From: an uncultured Nitrospina sp.
Lineage (GTDB): Bacteria > Nitrospinota > Nitrospinia > Nitrospinales > VA-1
Assembly (NCBI GenBank): GCA_913045445.1
Contig: CAJWQP010000009.1
Span: forward strand, 1 to 54,277
Reading direction: 5' to 3'
DNA length: 54,277 bases
Shown here: positions 1-54,277 of the stretch, piece by piece
Numbering within the stretch: position 1 is the first letter of the stretch
Layout of the letters: every line of letters begins with the position of its first letter
The notes under the pieces: generated by a model
The model's database searches: none
Seen by the model: only the letters and a program-made list of their open reading frames with translations
Told to the model about the DNA's origin: nothing
Position numbers and translations under genes: made by a program

Positions 1-75
1 AAAGAAAAAAGCAAAAAGAAGATAACTTATCAACAACCAATTTTTCAGATTATCGACTCGTTTCAGCGCCCCCAA
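1..75 (-). CDS. possible N-terminus of a membrane protein, cut by window edge
   Basis: An open frame runs off the left edge. It would start at TTG (75) and encode about 25 residues: a short basic/polar head followed by a hydrophobic stretch (WLLISYLLFAFF), as in an N-terminal membrane anchor or signal peptide. A strong AGGAGG lies at 99-104 on this strand, but it is 23 nt from the TTG. An ATG at 79 lies in another frame and reaches a stop after 9 codons. One G fewer in the G5 run would join that ATG to the open frame, so a frameshift or sequencing error is possible. Function unknown; this is only a candidate. Confidence 0.3.
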   Translation of the reverse strand, partial: MGALKRVDNLKNWLLISYLLFAFFF

Positions 76-166
76 TCATTGTTAAAAATTTCGGTAATCC
101 TCCTTTCTCGACCGAGCCTCGGTCAGTACGCGACAGCCGCCTGGAAGCCACAGCAAAATCAATCGG

Positions 167-1369
167 TTACCTGATTATCCGGCAAAACACTCCCTTAAGA
201 TATTCTCCTTGACTGAAGCTCACGGGATGGTCCTTCGCATGCCCTGTGCGACTTATTTCTTCATACTCGCGCCCGGCAAACTTGATTCCTGAAAGCACCG
301 CTTGATAAAAATCCTGCGCTTTGACATGAACCGAACAGGATGCGGCAAACACAATACCATCCTTCGCCGTAACCCTTGCTCCAGCCTCAGCCAACTTCGT
401 GTAGGCGCTTAAAGCGGTCTTTGTTTGTTTATTTCTTCTCGCGAAAGCCGGCGGATCTAAAATAACCAGATCAAACTTCTGGTGGGTCGATTCCAGATCA
501 GACAATGTGTCGAATCCATCTGCCTTCACCTGTCTGAATTGTTCCACCGAAAATTTTCGTTTTGGAAAATTCAGCAGGAGGTTTTTTTTTGACACAGCCA
601 AAGCAAAGGAATTAGTGTCCACCTCAAGAACTGAACGAGCTCCCCCTGAAAATGCGTAAACTGAAAATCCCCCGGTATAACTGAACACATTCAAAACTGA
701 TTTTCCTTCCGACAATGCTCGAATACGTTGGCGATTGTCTCGCTGATCCAGAAAGAAACCTGTCTTTTGCCCAGAAAGCACATCGGCCTCAAAACTTATC
801 TCGTTTTCTTTGAAATGGACCGGCGCTTCTACCGGGTCGCCAAACAGAACACAACCTTCGTGCCACTTGTCAGATATTGCTCTTGATTCGAGCGCATTAC
901 GGCTCCACCGCAAGACGCACCGCTCCAGCGAAAGCTGATTTTTGAACAACTGCAGTAATATCTCCAGAAAGGGAATCCATGCCGCCGTATACAGCTTCAG
1001 CACCGCCGTGCTTTCGTAACGATCAAGCACCAGTCCGGGAAAGCCATCATTCTCGCCATTGATAACACGGTAACCTGTCGTCCCTTCACCCTCCAGGGCC
1101 TCACGAAGCTGAAGGGCTTGTCTTAACCTTTCCGCAAAAAAATCGCTGTCTATTTTGACGGGATTCTGAATTTGTAAAACGCGTAAACGAATGTCTGATT
1201 CAGGATCGAATAAACCGATCGCCAGAAAACGGTTTCTGCTGTCATACACCACTGCCAGATCGCCGGATTTTCCTTCGATATCTTCGTTTTGCATCTGGTA
1301 ATAAAATATCCAGGGGTATCCCTGACGAATTTTCGCCTCGTGAGCTTTTGAAATCTTGATTTTTATCAT
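167..1369 (-). CDS. rlmI: RlmI-type 23S rRNA (cytosine-C5) methyltransferase
   Basis: Class I SAM-dependent rRNA methyltransferase; the family member in E. coli makes m5C1962 in 23S rRNA. The N-terminus (KAHEAKIRQGYPWIF) is a typical PUA-domain start. The SAM-binding motif NVFSYTGGFSVYA lies near residue 230, the LDPPAF motif near 305, and a catalytic-type SCS cysteine near 350. The open frame extends upstream to a TTG at 1414 and an ATG at 1393. The ATG at 1369 is preferred because it gives 400 aa, close to the 396 aa of E. coli RlmI, starts directly at the PUA domain, and has AAGG 8 nt upstream. It follows mtgA closely on the same strand. RlmI versus a paralogous member of the same family cannot be separated here. 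Confidence 0.85.
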   Translation of the reverse strand: MIKIKISKAHEAKIRQGYPWIFYYQMQNEDIEGKSGDLAVVYDSRNRFLAIGLFDPESDIRLRVLQIQNPVKIDSDFFAERLRQALQLREALEGEGTTGYRVINGENDGFPGLVLDRYESTAVLKLYTAAWIPFLEILLQLFKNQLSLERCVLRWSRNALESRAISDKWHEGCVLFGDPVEAPVHFKENEISFEADVLSGQKTGFFLDQRDNRQRIRALSEGKSVLNVFSYTGGFSVYAFSGGARSVLEVDTNSFALAVSKKNLLLNFPKRKFSVEQFRQVKADGFDTLSDLESTHQKFDLVILDPPAFARRNKQTKTALSAYTKLAEAGARVTAKDGIVFAASCSVHVKAQDFYQAVLSGIKFAGREYEEISRTGHAKDHPVSFSQGEYLKGVFCRIIR

Positions 1370-1423
1370 CGCGCTTACCTTGCTATCTGGCATGTTTTCA
1401 ACCTGCCTCTGCAACCTGTAACC

Positions 1424-2155
1424 TTAGTAACGGATAGGAACTCGAACCTTATGCATCGCCATGAGAATCCTTGACTGCCGGTCATGAACATGGGGTTGGG
1501 GATTCATCACTGACCAGCGTCTCGGACTGGGCAAAATGGAAGTCATCAAAGCCGCCTCCACCGGAGAAAGACTGGTTGATGAATGCTTGAAATATTGACG
1601 AGAAGCCGATTCACAGCCAAACAATCCATCACCCCATTCGATCACATTCAAATAAACCTCCAGAATGCGCTCTTTAGTCCACAAATACTCGATCAGTATG
1701 GTAAACCAAGCTTCCAGAGATTTGCGAAGCCAATTACGCTTTTGCCACAGAAATACGTTGCGGGCGGTTTGCATGGAAATGGTACTGGCACCCACCGTCC
1801 TATCCGTAGAAAGATTGGTTTTGATCGCCGCCTCAATAGCCTGCCAGTCGAATCCGTTATGATAGAAAAATTTCTGGTCCTCAGCCGCTATGACCGCACG
1901 AACAAGGCTGGGGGATATTTCCCCCAGGGATTTCCAATGCTGTAGAAATACAGGGCGCGATTCCTCATACCCCGATTCAGCCCACCGGGTCCACAGCAAC
2001 GACGTGGTAGGAGGATCAATCACTCGATAAATTAATACGGGAACAACCGTGAAGGCGAGAAACACTAACAGAAGGTCAAATACGATTTTAACAAGACGAA
2101 TCTTGATCGATTTTCTTTTTTTCTTTTTCCTGGATTTTTTTCTGGCACGAAACAC
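1424..2155 (-). CDS. mtgA: monofunctional peptidoglycan transglycosylase MtgA
   Basis: Glycosyltransferase family 51 enzyme that polymerises lipid II into glycan strands at the inner membrane. A very basic head (RKKSRKKKKRK) is followed by one membrane anchor at about residues 20-45, then the GT51 motifs: AAEDQKFFYHNGFDW with the catalytic Glu, and GASTISMQTARN. There is no transpeptidase domain, and 243 aa matches the monofunctional class. The start is GTG (2155), preceded by a strong GGAGGGGAG; no in-frame ATG serves better. The gene lies between the M23 peptidase upstream and rlmI downstream on the same strand, so an operon with a murein-modifying partner is likely. Confidence 0.93.
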   Translation of the reverse strand: MFRARKKSRKKKKRKSIKIRLVKIVFDLLLVFLAFTVVPVLIYRVIDPPTTSLLWTRWAESGYEESRPVFLQHWKSLGEISPSLVRAVIAAEDQKFFYHNGFDWQAIEAAIKTNLSTDRTVGASTISMQTARNVFLWQKRNWLRKSLEAWFTILIEYLWTKERILEVYLNVIEWGDGLFGCESASRQYFKHSSTSLSPVEAALMTSILPSPRRWSVMNPQPHVHDRQSRILMAMHKVRVPIRY

Positions 2156-2196
2156 GGGCGTACTCTCCCCTCCAATACCGAATATTCAGGGAGGAC

Positions 2197-3381
2197 TTAA
2201 CCAGCTTGGATTTTTACGCCAACCCCGTTGTCCTGAAGAAGGGCATCATAAGCACTGACCACTGCCTGAAACTCTTTAACTTCGTAACTGGAAATATTGC
2301 GGTGATAGCTCTTATGATATTTGAAGTCGAAAGGATTATAAACGGTTTTCTTTTTATCGCGACTACGGACTTCGTAGTGCAGGTGGGGGGCAAAGGTACG
2401 GCCCGTGTTTCCAGATTCTGCAATAACCTCACCTTGCTTGACGTACTGTCCACGCTTGACCAGAACTCGGCTCAAATGAAGATAACGCGTTATGACACCC
2501 TCTCTGGGGTGATCTAACTCAATACAGTATCCATTGGCTCGTACGTTCCAACTGGTGCGACGGACACGTCCTTCGAAACTAGCGCGGATGGGCGTCCCAA
2601 CTTCCGCCTTGAAATCGGTTCCGGAGTGACCTCGACGTCCTTTGCGAAAATCTCCGGGGAGAGAAGTTATTTCTATATATTCAGCGATCGGTGTTTGCTT
2701 TTCCGCAATTCGCTTGGCGATCTCTTTGCCATTGCGGTCAAAATATCCGCCATACTTCATTCCATCTCCCTTATAAAAATTGGCATCCAGAGTCTTCTTC
2801 AGATAACCACTTTTATAAGTCAGTTGAAGTACTTTAAACTGGTCCTCATTATCCAGGCGTTCGTATACAACGTTCAGGACATCCCCATTACGCATGTTCC
2901 TGTTAACGTCCATAAACCAGGCCAGCAATCTAGCCAGATGAGCGGCAAACGAACCACATTCACTTTTCGCCATTTCCTGGCAAACCGTGTAGTTGAGCGA
3001 GTTTCTAACCTTCAGTTGCAACGCTTGAATGTTGCGTCCTGCGGGTTGAGCCGATGGATCAAACGAAACCTTCTTTACTTCGTAGGCAGGTGCTTCATTA
3101 ATCGGCTTAGAGGTTAAAACAGGTTCTTCCTCATGCACAGGGATCGCCATTTCCGAATCTACAGGTTTCGTGTTCAACGATGCCATCTGCACCTCAACGC
3201 TCTTATCCTCTTCCGCTCCTGTGGCATAAACAATATCTACTGAACCCGCTCCACCCTGAACAACCAGAAAATATACATTAAGCCCCAATGAAATAACAAA
3301 AAACAGATTGAACAAAGTCCGTAAAGAAAACGACTTCTTCAAGGGCATTTCCTGATTCTTCAAAAAAGGTGATGGTTCCAT
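2197..3381 (-). CDS. M23 (LytM-type) metallopeptidase, membrane anchored
   Basis: Predicted periplasmic murein endopeptidase or LytM regulatory factor. There is one hydrophobic N-terminal anchor at about residues 20-45, then a region of no clear family to about residue 120, a middle domain, and a C-terminal M23 domain. Both zinc motifs are present: HSGTDF (H-x3-D) near residue 255 and HLHYEV (HxH) near 335, so it is probably catalytically active rather than an EnvC/NlpD-like activator. The ATG at 3381 has GAGG 9 nt upstream; a second in-frame ATG lies at 3348. It is upstream of mtgA on the same strand with 41 nt between them, suggesting coupled glycan synthesis and cleavage. Confidence 0.85.
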   Translation of the reverse strand: MEPSPFLKNQEMPLKKSFSLRTLFNLFFVISLGLNVYFLVVQGGAGSVDIVYATGAEEDKSVEVQMASLNTKPVDSEMAIPVHEEEPVLTSKPINEAPAYEVKKVSFDPSAQPAGRNIQALQLKVRNSLNYTVCQEMAKSECGSFAAHLARLLAWFMDVNRNMRNGDVLNVVYERLDNEDQFKVLQLTYKSGYLKKTLDANFYKGDGMKYGGYFDRNGKEIAKRIAEKQTPIAEYIEITSLPGDFRKGRRGHSGTDFKAEVGTPIRASFEGRVRRTSWNVRANGYCIELDHPREGVITRYLHLSRVLVKRGQYVKQGEVIAESGNTGRTFAPHLHYEVRSRDKKKTVYNPFDFKYHKSYHRNISSYEVKEFQAVVSAYDALLQDNGVGVKIQAG

Positions 3382-3621
3382 AAACGTTGGCCTCAGAGTT
3401 GGAAAGTTCGTAGAAAATTAATTTCAGATTTCATTAGAGCAAATCCCCCTCGACAGATTAAAATTGAAGCAAATCGTGAGGAAGGCTATACAGGCTTGCG
3501 TTTGCGACGAGTTCGGGTTATTGATGAGTAAGAGGGGCCATACTTTTAACAGACCCTGCTGATTCATCAACAGAGAACATCTGCATATTGCACCATAATT
3601 CATAAAAAATCAACTATTTAC

Positions 3622-4746
3622 ATGAGTTTTACACCTGACATTCCTGTTCGGGAAACCACATTTTCTCCCGAAACCATCTTCATAGATGAATCGGTCGCCG
3701 ACCACCCGCTGACTCGGGAGGTCCTCCGTCAGTTCCCGGATACCCCCGTTCATCATCAGATCTCATACGAGGAAGCCGTTGAATTGATCCGAAAATCAAC
3801 TGGCGATGTCTTTGGCGCGGGCAAAAGGACGTTGGCTCTCACGCGGTTCAAAGGATCATTTCTCAAAAAATGCCCTGGGATCAGTCCGGGAATGGTCTGC
3901 TGTAATTACTATGTGGTCAACCTGCTCAAAAACTGTATATATGATTGTTCGTACTGTTTTTTGCAGGACTTTCTACAGAACAACCCGCTCCTGGTTGCCC
4001 ATATCAATGTGGAAGATTTACTGGAAGAGCTGGATCAGGTTTTCACCGCCCACCCCGATCGAATATTTCGCGTGGGCACGGGGGAACTGACCGACAGCCT
4101 TGCCCTGGACACAGTCATCCCCTACTCCCAGCACCTGATTCCCTTCTTCAATCAAAGAGAAAATGCGGTGCTTGAACTGAAGACAAAATCCGTCTGCGTG
4201 GAAAACCTTCTGAATCAGGATAGCCCGCGTAACGTGATCGTCTCATGGTCCCTGAATCCACAAACGATAATAGATCGCGAAGAAAAAGGAACGCCAAGCC
4301 TTCAACAACGGCTGGAAGCCGCACGCCAGTGTGGAGACAAAGGGTACAGAATTGGAATCCACCTGGACCCCATCATAATTTTTCCCGGATGGGAAAAAGC
4401 TTATCACGAGCTGATCGACAACATGTTTAAAGTGTTGTCCCCATCACAAATAGAATGGGTGAGCCTGGGAAGTTTCCGCTATCGGGGGCCCCTCAAGCAA
4501 ATCATCAAAGAACGCCATGAGGACACACGATTGTTCATCGGCGAACATGTTGCCAGCAAAGATGGGAAGTACCGCTACCTCAGGCCGCTGAGAAATCAGG
4601 CCTACGAAAACCTGCGCGATACCCTGAAAAAATACTCCGCCGACTTAAATGTCTACATGTGTATGGAAACCAGAGAAATCTGGGAAGGGGTCACGGGCAA
4701 AATGCCGCGAAGCGACGAAAAACTGGATAAATTTTTCGATCTGTAA
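3622..4746 (+). CDS. spore photoproduct lyase (SplB)-family radical SAM protein
   Basis: Radical SAM enzyme related to SplB, which reverses the spore photoproduct thymine dimer. The cluster motif C-x3-C-x2-C is visible as NCIYDCSYCFLQ near residue 110. The 374-aa length, the LKTKS segment and the HLDPI motif fit the SPL family. Nothing in the window suggests sporulation, so the true substrate is open: a DNA lesion or another radical reaction. No convincing ribosome binding site precedes the ATG. It is a stand-alone plus-strand gene converging on dnaN with only 8 nt between the stop codons and no terminator between them. Confidence 0.8.
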   Translation: MSFTPDIPVRETTFSPETIFIDESVADHPLTREVLRQFPDTPVHHQISYEEAVELIRKSTGDVFGAGKRTLALTRFKGSFLKKCPGISPGMVCCNYYVVNLLKNCIYDCSYCFLQDFLQNNPLLVAHINVEDLLEELDQVFTAHPDRIFRVGTGELTDSLALDTVIPYSQHLIPFFNQRENAVLELKTKSVCVENLLNQDSPRNVIVSWSLNPQTIIDREEKGTPSLQQRLEAARQCGDKGYRIGIHLDPIIIFPGWEKAYHELIDNMFKVLSPSQIEWVSLGSFRYRGPLKQIIKERHEDTRLFIGEHVASKDGKYRYLRPLRNQAYENLRDTLKKYSADLNVYMCMETREIWEGVTGKMPRSDEKLDKFFDL

Positions 4747-4754
4747 ACTGCCAA

Positions 4755-5858
4755 TTACAAACGCATGGGCATGACAATACTCTGATAGTCTTTGTCTTTA
4801 TTTGAAGTGATGAGACATGAAGAGTTCTGATCCTTCAAATTAAGAACGACCTCTTCATCATCAATCACATTCAACACATCGAGAACATATTTAGCGTTCA
4901 GCCCGATAGAGACATCCCCTCCTGAATAAGAAACAGGAATTTCTTCCCGGGCCTCGCCCAATTCGGTGGCATCGGTGGTCAGGGTAATATTTCCCGACTG
5001 AACGTCAAAGCGAACCATTTTAGATTTTTCATCGGCCAGCAAAGCAACTCTCTTCAAAGCATGTTGCAAAACATCCCGGTTGACCGACACCTGCAGTTTG
5101 TTATCGGAGGGGATGACTTGTTGGTAATTAGGAAACTTGCCATCAATTTTTCTTGAAACTATGACCTGGTCTCCCTGCATGAAAGCCAGATGATTATTTT
5201 TTGCGGAAAAAGAGAAAGTGGCATCTTCATCCTCTATCAGTTTCATCAACTCCGCCAAAGCCTTTTTAGGAATAAGATAGCTCAGCTTGTCACCCTTTGC
5301 GGCATCACCCAGGTTCCGCTTGATAACTGCCAGGCGATGCCCGTCAGTCCCCACCATATTCAGTTTTCTACCCTCCCGCTCCAGCAACAAACCGTTCAAG
5401 ACCTGTCGCGTTTCATCAGGCGATTGCGCGAAAAATGTTTTGCGAATCATTTCCTTAAGAAGCTTACTGCTAAACTCAAGCAAGCTGTCCTGGCTGAATT
5501 CGGGAAAAGGAGGAAAGTCCTGCGAGGGCATTCCGGGTAAACGGAATTTTGATTTTCCACATTTAAGAGTGACCCAATGGTTATCTTCCCTGGTCAGGTG
5601 AACTTCCTCACTTGGCAATTCGCGTAATATGTCGAACAACTTTTTGGCATTGAGGGTCACTTGTCCTTCAGCGACCACATTGGCAGAGTAATATCCTTTA
5701 GCTCCTATTTCCAGATCGGTCGCCTGAATACCTATCCGTTCTTTTTCGGTGGTGAGGAGCAGGTGCGAGAGAATGGGCATCGCGCCCTTGGCCTCTACAA
5801 TTCCTTGAACCTTTTGTACTCCATTGAGGAAAGTGTCCTTATCGATCCTGACTTCCAT
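4755..5858 (-). CDS. dnaN: DNA polymerase III beta subunit (sliding clamp)
   Basis: Ring-forming processivity clamp that tethers Pol III to DNA. From MEVRIDKDTF to the C-terminal VMPMRL the protein is 367 aa, the standard size, with three clamp folds. The family's NGLLLE and GTDGHRLA segments are visible around residues 155-180, and the C-terminal MPMR motif is intact. The frame is open to 5930, but the ATG at 5858 is chosen: it has GGAGA about 10 nt upstream and matches the family N-terminus. Unusually, no dnaA, recF or gyrB lies beside it; neighbours are a radical SAM gene and DAHP synthase, so this is not a classical origin locus. Confidence 0.96.
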   Translation of the reverse strand: MEVRIDKDTFLNGVQKVQGIVEAKGAMPILSHLLLTTEKERIGIQATDLEIGAKGYYSANVVAEGQVTLNAKKLFDILRELPSEEVHLTREDNHWVTLKCGKSKFRLPGMPSQDFPPFPEFSQDSLLEFSSKLLKEMIRKTFFAQSPDETRQVLNGLLLEREGRKLNMVGTDGHRLAVIKRNLGDAAKGDKLSYLIPKKALAELMKLIEDEDATFSFSAKNNHLAFMQGDQVIVSRKIDGKFPNYQQVIPSDNKLQVSVNRDVLQHALKRVALLADEKSKMVRFDVQSGNITLTTDATELGEAREEIPVSYSGGDVSIGLNAKYVLDVLNVIDDEEVVLNLKDQNSSCLITSNKDKDYQSIVMPMRL

Positions 5859-6047
5859 TTGGCGGGTCTCCAAAACAAAAGGTGGGCAACTTAATGCGCT
5901 TGGTTTAGCATAAATACCAAAACCTGTCAAAAGTAATTATACGACATTCCAAGGACAAGATGTAAGCCCCAACTTCAGATCACCCGAAATTCATCGATTC
6001 ACTGGAAAAGCCCTACTTTTAGCCTTACGAGGGGACACCTATCTTTC

Positions 6048-6076
6048 TTGACTTGAAATTTTGCGTGTGCTAGCTT
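6048..6076 (+). promoter_or_regulatory. candidate promoter for DAHP synthase
   Basis: TTGACT (6048-6053), a 17-nt spacer and TAGCTT (6071-6076) preceded by TGC, an extended -10 form. The predicted start lies about 25 nt before the ATG at 6107. The -10 is weak; the site is supported by its position in the divergent dnaN intergenic region. Confidence 0.4.
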
Positions 6077-6106
6077 GGGGCTGAATCTCCAGAAAAATGA
6101 AAAGTT

Positions 6107-7126
6107 ATGATCATCGTAATGGAAGCTGACGCCTCTCAAGACCAGATAGAGGCGGTGGAAAGTAAAATTCGATCTCTGGGCTATAGAGTTCACGAAATTG
6201 TCGGCGTAGAACGCAAAGTCATCGGCGCGGTAGGCGATGAAAGAGGCAAAGAACAACTCCAGGCCATATCGTGCATGGCTGGCGTGGAGAGTGCGATCCC
6301 TATCCTCAAGCCCTATAAGCTGGCCAGTCGTGAAGTAAAACCCAGCTCAACAATAGTTGATGTCGCAGGTGTCTCCATCGGGGGAAAAGAAATTGTCGTC
6401 ATGGCCGGGCCCTGCTCTGTGGAAAGCAAGGAACAGATTTGCCGAACGGCCAATCTGATTAAAGAAGCCGGGGCCAATATCCTGCGGGGAGGAGCGTTCA
6501 AACCCCGCACCTCACCCTACAGTTTCCAGGGAATGGAAGAAGAAGGACTCCAACTTCTGGATGAGGCAAGGAAGGAAAGCGGGCTCCCCATCGTCACAGA
6601 AGTGATGAATCCGCGGGAAGTCGATCTGGTCGCAAAATACGCAGATATTTTACAAGTGGGCGCACGCAATGTACAAAACTTTTCCCTGCTCAAGGAACTG
6701 GGCCAGCTTGATAAACCCATCCTGCTAAAAAGAGGCATGATGACGACCGTTAAGGAGTTCCTCATGTCCGCAGAATATATTCTTTCAGAAGGTAACTCCA
6801 GGGTCATTCTCTGCGAACGCGGTATTCGCACCTTTGAAACTGCCACTCGCAATACGCTGGATTTAAGCTGTATTCCCGTCATAAAACAGGAATCGCACCT
6901 GCCCATTATCGTAGACCCCAGTCACGGCACAGGCTACTGGCATCTGGTTGCCGACATGGCCCGGGCGTCTATCGCTTGCGGAGCAGATGGCCTGATGATT
7001 GAGGTGCATCCCGATCCAGTCAATGCGTATTCCGATGGGCCGCAATCCCTTAAACCAAAAAAGTTTGCCGATTTAATAAAAAACTTGAAACCGTTCATCG
7101 AATTGATGGGCCGGAGTCTGGGCTGA
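6107..7126 (+). CDS. aroF: 3-deoxy-7-phosphoheptulonate synthase with N-terminal ferredoxin-like domain
   Basis: Condenses phosphoenolpyruvate with erythrose 4-phosphate in the first step of the shikimate pathway. Residues 1-75 form an ACT/ferredoxin-like domain as in the Thermotoga-type enzyme, where it mediates feedback by aromatic amino acids. The rest is the (beta/alpha)8 barrel with GPCSVES, RGGAFKPRTSPYSFQG, LLKRG and DPSHGTG motifs. At 339 aa it is full length. It stands alone on the plus strand, 158 nt before glnD. The symbol follows common usage for this class; aroG or aroA are used in other genomes. Confidence 0.93.
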   Translation: MIIVMEADASQDQIEAVESKIRSLGYRVHEIVGVERKVIGAVGDERGKEQLQAISCMAGVESAIPILKPYKLASREVKPSSTIVDVAGVSIGGKEIVVMAGPCSVESKEQICRTANLIKEAGANILRGGAFKPRTSPYSFQGMEEEGLQLLDEARKESGLPIVTEVMNPREVDLVAKYADILQVGARNVQNFSLLKELGQLDKPILLKRGMMTTVKEFLMSAEYILSEGNSRVILCERGIRTFETATRNTLDLSCIPVIKQESHLPIIVDPSHGTGYWHLVADMARASIACGADGLMIEVHPDPVNAYSDGPQSLKPKKFADLIKNLKPFIELMGRSLG

Positions 7127-7284
7127 ATGAATCCCCAGATCATTTAACAAACTTAAATATATTGTCCGTATCTACTTGAAAAATAAAAAGAAACAGTATA
7201 TCCTAACCTGAGTTTCCCCCGATACTCGGTGGTTTCAGGGATTTCTGGTTCTTATTACTCAACCGGTGGCCAAGCTAGCGTCCC

Positions 7285-10023
7285 ATGAGTGAATTTCATC
7301 AGTCCAACAGAACTTCCAGCGAAAAATACCGCTGTGACCTGCGAGGTTATGTTACAAGTCTGGTCCAACCTGAAGATTTTCCTGATCCAAAAACAAACGA
7401 TCCGCAAAAATTTTACCTCGAATTTAAAAATCGTATCGCCCCCCTGGTCAATACCGAGACCCAACGTCTTAAGGACAGTCTTGCCGACACAGACAATTGC
7501 CACCTGTTACTGCTGAATAACACCGCACTGGTCGACACCGTTTTGCAAGCGGCATTCGAAGCGGCGGTCTGGCTATACGACAACACGCAACAAAAAAATT
7601 TGCAGATAAATAATGTACCGGTAGCTGTCATCGCTCGCGGGGGATACGGTCGGGAAGAAATCTATTTCCGGTCAGATGTGGATGTGCAAATCATTTCTAA
7701 ATCTGCCTTGACCGATGAAGAAGCTGAGGAGGCAGAACAGATTGTCAAACACCTGGAATACCTGTTTATCCATCAGGATATTTTCCAGACCTCAACCAGT
7801 TCCTGTTACGCAGAAAATGACTCGCTAGAAAAGGAACTCAACGCAGGTAAGCTGACGGACTTGTTCTCTTTGCTGGAGAGTCGACTTGTGGCGGGTAACG
7901 CCATGGTCTATTCCGAGTTTATGAGTACGGTCAAAACCGCTTCGCTACTGCAAAAAGACAACCTGCTCAACCACTGTTACGACCGTAAAAATTACTACGA
8001 GGTGTCAAATACAGTCTTTCAACAGGAACCCAACGTTAAAGAAGAACTGAACCGGCTGTACTGGGCACTGGCTCTGGTTCGACTCAAGCACAATCTGGAC
8101 AAGGCCAACCAGTTTGAACTGCTTGATGAACTGTTCAAACAGGGATTCCTCAGTGCGCCCGCATTTAAGAATATGCAGTCCTCGTTCTCCTTCCTGGCCA
8201 AGGTCAGGCTTCTTCTCCATTGCCATCAAAAAGGGTCGCATCGAGATGTAATGAGTTATGAGGTACGGGAAAAAATAGCGCAGTCGATGGAAGATGGCGT
8301 CAAAGAGTTCTATCACAAATATTTTTACCAGGCGGCTTACCCCCTAAAACGGTACAGTCGCAATCTGTTCTGGGAAAGCATGACCCCCGACACGCGAAAG
8401 GTAAAAAATCTCTCCCGACACTTCGCGGTAAACTCTCAAAACCAGATCATCCTGGACAAGAAACCCGAGGTATTGTTCTCCCAGCATCCTGAAAGTGTTT
8501 TTAAAATATTCGCGTGGATGTCAGAAAAAAATTATTTTTTATCCTATCCCATCGTCCGGGCCATCGAACACCATATTGACCAAATGTCCCCCCTCTTCCT
8601 GGACAGGGAAGATCAACGGGAAGTCCAATCTTATTTCAAACGAGTTATCAACGGAAAATACTTCGCGAAAGCCCTCCGACTTTTTCATGAGTTCGGTTTG
8701 CTAGGAAATTTTTACATCCCGGAGTTTAAAAATCTCTGCGGTCTGTTGCAGGATATCTACGTCCATCATTTACCGACAGACATCCATGTACTCTCCGCAT
8801 TGGATGTTCTTAACGGACTGGAGATTGACGAAAAGGCAGATCCGTTTTTGAGAGATCTCTATAACTCACTGCGTGATAAAACCACCCTGAAACTCTCGGT
8901 CCTGCTTCACGACATCGGCAAGGGAGTTCGCATGCCCGGTCAAAACGAGGAACTGGTGGGTGCTCGACTTGTTCCCGGTATCCTGGAAAACTTGGGCTAC
9001 ACAAAAAATAGTCGCCGCGCAAAAGATATCGCGTTCCTGGTCGAAAAACACCTGATGATGCACGACCTCCTGCTCCTCGATCCCGAAGAAGATGATACTT
9101 ACGAAATGATCTGGGATCTGGTCAACCATGATACCGAACGCCTTAAAATGCTTCTCCTGTTGACCTATTCCGATAGGGGGGGCACCAAAATGAAAATGTC
9201 ATCCTCTCAGATCGAACAGCTGAAGATGTTTTACCAATACACACTTCACCACAAAAAACGACAGGGTGTTCCACGGTCGATCAAATTAGACTTTTTAAAG
9301 ATGGTGCGGCTCCCAAGAGACATGCAATCGCACCTTGAAATTTTTAACGAGTTCTCTCAATCCAAAGAACAATTCGCCACTGGCCTGATTTTCAAGCCCG
9401 GTCAGGCTTCAGAGATAATCATCTGCTCTAAGGATTGCCCAAGCCTGCTCTACAACTTTTCCGCGATACTCGCATTTAACAGGTTGAATATAGTGGAAGC
9501 CGACATACATACGATGGATGATCGTATTTTAGATGTGTTTAAAGTCGTCAATTCCACGGGTGCCCCTATTGATTACGCTGACATATATCTCCTTAAGCGA
9601 CAGGTTCGGGAAGACTTGAAACGAGTTTGCGTTAACCAGGAACCGTTGTCTCTGGTCTTTAAAGATCGATCACTTCCCATTTCGTCAGAACAAAATAAGA
9701 TTAAAGACATTAAACTTAAAGTAAAAATAATCGGTCGTTCCGTCAAAATTGAAACCCGTGATATGCTGGGAACCTTCATGGTCCTGACCCGGGTATTTTC
9801 ACAGTTCAATATGGAAATCCAAAAAGCTGTCTTGCATACCCAACAAGGAACGGCATCAAACATTTTCTACCTGCGACCCAAAGATGTCCGCGATATCATG
9901 GAGAACGAGAGCCGATTCCTGCGCACTCTGGAACAGGCCCTGCAACAATTGATCGAGTCTAAAGAAATTCTACTTGAGGACTCACAATCAACTGCTCCCA
10001 CAAAACAAACCTTTGCCGGCTGA
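7285..10023 (+). CDS. glnD: bifunctional uridylyltransferase/uridylyl-removing enzyme GlnD
   Basis: Nitrogen sensor that uridylylates and deuridylylates PII proteins according to glutamine level. The 912-aa length fits the family. The nucleotidyltransferase motif GGYGREE-x4-SDVD is near residue 120, the HD-domain motif LLHDIGKG near 550, and two ACT domains (glutamine sensing) occupy roughly 700-780 and 810-890. All catalytic motifs look intact. No Shine-Dalgarno is evident before the ATG. Neither glnB nor glnA is in the window. The TPR gene begins 13 nt after its stop, so they are probably co-transcribed. Confidence 0.95.
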   Translation: MSEFHQSNRTSSEKYRCDLRGYVTSLVQPEDFPDPKTNDPQKFYLEFKNRIAPLVNTETQRLKDSLADTDNCHLLLLNNTALVDTVLQAAFEAAVWLYDNTQQKNLQINNVPVAVIARGGYGREEIYFRSDVDVQIISKSALTDEEAEEAEQIVKHLEYLFIHQDIFQTSTSSCYAENDSLEKELNAGKLTDLFSLLESRLVAGNAMVYSEFMSTVKTASLLQKDNLLNHCYDRKNYYEVSNTVFQQEPNVKEELNRLYWALALVRLKHNLDKANQFELLDELFKQGFLSAPAFKNMQSSFSFLAKVRLLLHCHQKGSHRDVMSYEVREKIAQSMEDGVKEFYHKYFYQAAYPLKRYSRNLFWESMTPDTRKVKNLSRHFAVNSQNQIILDKKPEVLFSQHPESVFKIFAWMSEKNYFLSYPIVRAIEHHIDQMSPLFLDREDQREVQSYFKRVINGKYFAKALRLFHEFGLLGNFYIPEFKNLCGLLQDIYVHHLPTDIHVLSALDVLNGLEIDEKADPFLRDLYNSLRDKTTLKLSVLLHDIGKGVRMPGQNEELVGARLVPGILENLGYTKNSRRAKDIAFLVEKHLMMHDLLLLDPEEDDTYEMIWDLVNHDTERLKMLLLLTYSDRGGTKMKMSSSQIEQLKMFYQYTLHHKKRQGVPRSIKLDFLKMVRLPRDMQSHLEIFNEFSQSKEQFATGLIFKPGQASEIIICSKDCPSLLYNFSAILAFNRLNIVEADIHTMDDRILDVFKVVNSTGAPIDYADIYLLKRQVREDLKRVCVNQEPLSLVFKDRSLPISSEQNKIKDIKLKVKIIGRSVKIETRDMLGTFMVLTRVFSQFNMEIQKAVLHTQQGTASNIFYLRPKDVRDIMENESRFLRTLEQALQQLIESKEILLEDSQSTAPTKQTFAG

Positions 10024-10036
10024 CGGACCTCTAATT

Positions 10037-10696
10037 ATGCCTCGTTTAGCATTGTTCACTTTTGTCGTCTTGTTTTTTATCAGCACCACAGCAACCCCTG
10101 TACCAGCACAAAGCTCTCAGGAGTTACTTGAAAAAGCGCAAACCCTGAACAGGAACGGCTTTCTGGATGAAGCCGCTGTCGCTTGGGAGAAGCTCGCTAC
10201 CACCGACACCGATCCAAACCGAACTGTCTATGCCCGATTGATGCTGGGGAACACCTATCTGAAACTTCAGCAATTTCAGAAATCTATCGACACTATGGAA
10301 GCCATCGCACAATCTCATCCAGATAACTTCGATGCTCATTTTCATTTAGCTAATTCCTTAAACGTACTTAAAAAATTTCCCGAAGCTATAACAGCTTTCG
10401 AGAAAACCACCGCACTACGATCGGAAGAGGGGCTGGGATATGTAGGACTGGGACTGTCCCTGTTTGGTAACCGCGACTCGAAAAAAGCCATCAAAGCGCT
10501 TTTAAAAGCTAATAAATTATTCAAACAAAAAAAGAATATTTCCTGGTACCGGGACACCCGGGTCATGGTCGCGCAAATTAAGCATTTCGCAAAATTTCCC
10601 CCCAGCTTTTCCGACCTCTGGCTCACCAACACTTTGAAATTGGTTCGCGATACCTACGAAAAGTCTGTATTCAACCCCAAACAATATCTCCACTGA
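10037..10696 (+). CDS. exported TPR-repeat protein
   Basis: 219 aa with a signal peptide (hydrophobic core LALFTFVVLFFIS, then VPAQSS as a likely cleavage region) followed by about four TPR-like helical repeats, e.g. the segments around ARLMLGNTYLKLQQ and AHFHLANSLNVLKKF. TPRs scaffold protein contacts, so it is probably a periplasmic adaptor; its partner is unknown. The frame is open 63 nt upstream inside glnD, but the ATG at 10037 starts exactly at the signal peptide. It follows glnD by 13 nt. Confidence 0.75.
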   Translation: MPRLALFTFVVLFFISTTATPVPAQSSQELLEKAQTLNRNGFLDEAAVAWEKLATTDTDPNRTVYARLMLGNTYLKLQQFQKSIDTMEAIAQSHPDNFDAHFHLANSLNVLKKFPEAITAFEKTTALRSEEGLGYVGLGLSLFGNRDSKKAIKALLKANKLFKQKKNISWYRDTRVMVAQIKHFAKFPPSFSDLWLTNTLKLVRDTYEKSVFNPKQYLH

Positions 10697-10830
10697 TCTC
10701 TATCCACAAAAAAATTCCCTTCCCTGTATGTCGTAAGCATTAATTTAATGCCAGAAGCATGCAGAAATAATAAGACCTCATATCCGCCGCCCCGCCCAAA
10801 CATCAAAAATTTAAGCTTTTAGCAAAGCGC

Positions 10831-10878
10831 CGAATATTAAAAAAAATTAATCTCGCATTAATAAAGTTTTAATATTCG
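10831..10878. repeat. long two-part inverted repeat upstream of TATAAT
   Basis: A perfect 12-bp arm, CGAATATTAAAA (10831-10842), pairs with TTTTAATATTCG (10867-10878). Inside it a second 6-bp pair, ATTAAT/ATTAAT (10846-10851 and 10857-10862), closes a CTCGC loop. The right arm ends 6 nt before the TATAAT at 10885, so it covers the expected -35 region. It has no T-run after it, so it is not a typical terminator. It could be an operator or a cruciform. Confidence 0.6.
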
Positions 10879-10884
10879 ATATCA

Positions 10885-11009
10885 TATAATGCGCTCAGTA
10901 ATTTTCTCCTCCTTTCAGGGGGGAACCTATAGTTCCCGCTATTATTCTCCCCGCCTCCTCTTTAAAAGGGAAACAGGATGCTTTAAGTAGCCTGTTTCCC
11001 TGTTTTTTT
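10885..11009 (+). ncRNA. candidate small RNA with two anti-Shine-Dalgarno-like stretches
   Basis: A consensus -10 TATAAT (10885-10890) predicts a start near 10897. The roughly 110-nt transcript would contain CTCCTCCTTT (10906-10915), a perfect hairpin GGGAAC-CTATA-GTTCCC (10921-10937), a second pyrimidine stretch CCCCGCCTCCTC (10949-10960), and the terminator ending at 11009. CCTCCTTT is identical to the usual anti-Shine-Dalgarno end of 16S rRNA. No clear -35 is seen. Alternatives are leader RNA of the gene at 11161 cut by an attenuator, or a decayed repeat element. No reading frame of substance is present on this strand. Confidence 0.4.
10968..11009 (+). terminator. strong intrinsic terminator
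   Basis: A perfect 10-bp stem, GGGAAACAGG (10968-10977) with CCTGTTTCCC (10991-11000), a 13-nt loop, then TGTTTTTTT. It ends either the candidate small RNA or read-through from the TPR gene. Confidence 0.85.
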
Positions 11010-11160
11010 GGCTTTTTTACCTCATTGGAACCCCTCCTGTTACAATAAATTGCAATTTTAGAGATAATTGAGTTAGAATTCCCACGTATCCACTTAAAGA
11101 CCCTTTCATTAAGTTGGCCATTAAGCCTTTGTATGGATAGGGTTTTAGAAAAGATCCCCA

Positions 11161-11658
11161 ATGAAATTCAAACCCACTCTATTACATCCGGGCATTTTAA
11201 TTCTCTTATTCTCGCTATGGATGACTCCCGCGATAAGTCATGCGGGAAATGTAAATCAAATCAGGCTTTCTGATGGAAGCCTGATTCAGGCGGAAATAGT
11301 ATCGTTTGCTAACGGTGTGTATAAATTACGTTCTGAATCCCTGGGAACATTTTCCCTGGCAGAAAATCGTATTCAGTCCATCAAGCCGAATAAATCGGTG
11401 CAATTTAAAGCGACAGACCCGTTGGTCGGACAACAGATGCAAAGGTTACAACTGGAATTGATGTCCGACCCTCAAATGATGGGTCTGCTTTCAGACCTGC
11501 AAAACGATCCAGCTATAAAAAGTATTCTTCAGGATAAAGAACTCATGCGAGCCATCGAACAGGGAAATTTAAACAAGGTGGGGCAAGACCCAAAAATCCA
11601 ATCGTTGATGAACAGTAAAGCTGTTGAAAATATCATCAAACAACATCAACAAAAGTAA
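11161..11658 (+). CDS. secreted protein with STI1-like C-terminal region
   Basis: 165 aa. A signal peptide (hydrophobic core ILILLFSLW, cleavage near SHAG) is followed by a small beta-rich segment (IRLSDGSLIQAEIVSF... to about residue 80). The helical C-terminus is rich in DP-containing repeats: MSDPQMMGLL, QNDPAIKSIL, GQDPKIQSLM. These resemble the STI1/DP2 motif of Hsp70/Hsp90 co-chaperones and related bacterial proteins. Function unknown; periplasmic location is inferred from the signal peptide. The gene ends 14 nt before orn and is probably co-transcribed with it. Confidence 0.7.
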   Translation: MKFKPTLLHPGILILLFSLWMTPAISHAGNVNQIRLSDGSLIQAEIVSFANGVYKLRSESLGTFSLAENRIQSIKPNKSVQFKATDPLVGQQMQRLQLELMSDPQMMGLLSDLQNDPAIKSILQDKELMRAIEQGNLNKVGQDPKIQSLMNSKAVENIIKQHQQK

Positions 11659-11672
11659 GCTTCTGGAGTTTT

Positions 11673-12269
11673 ATGGATAAGCAATCTGAACTCAACCTGG
11701 TGTGGATGGATCTTGAGATGACGGGACTGGACCCCGATCTTGAGGTCATCATAGAAATCGCAAGCCTGGTTACCGATCACGACCTGAACATTCTGGCGGA
11801 AGGACCGTGTCTTGCGATTCATCAAGGCGATAAAATACTCGCCCGCATGGATGACTGGAATCAAAAGCACCATAACGCATCCGGATTGGTGGAACGTGTG
11901 CGCAAATCCAAAATAACCAATGACGAAGCGGCACGACAAACTCTTGACTTCATCAAACAGTATTGCCCTGAAAACATCGCTCCGCTTTGCGGCAATTCAA
12001 TCACGCAGGATCGCAAATTCCTTGGGAAATACATGCCTGAACTTCACAAATACCTGCATTACCGAAGTGTCGATGTGACCTCCGTTAAGGAACTGGTCCG
12101 ACGCTGGTACCCGGATGGACCCAAACTGCCCCGGAAAAGTGAAAGCCATATGGCCATGACCGATGTTCGTGAATCACTGGCCGAACTTATTTTTTACCGC
12201 AAACACTACTTCTCCTCCAACGGCTTGACCAATCCAAATACCTTTTCAATTCAGGAAAAGAAATCATGA
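11673..12269 (+). CDS. orn: oligoribonuclease
   Basis: 3'-5' exonuclease of the DEDDh class that finishes RNA decay by hydrolysing di- and short oligoribonucleotides, including pGpG from c-di-GMP turnover. The first acidic motif is VWMDLEMTGLDP near the start, and the last is HMAMTDVRES near residue 155. At 198 aa it is slightly longer than the usual 180-185, with a short C-terminal tail. CTGGAG lies 7 nt before the ATG. Its stop codon overlaps the next gene's ATG (ATGA), suggesting translational coupling. Confidence 0.95.
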   Translation: MDKQSELNLVWMDLEMTGLDPDLEVIIEIASLVTDHDLNILAEGPCLAIHQGDKILARMDDWNQKHHNASGLVERVRKSKITNDEAARQTLDFIKQYCPENIAPLCGNSITQDRKFLGKYMPELHKYLHYRSVDVTSVKELVRRWYPDGPKLPRKSESHMAMTDVRESLAELIFYRKHYFSSNGLTNPNTFSIQEKKS

Positions 12270-12535
12270 GCAAAGGAAGTATTGTCACCCTGTTATTTCT
12301 AGTGTTTATCGGCTACCTGTCATTCAGCATGATCTGGTCAGGCAGTAAGTACCAGTGCGAAATTTGTGTTGAGTATAAAGATGTGAAGTCCTGTCAGGCT
12401 GTTGAAGGGATGGAAAAACAAGATACCATAATGACCGGTATAAGCACCGCCTGCGCCGCAGTGACTAACGGCAGAACAGAATCCCTCGAGTGCTCCCAAA
12501 CTCCGCCCGTCAAAATGCAGTGCAACAACGTTTGA
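12266..12535 (+). CDS. small membrane-anchored protein with six cysteines
   Basis: 89 aa. One hydrophobic segment (VTLLFLVFIGYLSFSMIW, residues about 6-24) anchors or exports it. The remainder carries six cysteines, the first two as CEIC (C-x2-C), and ends in KMQCNNV. This pattern would suit three disulfides outside the cytoplasm or metal binding. I do not recognise the family. It overlaps orn by 4 nt and is probably translated with it. Confidence 0.65.
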   Translation: MSKGSIVTLLFLVFIGYLSFSMIWSGSKYQCEICVEYKDVKSCQAVEGMEKQDTIMTGISTACAAVTNGRTESLECSQTPPVKMQCNNV

Positions 12536-12566
12536 TAAATCGCAAAACCAGCAAGGCGACAGTGGC

Positions 12567-13796
12567 TTAATCCCCCTTAACATTTATGATTTGCTTGAGT
12601 GTGTGGACCACTTCTACTAAATCTTTCTGATTTTCCATGACCCTGTCGATATCCTTATAGGCCCCCGGTATTTCATCAATGATCGCCCTACGCCTTGTCA
12701 TTTCAACCCCGCGAGTCTGATTTTCCAGATCTTCCATTGAAAATTTTTTGAACGCCTGTTTCCGGCTCATCCTTCGACCCGCGCCGTGGGAACATGAGTG
12801 AAACGATTCCGCATTTCCCTTTCCTCGAACAATGTAGGATCGAGTCCCCATAGACCCAGGGATGATGCCCATATCATTCTCCCCGGCACGAATCGCTCCC
12901 TTGCGTGTCACCCATACGCTCTCGCCGTAATGATCCTCTTTCTCCACATAATTGTGATGACAATTGACTGCTTTTCGCAGGGGTGAAGTTTCTTCCTCTA
13001 CTGCCACACAGATTTGCGGAAAATAATATTCCAACTGACCCATGATAAGCGTCATCATCACACGGCGATTTAATGACGCATACTCCTGCGCCCAACTCAC
13101 CGCTCGCACATAATCGTCGAACCCTTGAGTCCCTTCGGAAAAATATGCAAGATCCCGGTCAGGCAAATTCACCTGGTGAACCCGCATATCCTCCCGCGCC
13201 CTGCTGATATACTCCATACCAATCCTGTTACCGATCCCACGCGACCCGCTGTGCAATATGACCCATAGCGAGTCCGCCTCATCCAGGCAAACCTCAATGA
13301 AATGGTTGCCGCCGCCAAGCGATCCCATTTGCTTGCGCCAGTTTTTTGTTTTAACGCCAAAACTGTTTTCCGGATCACTCTTTAGAAATTGCTCAACCTC
13401 CGCTTGAGTGACAAACGTATTTTTTATTTCATTAAGATCATTTTTCCTTTGGTGGCAGGCACCCGGCCCAAGCGGAATGGTTCTTTCAATACTATTGCGG
13501 ACTTTCGATAAACTTTCCGGCAGGTCCCTGGCATTCATATTAGTTTGCACAGCCATCATGCCACAACCAATGTCCACCCCCACCGCCGCCGGAATGATCG
13601 CCTTATGCGTCGGGACGACAGAACCGATAGTGCACCCGATCCCAACATGCGCGTCCGCCATCACCGCGACATGATTGTGGATAAACGGCAACGAAGAAAG
13701 ATTACGCAATTGCTTAACCGCAATAGCATCCAAATCCTCCGCCCACACCTTGACCGGGAAGCCGTCCCCCTCCTGATATGTTTTTTTAATTGGCAT
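12567..13796 (-). CDS. rtcB: RtcB-family RNA ligase
   Basis: GTP-dependent ligase that joins 2',3'-cyclic phosphate or 3'-phosphate RNA ends to 5'-OH ends. All hallmark segments are present: ADAHVGIGCTIGS, VGVDIGCGM (metal-binding Cys), GGGNHFIE, HSGSRGIG, GSMGTRSY and CSHGAGR with the guanylylated His. From the ATG at 13796 it is 409 aa, normal for the short bacterial form. The frame continues to 13925, but the added 43 residues come from repeat debris and are not expected in the family. No archease or RtcA gene lies beside it, so an RNA-repair role rather than a complete Rtc operon is inferred. Confidence 0.93.
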   Translation of the reverse strand: MPIKKTYQEGDGFPVKVWAEDLDAIAVKQLRNLSSLPFIHNHVAVMADAHVGIGCTIGSVVPTHKAIIPAAVGVDIGCGMMAVQTNMNARDLPESLSKVRNSIERTIPLGPGACHQRKNDLNEIKNTFVTQAEVEQFLKSDPENSFGVKTKNWRKQMGSLGGGNHFIEVCLDEADSLWVILHSGSRGIGNRIGMEYISRAREDMRVHQVNLPDRDLAYFSEGTQGFDDYVRAVSWAQEYASLNRRVMMTLIMGQLEYYFPQICVAVEEETSPLRKAVNCHHNYVEKEDHYGESVWVTRKGAIRAGENDMGIIPGSMGTRSYIVRGKGNAESFHSCSHGAGRRMSRKQAFKKFSMEDLENQTRGVEMTRRRAIIDEIPGAYKDIDRVMENQKDLVEVVHTLKQIINVKGD

Positions 13797-14050
13797 ATTT
13801 TTGAGTGGGTTGTTTGGAAGATTGTGCGGGAGGGGTGAACGCCGGTGCCGCACTGAGCGGTAAAGCATGCCCCCTTCGTCTAACGGGTAGGGCCTTCGAC
13901 ATACCCCTTCGGGGCAGGAGGACAAATGATAAATATCACCAGCTCAGACCGACACATTATCGGTGCTCATCTGTGTTTATCTGTGGTTCCCAGCACCTCG
14001 CTCTGGCTAGGTATCCTGTAACTCTGTCAGCGGTTATCCGTGGCTAAAAT
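13797..14050. repeat. intergenic block of dispersed-repeat fragments
   Basis: The gap between rtcB and purC contains several non-coding motifs. One is CGGTGCCGCACTGAGCGG (13841-13858), echoed at 24421. Another is a segment around CCTTCGACA...GGGGCAGGAGGA (13892-13921). There is also an imperfectly repeated pair, TCTGTGTTTATCTGTGG and TCTGTCAGCGGTTATCCGTGG (about 13970-14043). Motifs of this kind occur as dispersed intergenic repeats in many bacterial genomes. Their function is unknown, and no copy here is intact. Confidence 0.55.
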
Positions 14051-14066
14051 CTTTTTTGCTCCAGGT

Positions 14067-14780
14067 CTAGCCGGGGTCAGAGCAGACGAGGCTGTAGACT
14101 TCGCGGTATTTTTCTTCGACGCTTCCCATGCTGAAACGGAAGCGGTCCTTATCCATTTTTTCACCGGTGTCCCAGTGCCATAGCCTGCATCCGTCGGGGC
14201 TGATCTCATCACCTAACAGGATTTCACCTTTGTGTCGGCCGAACTCCAGTTTGAAATCCACCAGCCTGATTTTTCTCTCTTTAAAAAATTCCATCATCAG
14301 GGTGTTGACCTTGCGCCCCAACTCCCTCAGCGTATCGAGTTCCTCCTGCGTTGCCCAGCCGAAGGTGACAGCATGGCAATCGTTGATCAGCGGATCATGC
14401 AGGTCGTCGTTTTTATAGAAGAACTCCAGGATCGGCGGATCAAATTCCCTTCCCTCTTCTACTCCCAGACGTTTGCACAAACTTCCAGCGGCTACGTTGC
14501 GCAGAACCACTTCGACCGGAATGATATCCAGTTTCTTGACGATGGTTTCGCGGTCGTTGACAGGCTCTACTAAATGGGTCTTGATTCCCTTCTCTTCCAG
14601 ATATTGGTAGACACGATTCGATACCTGGTTGTTGATGACTCCTTTATCGACAATGGTGCCCTTCTTAACCCCGTCAAAAGCGCTGGCATCATCCTTGAAA
14701 AACTGAATCATTAAATCCGGATCTTCAGTCGCGTAAAGTATTTTTGCTTTACCTTCGTAAACTTTCTCCAATCGTTTCAT
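14067..14780 (-). CDS. purC: phosphoribosylaminoimidazole-succinocarboxamide synthase (SAICAR synthetase)
   Basis: Ligates aspartate to CAIR with ATP in purine synthesis. The 237-aa length is typical, with the N-terminal KVYEGKAKILYAT, DDASAFDG, and the IPVEVVLRNVAAGSL and DFKLEFGR motifs in family order. AGAGGA lies 9 nt before the ATG. It sits 94 nt downstream of purB on the same strand. The two enzymes act in consecutive steps (SAICAR synthesis, then fumarate release), so co-transcription is likely. Confidence 0.96.
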   Translation of the reverse strand: MKRLEKVYEGKAKILYATEDPDLMIQFFKDDASAFDGVKKGTIVDKGVINNQVSNRVYQYLEEKGIKTHLVEPVNDRETIVKKLDIIPVEVVLRNVAAGSLCKRLGVEEGREFDPPILEFFYKNDDLHDPLINDCHAVTFGWATQEELDTLRELGRKVNTLMMEFFKERKIRLVDFKLEFGRHKGEILLGDEISPDGCRLWHWDTGEKMDKDRFRFSMGSVEEKYREVYSLVCSDPG

Positions 14781-14874
14781 TTCCTTAGGTCCTCTGATAT
14801 TTAAAGTTTTCCAAATTCGCTATTACCCATCCCTTAAAGTTAAAAGATCGGCTCATCGCAAACTCAGCCACTTT

Positions 14875-16176
14875 TCATTTTTTATTTTTGAATACTCGGT
14901 TAAAAATTTTATCCACATTTTTCAATTGATCTTTCATGCTACAAACTTTCTCCACCTCTTTTGCTGAAAGATATTTTTTTATCTCGCCGTCTTTCTTCAG
15001 AAGCTTGACGAAATCGCCCTTCCCCTCCCAGGTTTTCATCGCGTTGCGCTGAACCAGGCGGTAAGCATCTTCCCGCGTTACCCCCTTGCGAACCAGCGCC
15101 AGCAAAACCGACTGGGAATAATAAAGTCCGCCGGTGAGTTCCATATTCTTTTTCATATTCTTTGGATAAACGAGCATTTTTTTTACCAGCCCGGTCATCC
15201 GCCTCAACATGTAATGCACGAGGATTGTACTGTCGGGCCCGATCACCCTTTCTACCGAAGAGTGGCTAATATCCCGTTCGTGCCACAAGGGAACGTTTTC
15301 CATCGCCGCCATCGCGTTGGCGCGTACCACACGGGCCAATCCGCACATTTGTTCGGAGATGATGGGGTTCCGTTTATGCGGCATGGCGGAAGACCCCTTT
15401 TGTCCTTTGGAAAAAAATTCTTCCGCCTCCAGCACTTCCGTTCGTTGCAGGTGCCGTACTTCGGTGGCAAACTTGTCAATGGATCCCGCGATGATCGCCA
15501 GTGTTGTGAAGAATTCCGCGTGTCGGTCGCGCTGGATGATCTGCGTTGAAACAGGCGCGGGCTTGAGCCCGAGTTTCTTGCACACATATTCCTCAACCGC
15601 CGGGTCAATACTGGAAAAGGTTCCCACCGCTCCCGAAATCTGACCGTATGCGATCCGGTCGCGCGCGCGTTTCAACCTTTCTATGTTCCGGCAGGTTTCC
15701 TCATACCAGACCGCGAGTTTCAGTCCGAACGTGAGCGGCTCGCCGTGGATGCCATGCGACCGCCCAATGGCCGGTACATCTTTATGACGAATCGCCTGTT
15801 CCTTGACTGCGTCTCTGAAAGCGGTGAGTTCCTTGAGAATCAACCGGGCCGATTCCTTCAACTGCACCGCCAGTGTTGTGTCGAGAACATCTGAGGAGGT
15901 GAGCCCAAGGTGCATGTAGCGGTTGGCTTCTCCCACATTTTCCGCAACGCAGGTGAGGAACGCTATGACATCATGCTTGACTTCTTTTTCGATTTCATCG
16001 ATGCGAGCGATATCGAACTTTGCTTTCTTTTTTATTTCGGCGACTGCCGATGCGGGAATTTCCCGTCTTTTTGCCAACGCCTCACAGGCCAGAATTTCTA
16101 TTTTAAGCCAGATGTTGAACTTGTTCTCTGGCTCCCAGATTTTGGCCAGTTCGGGAAGGGAATATCTAGGAATCAA
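14875..16176 (-). CDS. purB: adenylosuccinate lyase
   Basis: Removes fumarate from SAICAR and from adenylosuccinate. The 433-aa length and the signature SSAMPHKRNP near residue 265 identify the family. HLGLTSSDVLDT (near 87) and GRSHGIHGEPLTFG (near 140) are the other conserved segments. The start is TTG at 16176 with AGGAGC 7 nt upstream; it yields the family N-terminus MIPRYSLPE. It is upstream of purC. Confidence 0.96.
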   Translation of the reverse strand: MIPRYSLPELAKIWEPENKFNIWLKIEILACEALAKRREIPASAVAEIKKKAKFDIARIDEIEKEVKHDVIAFLTCVAENVGEANRYMHLGLTSSDVLDTTLAVQLKESARLILKELTAFRDAVKEQAIRHKDVPAIGRSHGIHGEPLTFGLKLAVWYEETCRNIERLKRARDRIAYGQISGAVGTFSSIDPAVEEYVCKKLGLKPAPVSTQIIQRDRHAEFFTTLAIIAGSIDKFATEVRHLQRTEVLEAEEFFSKGQKGSSAMPHKRNPIISEQMCGLARVVRANAMAAMENVPLWHERDISHSSVERVIGPDSTILVHYMLRRMTGLVKKMLVYPKNMKKNMELTGGLYYSQSVLLALVRKGVTREDAYRLVQRNAMKTWEGKGDFVKLLKKDGEIKKYLSAKEVEKVCSMKDQLKNVDKIFNRVFKNKK

Positions 16177-16212
16177 CGGAAGCTCCTGTTTTTTGAATCA
16201 GGTTAATTTGAG

Positions 16213-16241
16213 TTGAATGACCGACAAATTGTACCTAAAAT
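16213..16241 (+). promoter_or_regulatory. candidate promoter for phosphatase/fructosamine kinase pair
   Basis: TTGAAT (16213-16218), 17-nt spacer, TAAAAT (16236-16241). It lies in the divergent region between purB and the plus-strand pair, about 65 nt before the ATG at 16307. Confidence 0.5.
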
Positions 16242-16306
16242 AGTCCAATAGGCCGATCTGAATGGGGCTATCTTAAACATAATCCACCTCTAAATCAATC
16301 GCAGAG

Positions 16307-16801
16307 ATGAGTGAAACTGTTGAAATCAGTTTTGTGTGTCTGGGCAACATCTGCCGGTCCCCCCTGGCCCAGGGATTATTTCAAGACCTGGTAAAACGTG
16401 AGAAACTGGGCCACAAAATCATCATATCCTCCGCCGGGACCAGCGCCTGGCATGTGGGCGATCTCCCCGATCAGCGGATGCGCCAGACCGCCCAATCCAA
16501 AGGCATTCAACTCAGAAGCCGGGCTCGACAGTTCCAACGTAAGGATTTTAGCCGCTTTGATCTGGTGCTGGCGATGGACGAAAGTAACCTCTCCAACCTG
16601 GAAGAAATCGCTCCCAAAAATCTCCCTGAGGATAAGCTAATGCTCTTTCGGTCCTTTGACCCTGAGAGCAACGGCGACCTGAATGTTCCCGACCCCTACT
16701 ACGGCGGGGCGAAAGGATTCGAGGCGGTCTATCAAATGGTGGAGCGAACCTGTCCCTCGCTTCTGGACTATATCAAGGCGAACCTCCTGGACTCTTCATG
16801 A
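16307..16801 (+). CDS. low-molecular-weight protein-tyrosine-phosphatase family protein
   Basis: 164 aa. The catalytic loop is VCLGNICRSPLAQ (C-x5-R) at residues about 11-20, and the general acid is the Asp of VPDPYYGG near residue 128; both are intact. Family members dephosphorylate tyrosine, arginine or sugar phosphates on proteins. The stop codon overlaps the start of a fructosamine kinase gene (ATGA), which argues for a role on phosphorylated ketoamines rather than in signalling. A role in exopolysaccharide control (Wzb-like) is less likely, since no BY-kinase gene is near. Confidence 0.9.
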   Translation: MSETVEISFVCLGNICRSPLAQGLFQDLVKREKLGHKIIISSAGTSAWHVGDLPDQRMRQTAQSKGIQLRSRARQFQRKDFSRFDLVLAMDESNLSNLEEIAPKNLPEDKLMLFRSFDPESNGDLNVPDPYYGGAKGFEAVYQMVERTCPSLLDYIKANLLDSS

Positions 16802-17676
16802 ATGAAAGCCTGAAGCAATTATTAGAATCCATTTACGGCGCAGATGTTCGAATCAAAACCGCAAAATCCACTGGCGGCGGATGCATCAACCAAACCCAGA
16901 TTCTATCCCTGTCCAATGGGGAACGTGTATTCTTAAAACACAACTCTTCCCCTCCCAAAAATTTCTTTACTGCTGAAGCCAAGGGGCTCCGCTTGCTGGG
17001 AAAAGCCAAAAACGGTCCACGAGCACCGCGTGCGCTGGGGGTTTCTTCGGAGCCCAACCCAAAATACCTGCTGATTGAATACATAGAATCTTCATCCTCC
17101 GATAGCCAATTCCCAGTCCGCTTCGCGCGGGCCCTTGCTGGAATGCATCGCGAAACTCAAAGGCAATATGGTCTCGACCATGACAACTATATAGGAAGCA
17201 CGGTTCAGAAAAATGATGCCGAATCAGACGGCATCATTTTCTTTCGTGACCACCGCATCCGTTTCCAGCAGGAGCTGGCAAGAAAAACACGGGGCCTGCC
17301 CACAGATGTGGATCGCCGATTAGACCGACTCTGCAACAAATTGGAAGCCCTGCTCGACTTCACGGATGAAAAACCCGCTTTGCTCCACGGCGATTTATGG
17401 TCGGGAAACTACTTTCCCAGCCAGGATCAGGTGCCCTGCATTTTCGACCCAGCGGTCTATTTTGGACCCCGAGAAGCCGACCTCGCCATGACCGAAATGT
17501 TCGGACGACTGCCGCAGGAATTTTACAGCGCCTATCACGAAGCTTTTCCGCTCAACCCCGGTTACACTCAACGCAAGGAAATTTACAACCTGTACCACCT
17601 GCTCAACCACTACAACCTGTTTGGCGGTTCATACCTTTCATCCGCCGACCAGACGGTGCGATCTTTTGTGGGTTGA
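16798..17676 (+). CDS. fructosamine kinase family protein
   Basis: 292 aa, aminoglycoside-phosphotransferase-like fold. It shows STGGGCINQTQ near residue 23 (nucleotide-binding loop), the catalytic segment LLHGDLWSGNYF near 197 and IFDPAVYFGPREADLAM near 216, all typical of the family. Bacterial members mainly phosphorylate ribulosamines and erythrulosamines on glycated proteins, which then detach or are dephosphorylated. It overlaps the phosphatase gene by 4 nt. The bidirectional terminator at 17740 ends the transcript. Confidence 0.92.
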   Translation: MNESLKQLLESIYGADVRIKTAKSTGGGCINQTQILSLSNGERVFLKHNSSPPKNFFTAEAKGLRLLGKAKNGPRAPRALGVSSEPNPKYLLIEYIESSSSDSQFPVRFARALAGMHRETQRQYGLDHDNYIGSTVQKNDAESDGIIFFRDHRIRFQQELARKTRGLPTDVDRRLDRLCNKLEALLDFTDEKPALLHGDLWSGNYFPSQDQVPCIFDPAVYFGPREADLAMTEMFGRLPQEFYSAYHEAFPLNPGYTQRKEIYNLYHLLNHYNLFGGSYLSSADQTVRSFVG

Positions 17677-17739
17677 TGTGAATAATCCCCCCCCCATCTC
17701 CGCAAGAGGAGGTAGACTTGGCGAGCTTTGGAACAAAAA

Positions 17740-17764
17740 AAGGCACCCCGTTAAAGGGTGCCTT
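17740..17764. terminator. bidirectional intrinsic terminator
   Basis: Stem AAGGCACCC (17740-17748) pairs with GGGTGCCTT (17756-17764) around a 7-nt loop. TTTT follows on the plus strand, and seven T's follow on the minus strand. It serves both the fructosamine kinase gene and the convergent zinc-ribbon gene. Confidence 0.85.
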
Positions 17765-17822
17765 TTGTTAAACAATAAGATATACAAAGCGTTCCGAAAG
17801 ATTTATTTTTTCCAATAATTCA

Positions 17823-18581
17823 CTAAAACCCACCACCAATTTTGGCCATGAATGTTTTCAGTTCCTTTTGAACAATCTCATCGAACTGTTTTATTTCCTT
17901 ACTTAAAATAGCCATAACGGGTCGCCCGGTATTACTCTCCAATGCCGAAGCGATGCTGATCAGCACACGTGTTCCATATTGTTCCACCAGATCATGCTCC
18001 TCAACGGCGGCAAACACCTCGCTGGGCTCCAGCGTCATGGCCCAGGCCTGGACAACGGCGATCTGATTTGATTCCCTGAACCGTAGTGAATCGATTTTCT
18101 CCATGTATTCTTCCGGATCAATTTCACCCGCTTCAAACTTCTCAATGAGCTGGTTCAAATTAATCTCTCCCTGATCTGTCTGACCTAGAATATACTCAAG
18201 AAACTTCGGCTCCAGTTTATTCATTTCTTTCTGATTCCACGGACTTTTGAAATCCTTGCTGTCCGGCGGTTCTTCCCTAGTTTCTCTTTCAATTTTTTCA
18301 ATACAGGTGGGGCAACGTCCGCCTGCGTCATCACTGAATTTGGAACCGCATTTACAGGGACTCAGGCAGGTTTGCATTGCCAGCTCCAATGCCTCGCCAC
18401 GGATCCCCAGCACCTCGCCAAGTGCCACACGCAATGGATTAGACCTTCCAATAGCCACCCAGTTCACACAGGAGGAACAATAAATCCTGTAGCTCTTTTC
18501 TCCCTCCTCAGGCCCCAGGGCAGGAGTGTAGGTTTCCTCACAAAGCGCACAATCTATTTCTCTGGGAATTGATTCTGTCAT
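17823..18581 (-). CDS. uncharacterised protein with two zinc-ribbon-like cysteine clusters
   Basis: 252 aa, soluble. Cysteine pairs near the N-terminus (CALC, then YCSSC about 25 residues later) form one probable zinc ribbon. A second group (CLSPCKCGSKF ... GGRCPTC) around residues 85-110 forms another. The middle is acidic and helical, and the C-terminus ends AKIGGGF. I recognise no family. The ATG at 18581 has GGAAA 7 nt upstream; an upstream start at 18611 is possible. It lies downstream of the oxidoreductase operon but is separated from it by a terminator. Confidence 0.65.
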   Translation of the reverse strand: MTESIPREIDCALCEETYTPALGPEEGEKSYRIYCSSCVNWVAIGRSNPLRVALGEVLGIRGEALELAMQTCLSPCKCGSKFSDDAGGRCPTCIEKIERETREEPPDSKDFKSPWNQKEMNKLEPKFLEYILGQTDQGEINLNQLIEKFEAGEIDPEEYMEKIDSLRFRESNQIAVVQAWAMTLEPSEVFAAVEEHDLVEQYGTRVLISIASALESNTGRPVMAILSKEIKQFDEIVQKELKTFMAKIGGGF

Positions 18582-18685
18582 ATGATTTTCCAAGCTTGGG
18601 TTTGAGAACAAGTTTTCATGTTAGATGCTGGAACCGCGCATTGAGTGCAAAAAATCTGGTGAATCGATGGAAACAGGCAAAAAAA

Positions 18686-18709
18686 AACCCATGGCACACG
18701 CCATGGGTT
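18686..18709 (-). terminator. intrinsic terminator of the 2-oxoacid oxidoreductase operon
   Basis: A perfect 9-bp stem, AACCCATGG (18686-18694) with CCATGGGTT (18701-18709), loop of 6. It is followed on the minus strand by a run of nine T's counting those of the stem. It lies 20 nt after the ferredoxin gene stop. Confidence 0.85.
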
Positions 18710-18728
18710 ATAAAAACTAAAGAGATGT

Positions 18729-18989
18729 CTAGCTCTGGACCGCAGTCTCTTTTTCCTCTACCTTTATTTTCCCTGTCACATCATCCACCGGGTGCATAGT
18801 TATCGCCTTATGGGTGCTACACACGACCACACACAAATCACATCCCTTACAACGGTGCAATGTAACCTCTGCCTTCATTTTATCGGCGTCCAAGTTAATG
18901 CAATCGGACTCGGGGCAATACATGATACACAGTCGGCAACCCTTTTCAGCAACACATTTTGAATCGTCAACAAACGCTATGTTATACAC
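18729..18989 (-). CDS. porD: 2-oxoacid:ferredoxin oxidoreductase ferredoxin-like (delta) subunit
   Basis: 86 aa, a two-[4Fe-4S] ferredoxin. Cluster I ligands are in KC-x4-GCRLCIMYCP, a spacing with two extra residues typical of this subunit. Cluster II is CKGCDLCVVVC. It passes electrons from the catalytic beta subunit to free ferredoxin. The start is GTG (18989) after GGGGGAG. It is the last gene of the operon, 45 nt after the gamma gene. The symbol is by analogy: pyruvate versus 2-oxoglutarate specificity is not decidable from sequence reading alone. Confidence 0.85.
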   Translation of the reverse strand: MYNIAFVDDSKCVAEKGCRLCIMYCPESDCINLDADKMKAEVTLHRCKGCDLCVVVCSTHKAITMHPVDDVTGKIKVEEKETAVQS

Positions 18990-19034
18990 CCTGTAATTCT
19001 CCCCCTGTTAAAATTAATGTAAAACTTAATTTAA

Positions 19035-19715
19035 TCAAGCTACTACGGCGTAGTTCTCCTGTTCAGCCCATTCAACCGCCCTTCTATAGGATTCGTTTAT
19101 AGTATCCATATTAGCCTTAAGAAGCATTTCCTTTTTAGCGTATTTCTTTTTAATAGCTTCATCAAGAGTAGCGGTACCGCCGGAAGCCACATATTTCTTT
19201 CCGAATCGATCCTGCAACGCCTTGTCGAGAGCATCCAGATCGACAACCTTCGTTATACCAGCGCAGGCACCGATCATAGCCATATTCGTGGATAACTCTG
19301 TTTTCCCGATATTCAATGCCATGTGCGTAGCATCGACGTTGAACACTGAAACATTATTATCATTTAAGCGCTTATAGTCGTCCTCTGTCAACAAGTCACC
19401 ACTGGTATTAATGATGACCAGTCCGCCTTCAGTAATTCCCGAATAAAACGGAGCGGTATAACTTTTCTGCATCGTGATAACCTGTGGATGGAAGACCATG
19501 ATGACGTCCGGGAATACCAGCTCGCCACGATCATAGATACGCTCCGAGCCGATACGGGCATAACTCTCAGCAGGTGCCATACGTTTTTCCGCACCGAAGA
19601 AAGGATTCGAAACTGAATGCAATCCAGCTTTATTTGCCGCCATCGCCAAAATATGAGCGGCGGTTACCGCCCCCTGACCACCTAATCCGGAAAGCCGAAT
19701 ATTCAACCTTTTCAT
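19035..19715 (-). CDS. porG: 2-oxoacid:ferredoxin oxidoreductase gamma subunit
   Basis: 226 aa. The N-terminal glycine-rich GLGGQGAVTAAHILA is the hallmark of the gamma subunit (pyruvate/ketoisovalerate oxidoreductase catalytic domain). The rest follows the family, with PFFGAEKRMAPAESYARIG (coenzyme-A side) near residue 40. It needs alpha, beta and delta partners, all present in the same operon. GAGGAG lies upstream of the ATG. Confidence 0.9.
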   Translation of the reverse strand: MKRLNIRLSGLGGQGAVTAAHILAMAANKAGLHSVSNPFFGAEKRMAPAESYARIGSERIYDRGELVFPDVIMVFHPQVITMQKSYTAPFYSGITEGGLVIINTSGDLLTEDDYKRLNDNNVSVFNVDATHMALNIGKTELSTNMAMIGACAGITKVVDLDALDKALQDRFGKKYVASGGTATLDEAIKKKYAKKEMLLKANMDTINESYRRAVEWAEQENYAVVA

Positions 19716-19752
19716 AACTTCTCCTCTTAAAAACTCGATTCAGCGGAATGTT

Positions 19753-20649
19753 TTATTTTTTAGCCGCCTTGGCCGCCTTTTTCTTTGCTTTTCTTTCCGC
19801 TTCCACACTGTCCAACAGCTTCTTGGCTTCGTCGGAAATATATTCCTTCATCACGAAACGACCACCAATCGACTCAGCATCTTTCATTTCGTCCAACCCT
19901 TCCATACTCTGCTTTCCAATTTCCAGGATACATGGGGTATACAACTGGATATAGGTCGGTCCAACTTCGCGGGCAACAAGCACCGCGTTCTTGATGGCTT
20001 TCTCAACACGATTAGGCTTGCTTACGGTAAGACAAGCAACGTAATGACATCCCGCTTCACGAGCGATTTCCGGTAAACGCACTTTTTCAAACGTCTTTCC
20101 TACCGGAGCCATCTTGGCAACGAATCCTTTTTGCATGAGTCCGCTTTCCTGCCCACCGGTATTTGCATACAACTCATTGTCAAAACAAATGGTTGTTATA
20201 TTTTCCTGTCGGAAAAATGACTGCATAGTACAGTCGAGACCGATATCAACCGTAGCCCCGTCACCTGCGAGAACGATAACATCCTTCTTTTTGTCGGGGA
20301 AACGACGTCTCAACGTTCGAACCAGACCAGACGCTACTGCATTCTGGTTGCCAAACAGAGAGTGGATATTTTGAATCGCAACATGCGGAAATACCAGACT
20401 GGTACAACCAGTGGAACCTACGAACACAGTATCCTCAGGATTGGGAATACTTGCCATAACATAACGAAAAGCAAGTGCTTCAGGACAACCCGCGCAAAGA
20501 GAGTGCTGTTCAATCAGTTCCTTACTTGAACCAATATCTTTCCAGCCTCGCTCACCATTACCATAGGTCGCGTTTTCTACCAACGTGTGATACTCTGGCG
20601 GCATGACGTCCGCGAGATCTTCACAAATGGAAATTTTTTCCTTACTCAT
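19753..20649 (-). CDS. porB: 2-oxoacid:ferredoxin oxidoreductase beta subunit (TPP and Fe-S binding)
   Basis: 298 aa. The thiamine-diphosphate motif GDGATVDIGLD near residue 130 is completed by NELYANTGGQ. Probable [4Fe-4S] ligands are the CAGC pair near residue 55 and later cysteines including YTPC. It carries out decarboxylation of the 2-oxoacid, or the reverse reductive carboxylation of acyl-CoA. A basic, lysine/alanine-rich C-terminal tail (about 15 residues) is unusual but probably unimportant. AAAGGA precedes the ATG. Confidence 0.92.
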   Translation of the reverse strand: MSKEKISICEDLADVMPPEYHTLVENATYGNGERGWKDIGSSKELIEQHSLCAGCPEALAFRYVMASIPNPEDTVFVGSTGCTSLVFPHVAIQNIHSLFGNQNAVASGLVRTLRRRFPDKKKDVIVLAGDGATVDIGLDCTMQSFFRQENITTICFDNELYANTGGQESGLMQKGFVAKMAPVGKTFEKVRLPEIAREAGCHYVACLTVSKPNRVEKAIKNAVLVAREVGPTYIQLYTPCILEIGKQSMEGLDEMKDAESIGGRFVMKEYISDEAKKLLDSVEAERKAKKKAAKAAKK

Positions 20650-20732
20650 AGTTCTTATCCTTTATGTATTCGACTTCCTCAAAATCGGAGAAATCGATTG
20701 AGGTTATTGATCGTTAAAATCAAATCCGCAAA

Positions 20733-21974
20733 TTACCCACGTTGAGCCAACGGCTCAAACGCAATACCGAGCGTTGTCTTAACCTGCTCCACAATGACTT
20801 CCGAAGGCATCGTCATTCCGCCCGCGACATGAGGAGCCGTGACCACTCGCTCGTTATCCGGCAAGATCGCTTTAATCTCCCGGCCCATCCAACCAGCCAT
20901 ATTGAACTCAGGTACAAAAATATGTTTGGCATGTTTAGTCGCTTCGCGAATTTCTTCGGTCGGAAACGGCCGAACGGTTTTAATCTTAACCAAACCCACC
21001 TTGATCCCATCCTTCTCAAGAAGCCGAATAGCTTCACGACTCTGGGAAACTGCCGTACCCGAAGTAACGAACAAAACCTCCTGGTCACCATTTTCAATAT
21101 CAACCAATCCATCCAGAAGCGCGATCGCGTGTTTACGCGAACGCTCCATCGCGCCACGGACTTCCTGTTGCCATGACGCATGGGTGGCATAGCTGATGTA
21201 GTTTGATTTCATAACAAATGGATCACGCATCATACGAACCGGCGGACACTCCATATCCATAGCTGGCACAGGTGATTTATACGGGTCGTACGGCGGCAGA
21301 CAAATATCGGTCGGCGGCAGAACGACTGTATCTTTGGTGTGCGTTACGAAAAATCCATCGCAACAAACCGCGATTGGCAGATGAACATCCGGTTGTTCCG
21401 CGACGATAAATCCTTTCAGGATATAGTCGAACAGATCCTGAGCCGTTTCAGCATGCCAGACCATCATCCCGGTTTCCAGCAGGTAATGCATCTCCAGCGT
21501 ATCCGGCTGAATACTCAAAGGAGAGTTTATCCCGCGACAAGTCACACAAACCTGAATGGGTAGACGAGCGCCTGCCCACATTGGGAAATTTTCAATCGCC
21601 CGCAAAGTTCCAGGACCCGCAGTGGTGGTAAATACACGGTGCCCACCAAAAGCCGCTCCCGCGCATTGCCCCATTACCGCGAACTCACTCTCTCCACGAA
21701 AATACTCATCCAGATAACCTTCAGCGAAAAGCTCACCAATCAAAGCCGCCGCCTCACTCTGCGGGGTGATTGGATAAGCGACCGAAGTCCCTACGCTGGC
21801 AAGCCTGATAGCTTCCTTGATGACTTCACTACCCGTCAGAAACTGAGCCTTTCCTTCAGTCTCAAAGAAAAACTTGTTCGGGTCGGTATAGGTCTGATCT
21901 TTTCGGTTTTTCTGACCGATTTTCACATGCTGTGAAGCGATTATTCTTCTATTTCCATCAACTGTTTTATTCAT
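20733..21974 (-). CDS. porA: 2-oxoacid:ferredoxin oxidoreductase alpha subunit
   Basis: 413 aa. It carries the pyrimidine-binding domain with AYPITPQSEAAALIGEL near residue 70, GESEFAVMGQCAGAAFGG, and TTAGPGTLRAIEN. The C-terminal transketolase-C-like domain holds VKTVRPFPTEEI. An N-terminal extension of about 45 residues (MNKTVDGNRRII...) precedes the core. GAGGGAG lies 8 nt before the ATG. It shares the operon with the epsilon subunit upstream and the beta subunit downstream. Confidence 0.92.
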   Translation of the reverse strand: MNKTVDGNRRIIASQHVKIGQKNRKDQTYTDPNKFFFETEGKAQFLTGSEVIKEAIRLASVGTSVAYPITPQSEAAALIGELFAEGYLDEYFRGESEFAVMGQCAGAAFGGHRVFTTTAGPGTLRAIENFPMWAGARLPIQVCVTCRGINSPLSIQPDTLEMHYLLETGMMVWHAETAQDLFDYILKGFIVAEQPDVHLPIAVCCDGFFVTHTKDTVVLPPTDICLPPYDPYKSPVPAMDMECPPVRMMRDPFVMKSNYISYATHASWQQEVRGAMERSRKHAIALLDGLVDIENGDQEVLFVTSGTAVSQSREAIRLLEKDGIKVGLVKIKTVRPFPTEEIREATKHAKHIFVPEFNMAGWMGREIKAILPDNERVVTAPHVAGGMTMPSEVIVEQVKTTLGIAFEPLAQRG

Positions 21975-22057
21975 AAAATCACTCCCTCAAAATTTCGCTT
22001 TGAAAAAGCGTTATTAAAGAAAATCACGGTACACCTCAAATATAAAAACGGTTGTAT

Positions 22058-22690
22058 CTAGTCGACACGCCCGGTTCTGTCCATCTTAAACTGAGTAAAA
22101 GGTTCGGCCTGACTTTTGACACCTTCTTTTTTAAGCCGCTCAATCGTCGCAGTCAATTTATCTATCTTCTCTACCGTTGCATCACGAAACGACAAACACG
22201 CATCCTCGTGTCCTGCCTGCGCGCACATTGCGAGAGTGTAACAATTCGTGCCTCCACGAATAATCTTCAACGCCAGATTAGCCTGATGGCAATGCACTCC
22301 AACAAACAGACCCACATCAATATTGCTATGCCAGATGGTGAGGTTGGGATGATTGGGGTTGATCTCCACTTCGGGGTCAATCTTGGGGTACTTCGGGCGG
22401 TAGTCCGCCATAGGAATGATCCTTGCTGGCAATATCTCAGCCAGCCTTCTTACAGCCGCCGCTTTCTGCGCCGCTTTCTCATTCCACTTCCAAAGGACCA
22501 GTGGTCCCGGAAAAATGGTCGGGACCTTGGCTTCTAACAGTTTTTTAGCGCAATGCTCGTACGCCTTATCTTCAGAAACAATCTTTCCCTCAATATGAGC
22601 TTCTCCCGGATCTGGCAATACGATCCCCATAGATGCCGCCGCAGGTGGAAGATACGCCTCCGGACCAGCCTTGACCTGATATTGACTCAT
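22058..22690 (-). CDS. porE: 2-oxoacid:ferredoxin oxidoreductase fifth (epsilon) subunit
   Basis: 210 aa, the subunit that distinguishes five-subunit enzymes of the Hydrogenobacter/Aquifex and Nitrospina/Leptospirillum type. It resembles the CO dehydrogenase/acetyl-CoA synthase small-subunit fold: KVPTIFPGPLVL near residue 55, then NLTIWHSNIDVGLFVGVHCHQ near 120. Its exact job is not established; a structural or cofactor-shielding role is usually suggested. It is first in the operon, directly behind the promoter, and an AGGATTAGAGG ribosome site adjoins the ATG. Confidence 0.8.
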   Translation of the reverse strand: MSQYQVKAGPEAYLPPAAASMGIVLPDPGEAHIEGKIVSEDKAYEHCAKKLLEAKVPTIFPGPLVLWKWNEKAAQKAAAVRRLAEILPARIIPMADYRPKYPKIDPEVEINPNHPNLTIWHSNIDVGLFVGVHCHQANLALKIIRGGTNCYTLAMCAQAGHEDACLSFRDATVEKIDKLTATIERLKKEGVKSQAEPFTQFKMDRTGRVD

Positions 22691-22702
22691 CCTCTAATCC
22701 TT

Positions 22703-22724
22703 TTAATTACGTGTTAATTACGTG
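22703..22724. repeat. perfect tandem 11-bp repeat in the oxidoreductase leader
   Basis: TTAATTACGTG occurs twice head to tail (22703-22713 and 22714-22724). It lies between the promoter and the ribosome binding site of porE. An 11-bp period puts the copies on the same DNA face, so a regulator-binding site is possible. Confidence 0.6.
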
Positions 22725-22758
22725 AAAAATTATACTTTTGTCCTTCTGGAAAGGGGCA

Positions 22759-22788
22759 ACTATACCACTTCCCTCGAAAAGGTGTCAA
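22759..22788 (-). promoter_or_regulatory. sigma-70-type promoter of the oxidoreductase operon
   Basis: On the minus strand: consensus TTGACA (22783-22788), 18-nt spacer, TATAGT (22759-22764). The predicted start near 22751 gives a 60-nt leader that includes the tandem repeat. This is the best promoter match in the window. Confidence 0.65.
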
Positions 22789-23129
22789 ACCATTTTAATT
22801 AAAGGTATTTGCCCAAATATGAACTCCACTATTCCACCCTACCTCAGAGCATAAATCAAACCACAAGAGAATAATTTCTTTAAATCTTAATTTTCGCTGG
22901 TTTTCGGGCCGCGTTTCAATTTACCTCAGGCCCTCCTCCTGATTACTCAAAGAATCTACGATCAGCCCATTTTTAAAGGCTCTGACCAATCATCAATTCA
23001 GGTTATGGCACACAGCAGACGTTACACACACGAAAACAAAAACACCATAACTGCACCCCAAAATGCATTAGTTGGTCATCACTGCCGAGTGCAAATCTCT
23101 ATTTCCATCCTAGGACCTTGTCACTCAAA

Positions 23130-23636
23130 TCATTTCTCATCCCACTCCTGCTTTAATTTCTCCAGGGCGGCCAGATGCAATCTCTCTTCCGCCAAAAGGT
23201 GATTGAAAATCATGCGAACATCCATTTTCTTTTCATCAGCAATCAATCGACTCAACACTTGAATGGATCTCTTCTCTGCCTCAATCCCCATGTTGATCGC
23301 CTCCAGATCACTCAAAACTTTTCCCGCCTCTTCCTCAGAAAATGGAAACACCTTCCCTTTAAGTTCACTATTGATGAAGTCTTCGGCCCTGCTTTTCCGG
23401 GAGATTGATTTGTTCGCCACTGCAGGCTGAAGAAATCGAGCCTTGTTCTGAAGAGATTGCATATGTTCTTTTTCCTCATTCGCCAGACGCTCAAAAACAA
23501 CCCGAACTCGAGGATCAACAGCAGACTTAGCCGCTTTATCGTAAAAAACAAAGCCCTGCCTCTCAATACTCAAGCTCACTTCCAAAGCATCAGTACACTG
23601 AAATGAATTCGAATGTTCTTTGTCGGTGGGTTCCAT
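23130..23636 (-). CDS. ferritin-like/rubrerythrin-type di-iron protein
   Basis: 168 aa, four-helix bundle pattern with iron-ligand motifs: Glu in LSIERQGFVFY near residue 22, EEKEH (E-x2-H), Glu in MGIEAEKRSI, and AEERLH (E-x2-H). It lacks a rubredoxin domain. Proteins of this class handle iron or peroxide. The frame is open 153 nt further upstream, but the ATG at 23636 (MEPTDKEHSN) fits the fold start. It stands alone on the minus strand, downstream of nothing obvious; oxidative protection of the neighbouring Fe-S oxidoreductase is only a guess. Confidence 0.75.
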   Translation of the reverse strand: MEPTDKEHSNSFQCTDALEVSLSIERQGFVFYDKAAKSAVDPRVRVVFERLANEEKEHMQSLQNKARFLQPAVANKSISRKSRAEDFINSELKGKVFPFSEEEAGKVLSDLEAINMGIEAEKRSIQVLSRLIADEKKMDVRMIFNHLLAEERLHLAALEKLKQEWDEK

Positions 23637-23960
23637 AAAAACGCAAGCCCCTAAAATAAATTTCGAAATATCAGTGATTATTATTCTACCTTCATACTTC
23701 CCAAAGGCTACCTTAATCCTCAGGATAAACAGAACTTCCCATGTAACAAATGTCCCGGAAAGAAAAAGATTCAAAACGCCTACCTTCAATAAAAAGAATA
23801 TGTTATAGTATCAAAGTCGTTAGGCGGAGCTACTTGGGCCAAATGATTTACCTCCGAAAAACAATCCACCCAGGACGCTTTAGCCTCAGTAAAAGTTATT
23901 CATTCAACTTTCCCAGGGAAGATAATCAACCGGTTGCGCCCGGTTTGTTTTGTTTAATTT
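23637..23960. other. 324-bp region before rnhA with an extended -10 and a leader hairpin
   Basis: An extended -10, TGTTATAGT, lies at 23801-23809 on the plus strand without a good -35. Just before rnhA, AACCGG (23928-23933) pairs with CCGGTT (23940-23945) and is followed by TGTTTTGTTT, an attenuator-like arrangement. No other feature is seen. Confidence 0.4.
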
Positions 23961-24410
23961 ATGCAAAAAATAAAAATTTTCACCGATGGAGCCTGCAGGG
24001 GAAATCCGGGGCCAGGCGGTTACGGTTCTATCATCAGAATCCAGGGCAAAGACAAGGAATTAAGAGGATCGGCAAAGAATACCACCAACAACATCATGGA
24101 ACTCACTGCGGCAGTCGTTGCCCTGAAACAACTGAAGGAACCCAGCGAGGTGGAGCTGACCTCTGACTCCCAGTATCTGGTCAAGGGAATGACTGAGTGG
24201 ATCAAGGGATGGATCAGGAAAGGCTGGGTCACTGCCAGTAAACAGCCGGTAAAAAATAAGGACATATGGATCGAACTCAACCAGTTGAACAATACTCATA
24301 AAATTACCTGGTTATGGGTTCGGGGCCACACGGGACATGCTGAAAATGAACGGTGCGACCAGCTGGCAAATATGGCCATCGATGAAATGACCACTCGGCG
24401 CGGGGTCTGA
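23961..24410 (+). CDS. rnhA: ribonuclease HI
   Basis: Cleaves the RNA strand of RNA-DNA hybrids (R-loops, Okazaki primers). 149 aa, family standard. The catalytic acids are all in place: Asp in IFTDGACRGNPGPGG, Glu in NIMELTAAV, Asp in LTSDSQYL, and Asp in NERCDQLAN. The handle region KGWIRKGWVTASKQPVKNKD is present. The ATG follows the T-rich end of a small hairpin, so expression may be attenuated. Confidence 0.96.
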   Translation: MQKIKIFTDGACRGNPGPGGYGSIIRIQGKDKELRGSAKNTTNNIMELTAAVVALKQLKEPSEVELTSDSQYLVKGMTEWIKGWIRKGWVTASKQPVKNKDIWIELNQLNNTHKITWLWVRGHTGHAENERCDQLANMAIDEMTTRRGV

Positions 24411-24414
24411 AAAA

Positions 24415-24480
24415 ACCACTCGGTGCCGCTGAGCGCGGAGCTAAAATGAACCGCTAAGCGCCACTGAGTAAGGGGCTAAT
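24415..24480. repeat. degenerate dispersed repeat after rnhA
   Basis: Two imperfect tandem units start at CCGCTGAGCGCGGAGCTAAA and CCGCTAAGCGCCACTGAG. The segment CGGTGCCGCTGAGCG matches the fragment at 13841 near rtcB. It is non-coding and similar in style to intergenic repeats of many bacteria. Confidence 0.55.
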
Positions 24481-24555
24481 AGTTGGTGTACGCATAAGTT
24501 AAGTGTAATTGTCGCCCCACAGGCTGTTGATATCTTTAAGGTGAGGTATAAGGAA

Positions 24556-25998
24556 ATGCGGGTCCGTATTAACTTACTACAAAGTCATCCGGTCAAACGA
24601 GTTGTTGGCCGGAAAGCCCTCATGGCGGTCATCCTTACGGTTCCCTTGATTTTCGGTTCCTGCTCCATATTCACACCACAACCCGACAGCAAGGCATCCA
24701 AAGATCCCGATCAAATTTACAAATCGCAACGCGCGAAAAGACCGGGCCTCTCGGCTCATGAGTCGCCTGACGGGAATCCGCCTTTCTGGTACCGGGGGCA
24801 ACGCATGAACCCGGAGACGCTATCATCTGAAGCGGAATCACCGGAACCTCTTTCCACTGAAACCCCAACTTCTCTGCCTGAGAAATCTTTCTCATTTCCT
24901 GAAATTTTCACCGATGACCTGGACCAGGCATCTCTAAAAAAAGCGATCCTCAATCAATTGCAAACAATGGAATTCACCGATCCATCAAAAACCGAACGTA
25001 TGGGTAATTTGATGGTGACCCGTGGCTGGCTACAGGAAACACTCACTTCCTTCTTGAATCTGATAAAAGAAAATCTACCGCTGGAAGAGTTCAGCCAACG
25101 TCTTAAAAAGGAATTTGTGATACACCGCGTGGGCAAGGGAAAACACAAACAGGTTCTTTTTACCGGATATTACGCGCCAACGATGGAAGCAAGCCGGGTA
25201 AAAACGAAACTGTACCGCTACCCCATTTATAAACTCCCAGAATCATCCCCGCACCTTAAGCTTGTAGGAAACGACACGAATTATAACATCAGGGGATCAT
25301 CCAACCCCGGCGCACGGGAATGGCGTAACTACACTCGCAGGCAAATCGATGGCGAAGGAGTTCTTGCTGGCCAGGGACTTGAGATCGCCTGGCTGAAAAA
25401 TGATGTTGATCGGTTCTTCCTCCACATTCAGGGATCAGGGCAACTCATGTTTCGTGATGGAATGACAATGGGCGCACATTATGCTGGGGTCAACAATTAT
25501 AAATTCGGTGGACTGGGCAAACGCATGGTAGCCGATGGGGTGATTGAACTGGCACAAGGGTCCATGCAGGGGATTAAAAAATATTTCACGGAACATCCTG
25601 AAGACATCGAGAAGTACTTATTCCAGAATAAACGATATATCTTTTTCAAACTTGCCGAGTCGGGCAGTCCACGCGGATCTGGCGGAAGCGAGCTTGTTGG
25701 CGGACGGTCAATCGCCACCGACAAAAAGATTTATCCGGCAGGAGGACTCGCCTTCGTGCAACTGCGTAAACCCGTCCTCGACAAAAACAACAAAATCGTT
25801 CGCTGGGAAAAGTTCTCGCGGTTCATGATCGACCAGGACACCGGCAACGCGATCCGTGGAACAGGAAGGGCGGACTTCTATTTTGGAATTGGTGACCGTG
25901 CCGGAGCTAAAGCAGGACACTTCCACGAACGCGGCGACGTTTTCTATATCGTTAAAAGAATGAATCCAGGCGACATCCAACCGATCATCGCCCATTAA
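24556..25998 (+). CDS. mltA: membrane-bound lytic murein transglycosylase A, lipoprotein
   Basis: Cleaves glycan strands to form 1,6-anhydro ends. The protein is 480 aa from the ATG. The lipobox LIFGSC places it as an outer- or inner-membrane lipoprotein. A proline/serine-rich linker runs to about residue 110, followed by the MltA barrel domain (VLFTGYYAP) and the 3D domain (FFLHIQGSGQL, FRDGMTMGAHYAGVN, then RGTGRADFYFGIGDRAGAKAG near the end). The longest frame starts at GTG 24541. ATG 24556 is preferred because AAGGTGAGG then sits 9 nt upstream. Confidence 0.92.
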   Translation: MRVRINLLQSHPVKRVVGRKALMAVILTVPLIFGSCSIFTPQPDSKASKDPDQIYKSQRAKRPGLSAHESPDGNPPFWYRGQRMNPETLSSEAESPEPLSTETPTSLPEKSFSFPEIFTDDLDQASLKKAILNQLQTMEFTDPSKTERMGNLMVTRGWLQETLTSFLNLIKENLPLEEFSQRLKKEFVIHRVGKGKHKQVLFTGYYAPTMEASRVKTKLYRYPIYKLPESSPHLKLVGNDTNYNIRGSSNPGAREWRNYTRRQIDGEGVLAGQGLEIAWLKNDVDRFFLHIQGSGQLMFRDGMTMGAHYAGVNNYKFGGLGKRMVADGVIELAQGSMQGIKKYFTEHPEDIEKYLFQNKRYIFFKLAESGSPRGSGGSELVGGRSIATDKKIYPAGGLAFVQLRKPVLDKNNKIVRWEKFSRFMIDQDTGNAIRGTGRADFYFGIGDRAGAKAGHFHERGDVFYIVKRMNPGDIQPIIAH

Positions 25999-25999
25999 A

Positions 26000-26671
26000 T
26001 CATTCTTCTTCCGGCCAAGCAAATTTACCTATGAGCGGCACAAACCTGCAACTCCCCATTTTACGCTTTATCACCCGGTCGCCATGTTTGGTAATAACAA
26101 CCAGGTCTTGGGTTTCTCTCCCGCCAACCGGCGCGACCAACCGTCCTTTATCGGCCAACTGCTCAATCAATGCAGCAGGAACCTCTGGCGTGGAAGCCGA
26201 GATAAGAATTACATCGAATGGGGACTGGTCCCGCCAGCCATAAGTGCCATCGAATGCCTTGTATACAATGTTCTCGTACCCCAACCCTTCCAGCAAACCC
26301 TTGGTTTTTTTGGCGAGGGGCTTGATCCGTTCAATCGTAAACACCTGCGAAGCCAACTCGGCTAAAATAGCTGTCTGGTAACCCGATCCAGTTCCGATTT
26401 CCAGAATCCGCTCTTCGCCCTTCAATTGTAAAGCCTGCGTCATCAACGCAACGATGTAAGGTTGCGAAATCGTCTGGTTCTCACCGATGGGTAAAGGACA
26501 ATCCCCATAGGCTCTGTGTTGAAGCGACGTGTTGACGAAAAGGTGGCGCGGCACCCTGCTCATGGCCTCCATCACTGCGAGATCTTTGATACCCCGACCC
26601 AACAGTTGCTCTTCTATCATTTTGCGCCTTTGTCCGGCGTTGGCCTGTATGGCCTGTTCCGTCAATTCCAT
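26000..26671 (-). CDS. pcm: protein-L-isoaspartate O-methyltransferase
   Basis: Repairs isoaspartyl residues in aged proteins using SAM. 223 aa with motif I LEIGTGSGYQTAILAEL near residue 90, the pre-motif YGDCPLPIGENQTISQPYIVA, and the post-motif APVGGRETQDLV. AGGAG lies upstream of the ATG. It converges on mltA with 1 nt between the stop codons. A small conserved gene lies 85 nt upstream on the same strand. Confidence 0.95.
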   Translation of the reverse strand: MELTEQAIQANAGQRRKMIEEQLLGRGIKDLAVMEAMSRVPRHLFVNTSLQHRAYGDCPLPIGENQTISQPYIVALMTQALQLKGEERILEIGTGSGYQTAILAELASQVFTIERIKPLAKKTKGLLEGLGYENIVYKAFDGTYGWRDQSPFDVILISASTPEVPAALIEQLADKGRLVAPVGGRETQDLVVITKHGDRVIKRKMGSCRFVPLIGKFAWPEEE

Positions 26672-26756
26672 CTGGAACGATCTCCTATAGACTCAACCGG
26701 GTGTTGCAACCGGTCAGGACAATTCGGGAAAAGTATTTTTAAAGGGCGGGGAATTC

Positions 26757-27083
26757 TCAATGTAGATGGCGGGACATCCTGTTCGTGCCCCCACTGAACG
26801 TCTTGAATCCGAATCGCTCAATCGGGCTTTCCCCCTCATAACTTTCTAAAGCGGCTTCCACTTTATGAGGGTTTTGATAGAAAACAAGATCCCAGCAACC
26901 TTGGCCTTTCTCATACTTGAGGAGGTAGATGTTGTGGTCGTCAGCTTCCACTTTATAGTAGACCGCACCTTCGCCATACCACCTGTCCACCACCTCTTTC
27001 ACCTTGTATTGGCGGTTGCAAAGCTGGAAGGCGACGGGCCTTTTTTTTATTTGATATCCTGAACGACACTCAACCTTGATCAT
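26757..27083 (-). CDS. small conserved protein resembling DUF6504-type domains
   Basis: 108 aa, soluble. The pattern RPVAFQLCNRQYKVKEVVDRWY, then YYKVEADDHNIYLLKYEKGQGCWDLV, resembles the DUF6504 group, small beta-rich proteins that in other bacteria occur near DNA-repair genes. The family call is from memory of its pattern only. It could be co-transcribed with pcm. Function unknown. Confidence 0.6.
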   Translation of the reverse strand: MIKVECRSGYQIKKRPVAFQLCNRQYKVKEVVDRWYGEGAVYYKVEADDHNIYLLKYEKGQGCWDLVFYQNPHKVEAALESYEGESPIERFGFKTFSGGTNRMSRHLH

Positions 27084-27221
27084 GTTCCAATATTAGGCTC
27101 TAACCGGTTAAAAGTAAACTATTATTTGACGCGGCAAAAGGCTTCCCCGTACAATCGTCAAACCCTTTAAAAACATAGCTTATCTTAATCCGAGTCCAAA
27201 CCTGAAACACGCGGAAATCTC

Positions 27222-28082
27222 ATGCTGAGACCTGACCTCTTACGGATCAAAAATTACCTCAACACTCTGGTGGGAGAAAGAAACCCTCACAGCTCTCCCG
27301 ATTCCCTCAAGTGTTGCGCCGATTATATCGCGGATCAGTTTCAACACTCTCAACTGATCGTCCGGGAAGAGCAGGTCCCCTTTGAAGCCGGGGCATCAGA
27401 CAATATTCTGGGATACAAAAAGGGAACTGCCCATGACCTCAACCCATTTGTCCTCGCCGCGCATTATGATACAGTCGAAGGGTCGCCCGGTGCCGATGAC
27501 AACGCCAGCGCTGTGGCCGCTCTGCTGGAAACAGCTCATTGCCTGCAATCGGTTCCTCTCAAAACGCCTCTGGTGTTTGCCGCGTTCACGTTGGAGGAAT
27601 ACGGATTTATTGGAAGCCATCACCATATTGTCGAAACGAAGAAACTTGGAAACGGATTCAGCGGAATGATCTCATTGGAAATGGTAGGCTATCGGGATAG
27701 CAGACCCGGCGCGCAAAGTTACCCGGTTTATGTGGACCCGACCCACTATCCGGAAACAGGGGATTTTATTGCGGTGGTCGGTAACGAGCCTTCGGCAAAA
27801 CTGACCCATCTGGTAGCCGAGGGGATGCGTGACGCTGAACCCGCTTTGCCGATAGAACAACTTATCGTACCCGGACGAGGCGATGAGTTTACTGAAGTCC
27901 GCTTGAGCGACCACTCTCCTTTTTGGGAACACGACATTCCTGCTGTCATGCTCACCGACACCGCTTTTTTCAGAAACCCAAATTACCATCAGGCCTCTGA
28001 TACACTGGACACTCTCGACCTGGAATTCATCCGTGATACCACAGCGGCGGTGACCGGGTTCCTGAAATATCATCTGACTTGA
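27222..28082 (+). CDS. M28-family zinc peptidase
   Basis: 286 aa, probably cytoplasmic as there is no signal peptide. Metal-ligand motifs of M28 are visible: AAHYDTVEGSPGADDNASA (His, Asp), TLEEYGFIGS (catalytic Glu pair), ISLEMVGY (Glu or Asp position), and NYHQASDTLDTLD (His). Probably an aminopeptidase acting on di/oligopeptides, though the M28 family also includes glutaminyl cyclases. It stands alone and is followed by a MITE-like repeat. Confidence 0.85.
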   Translation: MLRPDLLRIKNYLNTLVGERNPHSSPDSLKCCADYIADQFQHSQLIVREEQVPFEAGASDNILGYKKGTAHDLNPFVLAAHYDTVEGSPGADDNASAVAALLETAHCLQSVPLKTPLVFAAFTLEEYGFIGSHHHIVETKKLGNGFSGMISLEMVGYRDSRPGAQSYPVYVDPTHYPETGDFIAVVGNEPSAKLTHLVAEGMRDAEPALPIEQLIVPGRGDEFTEVRLSDHSPFWEHDIPAVMLTDTAFFRNPNYHQASDTLDTLDLEFIRDTTAAVTGFLKYHLT

Positions 28083-28150
28083 ACAAATATCAGGATACTG
28101 AAAAGTATTCTTAGCGGGCAATCACTAGATATCAAGCGAGTAGGAAAATC

Positions 28151-28225
28151 AAATCCCCCCAACCTCCTTCGTAGAAGGGGGAGCTTCAATAGACCCCTCT
28201 TTTCAAAGAAGGGCTGGGGTGATTT
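28151..28225. repeat. MITE-like 75-bp element with inverted ends and two hairpins
   Basis: The left end AAATCCCCCCAACC (28151-28164) matches the reverse complement of the right end, AAATCACCCCAGCC (28212-28225), at 12 of 14 positions. Inside are two imperfect hairpins: CTCCTTC-GTA-GAAGGGGGAG, and CCCTCTTTTCAAAGAAGGG. This design is familiar from short non-autonomous repeats in many bacterial genomes. It lies between the M28 gene and the AsmA-like gene. Confidence 0.65.
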
Positions 28226-28254
28226 AACACTTCTCATTAATATGCGTACCATCT

Positions 28255-31200
28255 ATGAAACGAGACTCTGAACAGGAAAACACTCTCTCTCCCAAAGAGG
28301 ATCAATCATCTCAGGAACCCAAACCTGAGAAACGGGGATGGCTGAGTTTGGCTCGTATCTGTATCGGACTGTTACTGTCCTTTGTGCTTCTTGTGGTGGT
28401 CGCCGGGATCGTTCTCGAATATTATCTCCCTTCTGAAACTCTGACACCCATCGCTCGCCGTGAGTTGTCACGCGTTCTCAAGACACCGGTAGACATCCAA
28501 CGCATCGACCTCAGCCTGTTGCGCGGGGTGAGCCTCAACAAACTGGGACTGGGAAAGGATAACTCTATCATCAGCATTGAGCGTGTCGTGCTTGATTATG
28601 ACCTCAGCCAGATCATGCGGGGAGTACTTGTCATCAACCAGATCATCGTTGACCGGCCTACCGTTCATGCCATTTCGAAAAACGGGATATGGAATTTTCA
28701 ACCTCTGCTGGAACTCGGCGGAACAGGCGGGTCCGCAAAAAAACAGACCGATAAACCAGCGGACCTTCCTCTGGTCCCTTTCGCGATTGATTTAAAAAAA
28801 CTGGTGGTAAAAAATATCTCGCTCAATCTTGATATGGACGGGCAAATGAAGGCCCGACTCGATGGACTCACTTTATCGGCTCAAGGTTCGGCCAATCTTT
28901 CGGGAATCGATTTAATGCTCAATGTAAAAATGGTTCCCCCGGCGGACAAGCAGGGACATAACATTGAATTTTTCAACCATCAGCCACAGGAAATTATTTT
29001 TAAGACCAGAGCGGAAACCGATCTTAATTTTTCAACCCGCGATCTTAACAAGGTCGCTCTTGATGGAACATTCGGCTTCGCACACAATCGTGTTCGCGCT
29101 GGAAGAGACCTGCCATCGACCGACATCTCTGGAAATGCGAGTCTGGATGTAACAGTTAAAGAACAGGAACTCAACCTGCACTCTATCAAGCTGGGCCTGG
29201 GTCAAAACAATCAAGTAGAACTGTCGGGACAGGTTCGCAAATTCCTCGCCAACCCCGAATTCAACCTCGCCATAGATAACGGATCGTTCGACCTCGGTGA
29301 ACTGGTCCGCATCGCCGGCCCTCTTATCCCCAGGGTCAAAGCGCAGGGTTTACTCAAAATTGCCAGACTCCAGGCTAAGGGGGAAATGCCCGGATTCAAA
29401 CCGGAGACCATTGAACTGCGAAATGGCGATATCTCAATGAAGAACTTTTCCGCAGACCATGATGATCTCGGCGCTCACATTGAAAACATGAATATGAATC
29501 TGGCGCTGAAGGAAGCCATCATCGAAAATACCGCGCCAAAAGTGGTGGATGCCGATGTTGATGTGAGCATAGAAAAGGGACGTCTCAAGGAATTGGCATT
29601 TTCAGGGCTGAATAAAAAAGTTTCGTTTCAGGTGAGCGGACCCAACCTCTCCAGCGCAAAGGTTAACGCTAACTCAAGCTTGAATGAGGTCCGTTACCAG
29701 CACCCGGATTTTGGAACTGTCGGCACTTCTCTCAAAACACATTTTGCGGCTGAAGGTGATTTTATCGCGGGGCACTTTGAATCGGTTGAAGCCTCTCTTC
29801 ACCTGGGAGATTTTTTTGAAACAGCCGTGAAAGCTGAGGCCAAAAACTTTGGGAAAGAGGGATTCAATGCATCTCATAAGCTGGCTCTGGATATGAGTCG
29901 AACAATGCCCCTCCTGCCGAAAAACTTGAGTGACAAGTTAAAAGGCTTGGGTCTCAGCGGCGTGATAAAAACCTCCCATTCGATTGAAGGAAAACTGGAC
30001 TCTGCATTCCAACCGCAAAAAGTAAATATCAAATCTGACATCAACCTGCGGTCCATGAACATTAAACTGGAAAATCCGGAAGCGAGCATTCAACAGTTCA
30101 ACGCAGATGTTTCTCTGCCGGTAGAATACGATGCTGCGCAGGGCATCAAAGTTCCCTGGCTGATGGTCAAAACAGAATCAAAGGGTATCCAGGCACTGGA
30201 TAACTGGAAAGTAGAACCTTTTAATACTGAATTGAAAGTTGCTATGGAAAAATTCTACCCTTTATCCGGCAATCAGGGAATCCTACCGGTCACCGCGCAG
30301 ATAACCTTTCAGACAAAAGCTGTGAAATCGGCCAACCCGCCTCTTGAAATTCGTGGACTGGCCCTGTCAACTTCGCTGAAGGGCGATCTCCATGGAAGGG
30401 ACGCTCGCAACCTGACCGCTAAAGCAACGATGACCTTCGACGGAACAAACGCTTTGGACAAAGTTTCCACTGGCTCCGCCAAAACAGAAATCATCGCAGA
30501 CGTTCATGATATTTCTCTCACCCGCACACGACTCTCCATAAAATCACAAGTGAACGCGCCATCTCTCAAGGAAGGGGATTTGCAGATTAAACTGGGGAAA
30601 GTTGCGTTTGAAAGTTTATCCCGGCAGGACCTCAAAAAAGGCAAGATCGACCTCAATCGGCTCCAGTTGAATATTCCTGCTTTGCTCCAAATCAATGCCA
30701 GGGGGAATGTTGAAGAGTGGGGGAAATCCATTGACTTTGAAAACCTGCTGGGAAGTGTTCAATTAGCCCCTTTATGGGCCCTAGTACCTCAAGCGATAAA
30801 GGGGAAATTACCCGCCCTCGAAATCGAAGGAACAGCAGGTTTTCAACTCACCGCAAAGGGGGAACTGCCTGAAAAATTTTCCCTGGAATCCTCCGACTTG
30901 CCGTTTGAAGCTCAAACTGTTTTTGGCCTGAATAATGTGTCCCTTTCGGTTCCAGAAATCGAAGGCCTGAACATTAAGAACCTGTCGACAAAAACCCGCG
31001 TCGGAATAAAAAATAATTCGGTCGGCATCGAAGGCAAGGTTTCCATGGCAAAGCTCTCCCTGACTGATGTCCTGGATGAGACCACGCTCGACCCTGACTT
31101 CAATTTCAAATATACACTGGATGGATTCGACAAACTGTCTGTTAAAAACCATCAACTGACCTTGCCTTCCAGCGGCATTCAACACACTCTTAAAGGAAGA

Positions 31201-32370
31201 GTAGAGGGCTTAAAAAGATTTATTGCCGGGAAATCCGAGCCAACCCCGGCAGAATTGACAAAACGACTGAACATTTCTCTCATCACGAAAAATAAAATCG
31301 ACTTGGAAAAAGCCCTGGCGGAAATTCCGGTAACCGGTGAGTCTATGAAAGGGAAGGGAACCCTGGGCACTAGCCTGAACGTGAGCCTGGCTCCCGGAAA
31401 CCATCTGATCCTGGACGGCGCAGTCGGATTCGGCAAAATACGGGTGGGAATTCCCGACAAACTGCAAGTCGGTGAGATCAACGGTAAATTTCTGTTCAAC
31501 AAAAAATTCCTGCTGGATGAAAATCTGTTACCCGCCACCACTGACAAGTTCAGTGCGTCACGCAAAGGTTTTTTTAACCAGGTTCGCGACCACTCGCGAC
31601 ATAAAAACATCCTGCGCATCGATGCGATTACAGCACAGGGCATTAAAGCGACGGGAATCAACCTGGACCTTTTCTTCAGAGACAACCACCTTGCTGTAGA
31701 AAAATTTTTATTCGATGTGCTGGGAGGGTCGGTCGCAGGCAACCTGTTTCTTGAACAAACTCCGGAAGGTCCGGTTATGAATTTCTCCACCGAGTTCGCC
31801 GCACTGGATTTCGAAAACCTGGCACAAAAAACCACTGGGCGTGGAGGCAGGAAAAACACCAGCGTGCTGAATACAGCGGAAAAAATTCTCGGGGCGGCTC
31901 TGGGTATAAGGAAGGATGATCTGGCTGATCTGGACGGCAATCTAAAACTTTCTTTCAAGGTCAAGCAGGGAGAAAAAACGGGAAAGATTAATCTGGATCA
32001 GGTTGGAGCGAACATCGCCATCACTCGAATCGGTCCCGAACTTTTAGACCGCGTGCTTTTGTTTCTGGATCCGGAAGAGAGCAAACCGGCTATTCTTGAG
32101 ACTCGACTGAAACTCAAGCTGGCATCGCCTCACCGTATTCTGATTCGGATCGAAAACGGAAACCTCAGCGTGGAGGCATGGCTTAAAAACAAACTCATGG
32201 GAGGCATCATCAAAGCGCCGGAACTGAGACGGGTCCCTATTTCATCTCTTAAAAATTTCGATCAGATATCTGAACAGTTGCAGGTTCTTTCCGGACTCAA
32301 TGAGGCGTTACAATATCTGTCCGCAAATGGAGTGGTCTTCGAGAAGGATGGCACTCTGAAACTTTTCTAA
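28255..32370 (+). CDS. AsmA-family giant envelope protein
   Basis: 1371 aa. A cytoplasmic acidic head and one transmembrane segment at about residues 33-55 precede a very long periplasmic part. The part after the membrane (RVLKTPVDIQRIDLSLLRGVSLNKLGL...) is the classic AsmA N-terminal repeat. The bulk is beta-strand rich, as in the repeating-beta-groove proteins AsmA, TamB and YhdP, which are linked to phospholipid transport between membranes. The C-terminal region (ILETRLKLKLASPHRIL...) resembles the AsmA C-terminal domain. No Shine-Dalgarno precedes the ATG. A second such gene lies at 41135, and the two bracket the hflKC-trkAH-oadABG block. Confidence 0.8.
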   Translation: MKRDSEQENTLSPKEDQSSQEPKPEKRGWLSLARICIGLLLSFVLLVVVAGIVLEYYLPSETLTPIARRELSRVLKTPVDIQRIDLSLLRGVSLNKLGLGKDNSIISIERVVLDYDLSQIMRGVLVINQIIVDRPTVHAISKNGIWNFQPLLELGGTGGSAKKQTDKPADLPLVPFAIDLKKLVVKNISLNLDMDGQMKARLDGLTLSAQGSANLSGIDLMLNVKMVPPADKQGHNIEFFNHQPQEIIFKTRAETDLNFSTRDLNKVALDGTFGFAHNRVRAGRDLPSTDISGNASLDVTVKEQELNLHSIKLGLGQNNQVELSGQVRKFLANPEFNLAIDNGSFDLGELVRIAGPLIPRVKAQGLLKIARLQAKGEMPGFKPETIELRNGDISMKNFSADHDDLGAHIENMNMNLALKEAIIENTAPKVVDADVDVSIEKGRLKELAFSGLNKKVSFQVSGPNLSSAKVNANSSLNEVRYQHPDFGTVGTSLKTHFAAEGDFIAGHFESVEASLHLGDFFETAVKAEAKNFGKEGFNASHKLALDMSRTMPLLPKNLSDKLKGLGLSGVIKTSHSIEGKLDSAFQPQKVNIKSDINLRSMNIKLENPEASIQQFNADVSLPVEYDAAQGIKVPWLMVKTESKGIQALDNWKVEPFNTELKVAMEKFYPLSGNQGILPVTAQITFQTKAVKSANPPLEIRGLALSTSLKGDLHGRDARNLTAKATMTFDGTNALDKVSTGSAKTEIIADVHDISLTRTRLSIKSQVNAPSLKEGDLQIKLGKVAFESLSRQDLKKGKIDLNRLQLNIPALLQINARGNVEEWGKSIDFENLLGSVQLAPLWALVPQAIKGKLPALEIEGTAGFQLTAKGELPEKFSLESSDLPFEAQTVFGLNNVSLSVPEIEGLNIKNLSTKTRVGIKNNSVGIEGKVSMAKLSLTDVLDETTLDPDFNFKYTLDGFDKLSVKNHQLTLPSSGIQHTLKGRVEGLKRFIAGKSEPTPAELTKRLNISLITKNKIDLEKALAEIPVTGESMKGKGTLGTSLNVSLAPGNHLILDGAVGFGKIRVGIPDKLQVGEINGKFLFNKKFLLDENLLPATTDKFSASRKGFFNQVRDHSRHKNILRIDAITAQGIKATGINLDLFFRDNHLAVEKFLFDVLGGSVAGNLFLEQTPEGPVMNFSTEFAALDFENLAQKTTGRGGRKNTSVLNTAEKILGAALGIRKDDLADLDGNLKLSFKVKQGEKTGKINLDQVGANIAITRIGPELLDRVLLFLDPEESKPAILETRLKLKLASPHRILIRIENGNLSVEAWLKNKLMGGIIKAPELRRVPISSLKNFDQISEQLQVLSGLNEALQYLSANGVVFEKDGTLKLF

Positions 32371-32745
32371 TTTGCGCAATCCTTACCCAGTGTCACCCTT
32401 CATCAAAACCAAAGGTGCCTACAGGTGACCCTAAATGGAAATCCTCCGGAAACATTTTTAGGTCTACATACATAGGTCCCCGTACATATGAGGGTTAATA
32501 CGAATTTAAATCAAAATCACATATTAATTACAGCTCCATTGAAATACCTGCAATCCCGTCAGTTAAGGACCATTGCGAAAACCCGGAAAAATCTTTAATT
32601 CTGGCAAATCGCACACTGAATATTCTTTCAAATATCAGCAAAGATTTTTATCTTAATCCTGTCTTTGTAAGGTATATTGACATTGCACATGCAGTTTGTT
32701 AGCGTGACGCAATTGGTGCCAGATTAATAACTACAGGAAAAAACG
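32371..32745. other. 375-bp region upstream of hflK with a hairpin and promoter-like sites
   Basis: A near-perfect stem with a one-base offset, CCTAAATG (32430-32437) with CATTTTTAGG (32453-32462), encloses TCC-TCC-GGA. It lacks a T-run. A consensus TTGACA at 32677-32682 is followed 17 nt later by the weak -10 TAGCGT (32700-32705), about 40 nt before hflK. The rest is AT-rich without recognisable content. Confidence 0.4.
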
Positions 32746-33792
32746 ATGCCTTGGGACGACTTACACGAATCTAAAGGACCTGGTGATCGGGGCGGCGGAG
32801 GTCAGGGCGGAGGACCTGCTAACAGACCTCCCTTCGACATCCCTCAGATCAAAGTCCCCAAATTTAAACCTTCCATGTTCTGGATGATTGTCGGACTGCT
32901 GTTACTGGTCTGGATTATTCCGGGAACATTTTATTTTGTTGAGCCGGATGAAGAAGGGGTCGTTGTGACCTTCGGAGATTTTTCCCGTATCACCTCACCC
33001 GGAATGCATTTCAAATTTCCTTCTCCCATCGAACATGTGAGCACTCCTAAAGTGAAAAAAGTCCGTCGCGCGGAAATCGGATTCCGCACGGTACAGGGCG
33101 GGTCTTTGCAAAAGGTCCCTGCTGAATCGCTCATGCTCACCGGCGACCAGAATATAATCGACATCAACCTCGTTGTTCAATACAAGGTCAGGGATTCTGT
33201 GGCCTACCTGTTCAATGTCAGGCGGATACACAAACTGCTCCGAAATGTTTCTGAAACCGTCATTCGCGGAATAGTCGGTAGCAGAAAGATTGACGAGGCG
33301 TTGACAACGGGCAAAGCAACAATTCAATTGAATGCTCAGGAGTATATCCAGAAGCTTCTGGACAAACATGATTCGGGTATCCAGATCGTGACCATCCAGT
33401 TACAGGATGTTCACCCGCCTGAACAGGTGGCGGCGGCGTTTAAGGATGTTGTGTCCGCACGCGAAGATAAAGAGCGAATGATCAATGAAGCGCAGGGATA
33501 CCGTAATGCGGTGATTCCCGAAGCTCGTGGGCAGGCCGCTCAAATCATAAGAGCTTCTGAAGCCTATCGTGAAGAAAAAATCAGTAAAGCGGAGGGTGAT
33601 GCCAAACGATTCATGTCGCAATATAATGAGTATAAAAAGGCGCCGAGTATTACTCGAAAACGACTTTACCTGGATACCATGGAAGAGATCCTGCCTTCCA
33701 TGCAGAAATTTATAATGGGAAAAAATAAACAGGGTGTTCTGCCGATTCTTCCTTTGAAAAAGGGAGCACTTGACAACGTAACCGGGCGATAA
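32746..33792 (+). CDS. hflK: HflK, FtsH protease modulator (SPFH domain)
   Basis: 348 aa, slightly shorter than E. coli HflK (419). The N-terminus is glycine-rich and cytoplasmic (GPGDRGGGGQGGGP), with one membrane anchor (FWMIVGLLLLVWIIPG) at about residues 45-62. A band-7/SPFH domain follows, from VEPDEEGVVVTFGDF. With HflC it forms a large periplasmic dome around FtsH and controls degradation of membrane proteins. ACAGGA lies upstream of the ATG. The hflC ATG follows after 6 nt. Confidence 0.94.
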   Translation: MPWDDLHESKGPGDRGGGGQGGGPANRPPFDIPQIKVPKFKPSMFWMIVGLLLLVWIIPGTFYFVEPDEEGVVVTFGDFSRITSPGMHFKFPSPIEHVSTPKVKKVRRAEIGFRTVQGGSLQKVPAESLMLTGDQNIIDINLVVQYKVRDSVAYLFNVRRIHKLLRNVSETVIRGIVGSRKIDEALTTGKATIQLNAQEYIQKLLDKHDSGIQIVTIQLQDVHPPEQVAAAFKDVVSAREDKERMINEAQGYRNAVIPEARGQAAQIIRASEAYREEKISKAEGDAKRFMSQYNEYKKAPSITRKRLYLDTMEEILPSMQKFIMGKNKQGVLPILPLKKGALDNVTGR

Positions 33793-33798
33793 TCGATC

Positions 33799-34647
33799 AT
33801 GAAACAAAATGGACTTATTTTAGGGCTGGTACTGGTCGCTTCACTGATGTCGACCTCAATGTTCACCGTCCACCTGACACAAACGGCAGTTCTGCTCGAA
33901 CTGCAAAAACCCAAAGAAATCATTACCGAGCCCGGGCTTTATTTCAAAATTCCGATGATGCAAAAGGTTCGTTTTTTTTCCAAGCAATTACTGGATAACG
34001 ATTCGCCGCCTACCGAGGTTATCACGCGGGACAAAAAAAACCTGCTGATTGATAATTTTTCCTTATACCGCATCACCGATCCGTTGAAGTTTTTGGAAAC
34101 AGTGCGCACTGAGAATGGCGCTCGCGCCCGACTTGATGATATCGTCTATTCTGAACTTCGCGTTGAGATAGGTACTCACGACCTCCACGATATCGTTACG
34201 GAAAACAGGGAAAAGATCATGGCAGTGGTGACGAAAGAGGCAAACAAAAAAACCGCCGAGTATGGAATTGAAATGGCCGATGTGCGGATTAAGCGGATTG
34301 ACCTGCCGCCGGAAATCGCCAACTCAATCTTCAATCGTATGCGCACAGAGCGTCAGCGTATTGCGATGGAATACCGTTCGGAAGGAAAAGAAGAGTCCAC
34401 CAAGATTCGCGCTGAAACGGATAAGGAAAAAACAATCCTTATCGCCCAGGCTTACAAGCAGGAACAAACCGTTCGTGGTGAAGGTGATGGGCAAGCAACA
34501 AAGATATACGCTGAAGCGTTTGCAAAAGATCCCGAATTTTACTCCTTCATGCGCTCCATGGAGGCTTACAAACAATCTTTAAAAGCAGATACCACCATCC
34601 TTTTGTCTGAAGATTCTGAATTCTTGAAATTCCTGAATAAAAAGTAA
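33799..34647 (+). CDS. hflC: HflC, FtsH protease modulator (SPFH domain)
   Basis: 282 aa. A membrane anchor is at residues about 5-22, then an SPFH domain (TAVLLELQKPKEIITEPGLYFKIP) and a coiled region rich in Glu/Lys (RTERQRIAMEYRSEGKEESTKIRAE) typical of HflC. The C-terminus (SFMRSMEAYKQSL) is the family's end. It forms the HflKC complex with the upstream gene, 6 nt away, and is surely co-transcribed with it. Confidence 0.94.
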   Translation: MKQNGLILGLVLVASLMSTSMFTVHLTQTAVLLELQKPKEIITEPGLYFKIPMMQKVRFFSKQLLDNDSPPTEVITRDKKNLLIDNFSLYRITDPLKFLETVRTENGARARLDDIVYSELRVEIGTHDLHDIVTENREKIMAVVTKEANKKTAEYGIEMADVRIKRIDLPPEIANSIFNRMRTERQRIAMEYRSEGKEESTKIRAETDKEKTILIAQAYKQEQTVRGEGDGQATKIYAEAFAKDPEFYSFMRSMEAYKQSLKADTTILLSEDSEFLKFLNKK

Positions 34648-34689
34648 ACACAGTAAATGGACGACCCTGTCCTTATGCGCCCTTGCTAC

Positions 34690-34695
34690 TATAAT
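34690..34695 (+). promoter_or_regulatory. consensus -10 box before trkA
   Basis: TATAAT at 34690-34695 lies 50 nt before the trkA ATG. The -35 (around 34667, CTGTCC) is poor. A GGGG...CCCC hairpin (about 34702-34722) lies in the predicted leader. Confidence 0.35.
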
Positions 34696-34745
34696 CAACC
34701 GGGGGTTCAAGCCGGACCCCGCCTTTACCCAGTTTTTATTCTTTT

Positions 34746-36110
34746 ATGAGAATTTTGATCGTTGGAGCAGGCATCGTTGGCACTAACCTGGCTCAGGAAC
34801 TTTCCCAGGAAGGCCATGACATAGCTATCATTGACGAAGACACCGAGAAAATCCGCCGTATCTCAGATACGCTGGATGTGATGTCCGTTCGCGGTAATGC
34901 CTGCCTGCCGAGTGTACTGGTGAAAGCCGGAATCCGTAATATGGAAATGGTGATCGCTGTCACCAATAAGGACGAGATCAACCTGATGGTCTGCTTCCTC
35001 GCCGCCAAATTCAAAATCCAAAAACGATTCGCCCGCCTCCGCAGTATGGAATTCACAGGAGTTGACCAGATCTTTCCGCCGGAAGAATTGTTCATTGATC
35101 ACGCGATCAATCCTGGCGAAATCATTATCGATACGGTCATCAAGCTTCTGGAAACACCGGGAGCAGTGAATGTGGCAGAATTTGCTCAGGGCAGGGTTTT
35201 GTTACGCGAATTTGACCTGCCTGAAAATGCTCCCCTGACAGGGAAAAGCATCGAGGAACTCTCCAGTATCTCAGATCTGGACTTGATCCTCATAGTTGCT
35301 CTCGTGCGCGATGGAAAACTCCTCATCCCCAAACCGGAAGATGTCCTGCAAACAGGTGATCGAATTTACACTATGGTGTATAAAGAGTTTCTGCCGTTTC
35401 TGTTGCCGATGTTGAACAAAACCGTCGACTCGGTCAATAAAATAGTCATCTTCGCTGCCAATCACGTATCGATCAACCTCGCGAAGGCGCTGGAAGAAAA
35501 CGTGAAAGACGTGTGCATTATAGAACCATCGCGCGATGTCGCTCATAAAGCGGCTGACACACTTTCAAAAACCCTGGTGCATCACGGCACAGGAACAGAT
35601 CTGGACCTGTTCAATGACATCAATATGAAGGATGCCGACTTTTTTATGGCACTCTCTGATGATGATGAAAATAATATTCTGGCCGCTCTTCTGGCAAAAA
35701 AATACGGCGCGAAACGAGCGCTGGTCATCACCAATGATCCTGAGTATCTGCCTATTCTGGATTCAATAGGCATGGACATTACGATCAATCCACGATTGAT
35801 CACCGTAAGTGCAATTCTTAAACATTTGCGCAAGGGTGGCGTAGTCTCTGTATTCAAACTGATCGAAAATGCGGAGGTGATGGAACTGCTTGTGGACGCC
35901 AATTCTACTATCGCCGGTAACAAAATTTCCAAGTTGAAGTTTCCTAAAGATGCCATGATCGGGGCCGTCCTGCGTCAGGATGAAATGATGGTGCCCGATG
36001 AAGAACTTACAATTCTGGAAGGTGACTCAGTCATTGTCGTTGCTTTGAGTTCAGCCATCGAAAAAATCGAAAAACTTTTCGGACGTAAAAGACACTTTTT
36101 CCGTTTCTGA
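34746..36110 (+). CDS. trkA: Trk system potassium regulatory subunit TrkA
   Basis: 454 aa with two RCK-N/RCK-C modules. The first Rossmann motif is GAGIVGTNLAQELSQEGHD at residue 6, and the second lies near residue 235 (KIVIFAANHVSINLAKALE). It binds NAD(H)/ATP and gates the TrkH channel from the cytoplasm. Its stop overlaps the trkH start by 1 nt (TGATG), so translation is coupled. Confidence 0.95.
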   Translation: MRILIVGAGIVGTNLAQELSQEGHDIAIIDEDTEKIRRISDTLDVMSVRGNACLPSVLVKAGIRNMEMVIAVTNKDEINLMVCFLAAKFKIQKRFARLRSMEFTGVDQIFPPEELFIDHAINPGEIIIDTVIKLLETPGAVNVAEFAQGRVLLREFDLPENAPLTGKSIEELSSISDLDLILIVALVRDGKLLIPKPEDVLQTGDRIYTMVYKEFLPFLLPMLNKTVDSVNKIVIFAANHVSINLAKALEENVKDVCIIEPSRDVAHKAADTLSKTLVHHGTGTDLDLFNDINMKDADFFMALSDDDENNILAALLAKKYGAKRALVITNDPEYLPILDSIGMDITINPRLITVSAILKHLRKGGVVSVFKLIENAEVMELLVDANSTIAGNKISKLKFPKDAMIGAVLRQDEMMVPDEELTILEGDSVIVVALSSAIEKIEKLFGRKRHFFRF

Positions 36111-37582
36111 TGAATATCCTTGCTATTTTCAATGTAGTTGGGGTTCTCCTCCTCCTCCTTTCAGGACTACTCGTCCTGCCCATTGGTATTTCGTTTTACT
36201 ACGACTATCAGGCCCTGCCCGGATTCATGACAGAAACACAAGCCTTTACTCTGACCCTTGTAGTGTCCTTTCTGGTCGGCCTGACTTTATGGAAGATTCT
36301 TCCATCGGGCGTTGAAAAACTGAGGGACCGGGAGGGATTTGCGATTGTCGCGTTATCCTGGGTATTCGTTGCCCTGGCGGGCTCTCTCCCTTATTACCTC
36401 TCCGGGGCTTGCCCCGATTTTATAGATGCCTTCTTTGAAAGTATGAGTGGGTTCACCACCACAGGGGCAACGATCCTTACGGATATCGATTCGCTACCGC
36501 GTGGTGTTCTGTTCTGGAGAAACCTGACCCAGTGGTTTGGAGGGATGGGAATCATCCTGCTTTCCATGGCGATTTTCCCTGCTCTTGGAATCGGTAGTGC
36601 CCATTTGTTCAAGGCCGAAGTTCCGGGCGGAGTCACTGTGGAACGCATGCAACCCCGACTAGCGGAAACAGCAAAGATTCTATGGAAAACATATGTCGTC
36701 TTGACTGCGTTTGAAATAATTCTCCTTAAACTGGGAGGAGTGGATTTTTTCGACGCTCTTTGCCACAGCCTTTCCACAGTCGCCACTGGCGGATTTTCCA
36801 CGCACAACGCGAGTATTGGCTATTTTAATAGTGGCTATGTGGAATCCATCTCCATCCTGTTCATGTTTCTCGGCGGGATCAGCTTCGCTCTCCACTATCA
36901 ACTGGTCAATGGAAATTTTATGACCGTATTTAAAAACCCTGAATTGCGTTTTTACTGCACGATGATTGTCATAGGCATCGCCCTGGCAACCTGGGGTCTC
37001 AACTCATCCAGACCCGATCTGAGTTTGGATGAATCGTTTCGTAAAGCCGCATTCAATATTGTTTCCATCAACACAACTTCTGGTTTCGTCACAGATGATT
37101 TCAACGCCTGGCCCAATTTTCTAAGAATATTTATGCTGGTGATCATGATGGTAGGCGGCTGTTCCGGCTCCACCAGTGGCTCGTTAAAGGCAATTCGATT
37201 TATCATCCTGTTCAAAATCATCCGCAGAGAACTGAAAAAGCTGGTCCATCCCAGAGCAATTTTTCATGTAAAAGTAGCAGGGAAATCTGTCAAACCCGAT
37301 GATCTGACTAATGTGGTCGCCCTCACCTGTTTTTTTATGGGATTCGCCACCTTGGGCTGTATCCTTTTATCAATGATGGGAGTCGATCTCCCCACTTCAA
37401 TATCTGCGTCAATAGCCTGTCTTTTCAATATTGGCCCCGGATTGGGCCAGGTGGGGCCCATAGGCACTTATGCTGATATTCCATTTATGGGCAAAGGCGT
37501 TCTCATCACTTTCATGCTAATGGGCAGGTTGGAAATATTTGGAATCATGCTACTTTTTCTGCCTATGGCATGGCGTAAATAA
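36110..37582 (+). CDS. trkH: Trk system potassium uptake channel TrkH
   Basis: 490 aa, about ten to twelve transmembrane helices. The four K+-selectivity loops are recognisable, e.g. SGFTTTGATI near residue 120, STVATGGFSTHN near 223, INTTSGFVTDDF near 322, and FNIGPGLGQVGP near 442. It imports potassium together with TrkA, encoded just upstream. No terminator is visible after it. Confidence 0.95.
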   Translation: MNILAIFNVVGVLLLLLSGLLVLPIGISFYYDYQALPGFMTETQAFTLTLVVSFLVGLTLWKILPSGVEKLRDREGFAIVALSWVFVALAGSLPYYLSGACPDFIDAFFESMSGFTTTGATILTDIDSLPRGVLFWRNLTQWFGGMGIILLSMAIFPALGIGSAHLFKAEVPGGVTVERMQPRLAETAKILWKTYVVLTAFEIILLKLGGVDFFDALCHSLSTVATGGFSTHNASIGYFNSGYVESISILFMFLGGISFALHYQLVNGNFMTVFKNPELRFYCTMIVIGIALATWGLNSSRPDLSLDESFRKAAFNIVSINTTSGFVTDDFNAWPNFLRIFMLVIMMVGGCSGSTSGSLKAIRFIILFKIIRRELKKLVHPRAIFHVKVAGKSVKPDDLTNVVALTCFFMGFATLGCILLSMMGVDLPTSISASIACLFNIGPGLGQVGPIGTYADIPFMGKGVLITFMLMGRLEIFGIMLLFLPMAWRK

Positions 37583-37762
37583 GATTTGATTTTAGATGTA
37601 TATTATTTTAGTATTTCCGGGTTCCCGGTATAGGTCACTTAGCAATCTGGATATTAAATCTAATTCTGCCAAGATAATTGATCCATATGTGATCAGTTGA
37701 CCTAACAAAATTAATCTACCAGTTCTTCGCTTGAGGAACTTTTGTATGAAGGTTCTGAGATT

Positions 37763-39526
37763 ATGGATACATCCAGCACTCCACTAAAAGTTACCGAACT
37801 TGCACTCAGAGATGCCCACCAGTCCCTGCTGGCAACTCGAATGCGAACAGAGGACATGTTGCCCATCGCGGAAAAAATGGATCAGGTCGGCTTTTTCTCT
37901 TTGGAAATGTGGGGAGGAGCCACGTTTGATTCTTGTCTGCGTTTCCTCAATGAGGACCCTTGGGAGCGAGCCCTCAAACTAAAAAAAGTCGCCCCCAACA
38001 CACCCTTCCAAATGTTACTGAGAGGACAAAACTGTGTTGGATACAGGCATTATGCCGATGATGTTGTTGAGCGTTTTGTAAAGAAGTCCTGCGATGTGGG
38101 AATCAATATTTTCCGAATATTCGATGCCCTCAACGATTTGAGAAATATTGAGACCGCTGTCAAAACCGTTAAAAAATGTGGTGAAACGGTTGAAGGTTGT
38201 ATCAGCTATACTGTAAGTCCTGTCCACAATATCGAGCTTTACATAAAGATGGCCCGCGATTTGAAGGATATGGGTTCCGACATCATCTGCATCAAGGACA
38301 TGGCCGGATTACTCACACCTGATGCAACGGGAACGCTGATCCGGGAGATCAAAAAAGAAATTGACCTGCCAATTCATTTGCATACCCACGCCACAACGGG
38401 ACTTGTGGGAATGAATATGCAAAAAGCTATAGATGCCGGAGTAGATATGGTCGATACCGCGATCTCCAGCCTGTCGATGGGAACATCACATTATGCAACT
38501 GAATGTATTGTCGCCGCGCAAAGAGGAACGCCCAGAGATACCGGATTGGATTTGGACCTGTTGGAAGAAATCTCAAATTACTTTCAGGAGGTGAGGAAAA
38601 ATTATGCCGCTTTCGAAAGTGATTTCAAAGGCGTTGATATCAATATTCTCAAGTCACAGATTCCCGGGGGAATGATCTCCAACATGGAAAATCAGTTGAA
38701 GGAACAAAACGCCCTGGACAAACTTGAAGAAGTCCTTGAAGAAGTTCCACGCGTAAGAAAAGATATGGGCTACCCCCCATTGGTGACGCCTACCAGCCAA
38801 ATCGTGGGCTCACAAGCCACTTTGAATGTGCTGACTGGTGAACGATATAAGTTAGTCACCAAAGAAACCCGCGAATGCGTGCTGGGTAAATACGGTAAAC
38901 TGCCCGCTCCGATTGATCCCGATTTATTAGCGAAGGTTTCGAAAGAGGAAGAAGTCATAGATTGCCGACCAGCCGACCTTTTGGAACCCGAATGGGATCA
39001 GGTCGTCACGGAATGCGAAGGTAAGTGCAGTTCGGAATCAGACATGCTTTCCTACGCTCTATTTCCCAAAGTCGCTTTACAGTTTTTCGATGACCGCGAA
39101 AAAGGAATCAAGCCTGTTCAACCGACACCCGCCGCTCCAGCACCTGCGGCTCAAGCCGCCGCTCCAGCACCTGCGGCAGGAGGTAGCGCAACGTATACGG
39201 TCAATGTCAACGGACAAGCCTTTTCTGTGCAAGTGAGTGTCGGCGGCGCTCCGCAACAAGCTGTGACTGCCGCACCCGTAGCACCTGCCGCTTCAGCTCC
39301 CGCGGGAGGAGGTGGAGCGACTGTGACATCACCACTTCCCGGATCGGTTTTCTCGCTCAAAGTGGCAGTGGGGGACCAGGTCAATGAAGGGGATGTTGTT
39401 TTAATTATGGAGTCCATGAAAATGGAAACCGAAGTTCATGCCACCGCAAGCGGTACAATCAACTCCATCCAGGTCCAGGAAGGGCAAAACGTAAAAACTG
39501 GTGATCCTTTGCTGGTTATCGGCTAG
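37763..39526 (+). CDS. oadA: oxaloacetate decarboxylase alpha subunit / carboxyltransferase with biotin domain
   Basis: 587 aa. The carboxyltransferase barrel shows metal-site segments LRDAHQSL near residue 20, CIKDMAG near 177, and HLHTHATTG near 205. An Ala/Pro linker at about 450-510 contains a perfect DNA repeat. The biotinyl domain has MESMKME with the biotinylated Lys. It transfers carboxyl from oxaloacetate to biotin, which the beta subunit then decarboxylates while pumping Na+. A PycB/carboxylase role is the alternative, but the neighbouring oadB and oadG favour the pump. ATG 37763 is preferred over TTG 37742, which also has a fair ribosome site. Confidence 0.92.
   Translation: MDTSSTPLKVTELALRDAHQSLLATRMRTEDMLPIAEKMDQVGFFSLEMWGGATFDSCLRFLNEDPWERALKLKKVAPNTPFQMLLRGQNCVGYRHYADDVVERFVKKSCDVGINIFRIFDALNDLRNIETAVKTVKKCGETVEGCISYTVSPVHNIELYIKMARDLKDMGSDIICIKDMAGLLTPDATGTLIREIKKEIDLPIHLHTHATTGLVGMNMQKAIDAGVDMVDTAISSLSMGTSHYATECIVAAQRGTPRDTGLDLDLLEEISNYFQEVRKNYAAFESDFKGVDINILKSQIPGGMISNMENQLKEQNALDKLEEVLEEVPRVRKDMGYPPLVTPTSQIVGSQATLNVLTGERYKLVTKETRECVLGKYGKLPAPIDPDLLAKVSKEEEVIDCRPADLLEPEWDQVVTECEGKCSSESDMLSYALFPKVALQFFDDREKGIKPVQPTPAAPAPAAQAAAPAPAAGGSATYTVNVNGQAFSVQVSVGGAPQQAVTAAPVAPAASAPAGGGGATVTSPLPGSVFSLKVAVGDQVNEGDVVLIMESMKMETEVHATASGTINSIQVQEGQNVKTGDPLLVIG
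39131..39177 (+). repeat. 27-bp-period direct repeat in the oadA linker
   Basis: GCCGCTCCAGCACCTGCGGC occurs at 39131-39150 and again at 39158-39177. It encodes the repeated Ala/Pro linker (AAPAPAA). Such a repeat can expand or shrink by slippage without a frameshift, because the period is 9 codons. Confidence 0.8.
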
Positions 39527-39545
39527 ACTCTAACCCCATCGACTC

Positions 39546-40745
39546 ATGGAACTTACTTTCGGCGATGCCGCATCTAAAATTATAGGATCGACTGGATTCT
39601 CCAGTCTCACGTTTGGACACGTGGTAATGATTCTAGTTGCCTGTGTCCTGCTTTATCTCGCCATCTGGAAAAAATTTGAGCCGCTTCTTTTACTGCCCAT
39701 AGGATTCGGTTGCCTTCTCGCCAACCTCCCACACAGCATGATGATGAACACGGATACTGGCGGACTTTTAAATTTCTTTTACCAGGGCGTTAAACACGAA
39801 ATACTACCCCCCCTGATTTTCATGGGAGTGGGTGCGCTTACAGATTTTGGTCCCCTGCTGGCCAATCCGTCAACACTCCTGCTGGGTGCCGCCGCGCAAA
39901 TAGGTGTTTATACAACGCTGGTCGGAGCGGTTTATTTAGGATTCGATCTCAAGGAGGCGAGCGCTATAGGAATTATTGGAGGTGCTGACGGGCCAACATC
40001 TATTTTCATTGCCAGTAAACTGGCGCCTCATCTCCTGGCGCCAATAGCTGTGGCGGCATATTCTTACATGTCACTGGTTCCACTCATTCAACCCCCGATC
40101 ATGCGCTGGTTGACCACGCCCGAGGAAAGAAAAATCAAGATGGAACAGTTGAAACCCATATCGCAAACAGTGAAAATCATTTTCCCTGTTGCGGTAACCA
40201 TCGTGTGCTGTCTGATGCTTCCCGGAGTCACTCCGCTACTTGGAATGCTGTTGCTGGGAAATCTCTTTCGCGAATCGGGAGTCACCGCCAGGCTTCACGA
40301 AACTTCGGAAACTCATTTGATCAATATCGTCACTATCATGCTTGCCCTTGCAGTTGGCTCCTCCATGACCGCCGAGTCATTCCTGAAACTTGAAACAATC
40401 AAAATCATCGTCCTCGGTTTACTCGCTTTTTGCATGGCAACAGCAGGCGGAGTTATTTTCGCAAAAATTTTATGCAAACTTTCAGGTGGCAAAGTCAATC
40501 CGTTGATTGGTTCGGCGGGAGTATCTGCTGTTCCCATGGCCGCCCGAGTTTCACAAAAGGTAGGAGCAGAAGAAGACCGATCAAACTTTCTACTCATGCA
40601 CGCGATGGGCCCCAATGTCGCAGGAGTCATAGGAAGCGCGGTCGCCGCAGGTGTATTCATATCACTTTTTGGTGAGGTGGGCGGTGGGGCGGATCATGCA
40701 CAGGTCGTAACGGAAGCAATCTCTAACATCGTCTCTTTACCCTAA
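39546..40745 (+). CDS. oadB: sodium-pumping oxaloacetate decarboxylase beta subunit
   Basis: 399 aa integral membrane protein with about nine to eleven helices. It shows the family's [19 protein letters not shown] motif near residue 140 (Na+ and carboxybiotin site), [15 protein letters not shown] near 96, and [16 protein letters not shown] near 325. It decarboxylates carboxybiotin and exports sodium. It starts 19 nt after oadA. Confidence 0.95.
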
Positions 40746-40752
40746 TCACGTT

Positions 40753-41025
40753 ATGAGCTCATTAGTTAACACATCTCTGATCGTTTCCTGCATCGCCATG
40801 ACGGTGATTTTTATTGTACTGACCATCCTTATTTACACAATAAAAATACTGGTGAACCTGATACCTTATGAAGAACCACCCGTACCCAAAGCAAAGGCTA
40901 AACCAGCCTCGCCAGCAGGTGGCGGCCCCTCCCCTACTATTGTCGCGGCTATCACAGCGGCAATGGCAACGCACCTGGGAAAATCTCCGCAGGAGTTCCA
41001 CATCACGCAAATCGACCCAAAATAA
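40753..41025 (+). CDS. oadG: oxaloacetate decarboxylase gamma-type subunit
   Basis: 90 aa. One transmembrane helix lies near residues 10-35, followed by a Pro/Ala/Lys-rich linker and a short C-terminal helix region (TIVAAITAAMATHLG). It probably assembles alpha with beta, as OadG does. It starts 7 nt after oadB. In the well-studied operons gamma comes first; here it is last. Confidence 0.8.
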   Translation: MSSLVNTSLIVSCIAMTVIFIVLTILIYTIKILVNLIPYEEPPVPKAKAKPASPAGGGPSPTIVAAITAAMATHLGKSPQEFHITQIDPK

Positions 41026-41134
41026 TTTTTCAAGTATTACTCCGTCCGCATAAGGAAGGGAACATGGGAGCGGAAAGATAGGCCACGTCTAACTTTGTCG
41101 GGAAACACCAGTACATCTTTCGGGCGTGGCCCAA

Positions 41135-44100
41135 TCAATCATCAGCTTTTACCGCGCCTACTTTTTCAGGTAAAGTCAGAATCTCGCCGGGAGTTTGCAG
41201 GATGCCCTGAAAAATCCCCGTAACCTTTTTCCCCAACGAGGTGAAAGGAATAGCAGTTACCTCAGGATCATCAAACGGACCTTTAACACTGTAATAGGTT
41301 TTTATCAAGCTACCTTCATCGCCAGCAGTAAGGATCTTGCCAATAACCGGAATTTTGGTGAGAAATTTGTCCAAGCCTGGCATAGGGGCGACCCCAACCA
41401 CTGCATCCATCTCACGCAGGTTTAAATCGAATTTCCCGACTATGGAGGTCCTGCGTTGATCGGTTTCGTATACAAAGTTTTCTGTTTCCGCAACTCCACC
41501 AACATGAGCAAAGTCACCGGATATATCCACATAATTAGACATGCCCTCATCTACTTCTGTTTTTTCTTTATCTTCAACAGGCGCTTGCAGGCCAAACAGG
41601 CTAAAGGTTCCTGCTTTTAATTTCCTTTTGTTTATCGTTCCCTTACCGAGACGAATGGATACTTTGCCGCTCAAAGTGCGAATGCTTTCCGACAAGTTTC
41701 TACCACGACTTTTAACACTTAAATCCAGTTTCTTAACCTTCCCGGTCAGCCCGTCCTTAAAGTGATCGCCGAACATTGCCAGTAGTTCACCCGCCTCAAC
41801 CTCACTGGCCTCCAAATGTGTTTCAAAGCGAGTGGCCTCGGGATCTTTAACCGAAAGTTTACCGCTTCCCTTGATCGGGTTTTTGGACCCGACCTGGAAT
41901 CCGTCAAAGACAACTTCCCGATCTTTCAGTGAAATTTTTCCAGACACATCGCTCAATGTCATCCACTTATAGTTCAATTGTCCAAGGTTCACACTCACCT
42001 CACTCGTCCCTTTTGCAATCAAGCGCGATTTTTCGAGGAGGTCTCTAAAATTTATCTCTTCTCCATTCTTGTCCTTGTCAGGAGGAATCAATTCATCAAC
42101 CGCCAATGTTTTTCCTGTCAATTTCAGTACCAGTTCAGGGTGTTCGCCATTCTTGCACACACCACTAAATTCAAGTTGCGAATTTCCCGATGCCAGTTGC
42201 CCCGCACGCACATCATAAGTATTGCCCGAAAATCGAACATCAGCACTGAATGTCACCGGGTTTACCCTGTCCTCCCTCTTAAAAACAAGGTCCTTCAAAA
42301 CAACAGACCCTTCGACCCAGGAATCTTCAATCTGGTTCAGGTTGCCTCGCCCTGAAATATCAAAATATATTTTCCCATCCCGGTTGCCCTTGAGAATAGC
42401 TACCGTGGGTGCAATTGTACTTGTTCTAAGCCCCGAGGCGCTAACTTTAACTGAGTACACAGGATCGACTAAACTTTTGATCTTTGCCTTGCCTATGACC
42501 GTGTTGTCACCCAAAGTAAACTTCAAGTGGTCGACAACGATACCTTTCTCTGGGGAATAAGCCCCTTCCATTTCCATTAAGTTTGGAATATTTTCCTGTT
42601 TATCCACCTCGTCATGAAACTTATAGCTTGTCCGTGTTAAATCCATTTTATTTTCAAACTTAAAGGAATTACGGTCTCCTGTAAGAGTGATTTGTGAACT
42701 TAGCGGACCGGAAAATTTTAAATCCCGCAAGTAGGGAATATCTTTGAAGTCGGCCTGTGTCCAACCAGCCGATGTCGCGCGTAAATCGAAATCCACCAGC
42801 GACCCCGACTTGGGAACCAATTGCCCATCCACTTGAATGGGTGAATTGCCATACCACCCGCCAATTTTAGTCAGGCCAATGCGCCCGTCACCAAAAGAAA
42901 TGCCCCCCGTCAGTTTGAGCAAAGGCTGGAATCCTGACGGGTGTTTCACTGAAACATTTTTCAATTCGATACTCCCCCAGTCCTTCTCCTGACTCGGCTG
43001 ATTAAAATCGATAAAGTTCCTGTACTTCACCTCCACATCCCCTTCTCCAAATTCCGCTTGCTTGAGCGCTGTAAACAGGGGACCGCCAAAATCAATATCC
43101 GCGATCACGCCGGGAAGCTCAGCCACGTTCAGTCTGTACACTGCGTTCATTTTGCGGACAGTACTTTCCCCCTGCCGCAGAATTTCTCCCTGCATATTGG
43201 AAAACGAACTTTTGCCGAATTCGCCTGACAGATTTTTGAATGCAACTATGGGAACCGATGCCTGGTCCAGGACCAGCTTTTCCTTTGGAACATGGTAATA
43301 AAGAATCTCACCATTAAAGTTACTGACTCGCGACTTCAATTCTGCTTCATAAAAAGAAGCGTTCTTCATAGTAAGAGCGCCAGTGATGGAAATTTTATCT
43401 GGTTCCTCCAGAGGTCCCTGGATATTGACCTTCAGTAATCCTTTGCCAGAAAAATCCTGATAATCATCCAGAATATTTTCAAATGACTCCCCGGCTAGAG
43501 CTTTTTTTAAAGCCAGATTCAATTTTTCAAGTTCCAAATCATTTTCGACAGAGAGATCGGCCACGGGGTTATTCATCATATTGAGAACCGTCCCCTTCAC
43601 GTTGGCAATGGGCAAGTCCTCATATCGGGCCTTCAAAATCTTAAAAGCGCCATCACCATTCTGATATTTCAGGGACCCTGTCACTTTTGTGAGTGGAGGC
43701 AAAGGCGAACGCCAGTCAACTTGTTTAAGAACAATTTCAGCAGCGAGAAGATTCCGGTTTTCCTCAGAGTCCAGCTCCTGCAATTGCGCGAGCGATCCAT
43801 CAAATTTGAGGGACTTAACTTCCAGGGTCCCGTTATCAAACCTTCGGCTCAGATCTTTGTGAACGGACTCAGGAAAAAACATGAACGGAAGATACTGTCG
43901 GGTTTCTTCGATTTTAAATTCACCGGTCTGTATCGCGAAGGAAACCTTCGGGTCCTGCGACAAAAACCCGGCGAGCTTGCCTCTGGCAGAAAAATTCATG
44001 GAACCGGAATGCAGTTTGAGATCCTGGACCTCAATGGAATCCTTATCGAGTACAAAACTGTAGTCCATGACTCCTCTTTTTTGGGAGTCCATGCCCCTTA

Positions 44101-44992
44101 ATACAGGCCTCTTATCCATTGTGGCGGTTGAGTATTTCAGCGTACCCTCTGACCGCAGGTTGCCACCCAGGTTTCCTGAAAAATCTGATTCCAGCGAAAG
44201 CCAGCTATCATCGGGCGTGGCAGATAAAACTTTCTTGAGGTATGGACGAAACTGGGGAACATGAAGCTGGTCGATCTTCATCTTTCCCTTAACTGGAATT
44301 GGCTGGCCTCCATTTTCTCCGTCAATATTGTCAAAGCTTCCTGACAACTGGAACGCGGTAGACTTGTGAACGTTAGGAATTTCCCCACTCAGGTCGAAGG
44401 AAAATGGTTTTTGTAAAAAATGTTTATTGACCGTTAGATTAATATTTTTTACTGAGATGGAAAGCGGGTCGGAACCAGGCATTTTATAATAGTCCAGAAA
44501 TTTCACTTCACTGTCCGACAGGGAAAGCCTGTGCATGAAACTGGCCGCCAACACCTTGAACAATCCGCTCTGGGTCGGTTCAGCCAACCAGCGCGATGGA
44601 TTTCCCATATTGAATTGTCCTTTTTCATTGCGGACCAATTCTATGGAAGCCCCTTTAACGATGAGTTTCCGGATTTCAATTTTCTTGTTCAGCAATGGCC
44701 ACAATTTAACAACGAACCATGCACTTTTTGCTGAAAACTGACGGTTGTCTCCATTGGGCGAATTGACGAATACATTGTGCAAACGAATACTTATTCCTTT
44801 TACAAATTCAAGATCCGCCGCGCCAATAGACACATTACGTCCTGTCAGCTCTTCCATTTTTTCTACCGCTAGGGCTTTGATATTATCCAGGTCTTTCAAC
44901 TGGACATAAATAAAACCTGCGGTGACTAAAAAACAAGCAAGAAGTCCGCTGAACAAAAAAACCGCTGCCTTTTTATTAAATATAATTTTCAT
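41135..44992 (-). CDS. second AsmA-family giant envelope protein
   Basis: 1285 aa. One transmembrane segment near residues 10-30 is followed by the AsmA start (EKMEELTGRNVSIGAADLEFVKGISIRLHNV). A long beta-rich repeat region follows. The C-terminus (SLIKTYYSVKGPFDDPEVTAIPF near residue 1240) matches the AsmA/YhdP C-terminal region. An inter-membrane lipid-transport or envelope-barrier role is inferred from the family. The ATG at 44992 is chosen; a TTG directly before it (44995) adds one residue. It converges on oadG and diverges from rlmB. Confidence 0.8.
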   Translation of the reverse strand: MKIIFNKKAAVFLFSGLLACFLVTAGFIYVQLKDLDNIKALAVEKMEELTGRNVSIGAADLEFVKGISIRLHNVFVNSPNGDNRQFSAKSAWFVVKLWPLLNKKIEIRKLIVKGASIELVRNEKGQFNMGNPSRWLAEPTQSGLFKVLAASFMHRLSLSDSEVKFLDYYKMPGSDPLSISVKNINLTVNKHFLQKPFSFDLSGEIPNVHKSTAFQLSGSFDNIDGENGGQPIPVKGKMKIDQLHVPQFRPYLKKVLSATPDDSWLSLESDFSGNLGGNLRSEGTLKYSTATMDKRPVLRGMDSQKRGVMDYSFVLDKDSIEVQDLKLHSGSMNFSARGKLAGFLSQDPKVSFAIQTGEFKIEETRQYLPFMFFPESVHKDLSRRFDNGTLEVKSLKFDGSLAQLQELDSEENRNLLAAEIVLKQVDWRSPLPPLTKVTGSLKYQNGDGAFKILKARYEDLPIANVKGTVLNMMNNPVADLSVENDLELEKLNLALKKALAGESFENILDDYQDFSGKGLLKVNIQGPLEEPDKISITGALTMKNASFYEAELKSRVSNFNGEILYYHVPKEKLVLDQASVPIVAFKNLSGEFGKSSFSNMQGEILRQGESTVRKMNAVYRLNVAELPGVIADIDFGGPLFTALKQAEFGEGDVEVKYRNFIDFNQPSQEKDWGSIELKNVSVKHPSGFQPLLKLTGGISFGDGRIGLTKIGGWYGNSPIQVDGQLVPKSGSLVDFDLRATSAGWTQADFKDIPYLRDLKFSGPLSSQITLTGDRNSFKFENKMDLTRTSYKFHDEVDKQENIPNLMEMEGAYSPEKGIVVDHLKFTLGDNTVIGKAKIKSLVDPVYSVKVSASGLRTSTIAPTVAILKGNRDGKIYFDISGRGNLNQIEDSWVEGSVVLKDLVFKREDRVNPVTFSADVRFSGNTYDVRAGQLASGNSQLEFSGVCKNGEHPELVLKLTGKTLAVDELIPPDKDKNGEEINFRDLLEKSRLIAKGTSEVSVNLGQLNYKWMTLSDVSGKISLKDREVVFDGFQVGSKNPIKGSGKLSVKDPEATRFETHLEASEVEAGELLAMFGDHFKDGLTGKVKKLDLSVKSRGRNLSESIRTLSGKVSIRLGKGTINKRKLKAGTFSLFGLQAPVEDKEKTEVDEGMSNYVDISGDFAHVGGVAETENFVYETDQRRTSIVGKFDLNLREMDAVVGVAPMPGLDKFLTKIPVIGKILTAGDEGSLIKTYYSVKGPFDDPEVTAIPFTSLGKKVTGIFQGILQTPGEILTLPEKVGAVKADD

Positions 44993-45163
44993 CAAAAATT
45001 ATTTTACACTGCTATTAATCCAGAAAAACCTATTCGGAGAATTAAACTTTTCAGCCCATCTTTAAAAATTACACATGAATTCCGATTTTGAAGGTACAAT
45101 CCAGGAGGAATGTGGTACTTTTCCTTGTCTCAGGAGTCACCAGGAAAAGGCGTGATCGGGCTA

Positions 45164-45184
45164 AACTTATATATAACATAAGTT
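45164..45184. promoter_or_regulatory. perfect 21-bp dyad in the divergent asmA-like/rlmB region
   Basis: AACTTAT (45164-45170), seven-base centre ATATAAC, ATAAGTT (45178-45184). It lies 99 nt before rlmB and 172 nt before the AsmA-like gene. It could be an operator for either; the binding protein is unknown. Confidence 0.4.
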
Positions 45185-45283
45185 ATAGAATTTTCAATGC
45201 CGTAGAATCCGAGCGCCAACCGCAAAAAGTACGCTAACCCGGAATTATTTGATTTTTAACACCGATCTTTACCCAAGAAGCAG

Positions 45284-46045
45284 ATGACCGACTCTCAAAC
45301 TGATATTCTTTATGGGATCAACCCCATCACGGAAACGTTGAAGGTCTCTAAACGCAAATGCTTCCGGATCATCGTGGAGGAAGGCAAAACCAACCCTCGG
45401 CTGAAATCTCTAATGAAACTGGTTCTATCGCAAAATATATTGGTTGAAACTCTTCCTAAACCTGAATTTCAAAAACGGTACCGATCTTATGTCCACCAGG
45501 GAATCGTCGGACATTTTTCTCTCAAAGAAACGGTGGGTCTTGGCGACTTAATCGCCCGATCCTTGAAAGAATCCGCCCAGCCGGTGCTGGCGCTTCTTGA
45601 TGGCATTCAGGACCCTCATAATCTGGGAGCCATCATGAGATCGGCGGAGGCCATGGGCGTTCAAGGCATGGTGCTTCCCAAACACCGGGTCGCACCACTA
45701 AACGAAACAGTAGCGAAGTGTTCTTCAGGAGCCATCGAAAAACTTCCTGTCACCTGGGTGACCAACCTGGCGCAGGCTATAGACAAACTGAAAGAATCCG
45801 GATTCTGGGTCGTAGGAATTGATCCTGAAGGCGAAACATCCTGTTACGATTTTAAGTTTGAAATGCCCGTCGCTCTTTTGATTGGCGGTGAGGGAAAAGG
45901 CATCCGCCCTATTCTCAAAAAAGCCTGCGACTTCACATTATCGATTCCCATGGCAGGCTCAATGAGTTCGCTGAACGCCTCTGCGGCCGGGGCGGTGGTA
46001 TTCTACGAAGCACTCAGACAAAAGTTAAAGCAGAACAAAAAATAA
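45284..46045 (+). CDS. rlmB: 23S rRNA (guanosine-2'-O)-methyltransferase RlmB
   Basis: SPOUT methyltransferase that modifies G2251 in the peptidyl-transferase centre. 253 aa: a small N-terminal substrate-binding domain (YGINPITETLK), then the knotted domain with LDGIQDPHNLGAIMRSAE near residue 105, LLIGGEGKGI near 205 and SMSSLNASAAGAV near 228. Other members of the TrmH family are possible. It ends at the bidirectional terminator at 46050. Confidence 0.93.
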   Translation: MTDSQTDILYGINPITETLKVSKRKCFRIIVEEGKTNPRLKSLMKLVLSQNILVETLPKPEFQKRYRSYVHQGIVGHFSLKETVGLGDLIARSLKESAQPVLALLDGIQDPHNLGAIMRSAEAMGVQGMVLPKHRVAPLNETVAKCSSGAIEKLPVTWVTNLAQAIDKLKESGFWVVGIDPEGETSCYDFKFEMPVALLIGGEGKGIRPILKKACDFTLSIPMAGSMSSLNASAAGAVVFYEALRQKLKQNKK

Positions 46046-46049
46046 AAAG

Positions 46050-46078
46050 AGCCGGGGGGACCAAGCCTCCCGGCTTTT
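46050..46078. terminator. bidirectional terminator between rlmB and rpsU
   Basis: AGCCGGGGGG (46050-46059) pairs with CCTCCCGGCT (46066-46075) with one G-U pair and a 6-nt loop. TTTT follows on the plus strand and CTCTTTTTATTTTTT on the minus strand. It serves the convergent genes rlmB and rpsU. Confidence 0.85.
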
Positions 46079-46092
46079 CATATGTTGATCCG

Positions 46093-46296
46093 TTACATCG
46101 TAAAATTAGAAGACGAGCGTTTCATCGCCGCTTTACGCTTTTTCTTTGCTTCTTTTTGCTTTCGTTTCTTTTTGACCGATGGTTTTTCATAAAACCGTCT
46201 GGCCTTAAGCTCTTTCAGCAAACCATCTTTTGTCAATTGGCGTTTCAACACCTTCAACGCCCGCTCGACCTGATTCTGATAAACTGTGACTTCCAA
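46093..46296 (-). CDS. rpsU: 30S ribosomal protein S21
   Basis: 67 aa from a TTG start at 46296. The product EVTVYQNQVERALKVLKRQL... with a basic, lysine-rich tail is S21, a small-subunit protein needed for initiation. The frame is open to an ATG at 46362, but the 22 added residues do not belong to S21. GGAGGGGAG lies 5 nt before the TTG, so the TTG start is well supported. It is monocistronic, with a terminator directly after it. Confidence 0.93.
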   Translation of the reverse strand: MEVTVYQNQVERALKVLKRQLTKDGLLKELKARRFYEKPSVKKKRKQKEAKKKRKAAMKRSSSNFTM

Positions 46297-46594
46297 AAAA
46301 TCTCCCCTCCCTTCACAAAAACATAGATCCCTCGCCAAACGAAAATCAGCAACATCAAACAATCACCAATAGATAAATGACTTGGGTTGTCCCCATTCTG
46401 GATTATTGCGCTAAATATGTCAAGTCTGCTCGACCAGTACGGGCACAGGTGAGGGTATTTTGTTATTGTAGTTGCTCAATTCCCAGCACCCGTTGGGCAC
46501 CTGCTGGCCCTCGGTTTATTGGAGCTTTAAGGTCTCGCAACCTCTGCTACAGGTTGCCTGAAAAATTAAAACATTTTGACTGGATTTCAGGTCG

Positions 46595-47800
46595 TCATTT
46601 TGTTTCAAGAAACTCTACTTCGACGGTCATTTCCTGCGTCCCGCGTTTAACACGCAACTCTGCCCGGTCGCCAATATTTTTTCCCCGCAGACGATCAATC
46701 AAGTCCTCAGCATCTACAAGGTCAGCCCCATCCATAGCTAACAGAATATCGCCATCCTTCAGGCCCGCCCGTTCCGCGTTGGAGTTGGCTGAAACAGATT
46801 TTACACGCACATCGTTGTGTCTGCTTTCCAGCAGTACACCGAGTTTGATTTTATTTTCCGGAAAAACTTTGTATTGAAGTTTCCACGCATAGTCGCCTGA
46901 GTAGAGGGGAATAGAAACGTGTTTAACTTCCATTTCCCGATCCTTCAGTTCAGGTGGCAGTTGGGTCACCGTGGGAAGAATTATGGAGTATGCGTGAGGA
47001 ACCCTGCGAAAGGCCCGCTTGGGGATGCCGAATCCGTATTGGACATGGAACCCGCCAGCTAAAACGACAAGCTTTAAGTCGGCGTTATCCGGATTTTGCA
47101 AAAACTCGGCAACGGTCAGAGCCATCGACTCCTCCCAGAGCAGAAGCATGCGGTAAGGTTTCTCCATAGCCTGGTGTCCGCCGAAGACAGACATGGAAAA
47201 TGGGCGGTGATAACGGTCGTTGAAATCTATTTCCGGGAGGTTGTTTTCATCTGAGGGTTCATCTTTCCGGAACTGGTCTTCAGTTTCTTTGGCGGATTTC
47301 AACCCGATCAACGGAGTATTATTTTTTTTCATAAATTCGAAGATCGGTTGATACGAGGCGTAGCCGTGCCCCCAGTTATTTACGAACAGTTTTTTAAATT
47401 CGCGTAAAGACAGTTCATTTTGATTCCAGCGGTCGAGATCCGGTTGCGCCGAGCGACGGAACATTTCCATGCCAACGGATATCTTTCCGGGAAAACGGCG
47501 GGTCAAATCCTTGATAATTTCAAGTTGTACCCGGTGCGCCTCAAGATTGTCATGCGTTTCCCCTATATAGATAACCCTGGAGGATGAAATGGCAGACTGC
47601 ATCTGGTCGAAACTCACCTTGATTCCCGTGGGCAGGTGAAGAATTTCATCATCTTCCAATTCATCCAGCGAAAGGTAGGGCGAGCCGGAATGGGGCACAG
47701 CGTATTCCTCTGTGAATCCGTTTGGAGCAGGATAGAAAGTCCATAAGAAGAGCAGAGTCATCAGGATTCGCGAAAACAGTGCCATAGGGAATTGAGCCAT
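46595..47800 (-). CDS. ChaN-type heme-binding domain fused to a C-terminal PDZ domain, exported
   Basis: 401 aa with a signal peptide (LFSRILMTLLFLWTF). Residues about 60-290 are a ChaN/DUF399 domain: VIYIGETHDNLEAHRVQLEII near 75, SVGMEMFRR and VLAGGFHVQYGFGIP. ChaN is an iron-regulated heme-binding lipoprotein elsewhere, and the domain is related to the EreA/ChaN-like hydrolase fold. Residues about 310-400 are a PDZ domain (NAERAGLKDGDILLAMDGADL). The fusion links a heme or ligand domain to a peptide-binding module in the periplasm. AAGGA precedes the ATG. Confidence 0.85.
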   Translation of the reverse strand: MAQFPMALFSRILMTLLFLWTFYPAPNGFTEEYAVPHSGSPYLSLDELEDDEILHLPTGIKVSFDQMQSAISSSRVIYIGETHDNLEAHRVQLEIIKDLTRRFPGKISVGMEMFRRSAQPDLDRWNQNELSLREFKKLFVNNWGHGYASYQPIFEFMKKNNTPLIGLKSAKETEDQFRKDEPSDENNLPEIDFNDRYHRPFSMSVFGGHQAMEKPYRMLLLWEESMALTVAEFLQNPDNADLKLVVLAGGFHVQYGFGIPKRAFRRVPHAYSIILPTVTQLPPELKDREMEVKHVSIPLYSGDYAWKLQYKVFPENKIKLGVLLESRHNDVRVKSVSANSNAERAGLKDGDILLAMDGADLVDAEDLIDRLRGKNIGDRAELRVKRGTQEMTVEVEFLETK

Positions 47801-48000
47801 TGTATTTCCTTGAGCGGTGAGTGTTAAAGGACTGCCTTTAATATATCAAATAAAGCGCCCGCATCATGATAAAAACGGGGTGAAAGACAGTACGGCGTAT
47901 GTTGAAATTTTGAAGGACCGTATCAAATAGAAAAACTTCTCTGGTCCTCGTTCTAAAGATTTCTCCACATCGGTTGCTCAGCTCTTCGCGCTTACATCCC

Positions 48001-49080
48001 CTAATGCGGGAATAAATGAATTGCTGTCGCTTTGACAGACAGCGTCACTTCTCTGGAAACATCGAGTTTCATTTCTTCTTTGGATTCACGAGTGATGAGC
48101 GCGTCGATGGAGAATCCGCAATTTACAGTCAGCCTCACCAGCGATTCCTCCAGCACCACCGCTTCAATGGTTCCTCTCAGTTGATTTCTGGCACTGCTGT
48201 TTGTTTCCCTGGCCAGTCGGATAACGATGTCCTCAGCTCTGATCCCCACCATCACAGGGCCGGTATCTAGTCCGAAGTTGGCCGCCTCAAGCAAATTATC
48301 GTTAATTTCGACTATTGCGAGTCCGTCTTTCTTTTCCCTGATAGAGCCAGGAAAAACATTTTCCATGCCGACAATTCCCGCTGTAGTTTTCTGATTGGGT
48401 TTGCTGAATACCTCGGCGATGGGTCCATCCTGCAACACAGTTCCATGGTTCATCACAATCATCCTGTCGCCTAGAGAAAGAGCTTCGGTTCGGTCATGGG
48501 TGACCAGAATCACGGGGATTTTGAACTGTCGGAGCAAGTCCCGGAGTTCTTTCCGCAGGCGAATGCGGGATGGGTTATCGAGTGCCGAAAGGGGTTCGTC
48601 TAATAGTAGAAGCCTGGGGTGCCGACATAAGGTTCGCGCAAGGGCCACTCGTTGCTTTTCTCCTCCTGAAAGGGATTGTATATTTCTGTTTTCGAGCTTT
48701 GATAGATCAAAGATGTCGACCATGCGGGCAATGCGCTTATTCTTTTCATCTTTGGAAATTTCTGTCAGGTTATAGCCTATATTCTTTTTTACAGAGAGGT
48801 GAGGGAACAAAGCATAATCCTGAAAGAAAAATCCTGTTCCGCGTTGCTGTGGCGTAACGCAAGTCTTCTGGTTTTTACTGTACCAGATTTCATTGCCAAA
48901 GCAGATTTCACCATCGTCGGGTGTTTCCAACCCGGCGAGGCATCTTAATACCGTGGACTTTCCAGCGCCCGAAGGACCAAACAGTACGGTCCAGGAAGGA
49001 GTCAGTTCCAACTCCGTTTGAATGGAAACCTGGCGACCTGGAAAATCTTTTTGAATATCGATCAGGAGTTTTTCGGCCAT
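48001..49080 (-). CDS. modC: molybdate ABC transporter ATP-binding protein
   Basis: 359 aa. Walker A is GPSGAGKST near residue 35, the ABC signature LSGGEKQRVALART near 135, and Walker B LLLLDEP near 155. The C-terminal TOBE region (about 290-355) senses molybdate. It energises ModB. ATG 49080 is chosen over GTG 49089; both overlap the modB stop (49062), and AAGG lies about 10 nt upstream of the ATG. Last gene of modABC. Confidence 0.95.
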   Translation of the reverse strand: MAEKLLIDIQKDFPGRQVSIQTELELTPSWTVLFGPSGAGKSTVLRCLAGLETPDDGEICFGNEIWYSKNQKTCVTPQQRGTGFFFQDYALFPHLSVKKNIGYNLTEISKDEKNKRIARMVDIFDLSKLENRNIQSLSGGEKQRVALARTLCRHPRLLLLDEPLSALDNPSRIRLRKELRDLLRQFKIPVILVTHDRTEALSLGDRMIVMNHGTVLQDGPIAEVFSKPNQKTTAGIVGMENVFPGSIREKKDGLAIVEINDNLLEAANFGLDTGPVMVGIRAEDIVIRLARETNSSARNQLRGTIEAVVLEESLVRLTVNCGFSIDALITRESKEEMKLDVSREVTLSVKATAIHLFPH

Positions 49081-49739
49081 ATCGTCCACACCTTCCTGTT
49101 GGTCGCGTAAACCAGAGAGAGTACAAAAAATGAAAAGACCAGAAGTGTTAAAGATGTTTGTCCGGCTTGTTCGTATTCGAGTGCCTGAACCTGATCGTAA
49201 ATTGAAATGGATACAACCTGAGTCGATCCGGGAATATTGCCGCCCACGAGAAGTACCACTCCGAACTCACCCAGGGTATGCGCGAAGGAAAGAACTCCCC
49301 CGGTGATCAATCCCGGAATGGATGATGGAATAACAATGGTTAAAAACGTTTTCACACGCGAAGCTCCAAGTGTCCATGCCGCTTCGCTCAGACGCTTATC
49401 AACAGACTCAAAACCAGCAAGAAAAGGTTGCACAGCAAAAGGAAGACTGTAAAGGACAGAAGCGACCACCAGACCAGGAAAACTGAATGGTAACGCGCTT
49501 CCAAATACATCGAGATACATGGAACCTATAGAAGAGTTGGGGCTGATGGATACAAGAATATAATAACCAAGGACGGTCGGGGGCAAGACAATGGGGAGAG
49601 CAACAATCGCTTCGATTAAAAACTTCCATCGCAATCGGGTGATGCTCAGCCATCCCGCCAAAGGAATTCCGATAAGAAACAACAAAGCCGATACCACTGC
49701 GGCTAACTTGATGGATAGAAGTAGAGGGTCAGTGATCAT
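49062..49739 (-). CDS. modB: molybdate ABC transporter permease
   Basis: 225 aa with five to six transmembrane helices. The permease EAA loop with the -G-x3-I-x6-P signature is visible as EAAWTLGASRVKTFLTIVIPSSIPG near residue 130. The N-terminal segment (DPLLLSIKLAAVVSALLFL) matches ModB. It lies between modA and modC and overlaps modC by about 19 nt. Confidence 0.95.
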   Translation of the reverse strand: MITDPLLLSIKLAAVVSALLFLIGIPLAGWLSITRLRWKFLIEAIVALPIVLPPTVLGYYILVSISPNSSIGSMYLDVFGSALPFSFPGLVVASVLYSLPFAVQPFLAGFESVDKRLSEAAWTLGASRVKTFLTIVIPSSIPGLITGGVLSFAHTLGEFGVVLLVGGNIPGSTQVVSISIYDQVQALEYEQAGQTSLTLLVFSFFVLSLVYATNRKVWTIWPKNS

Positions 49740-49775
49740 AAATTGCGCCCGGAAAAATTGAATTGCAAAGACGAG

Positions 49776-50597
49776 TCACAGCAATCCTCTGCCGTGGATA
49801 GTGGGAATATTAAAGCCGTATTTTTTAAGAATGCGGCTTCCCTTTGGGCCGGTTACGAATTCAGAAAACGAACCAGCTACTAACGGATTCCGTGTACCCT
49901 TTAAAATAATGAATCCCTGCTCAATAGGGCTATGCTCGTCTGTAGGGATTTCCCAGAATGATCCGGTGGACTTCATCTCAGGATTTGCAACCAGTGAACG
50001 GGCGATGATGCCAGCCTGAGCCGCCTGCGTATGTACAAATTGAGTTGCCTGGCTGATATTTTCTCCCAGCACAAAACGGGATTTGACCTGAGAATAAATC
50101 CCTGTCTTGTTCATCCATTCAATTGCGGCTCTGCCATAGGGCGCGTGTTTGGGATTGGCAATAGCTATTTTTATAATTTTCGAATTCAGGAGAGTAGCAG
50201 ATTTTTCTTTTTTTACGTTCAGCCCCACGGAGTCAGGAACCCAAAGAACGATGCGTCCTATCGCGTACAGGGCGACTGGGGTATCGCCCAGACTCTTCCC
50301 TTCCTTAACCAGTTGCCTGGGGTAATTTGTGTCGGCGGAGAAAAAAACATCATAAGGCGCACCATGCACTATCTGACTGAAAAAGTTTCCCGAGGAACCG
50401 AATGAAAGTTTTACTTTTATTCCGGGATTCTCGTCATGAAACTCTTTTGCGATTTCCTCAAAAACCAGTTTCATGCTTGAGGCCGCCGCTACTTTGATCT
50501 CAGCAGTTCCAGCCCAAAGTGCCACTGGCCAGAATAAAAAAAACGACAGGAAAACGAATAGCCCGGCATTCCTGCGAATATAGTTGTTGGCTGTCAT
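49776..50597 (-). CDS. modA: molybdate ABC transporter substrate-binding protein
   Basis: 273 aa with a signal peptide (FVFLSFFLFWPVALWAG). It shows the ModA pattern AASSMKLVFEEIAKEF near residue 37, SFGSSGNFFSQI near 65, and the C-terminal LKKYGFNIP. It captures molybdate or tungstate in the periplasm. No strong ribosome binding site precedes the ATG. The operator at 50630 overlaps its promoter. Confidence 0.94.
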   Translation of the reverse strand: MTANNYIRRNAGLFVFLSFFLFWPVALWAGTAEIKVAAASSMKLVFEEIAKEFHDENPGIKVKLSFGSSGNFFSQIVHGAPYDVFFSADTNYPRQLVKEGKSLGDTPVALYAIGRIVLWVPDSVGLNVKKEKSATLLNSKIIKIAIANPKHAPYGRAAIEWMNKTGIYSQVKSRFVLGENISQATQFVHTQAAQAGIIARSLVANPEMKSTGSFWEIPTDEHSPIEQGFIILKGTRNPLVAGSFSEFVTGPKGSRILKKYGFNIPTIHGRGLL

Positions 50598-50629
50598 ATG
50601 TTCATTTGGAAATTATTGACGGTGTTTTA

Positions 50630-50662
50630 CGTTATATATCATAAAACATAACGGTGGGTCAA
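50630..50662 (-). promoter_or_regulatory. modABC promoter overlapped by ModE-type operator
   Basis: On the minus strand: TTGACC (50657-50662), 18-nt spacer, TATATA (50633-50638). A 9-6-9 dyad CGTTATGTT-N6-TATATAACG (50630-50653) overlies the spacer and the -10. It closely follows the ModE operator of E. coli modA (CGTTATATT-N6-TACATAACG). Repression by molybdate-loaded ModE is the expected logic; no modE gene is in the window. Confidence 0.7.
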
Positions 50663-50726
50663 GCCAGTTTCTTAAGTGAAGAGTTTTTTAAATGGCATCC
50701 CGGGAAGGTTGGTGCCCTGATATGGT

Positions 50727-50975
50727 ATGATGCGGGTTATGGAAAAGGATTTTGAGCCACTAAAATCTCGTTTGCGGGAGATAAACGAAAGGCTGGACCC
50801 AGAGGAGCAGGCCTCTTTCGGCCTGCTCATTGAAAATTTTTCTGGCAACACATCGGAATTTCAGCGGATCATGCGCGACCTGGGCAAGTTTGGTTCCAGA
50901 ATAGGAACCGGGTCGAAATTTGAGGTTTACCGTGAAGTACAGCATCTTTTTCACAAAGCGCCTCCTAAAGAGTAA
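50727..50975 (+). CDS. small conserved-looking protein of unknown function
   Basis: 82 aa or 78 aa, soluble and helical, rich in Glu/Lys, with KSRLREINERLDPEEQASFGLLIENF near the start. I recognise no domain. Two in-frame starts compete: ATG 50727 and ATG 50739. TGGTATGAT at 50723-50731 looks like an extended -10 and would place the transcript start almost on ATG 50739, which would make it leaderless. It is followed 12 nt later by acylphosphatase. Confidence 0.55.
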   Translation: MMRVMEKDFEPLKSRLREINERLDPEEQASFGLLIENFSGNTSEFQRIMRDLGKFGSRIGTGSKFEVYREVQHLFHKAPPKE

Positions 50976-50987
50976 CCATAGCAATTT

Positions 50988-51260
50988 ATGGCAGATTCAG
51001 CGGTTCATATCATTGTCCATGGGCGGGTGCAGGGAGTATTTTTCCGCGCATCGACGCAGACGCGGGCTTTGGAACTTTCTCTGGTCGGATGGGTACGCAA
51101 TTTGCCGGACAGTTCGGTGGAAATTCATGCGGAGGGTGATCGGGAAAACCTGGAACTTTTAATTGAATGGTGCCGACAGGGTCCGCCATCGGCAAAAGTG
51201 ACCCGGGTCGATTCGGATTGGATTGCTCCACAGACGATGCACGACTTTCAAATTCGATAA
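50988..51260 (+). CDS. acyP: acylphosphatase
   Basis: Hydrolyses carboxyl-phosphate anhydrides such as acetyl phosphate or carbamoyl phosphate. 90 aa, family standard. The signature VHGRVQGVFFRASTQTRA has the phosphate-binding loop and Arg, and the catalytic Asn is in LVGWVRNLPDSSVEIHAEG near residue 40. All residues are intact. Confidence 0.94.
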   Translation: MADSAVHIIVHGRVQGVFFRASTQTRALELSLVGWVRNLPDSSVEIHAEGDRENLELLIEWCRQGPPSAKVTRVDSDWIAPQTMHDFQIR

Positions 51261-51317
51261 GCTCACTGAATAAACTTAATAGATGTTTTTAACTCCGCCT
51301 CCTGTGGGGATAACTCT

Positions 51318-52070
51318 GTGATTAAAATTGAAGGCTTGCAAAAAAAATATACCACAGTAACATTAGGAATTATCCAGTTTCTTAAAAATCACTACTCACG
51401 ATTTACAAGAACCACTGCGTAAAGTACAAATCCTGAGCGATCTGCTGGAATTCAATCTCTCGGATATTCCGGATAAAGAAAAAGGTGTTATGGAGCGTCT
51501 TCGACTTGCGGCGGCACGCGGCTCACAACTCCTTGATGACTTGATCAGCTTTGCCTCCATCACCAGCGAGAATGAACCTTCTACAGTTTTCAATCTTTCA
51601 GATCTTGTACAGAATGTAATTTCTGAGCTTCGAGATGTGATTGATAAAACTCAGGGAAAAATTAAATCAAGTGGCCTTCCAGAAATTTACGGGAACCCCA
51701 AATACATTCATTTACTTTTCCAACACCTGATTTCAAATGCATTAAAGTTCTGTAAAAATGAACCCCACCCCGGATAAGTATAAACAGCCAAAGAACCGTG
51801 GATCACCAATGGCAGATTTCTGTTAGAGACAATGGGATAGGCATAGAAAAAAATACCTCGAAAAAATCTTCAAACCTTTCGAAAAACTCAATCCAAAAGA
51901 TGGACACAACGGAACAGAAATGGGCTTGACTATTTGCCGAAAAATTGCCGAAGACCATTCCGGCACGATCATCGCTCAGAGCAATCCTGAGGAAGAAACC
52001 GTTTTCATATTGACCCCGCCGGAAAAAAACAGGACTAGCGACCCAAGTCACCCAGCAGCCCAAATCAATT
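51318..52070 (+). pseudogene. histidine kinase remnant joined to an ABC-ATPase-like gene start
   Basis: A GTG (51318) with GGGGA 7 nt upstream begins VIKIEGLQKKYTTVTLG, which looks like the first residues of an ABC transporter ATPase. This is cut off, and from 51367 another frame reads a histidine kinase: the H-box THDLQEPLRKV (His at 51397), dimerisation helix to SFASITS, and the N-box LLFQHLISNALKF, ending at TAA 51775. After a -1 shift near a C run, RDNGIGIEKN (G1 box) appears. After another -1 shift in an A7 run, YLEKIFKPFEKL and MGLTICRKIAEDHSGT (F and G2 boxes) follow. The sensor domains, continuous frame and likely original stop are lost. Single-base errors in homopolymers could explain the two shifts, but not the truncated 5' end. 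Confidence 0.8.
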
Positions 52071-52088
52071 TAGTTCATTTTTTTTCTT

Positions 52089-52811
52089 TTATGTCACTTG
52101 ACCACTTTGCTCTGTTTTCAATACACCCGGAAACAGGATATTGTTTTCTTTGTGAACATGTACATGCAGGTCCATTTCAAATTCCTTCATTTTTTCCAAC
52201 ATCAAAGCGTAAGACGCGCAACCATCAGCAGGCATTTTATAATTGTCCGTAAATTTACGAACGTTATCTAGAGACCTGTTTGCCTGATTGTGCTCCGCCT
52301 GCATAACATGGATGGGTCCCTGAAAATTAGTGCAATGGTACTCTCCAGCGGGAACTGTGTAGCCAGCACTGCGTATCATCGGAAATAGTATTCTTTCCTC
52401 CTTTAACAAATGCGATTCAAGATCATTGAACATATTAATGGTTTCCCGTTGCACCTGAATAAGTTCAGGATGACGCGTCCCATGTGCCTGGACAACCTTT
52501 TCTATCAATTCGTTTAACACTGGAATCGCCTGCTTCAAATAAGCGTGATGCGTCGATTCCAAGTGGTCAACCAACTCCTTTGGTGAAACGGTTGTCCAAT
52601 CGGCGACAGTTTCACCTAGATCTTCATCTCCCGTTTTTTTTAATCTCTGTACCACATCGTTCAGATTCAAACCTTTTTCCTGACAGGCATCTTGTAAAGT
52701 CTGATGCCCACCGCAACAGAAGTCGATTTCCAGTTCCTGGAATATGTTGGTTCGGCTTATCTCATCCTTGACCCATTCGTTGATTGTGCTTCCTTCACCA
52801 AGTTCACTCAT
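52089..52811 (-). CDS. ric: iron-sulfur cluster repair di-iron protein (RIC/YtfE/ScdA family)
   Basis: 240 aa. The N-terminal ScdA_N domain includes IDFCCGGHQTLQDAC near residue 30. The C-terminal hemerythrin-like domain shows metal-ligand residues in HHAYLKQ, HGTRHPELIQV, HLLKEERILFPMI, MQAEHNQANR and HVHKENNILFPGV. It repairs Fe-S clusters and relieves nitrosative stress. GAGGA lies 8 nt before the ATG. It is divergent from an Rrf2-type regulator, the usual arrangement for NsrR-like control. Confidence 0.93.
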   Translation of the reverse strand: MSELGEGSTINEWVKDEISRTNIFQELEIDFCCGGHQTLQDACQEKGLNLNDVVQRLKKTGDEDLGETVADWTTVSPKELVDHLESTHHAYLKQAIPVLNELIEKVVQAHGTRHPELIQVQRETINMFNDLESHLLKEERILFPMIRSAGYTVPAGEYHCTNFQGPIHVMQAEHNQANRSLDNVRKFTDNYKMPADGCASYALMLEKMKEFEMDLHVHVHKENNILFPGVLKTEQSGQVT

Positions 52812-52905
52812 AGCAAAATCCTCAAAGACTTAAGCTTTTTAAAACAAAGGCACTTCCAGCCACCTGGGCATTAAGCAGATATAAAGACTCCCATGTCCGC
52901 TTTTA

Positions 52906-52929
52906 ATCTAATTCCTGATATCATTAGAT
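52906..52929. promoter_or_regulatory. dyad in the ric/Rrf2 divergent region
   Basis: ATCTAAT (52906-52912), 10-nt spacer, ATTAGAT (52923-52929), a perfect 7-bp inverted repeat. Its position 41 nt before the Rrf2 gene and 95 nt before ric suits an operator of that regulator. It does not match the E. coli NsrR consensus well. Confidence 0.4.
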
Positions 52930-52969
52930 GTCAATATTTTTTACCCACTTTTAACCGACAAAGACCCCC

Positions 52970-53227
52970 ATGATTTCCCAAACAGCAGAATACGCTTTAC
53001 GTGCTGTGGTGCATCTTACCGCTCCAACCGAAAAACCTCTCACCACTCAGGAAATAGCAGCCCGAACGCAAGTTCCAGAAAGCTATCTTTCCAAGGTGCT
53101 ACAAAGTCTGGGCCGAGCAGGAATTTTGAGTTCACAAAGAAGACTTCACGGTGGATTCAGCTTGGCCAAAAAGTCAGACTCCCTGACTCTTCTGGAAGTC
53201 ATTAAATGGAAACATTTGTTTCAATAG
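52970..53227 (+). pseudogene. truncated Rrf2-family (NsrR/IscR-like) transcriptional regulator
   Basis: 85 aa instead of about 140-150. The winged-helix part is complete: SQTAEYALRAVVHL, TQEIAARTQVPESYLSKVLQSLGRAGIL and GGFSLAK. The frame then ends at EVIKWKHLFQ-stop, so the C-terminal region with the three Fe-S-binding cysteines is missing. A one-base shift in the AAA after EVI would continue as NGNICFNRI, vaguely like the family, without the usual Cys pattern. It could still bind DNA without sensing. It was placed here as pseudogene; a functional short repressor cannot be excluded. Confidence 0.7.
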
Positions 53228-53367
53228 AATCCACCAAATCTTCCATGACGGTGATTTTGGCTTCCACCCCAAAACCCCCTGCCTCCTCAATCATATGAGG
53301 AAATGGTCATTGGATTTTTCTTAAAAATGGTTTATCCTTCTACAATGCTTGTGCCGTAAAAAAGACT

Positions 53368-53391
53368 GGCGTGAGCTTTACTGCTTACGCC
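53368..53391 (+). promoter_or_regulatory. leader hairpin just before a ribosome binding site
   Basis: GGCGTGAGC (53368-53376) pairs with GCTTACGCC (53383-53391), one G-U pair, 6-nt loop. The GGAGGAG of the next gene begins 8 nt later. A possible -10 TACAAT lies at 53341-53346. Confidence 0.4.
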
Positions 53392-53412
53392 CCCTAATTG
53401 GAGGAGAAAAAA

Positions 53413-53805
53413 ATGAGGAAATTAGCTTGCGCCGGATTGGCAGTTCTATTTCTAAGTCTGATTAGTTTTCTGCCAACCCTGGAAGCCGTAGATGTTCCTG
53501 ACCCAAAAGTATGTGACACGGAAACAAGTGACGCCAGAGCAAAACGCCCTGGCGAATCCGTTGCCGCGAAATCCAGTGGAAAAATTTCTGTCAATGACCG
53601 ACGCAATCTTTGCCTGGCATTAAATCCAATAAAAGATCCCGTTAATCGATTCATGCACAAGGACCACAGCACCTACTATTGCACATTGATCGTTAACCGA
53701 GACAGCCAGTCATATTGCTTTGCCGTGGTTCAGGCTGACCCCAAAAAATGCAATAACATCGTAAGCAAGGAACTGGAAACCGACTGTCTGGAAAAAGCCA
53801 AATAA
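53413..53805 (+). CDS. small secreted protein with six cysteines
   Basis: 130 aa with a signal peptide (CAGLAVLFLSLISFLP, cleavage likely near LEA). The mature part has six cysteines (KVCDT, NLCLA, YYCTL, SYCFA, KKCNN, TDCLE), an arrangement suited to three disulfides. I know no family; it may be lineage-specific. The ATG at 53413 follows GGAGGAG; the TTG 53398 extension contains the ribosome site and is rejected. Confidence 0.7.
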   Translation: MRKLACAGLAVLFLSLISFLPTLEAVDVPDPKVCDTETSDARAKRPGESVAAKSSGKISVNDRRNLCLALNPIKDPVNRFMHKDHSTYYCTLIVNRDSQSYCFAVVQADPKKCNNIVSKELETDCLEKAK

Positions 53806-53907
53806 ATCACCAAAAAACCGCTCGAAGCGGAAAATCTGCTCACACGCCCCCCCTTTCCTTGCCTCTCCAGTATTCTCACGGTCGAAGATCGGCCATGACT
53901 TCCCCTG

Positions 53908-53945
53908 AAATTGACACACAACTGTGACAGTACTCACATCAATTT
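53908..53945. promoter_or_regulatory. two nearly concentric inverted repeats
   Basis: The outer pair AAATTGA (53908-53914) / TCAATTT (53939-53945) encloses ACTGT-G-ACAGT (53921-53931). Both share a centre within half a base. They lie about 40 nt before the receiver remnant and could be an operator or an RNA stem. Confidence 0.4.
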
Positions 53946-53986
53946 GTAATATAAATATGTAAGAATCTCATTATTGCTTTATAAAA

Positions 53987-54178
53987 ATGAGTGCCATTCC
54001 ACAGATGACCGACAAAACTTTCAGCCTCGATTTAGGAATTTTACTTATGGACAAAAATCCTCTCCTAAGGAGAAATCTTAAATCCAAATTCAAGTCCGGC
54101 GGTTACAGCAACATTTTGTCTGCTGAAATTCTTGCTGAAATTAACCGTGTCCTGGCGAGTGATCAAGCACCAGCGTGA
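53987..54178 (+). pseudogene. response-regulator receiver remnant with internal deletion
   Basis: 63 aa. LGILLMDKNPLLRRNLKSKFKSGGY resembles beta1-alpha1 of a CheY-like receiver (acidic pocket residues DKN). It is followed directly by ILAEINRVLAS, which resembles the last helix of such domains. The central part with the phosphorylated Asp is missing. It is probably a remnant left by an internal deletion; a novel short protein is the alternative. Confidence 0.5.
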
Positions 54179-54277
54179 TGCCACTGTTCGCTAGTTAAAA
54201 CTTCACAACTCCCCCTTAAAAATTAAAGCGGTTTAGAACCGGCTGATAACAAATCATTACCCCTTTGACATTTCGTG

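Follow-up and report, generated by a model that had tools for sequence, protein, structure and literature searches.

A conserved small RNA family of Nitrospinaceae with anti-Shine-Dalgarno stretches and a promoter box shared with htrA genes

Does the segment at positions 10885–11009 of the window (the whole stretch of 54,277 nucleotides analysed here) encode a small RNA (sRNA) and, if so, what might such an RNA do in the Nitrospinota, a phylum that, according to a published study (PMC10839748), includes the most abundant nitrite oxidisers known from the marine water column? A search of open-licence papers on Nitrospina with small RNA and noncoding RNA retrieved no paper. The preliminary description of the window had proposed a candidate sRNA carrying two copies of an anti-Shine-Dalgarno (anti-SD) sequence, and this proposal is borne out by family-wide orthologues, compensatory changes in the stems, and conserved anti-SD stretches that are predicted to be unpaired. 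On sequence evidence, which suffices to establish the gene, its structure and conservation, its promoter box and the genes that share this box, the segment is a real, previously undescribed sRNA gene that belongs to a conserved family of sRNAs in the Nitrospinaceae (Nitrospinota).

The elements named in the preliminary description (TATAAT, the anti-SD stretches, GGGAAC/GTTCCC, the terminator and T7) are all in place, base for base, on the plus strand. The −10 element TATAAT (10885–10890) is followed by an RNA of about 113 nt (10897–11009), its predicted start placed from the −10 element, which is delineated by covariation and by a covariance model match (10898–11009, 83 bits). Within it, CTCCTCCTTT is read at 10906–10915, GGGAAC at 10921–10926, GTTCCC at 10932–10937 and CCCCGCCTCCTC at 10949–10960. 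The first anti-SD stretch, CUCCUCCUUUC (10906–10916), matches the 16S rRNA 3' end of a family member and is predicted to be single-stranded (unpaired probability 0.99 in the window; column conservation 0.976). The next element, hairpin 1 (10918–10952), supported by folding and covariation, consists of an 8-bp outer stem and a 5-bp inner stem; this structure, GGGGGGAA...UUCUCCCC, is both the minimum-energy and the conserved first hairpin (−14.6 kcal/mol) and outcompetes the 6-bp inner GGGAAC/GTTCCC hairpin (−7.4 kcal/mol) that had originally been put forward, which is not the conserved one. L003, the closest relative, retains the outer hairpin but has mostly lost the inner one. Of the two single-stranded anti-SD stretches initially proposed, the first thus stands, and the second is shifted: its CUCCCC part is paired in hairpin 1, and the open part is GCCUCCUCUUU (10953–10963; conservation 0.906), predicted to be mostly single-stranded (unpaired probability 0.71 in the window and 0.88–1.0 in other genera). 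Hairpin 2 and the U-tract (10967–11009) form a predicted intrinsic terminator, with a perfect 11-bp stem, AGGGAAACAGG/CCTGTTTCCCT (10967–11001), and T7 at 11003–11009.

The fold of 10897–11012 is far better than those of shuffled sequences (z −4.0; 0 of 200 shuffles), and the same holds for 10900–11010 (z −4.9). In an alignment of 18 sequences, 17 of the 24 base pairs in the two hairpins show two-sided changes, compared to 5.4 in shuffles and 3–8 when the partner strand was slid, and none of 500 shuffles reached the observed value; because the structure was derived from the same alignment, this test somewhat favours it. Standard pairs occupy 94.5% of the cells. The changes in the terminator stem are many and consistent in this alignment, with two-sided changes in all 12 modelled pairs. 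The most conserved parts of the RNA are the unpaired anti-SD stretches (0.976 and 0.906, against 0.82 for the stems), which are predicted to be single-stranded in nearly every member, the second stretch having its lowest unpaired probability in the window and L003 (0.71). Hence the conserved loops and compensatory stem changes proposed as a check on the candidate were both found.

The window is contig 9 of a draft genome, and MAGs of the Nitrospinaceae are the nearest named relatives of this genome. A BLAST search produced one close copy in the same genus (L003, 87%), plus short matches, limited to the promoter and the anti-SD, in two other genera. A pattern built from these matches (TTAAT-N6-TTAAT, 25–42 nt, CTCCTCC) was found in 31 of the 46 family genomes, representing all nine genera, compared to no matches for the reversed pattern; in a few of the 31, the match is not the sRNA gene but a related leader or another element. 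The covariance search suggested in the preliminary description has now been run: the model, built from 18 sequences, matches 40 of the 77 genomes of the phylum, nearly always once per genome, and identifies orthologues throughout the family as well as in two related ones. The weak matches inspected in families f2 and f3 contain the box, the anti-SD and the hairpin; the match in G066, without the box and without CUCCUCC, is probably false. In several incomplete genomes of the window's own genus, the model found no match, a result that may reflect either gaps or divergence. The orthologues occupy the same locus in most genera, downstream of glnD and a TPR gene, and in the named MAGs the sRNA gene lies upstream of orn. 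The layout of two hairpins and two anti-SD stretches holds in the window but not throughout the family: in genera g2, g7 and g8, as well as in families f2 and f3, the RNA is shorter and has only one main hairpin and, in some genera, one main anti-SD, with a T run directly after the hairpin in several cases. Searches of the window and 13 relatives against Rfam gave no match at the gathering score, the weak matches being far below the cut-offs, and a phage origin was considered for the segment, for which no match was found. In a block downstream of the sRNA, at 11057–11136, the window and L003 share about 90% identity, a level as high as that of the sRNA; this block is perhaps the promoter of the gene at 11161.

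Upstream of the −10 element lies a putative activator box, not mentioned in the preliminary description, which comprises four TTAA direct repeats on the plus strand (10837–10840, 10847–10850, 10858–10861 and 10869–10872; spacing of 10, 11 and 11 bp; total span 10837–10872). All four TTAA words are invariant in the 34 sRNA promoters with a CUCCUCC-type element, the search for which imposed only the last two repeats, and the last repeat precedes the −10 element by 10–11 nt in nearly all promoters. Repeats of this kind are characteristic of activators of the OmpR/PhoB family. With their last copy some 11 nt ahead of TATAAT, in the manner of OmpR-type activated promoters, they explain the missing −35 element. 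When all four repeats were instead required to be 11 bp apart, the search yielded background only, the first step being 10 bp.

The box is common to the sRNA, to htrA, which encodes a periplasmic quality-control protease, and to two small-protein genes. A scan of six genomes with the four-repeat pattern, with downstream genes assigned by inspection of the sequence, detected 23 perfect boxes, 22 of which precede an sRNA, htrA, TusA-like or small basic protein gene. Both the sRNA and the TusA-like small protein have a perfect box in all six genomes, and the remainder precede six htrA genes, four small basic protein genes and one sensor kinase; imperfect boxes add further htrA genes, including that of the window's genome. 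The shared htrA boxes, together with one htrA that adjoins genes resembling dnaJ, grpE and dnaK (as read by eye), point to envelope protein quality control. Motif inspection revealed no OmpR-type gene beside htrA. The Pho regulon, considered because of the 11-bp repeats, was rejected: no recognisable phosphate gene follows the inspected boxes, and htrA recurs instead. Two representative TusA-like proteins score just below the Pfam cut-off; proteins of this type (MxxFKTLDIRGLSFF...) follow the box at L118, L123, L127, L128, L132, L144 and L162. The small basic protein, 52–70 aa long (motif MNDxRVYEVKxFDxxGKLKKV), matches no Pfam or NCBIfam family, and its orthologue in the window's genome (L119) has the box, too.

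We consider it likely that the gene encodes a stand-alone, trans-acting sRNA, activated through the box under envelope stress, that masks SD sequences on mRNAs. With regard to transcription, regulator, stress signal, base pairing and targets, we infer the following. A response regulator of the OmpR/PhoB type would bind the four TTAA repeats and activate the promoter that has no −35 element; the presence of the same box ahead of htrA/degP protease genes makes protein misfolding in the cell envelope the probable trigger. The resulting RNA would expose two single-stranded CCUCCU stretches, kept apart by the two hairpins, and would end at the intrinsic terminator. These stretches may then pair with purine-rich SD sequences and block ribosome binding on mRNAs, and the synthesis of some proteins would be lowered while HtrA clears the damage. 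The sRNA probably dampens protein synthesis under envelope stress, presumably by translational repression through SD masking.

The 16S rRNA 3' end of one family member reads GGATCACCTCCTTTCT, so that stretch 1 (CUCCUCCUUUC) repeats the ribosome's own anti-SD (CCTCCTTTC), and a long duplex between stretch 1 and an SD is possible (computed energy −20.4 kcal/mol). SD masking by the same motif has been demonstrated in reporter assays for NfeR1 (PMC10746234), and pairing with start regions has been proposed for the csRNAs (PMC3091779). A search for a dedicated target with long complementarity found near-perfect complements at the control level, and start regions outperform controls in pairing only modestly, which is weak evidence because the rule by which the starts were picked is crude and in itself selects for strong pairing. 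Alternatively, the RNA, as a mimic of the 16S 3' end, might lower the translation of most SD-led mRNAs at once or titrate a factor that binds the anti-SD tail. The identity of stretch 1 with the ribosomal anti-SD is compatible with such a general role, as is the fact that no long specific complement stands out, but the conserved block ACUUUUCUCCUCCUUUC exceeds the anti-SD core, suggesting more specific pairing, and general anti-SD mimicry should be costly, which makes this an improbable alternative to the control of selected targets.

Another alternative to a trans-acting RNA, a leader or attenuator acting in cis on the downstream gene, derives from a related box–anti-SD–hairpin element, carried by genera g4 (L088–L092), g5 (L254) and g8 (L178), in which the same box, CUCCUCC and one hairpin make up the leader of the gene for the 52–70-aa basic protein (in L178, a T run separates the leader hairpin from the gene). 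At the window's locus, however, the RNA has a strong terminator of its own, and the gene that follows varies by genus (orn, an arginine-deiminase-like gene and others) while the RNA stays, so that regulation in cis appears very unlikely here. A decayed mobile hairpin repeat, which the preliminary description had raised as a worry and for which an intergenic, hairpin-rich segment might be mistaken, can be effectively dismissed, given the orthologous position, covariation and conserved promoter across genera, and the single copy, the only other BLAST match in its own genome being its own terminator stem on the other strand.

The favoured reading, a trans-acting sRNA that masks SDs, can be compared with two known systems. 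The csRNAs of the CiaRH regulon of Streptococcus (PMC3091779, PMC8186281) are similar in that their promoters contain an 11-bp TTTAA-type direct repeat ending about 10 nt before the −10 element (10–11 nt here in nearly all promoters), htrA is under the same regulator as the csRNAs, just as htrA here carries the same box as the sRNA, and the RNAs are short and terminated, with an unpaired anti-SD, as predicted here. The box itself differs: there are four repeats here, with TTAAT/TTAAC in place of the invariant TTTAAG, and when compared with the CiaR box, NTTAAG-N5-TTTAAG with an invariant G (PMC3091779), the spacing is the same, but in the last two repeats TTAA is followed by T or C, not G. The anti-start CAU of the csRNAs has no consistent counterpart inside the predicted transcript and occurs near the predicted start in a few members only; the first anti-SD of the Nitrospinaceae sRNA, unlike that of the csRNAs, is at the 5' end; and there is usually one RNA per genome, against five csRNAs in S. 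pneumoniae, a member of an unrelated phylum.

The cuckoo RNAs of Alphaproteobacteria (ar14/NfeR1 and CcsR; PMC10746234, PMC10253847) share with the Nitrospinaceae sRNA a repeated CCUCCUC-type anti-SD motif that lies in unpaired regions, together with variable stems, and their expression is linked to stress, for which the putative envelope-stress link would be the parallel here. The cuckoo/ar14 model RF02344 gave 19.7 bits against a cut-off of 58.8 (L099), and the cuckoo layout of three hairpins, each with an unpaired CCUCCUCCC, is replaced here by one or two hairpins with anti-SD stretches before and between them. NfeR1 is Hfq-independent, and the CcsR RNAs are associated with a small DUF1127 protein (PMC10746234, PMC10253847). 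In the Nitrospinota, Hfq (PF17209) was not found in 7 genomes, compared to 5 of 14 controls in which it was found, and the small basic protein gene shares with the sRNA the box and, in some genera, the leader; unlike the DUF1127 neighbour of CcsR, it does not adjoin the sRNA, whose neighbours are glnD, TPR and orn-type genes. Since defining features of each system proved to be lacking, we assign the sRNA to neither the csRNAs nor the cuckoo RNAs: the circuit resembles both CiaRH-csRNA-HtrA and the cuckoo RNAs but belongs to neither.

What is gained is an sRNA family, a promoter box and a compact regulon, in bacteria without detected Hfq. If confirmed, the recurrence in two unrelated phyla of a TTAA-repeat regulator, HtrA and an anti-SD sRNA would point to a solution reached repeatedly, in which misfolded envelope proteins are cleared while the protein supply is lowered. 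A more speculative extension, to which we attach little probability, is that the Nitrospinota independently evolved an Hfq-free, streptococcus-like envelope-stress circuit in which one regulator controls HtrA, the anti-SD sRNA and the 52–70-aa basic protein, the latter being the dedicated RNA-binding partner of the sRNA, as CcaF1 is for the CcsR RNAs.

Several further elements were observed. The PAS/HAMP sensor kinase preceded by a perfect four-repeat box was seen in one genome only, G036 (L181, the same site as L242:7349), and may either belong to the signalling pathway or be a chance match. In g1 (L105, L106 and L263), a gene resembling those of MarC-type membrane proteins is preceded by a different element, which has CAGGTCTCCTCCTG and carries CUCCUCC in the loop of a small hairpin. 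Finally, g8 (L137 and L138) has a second candidate for a box-driven RNA, in which a long hairpin comes after CUCCUCCUCC.
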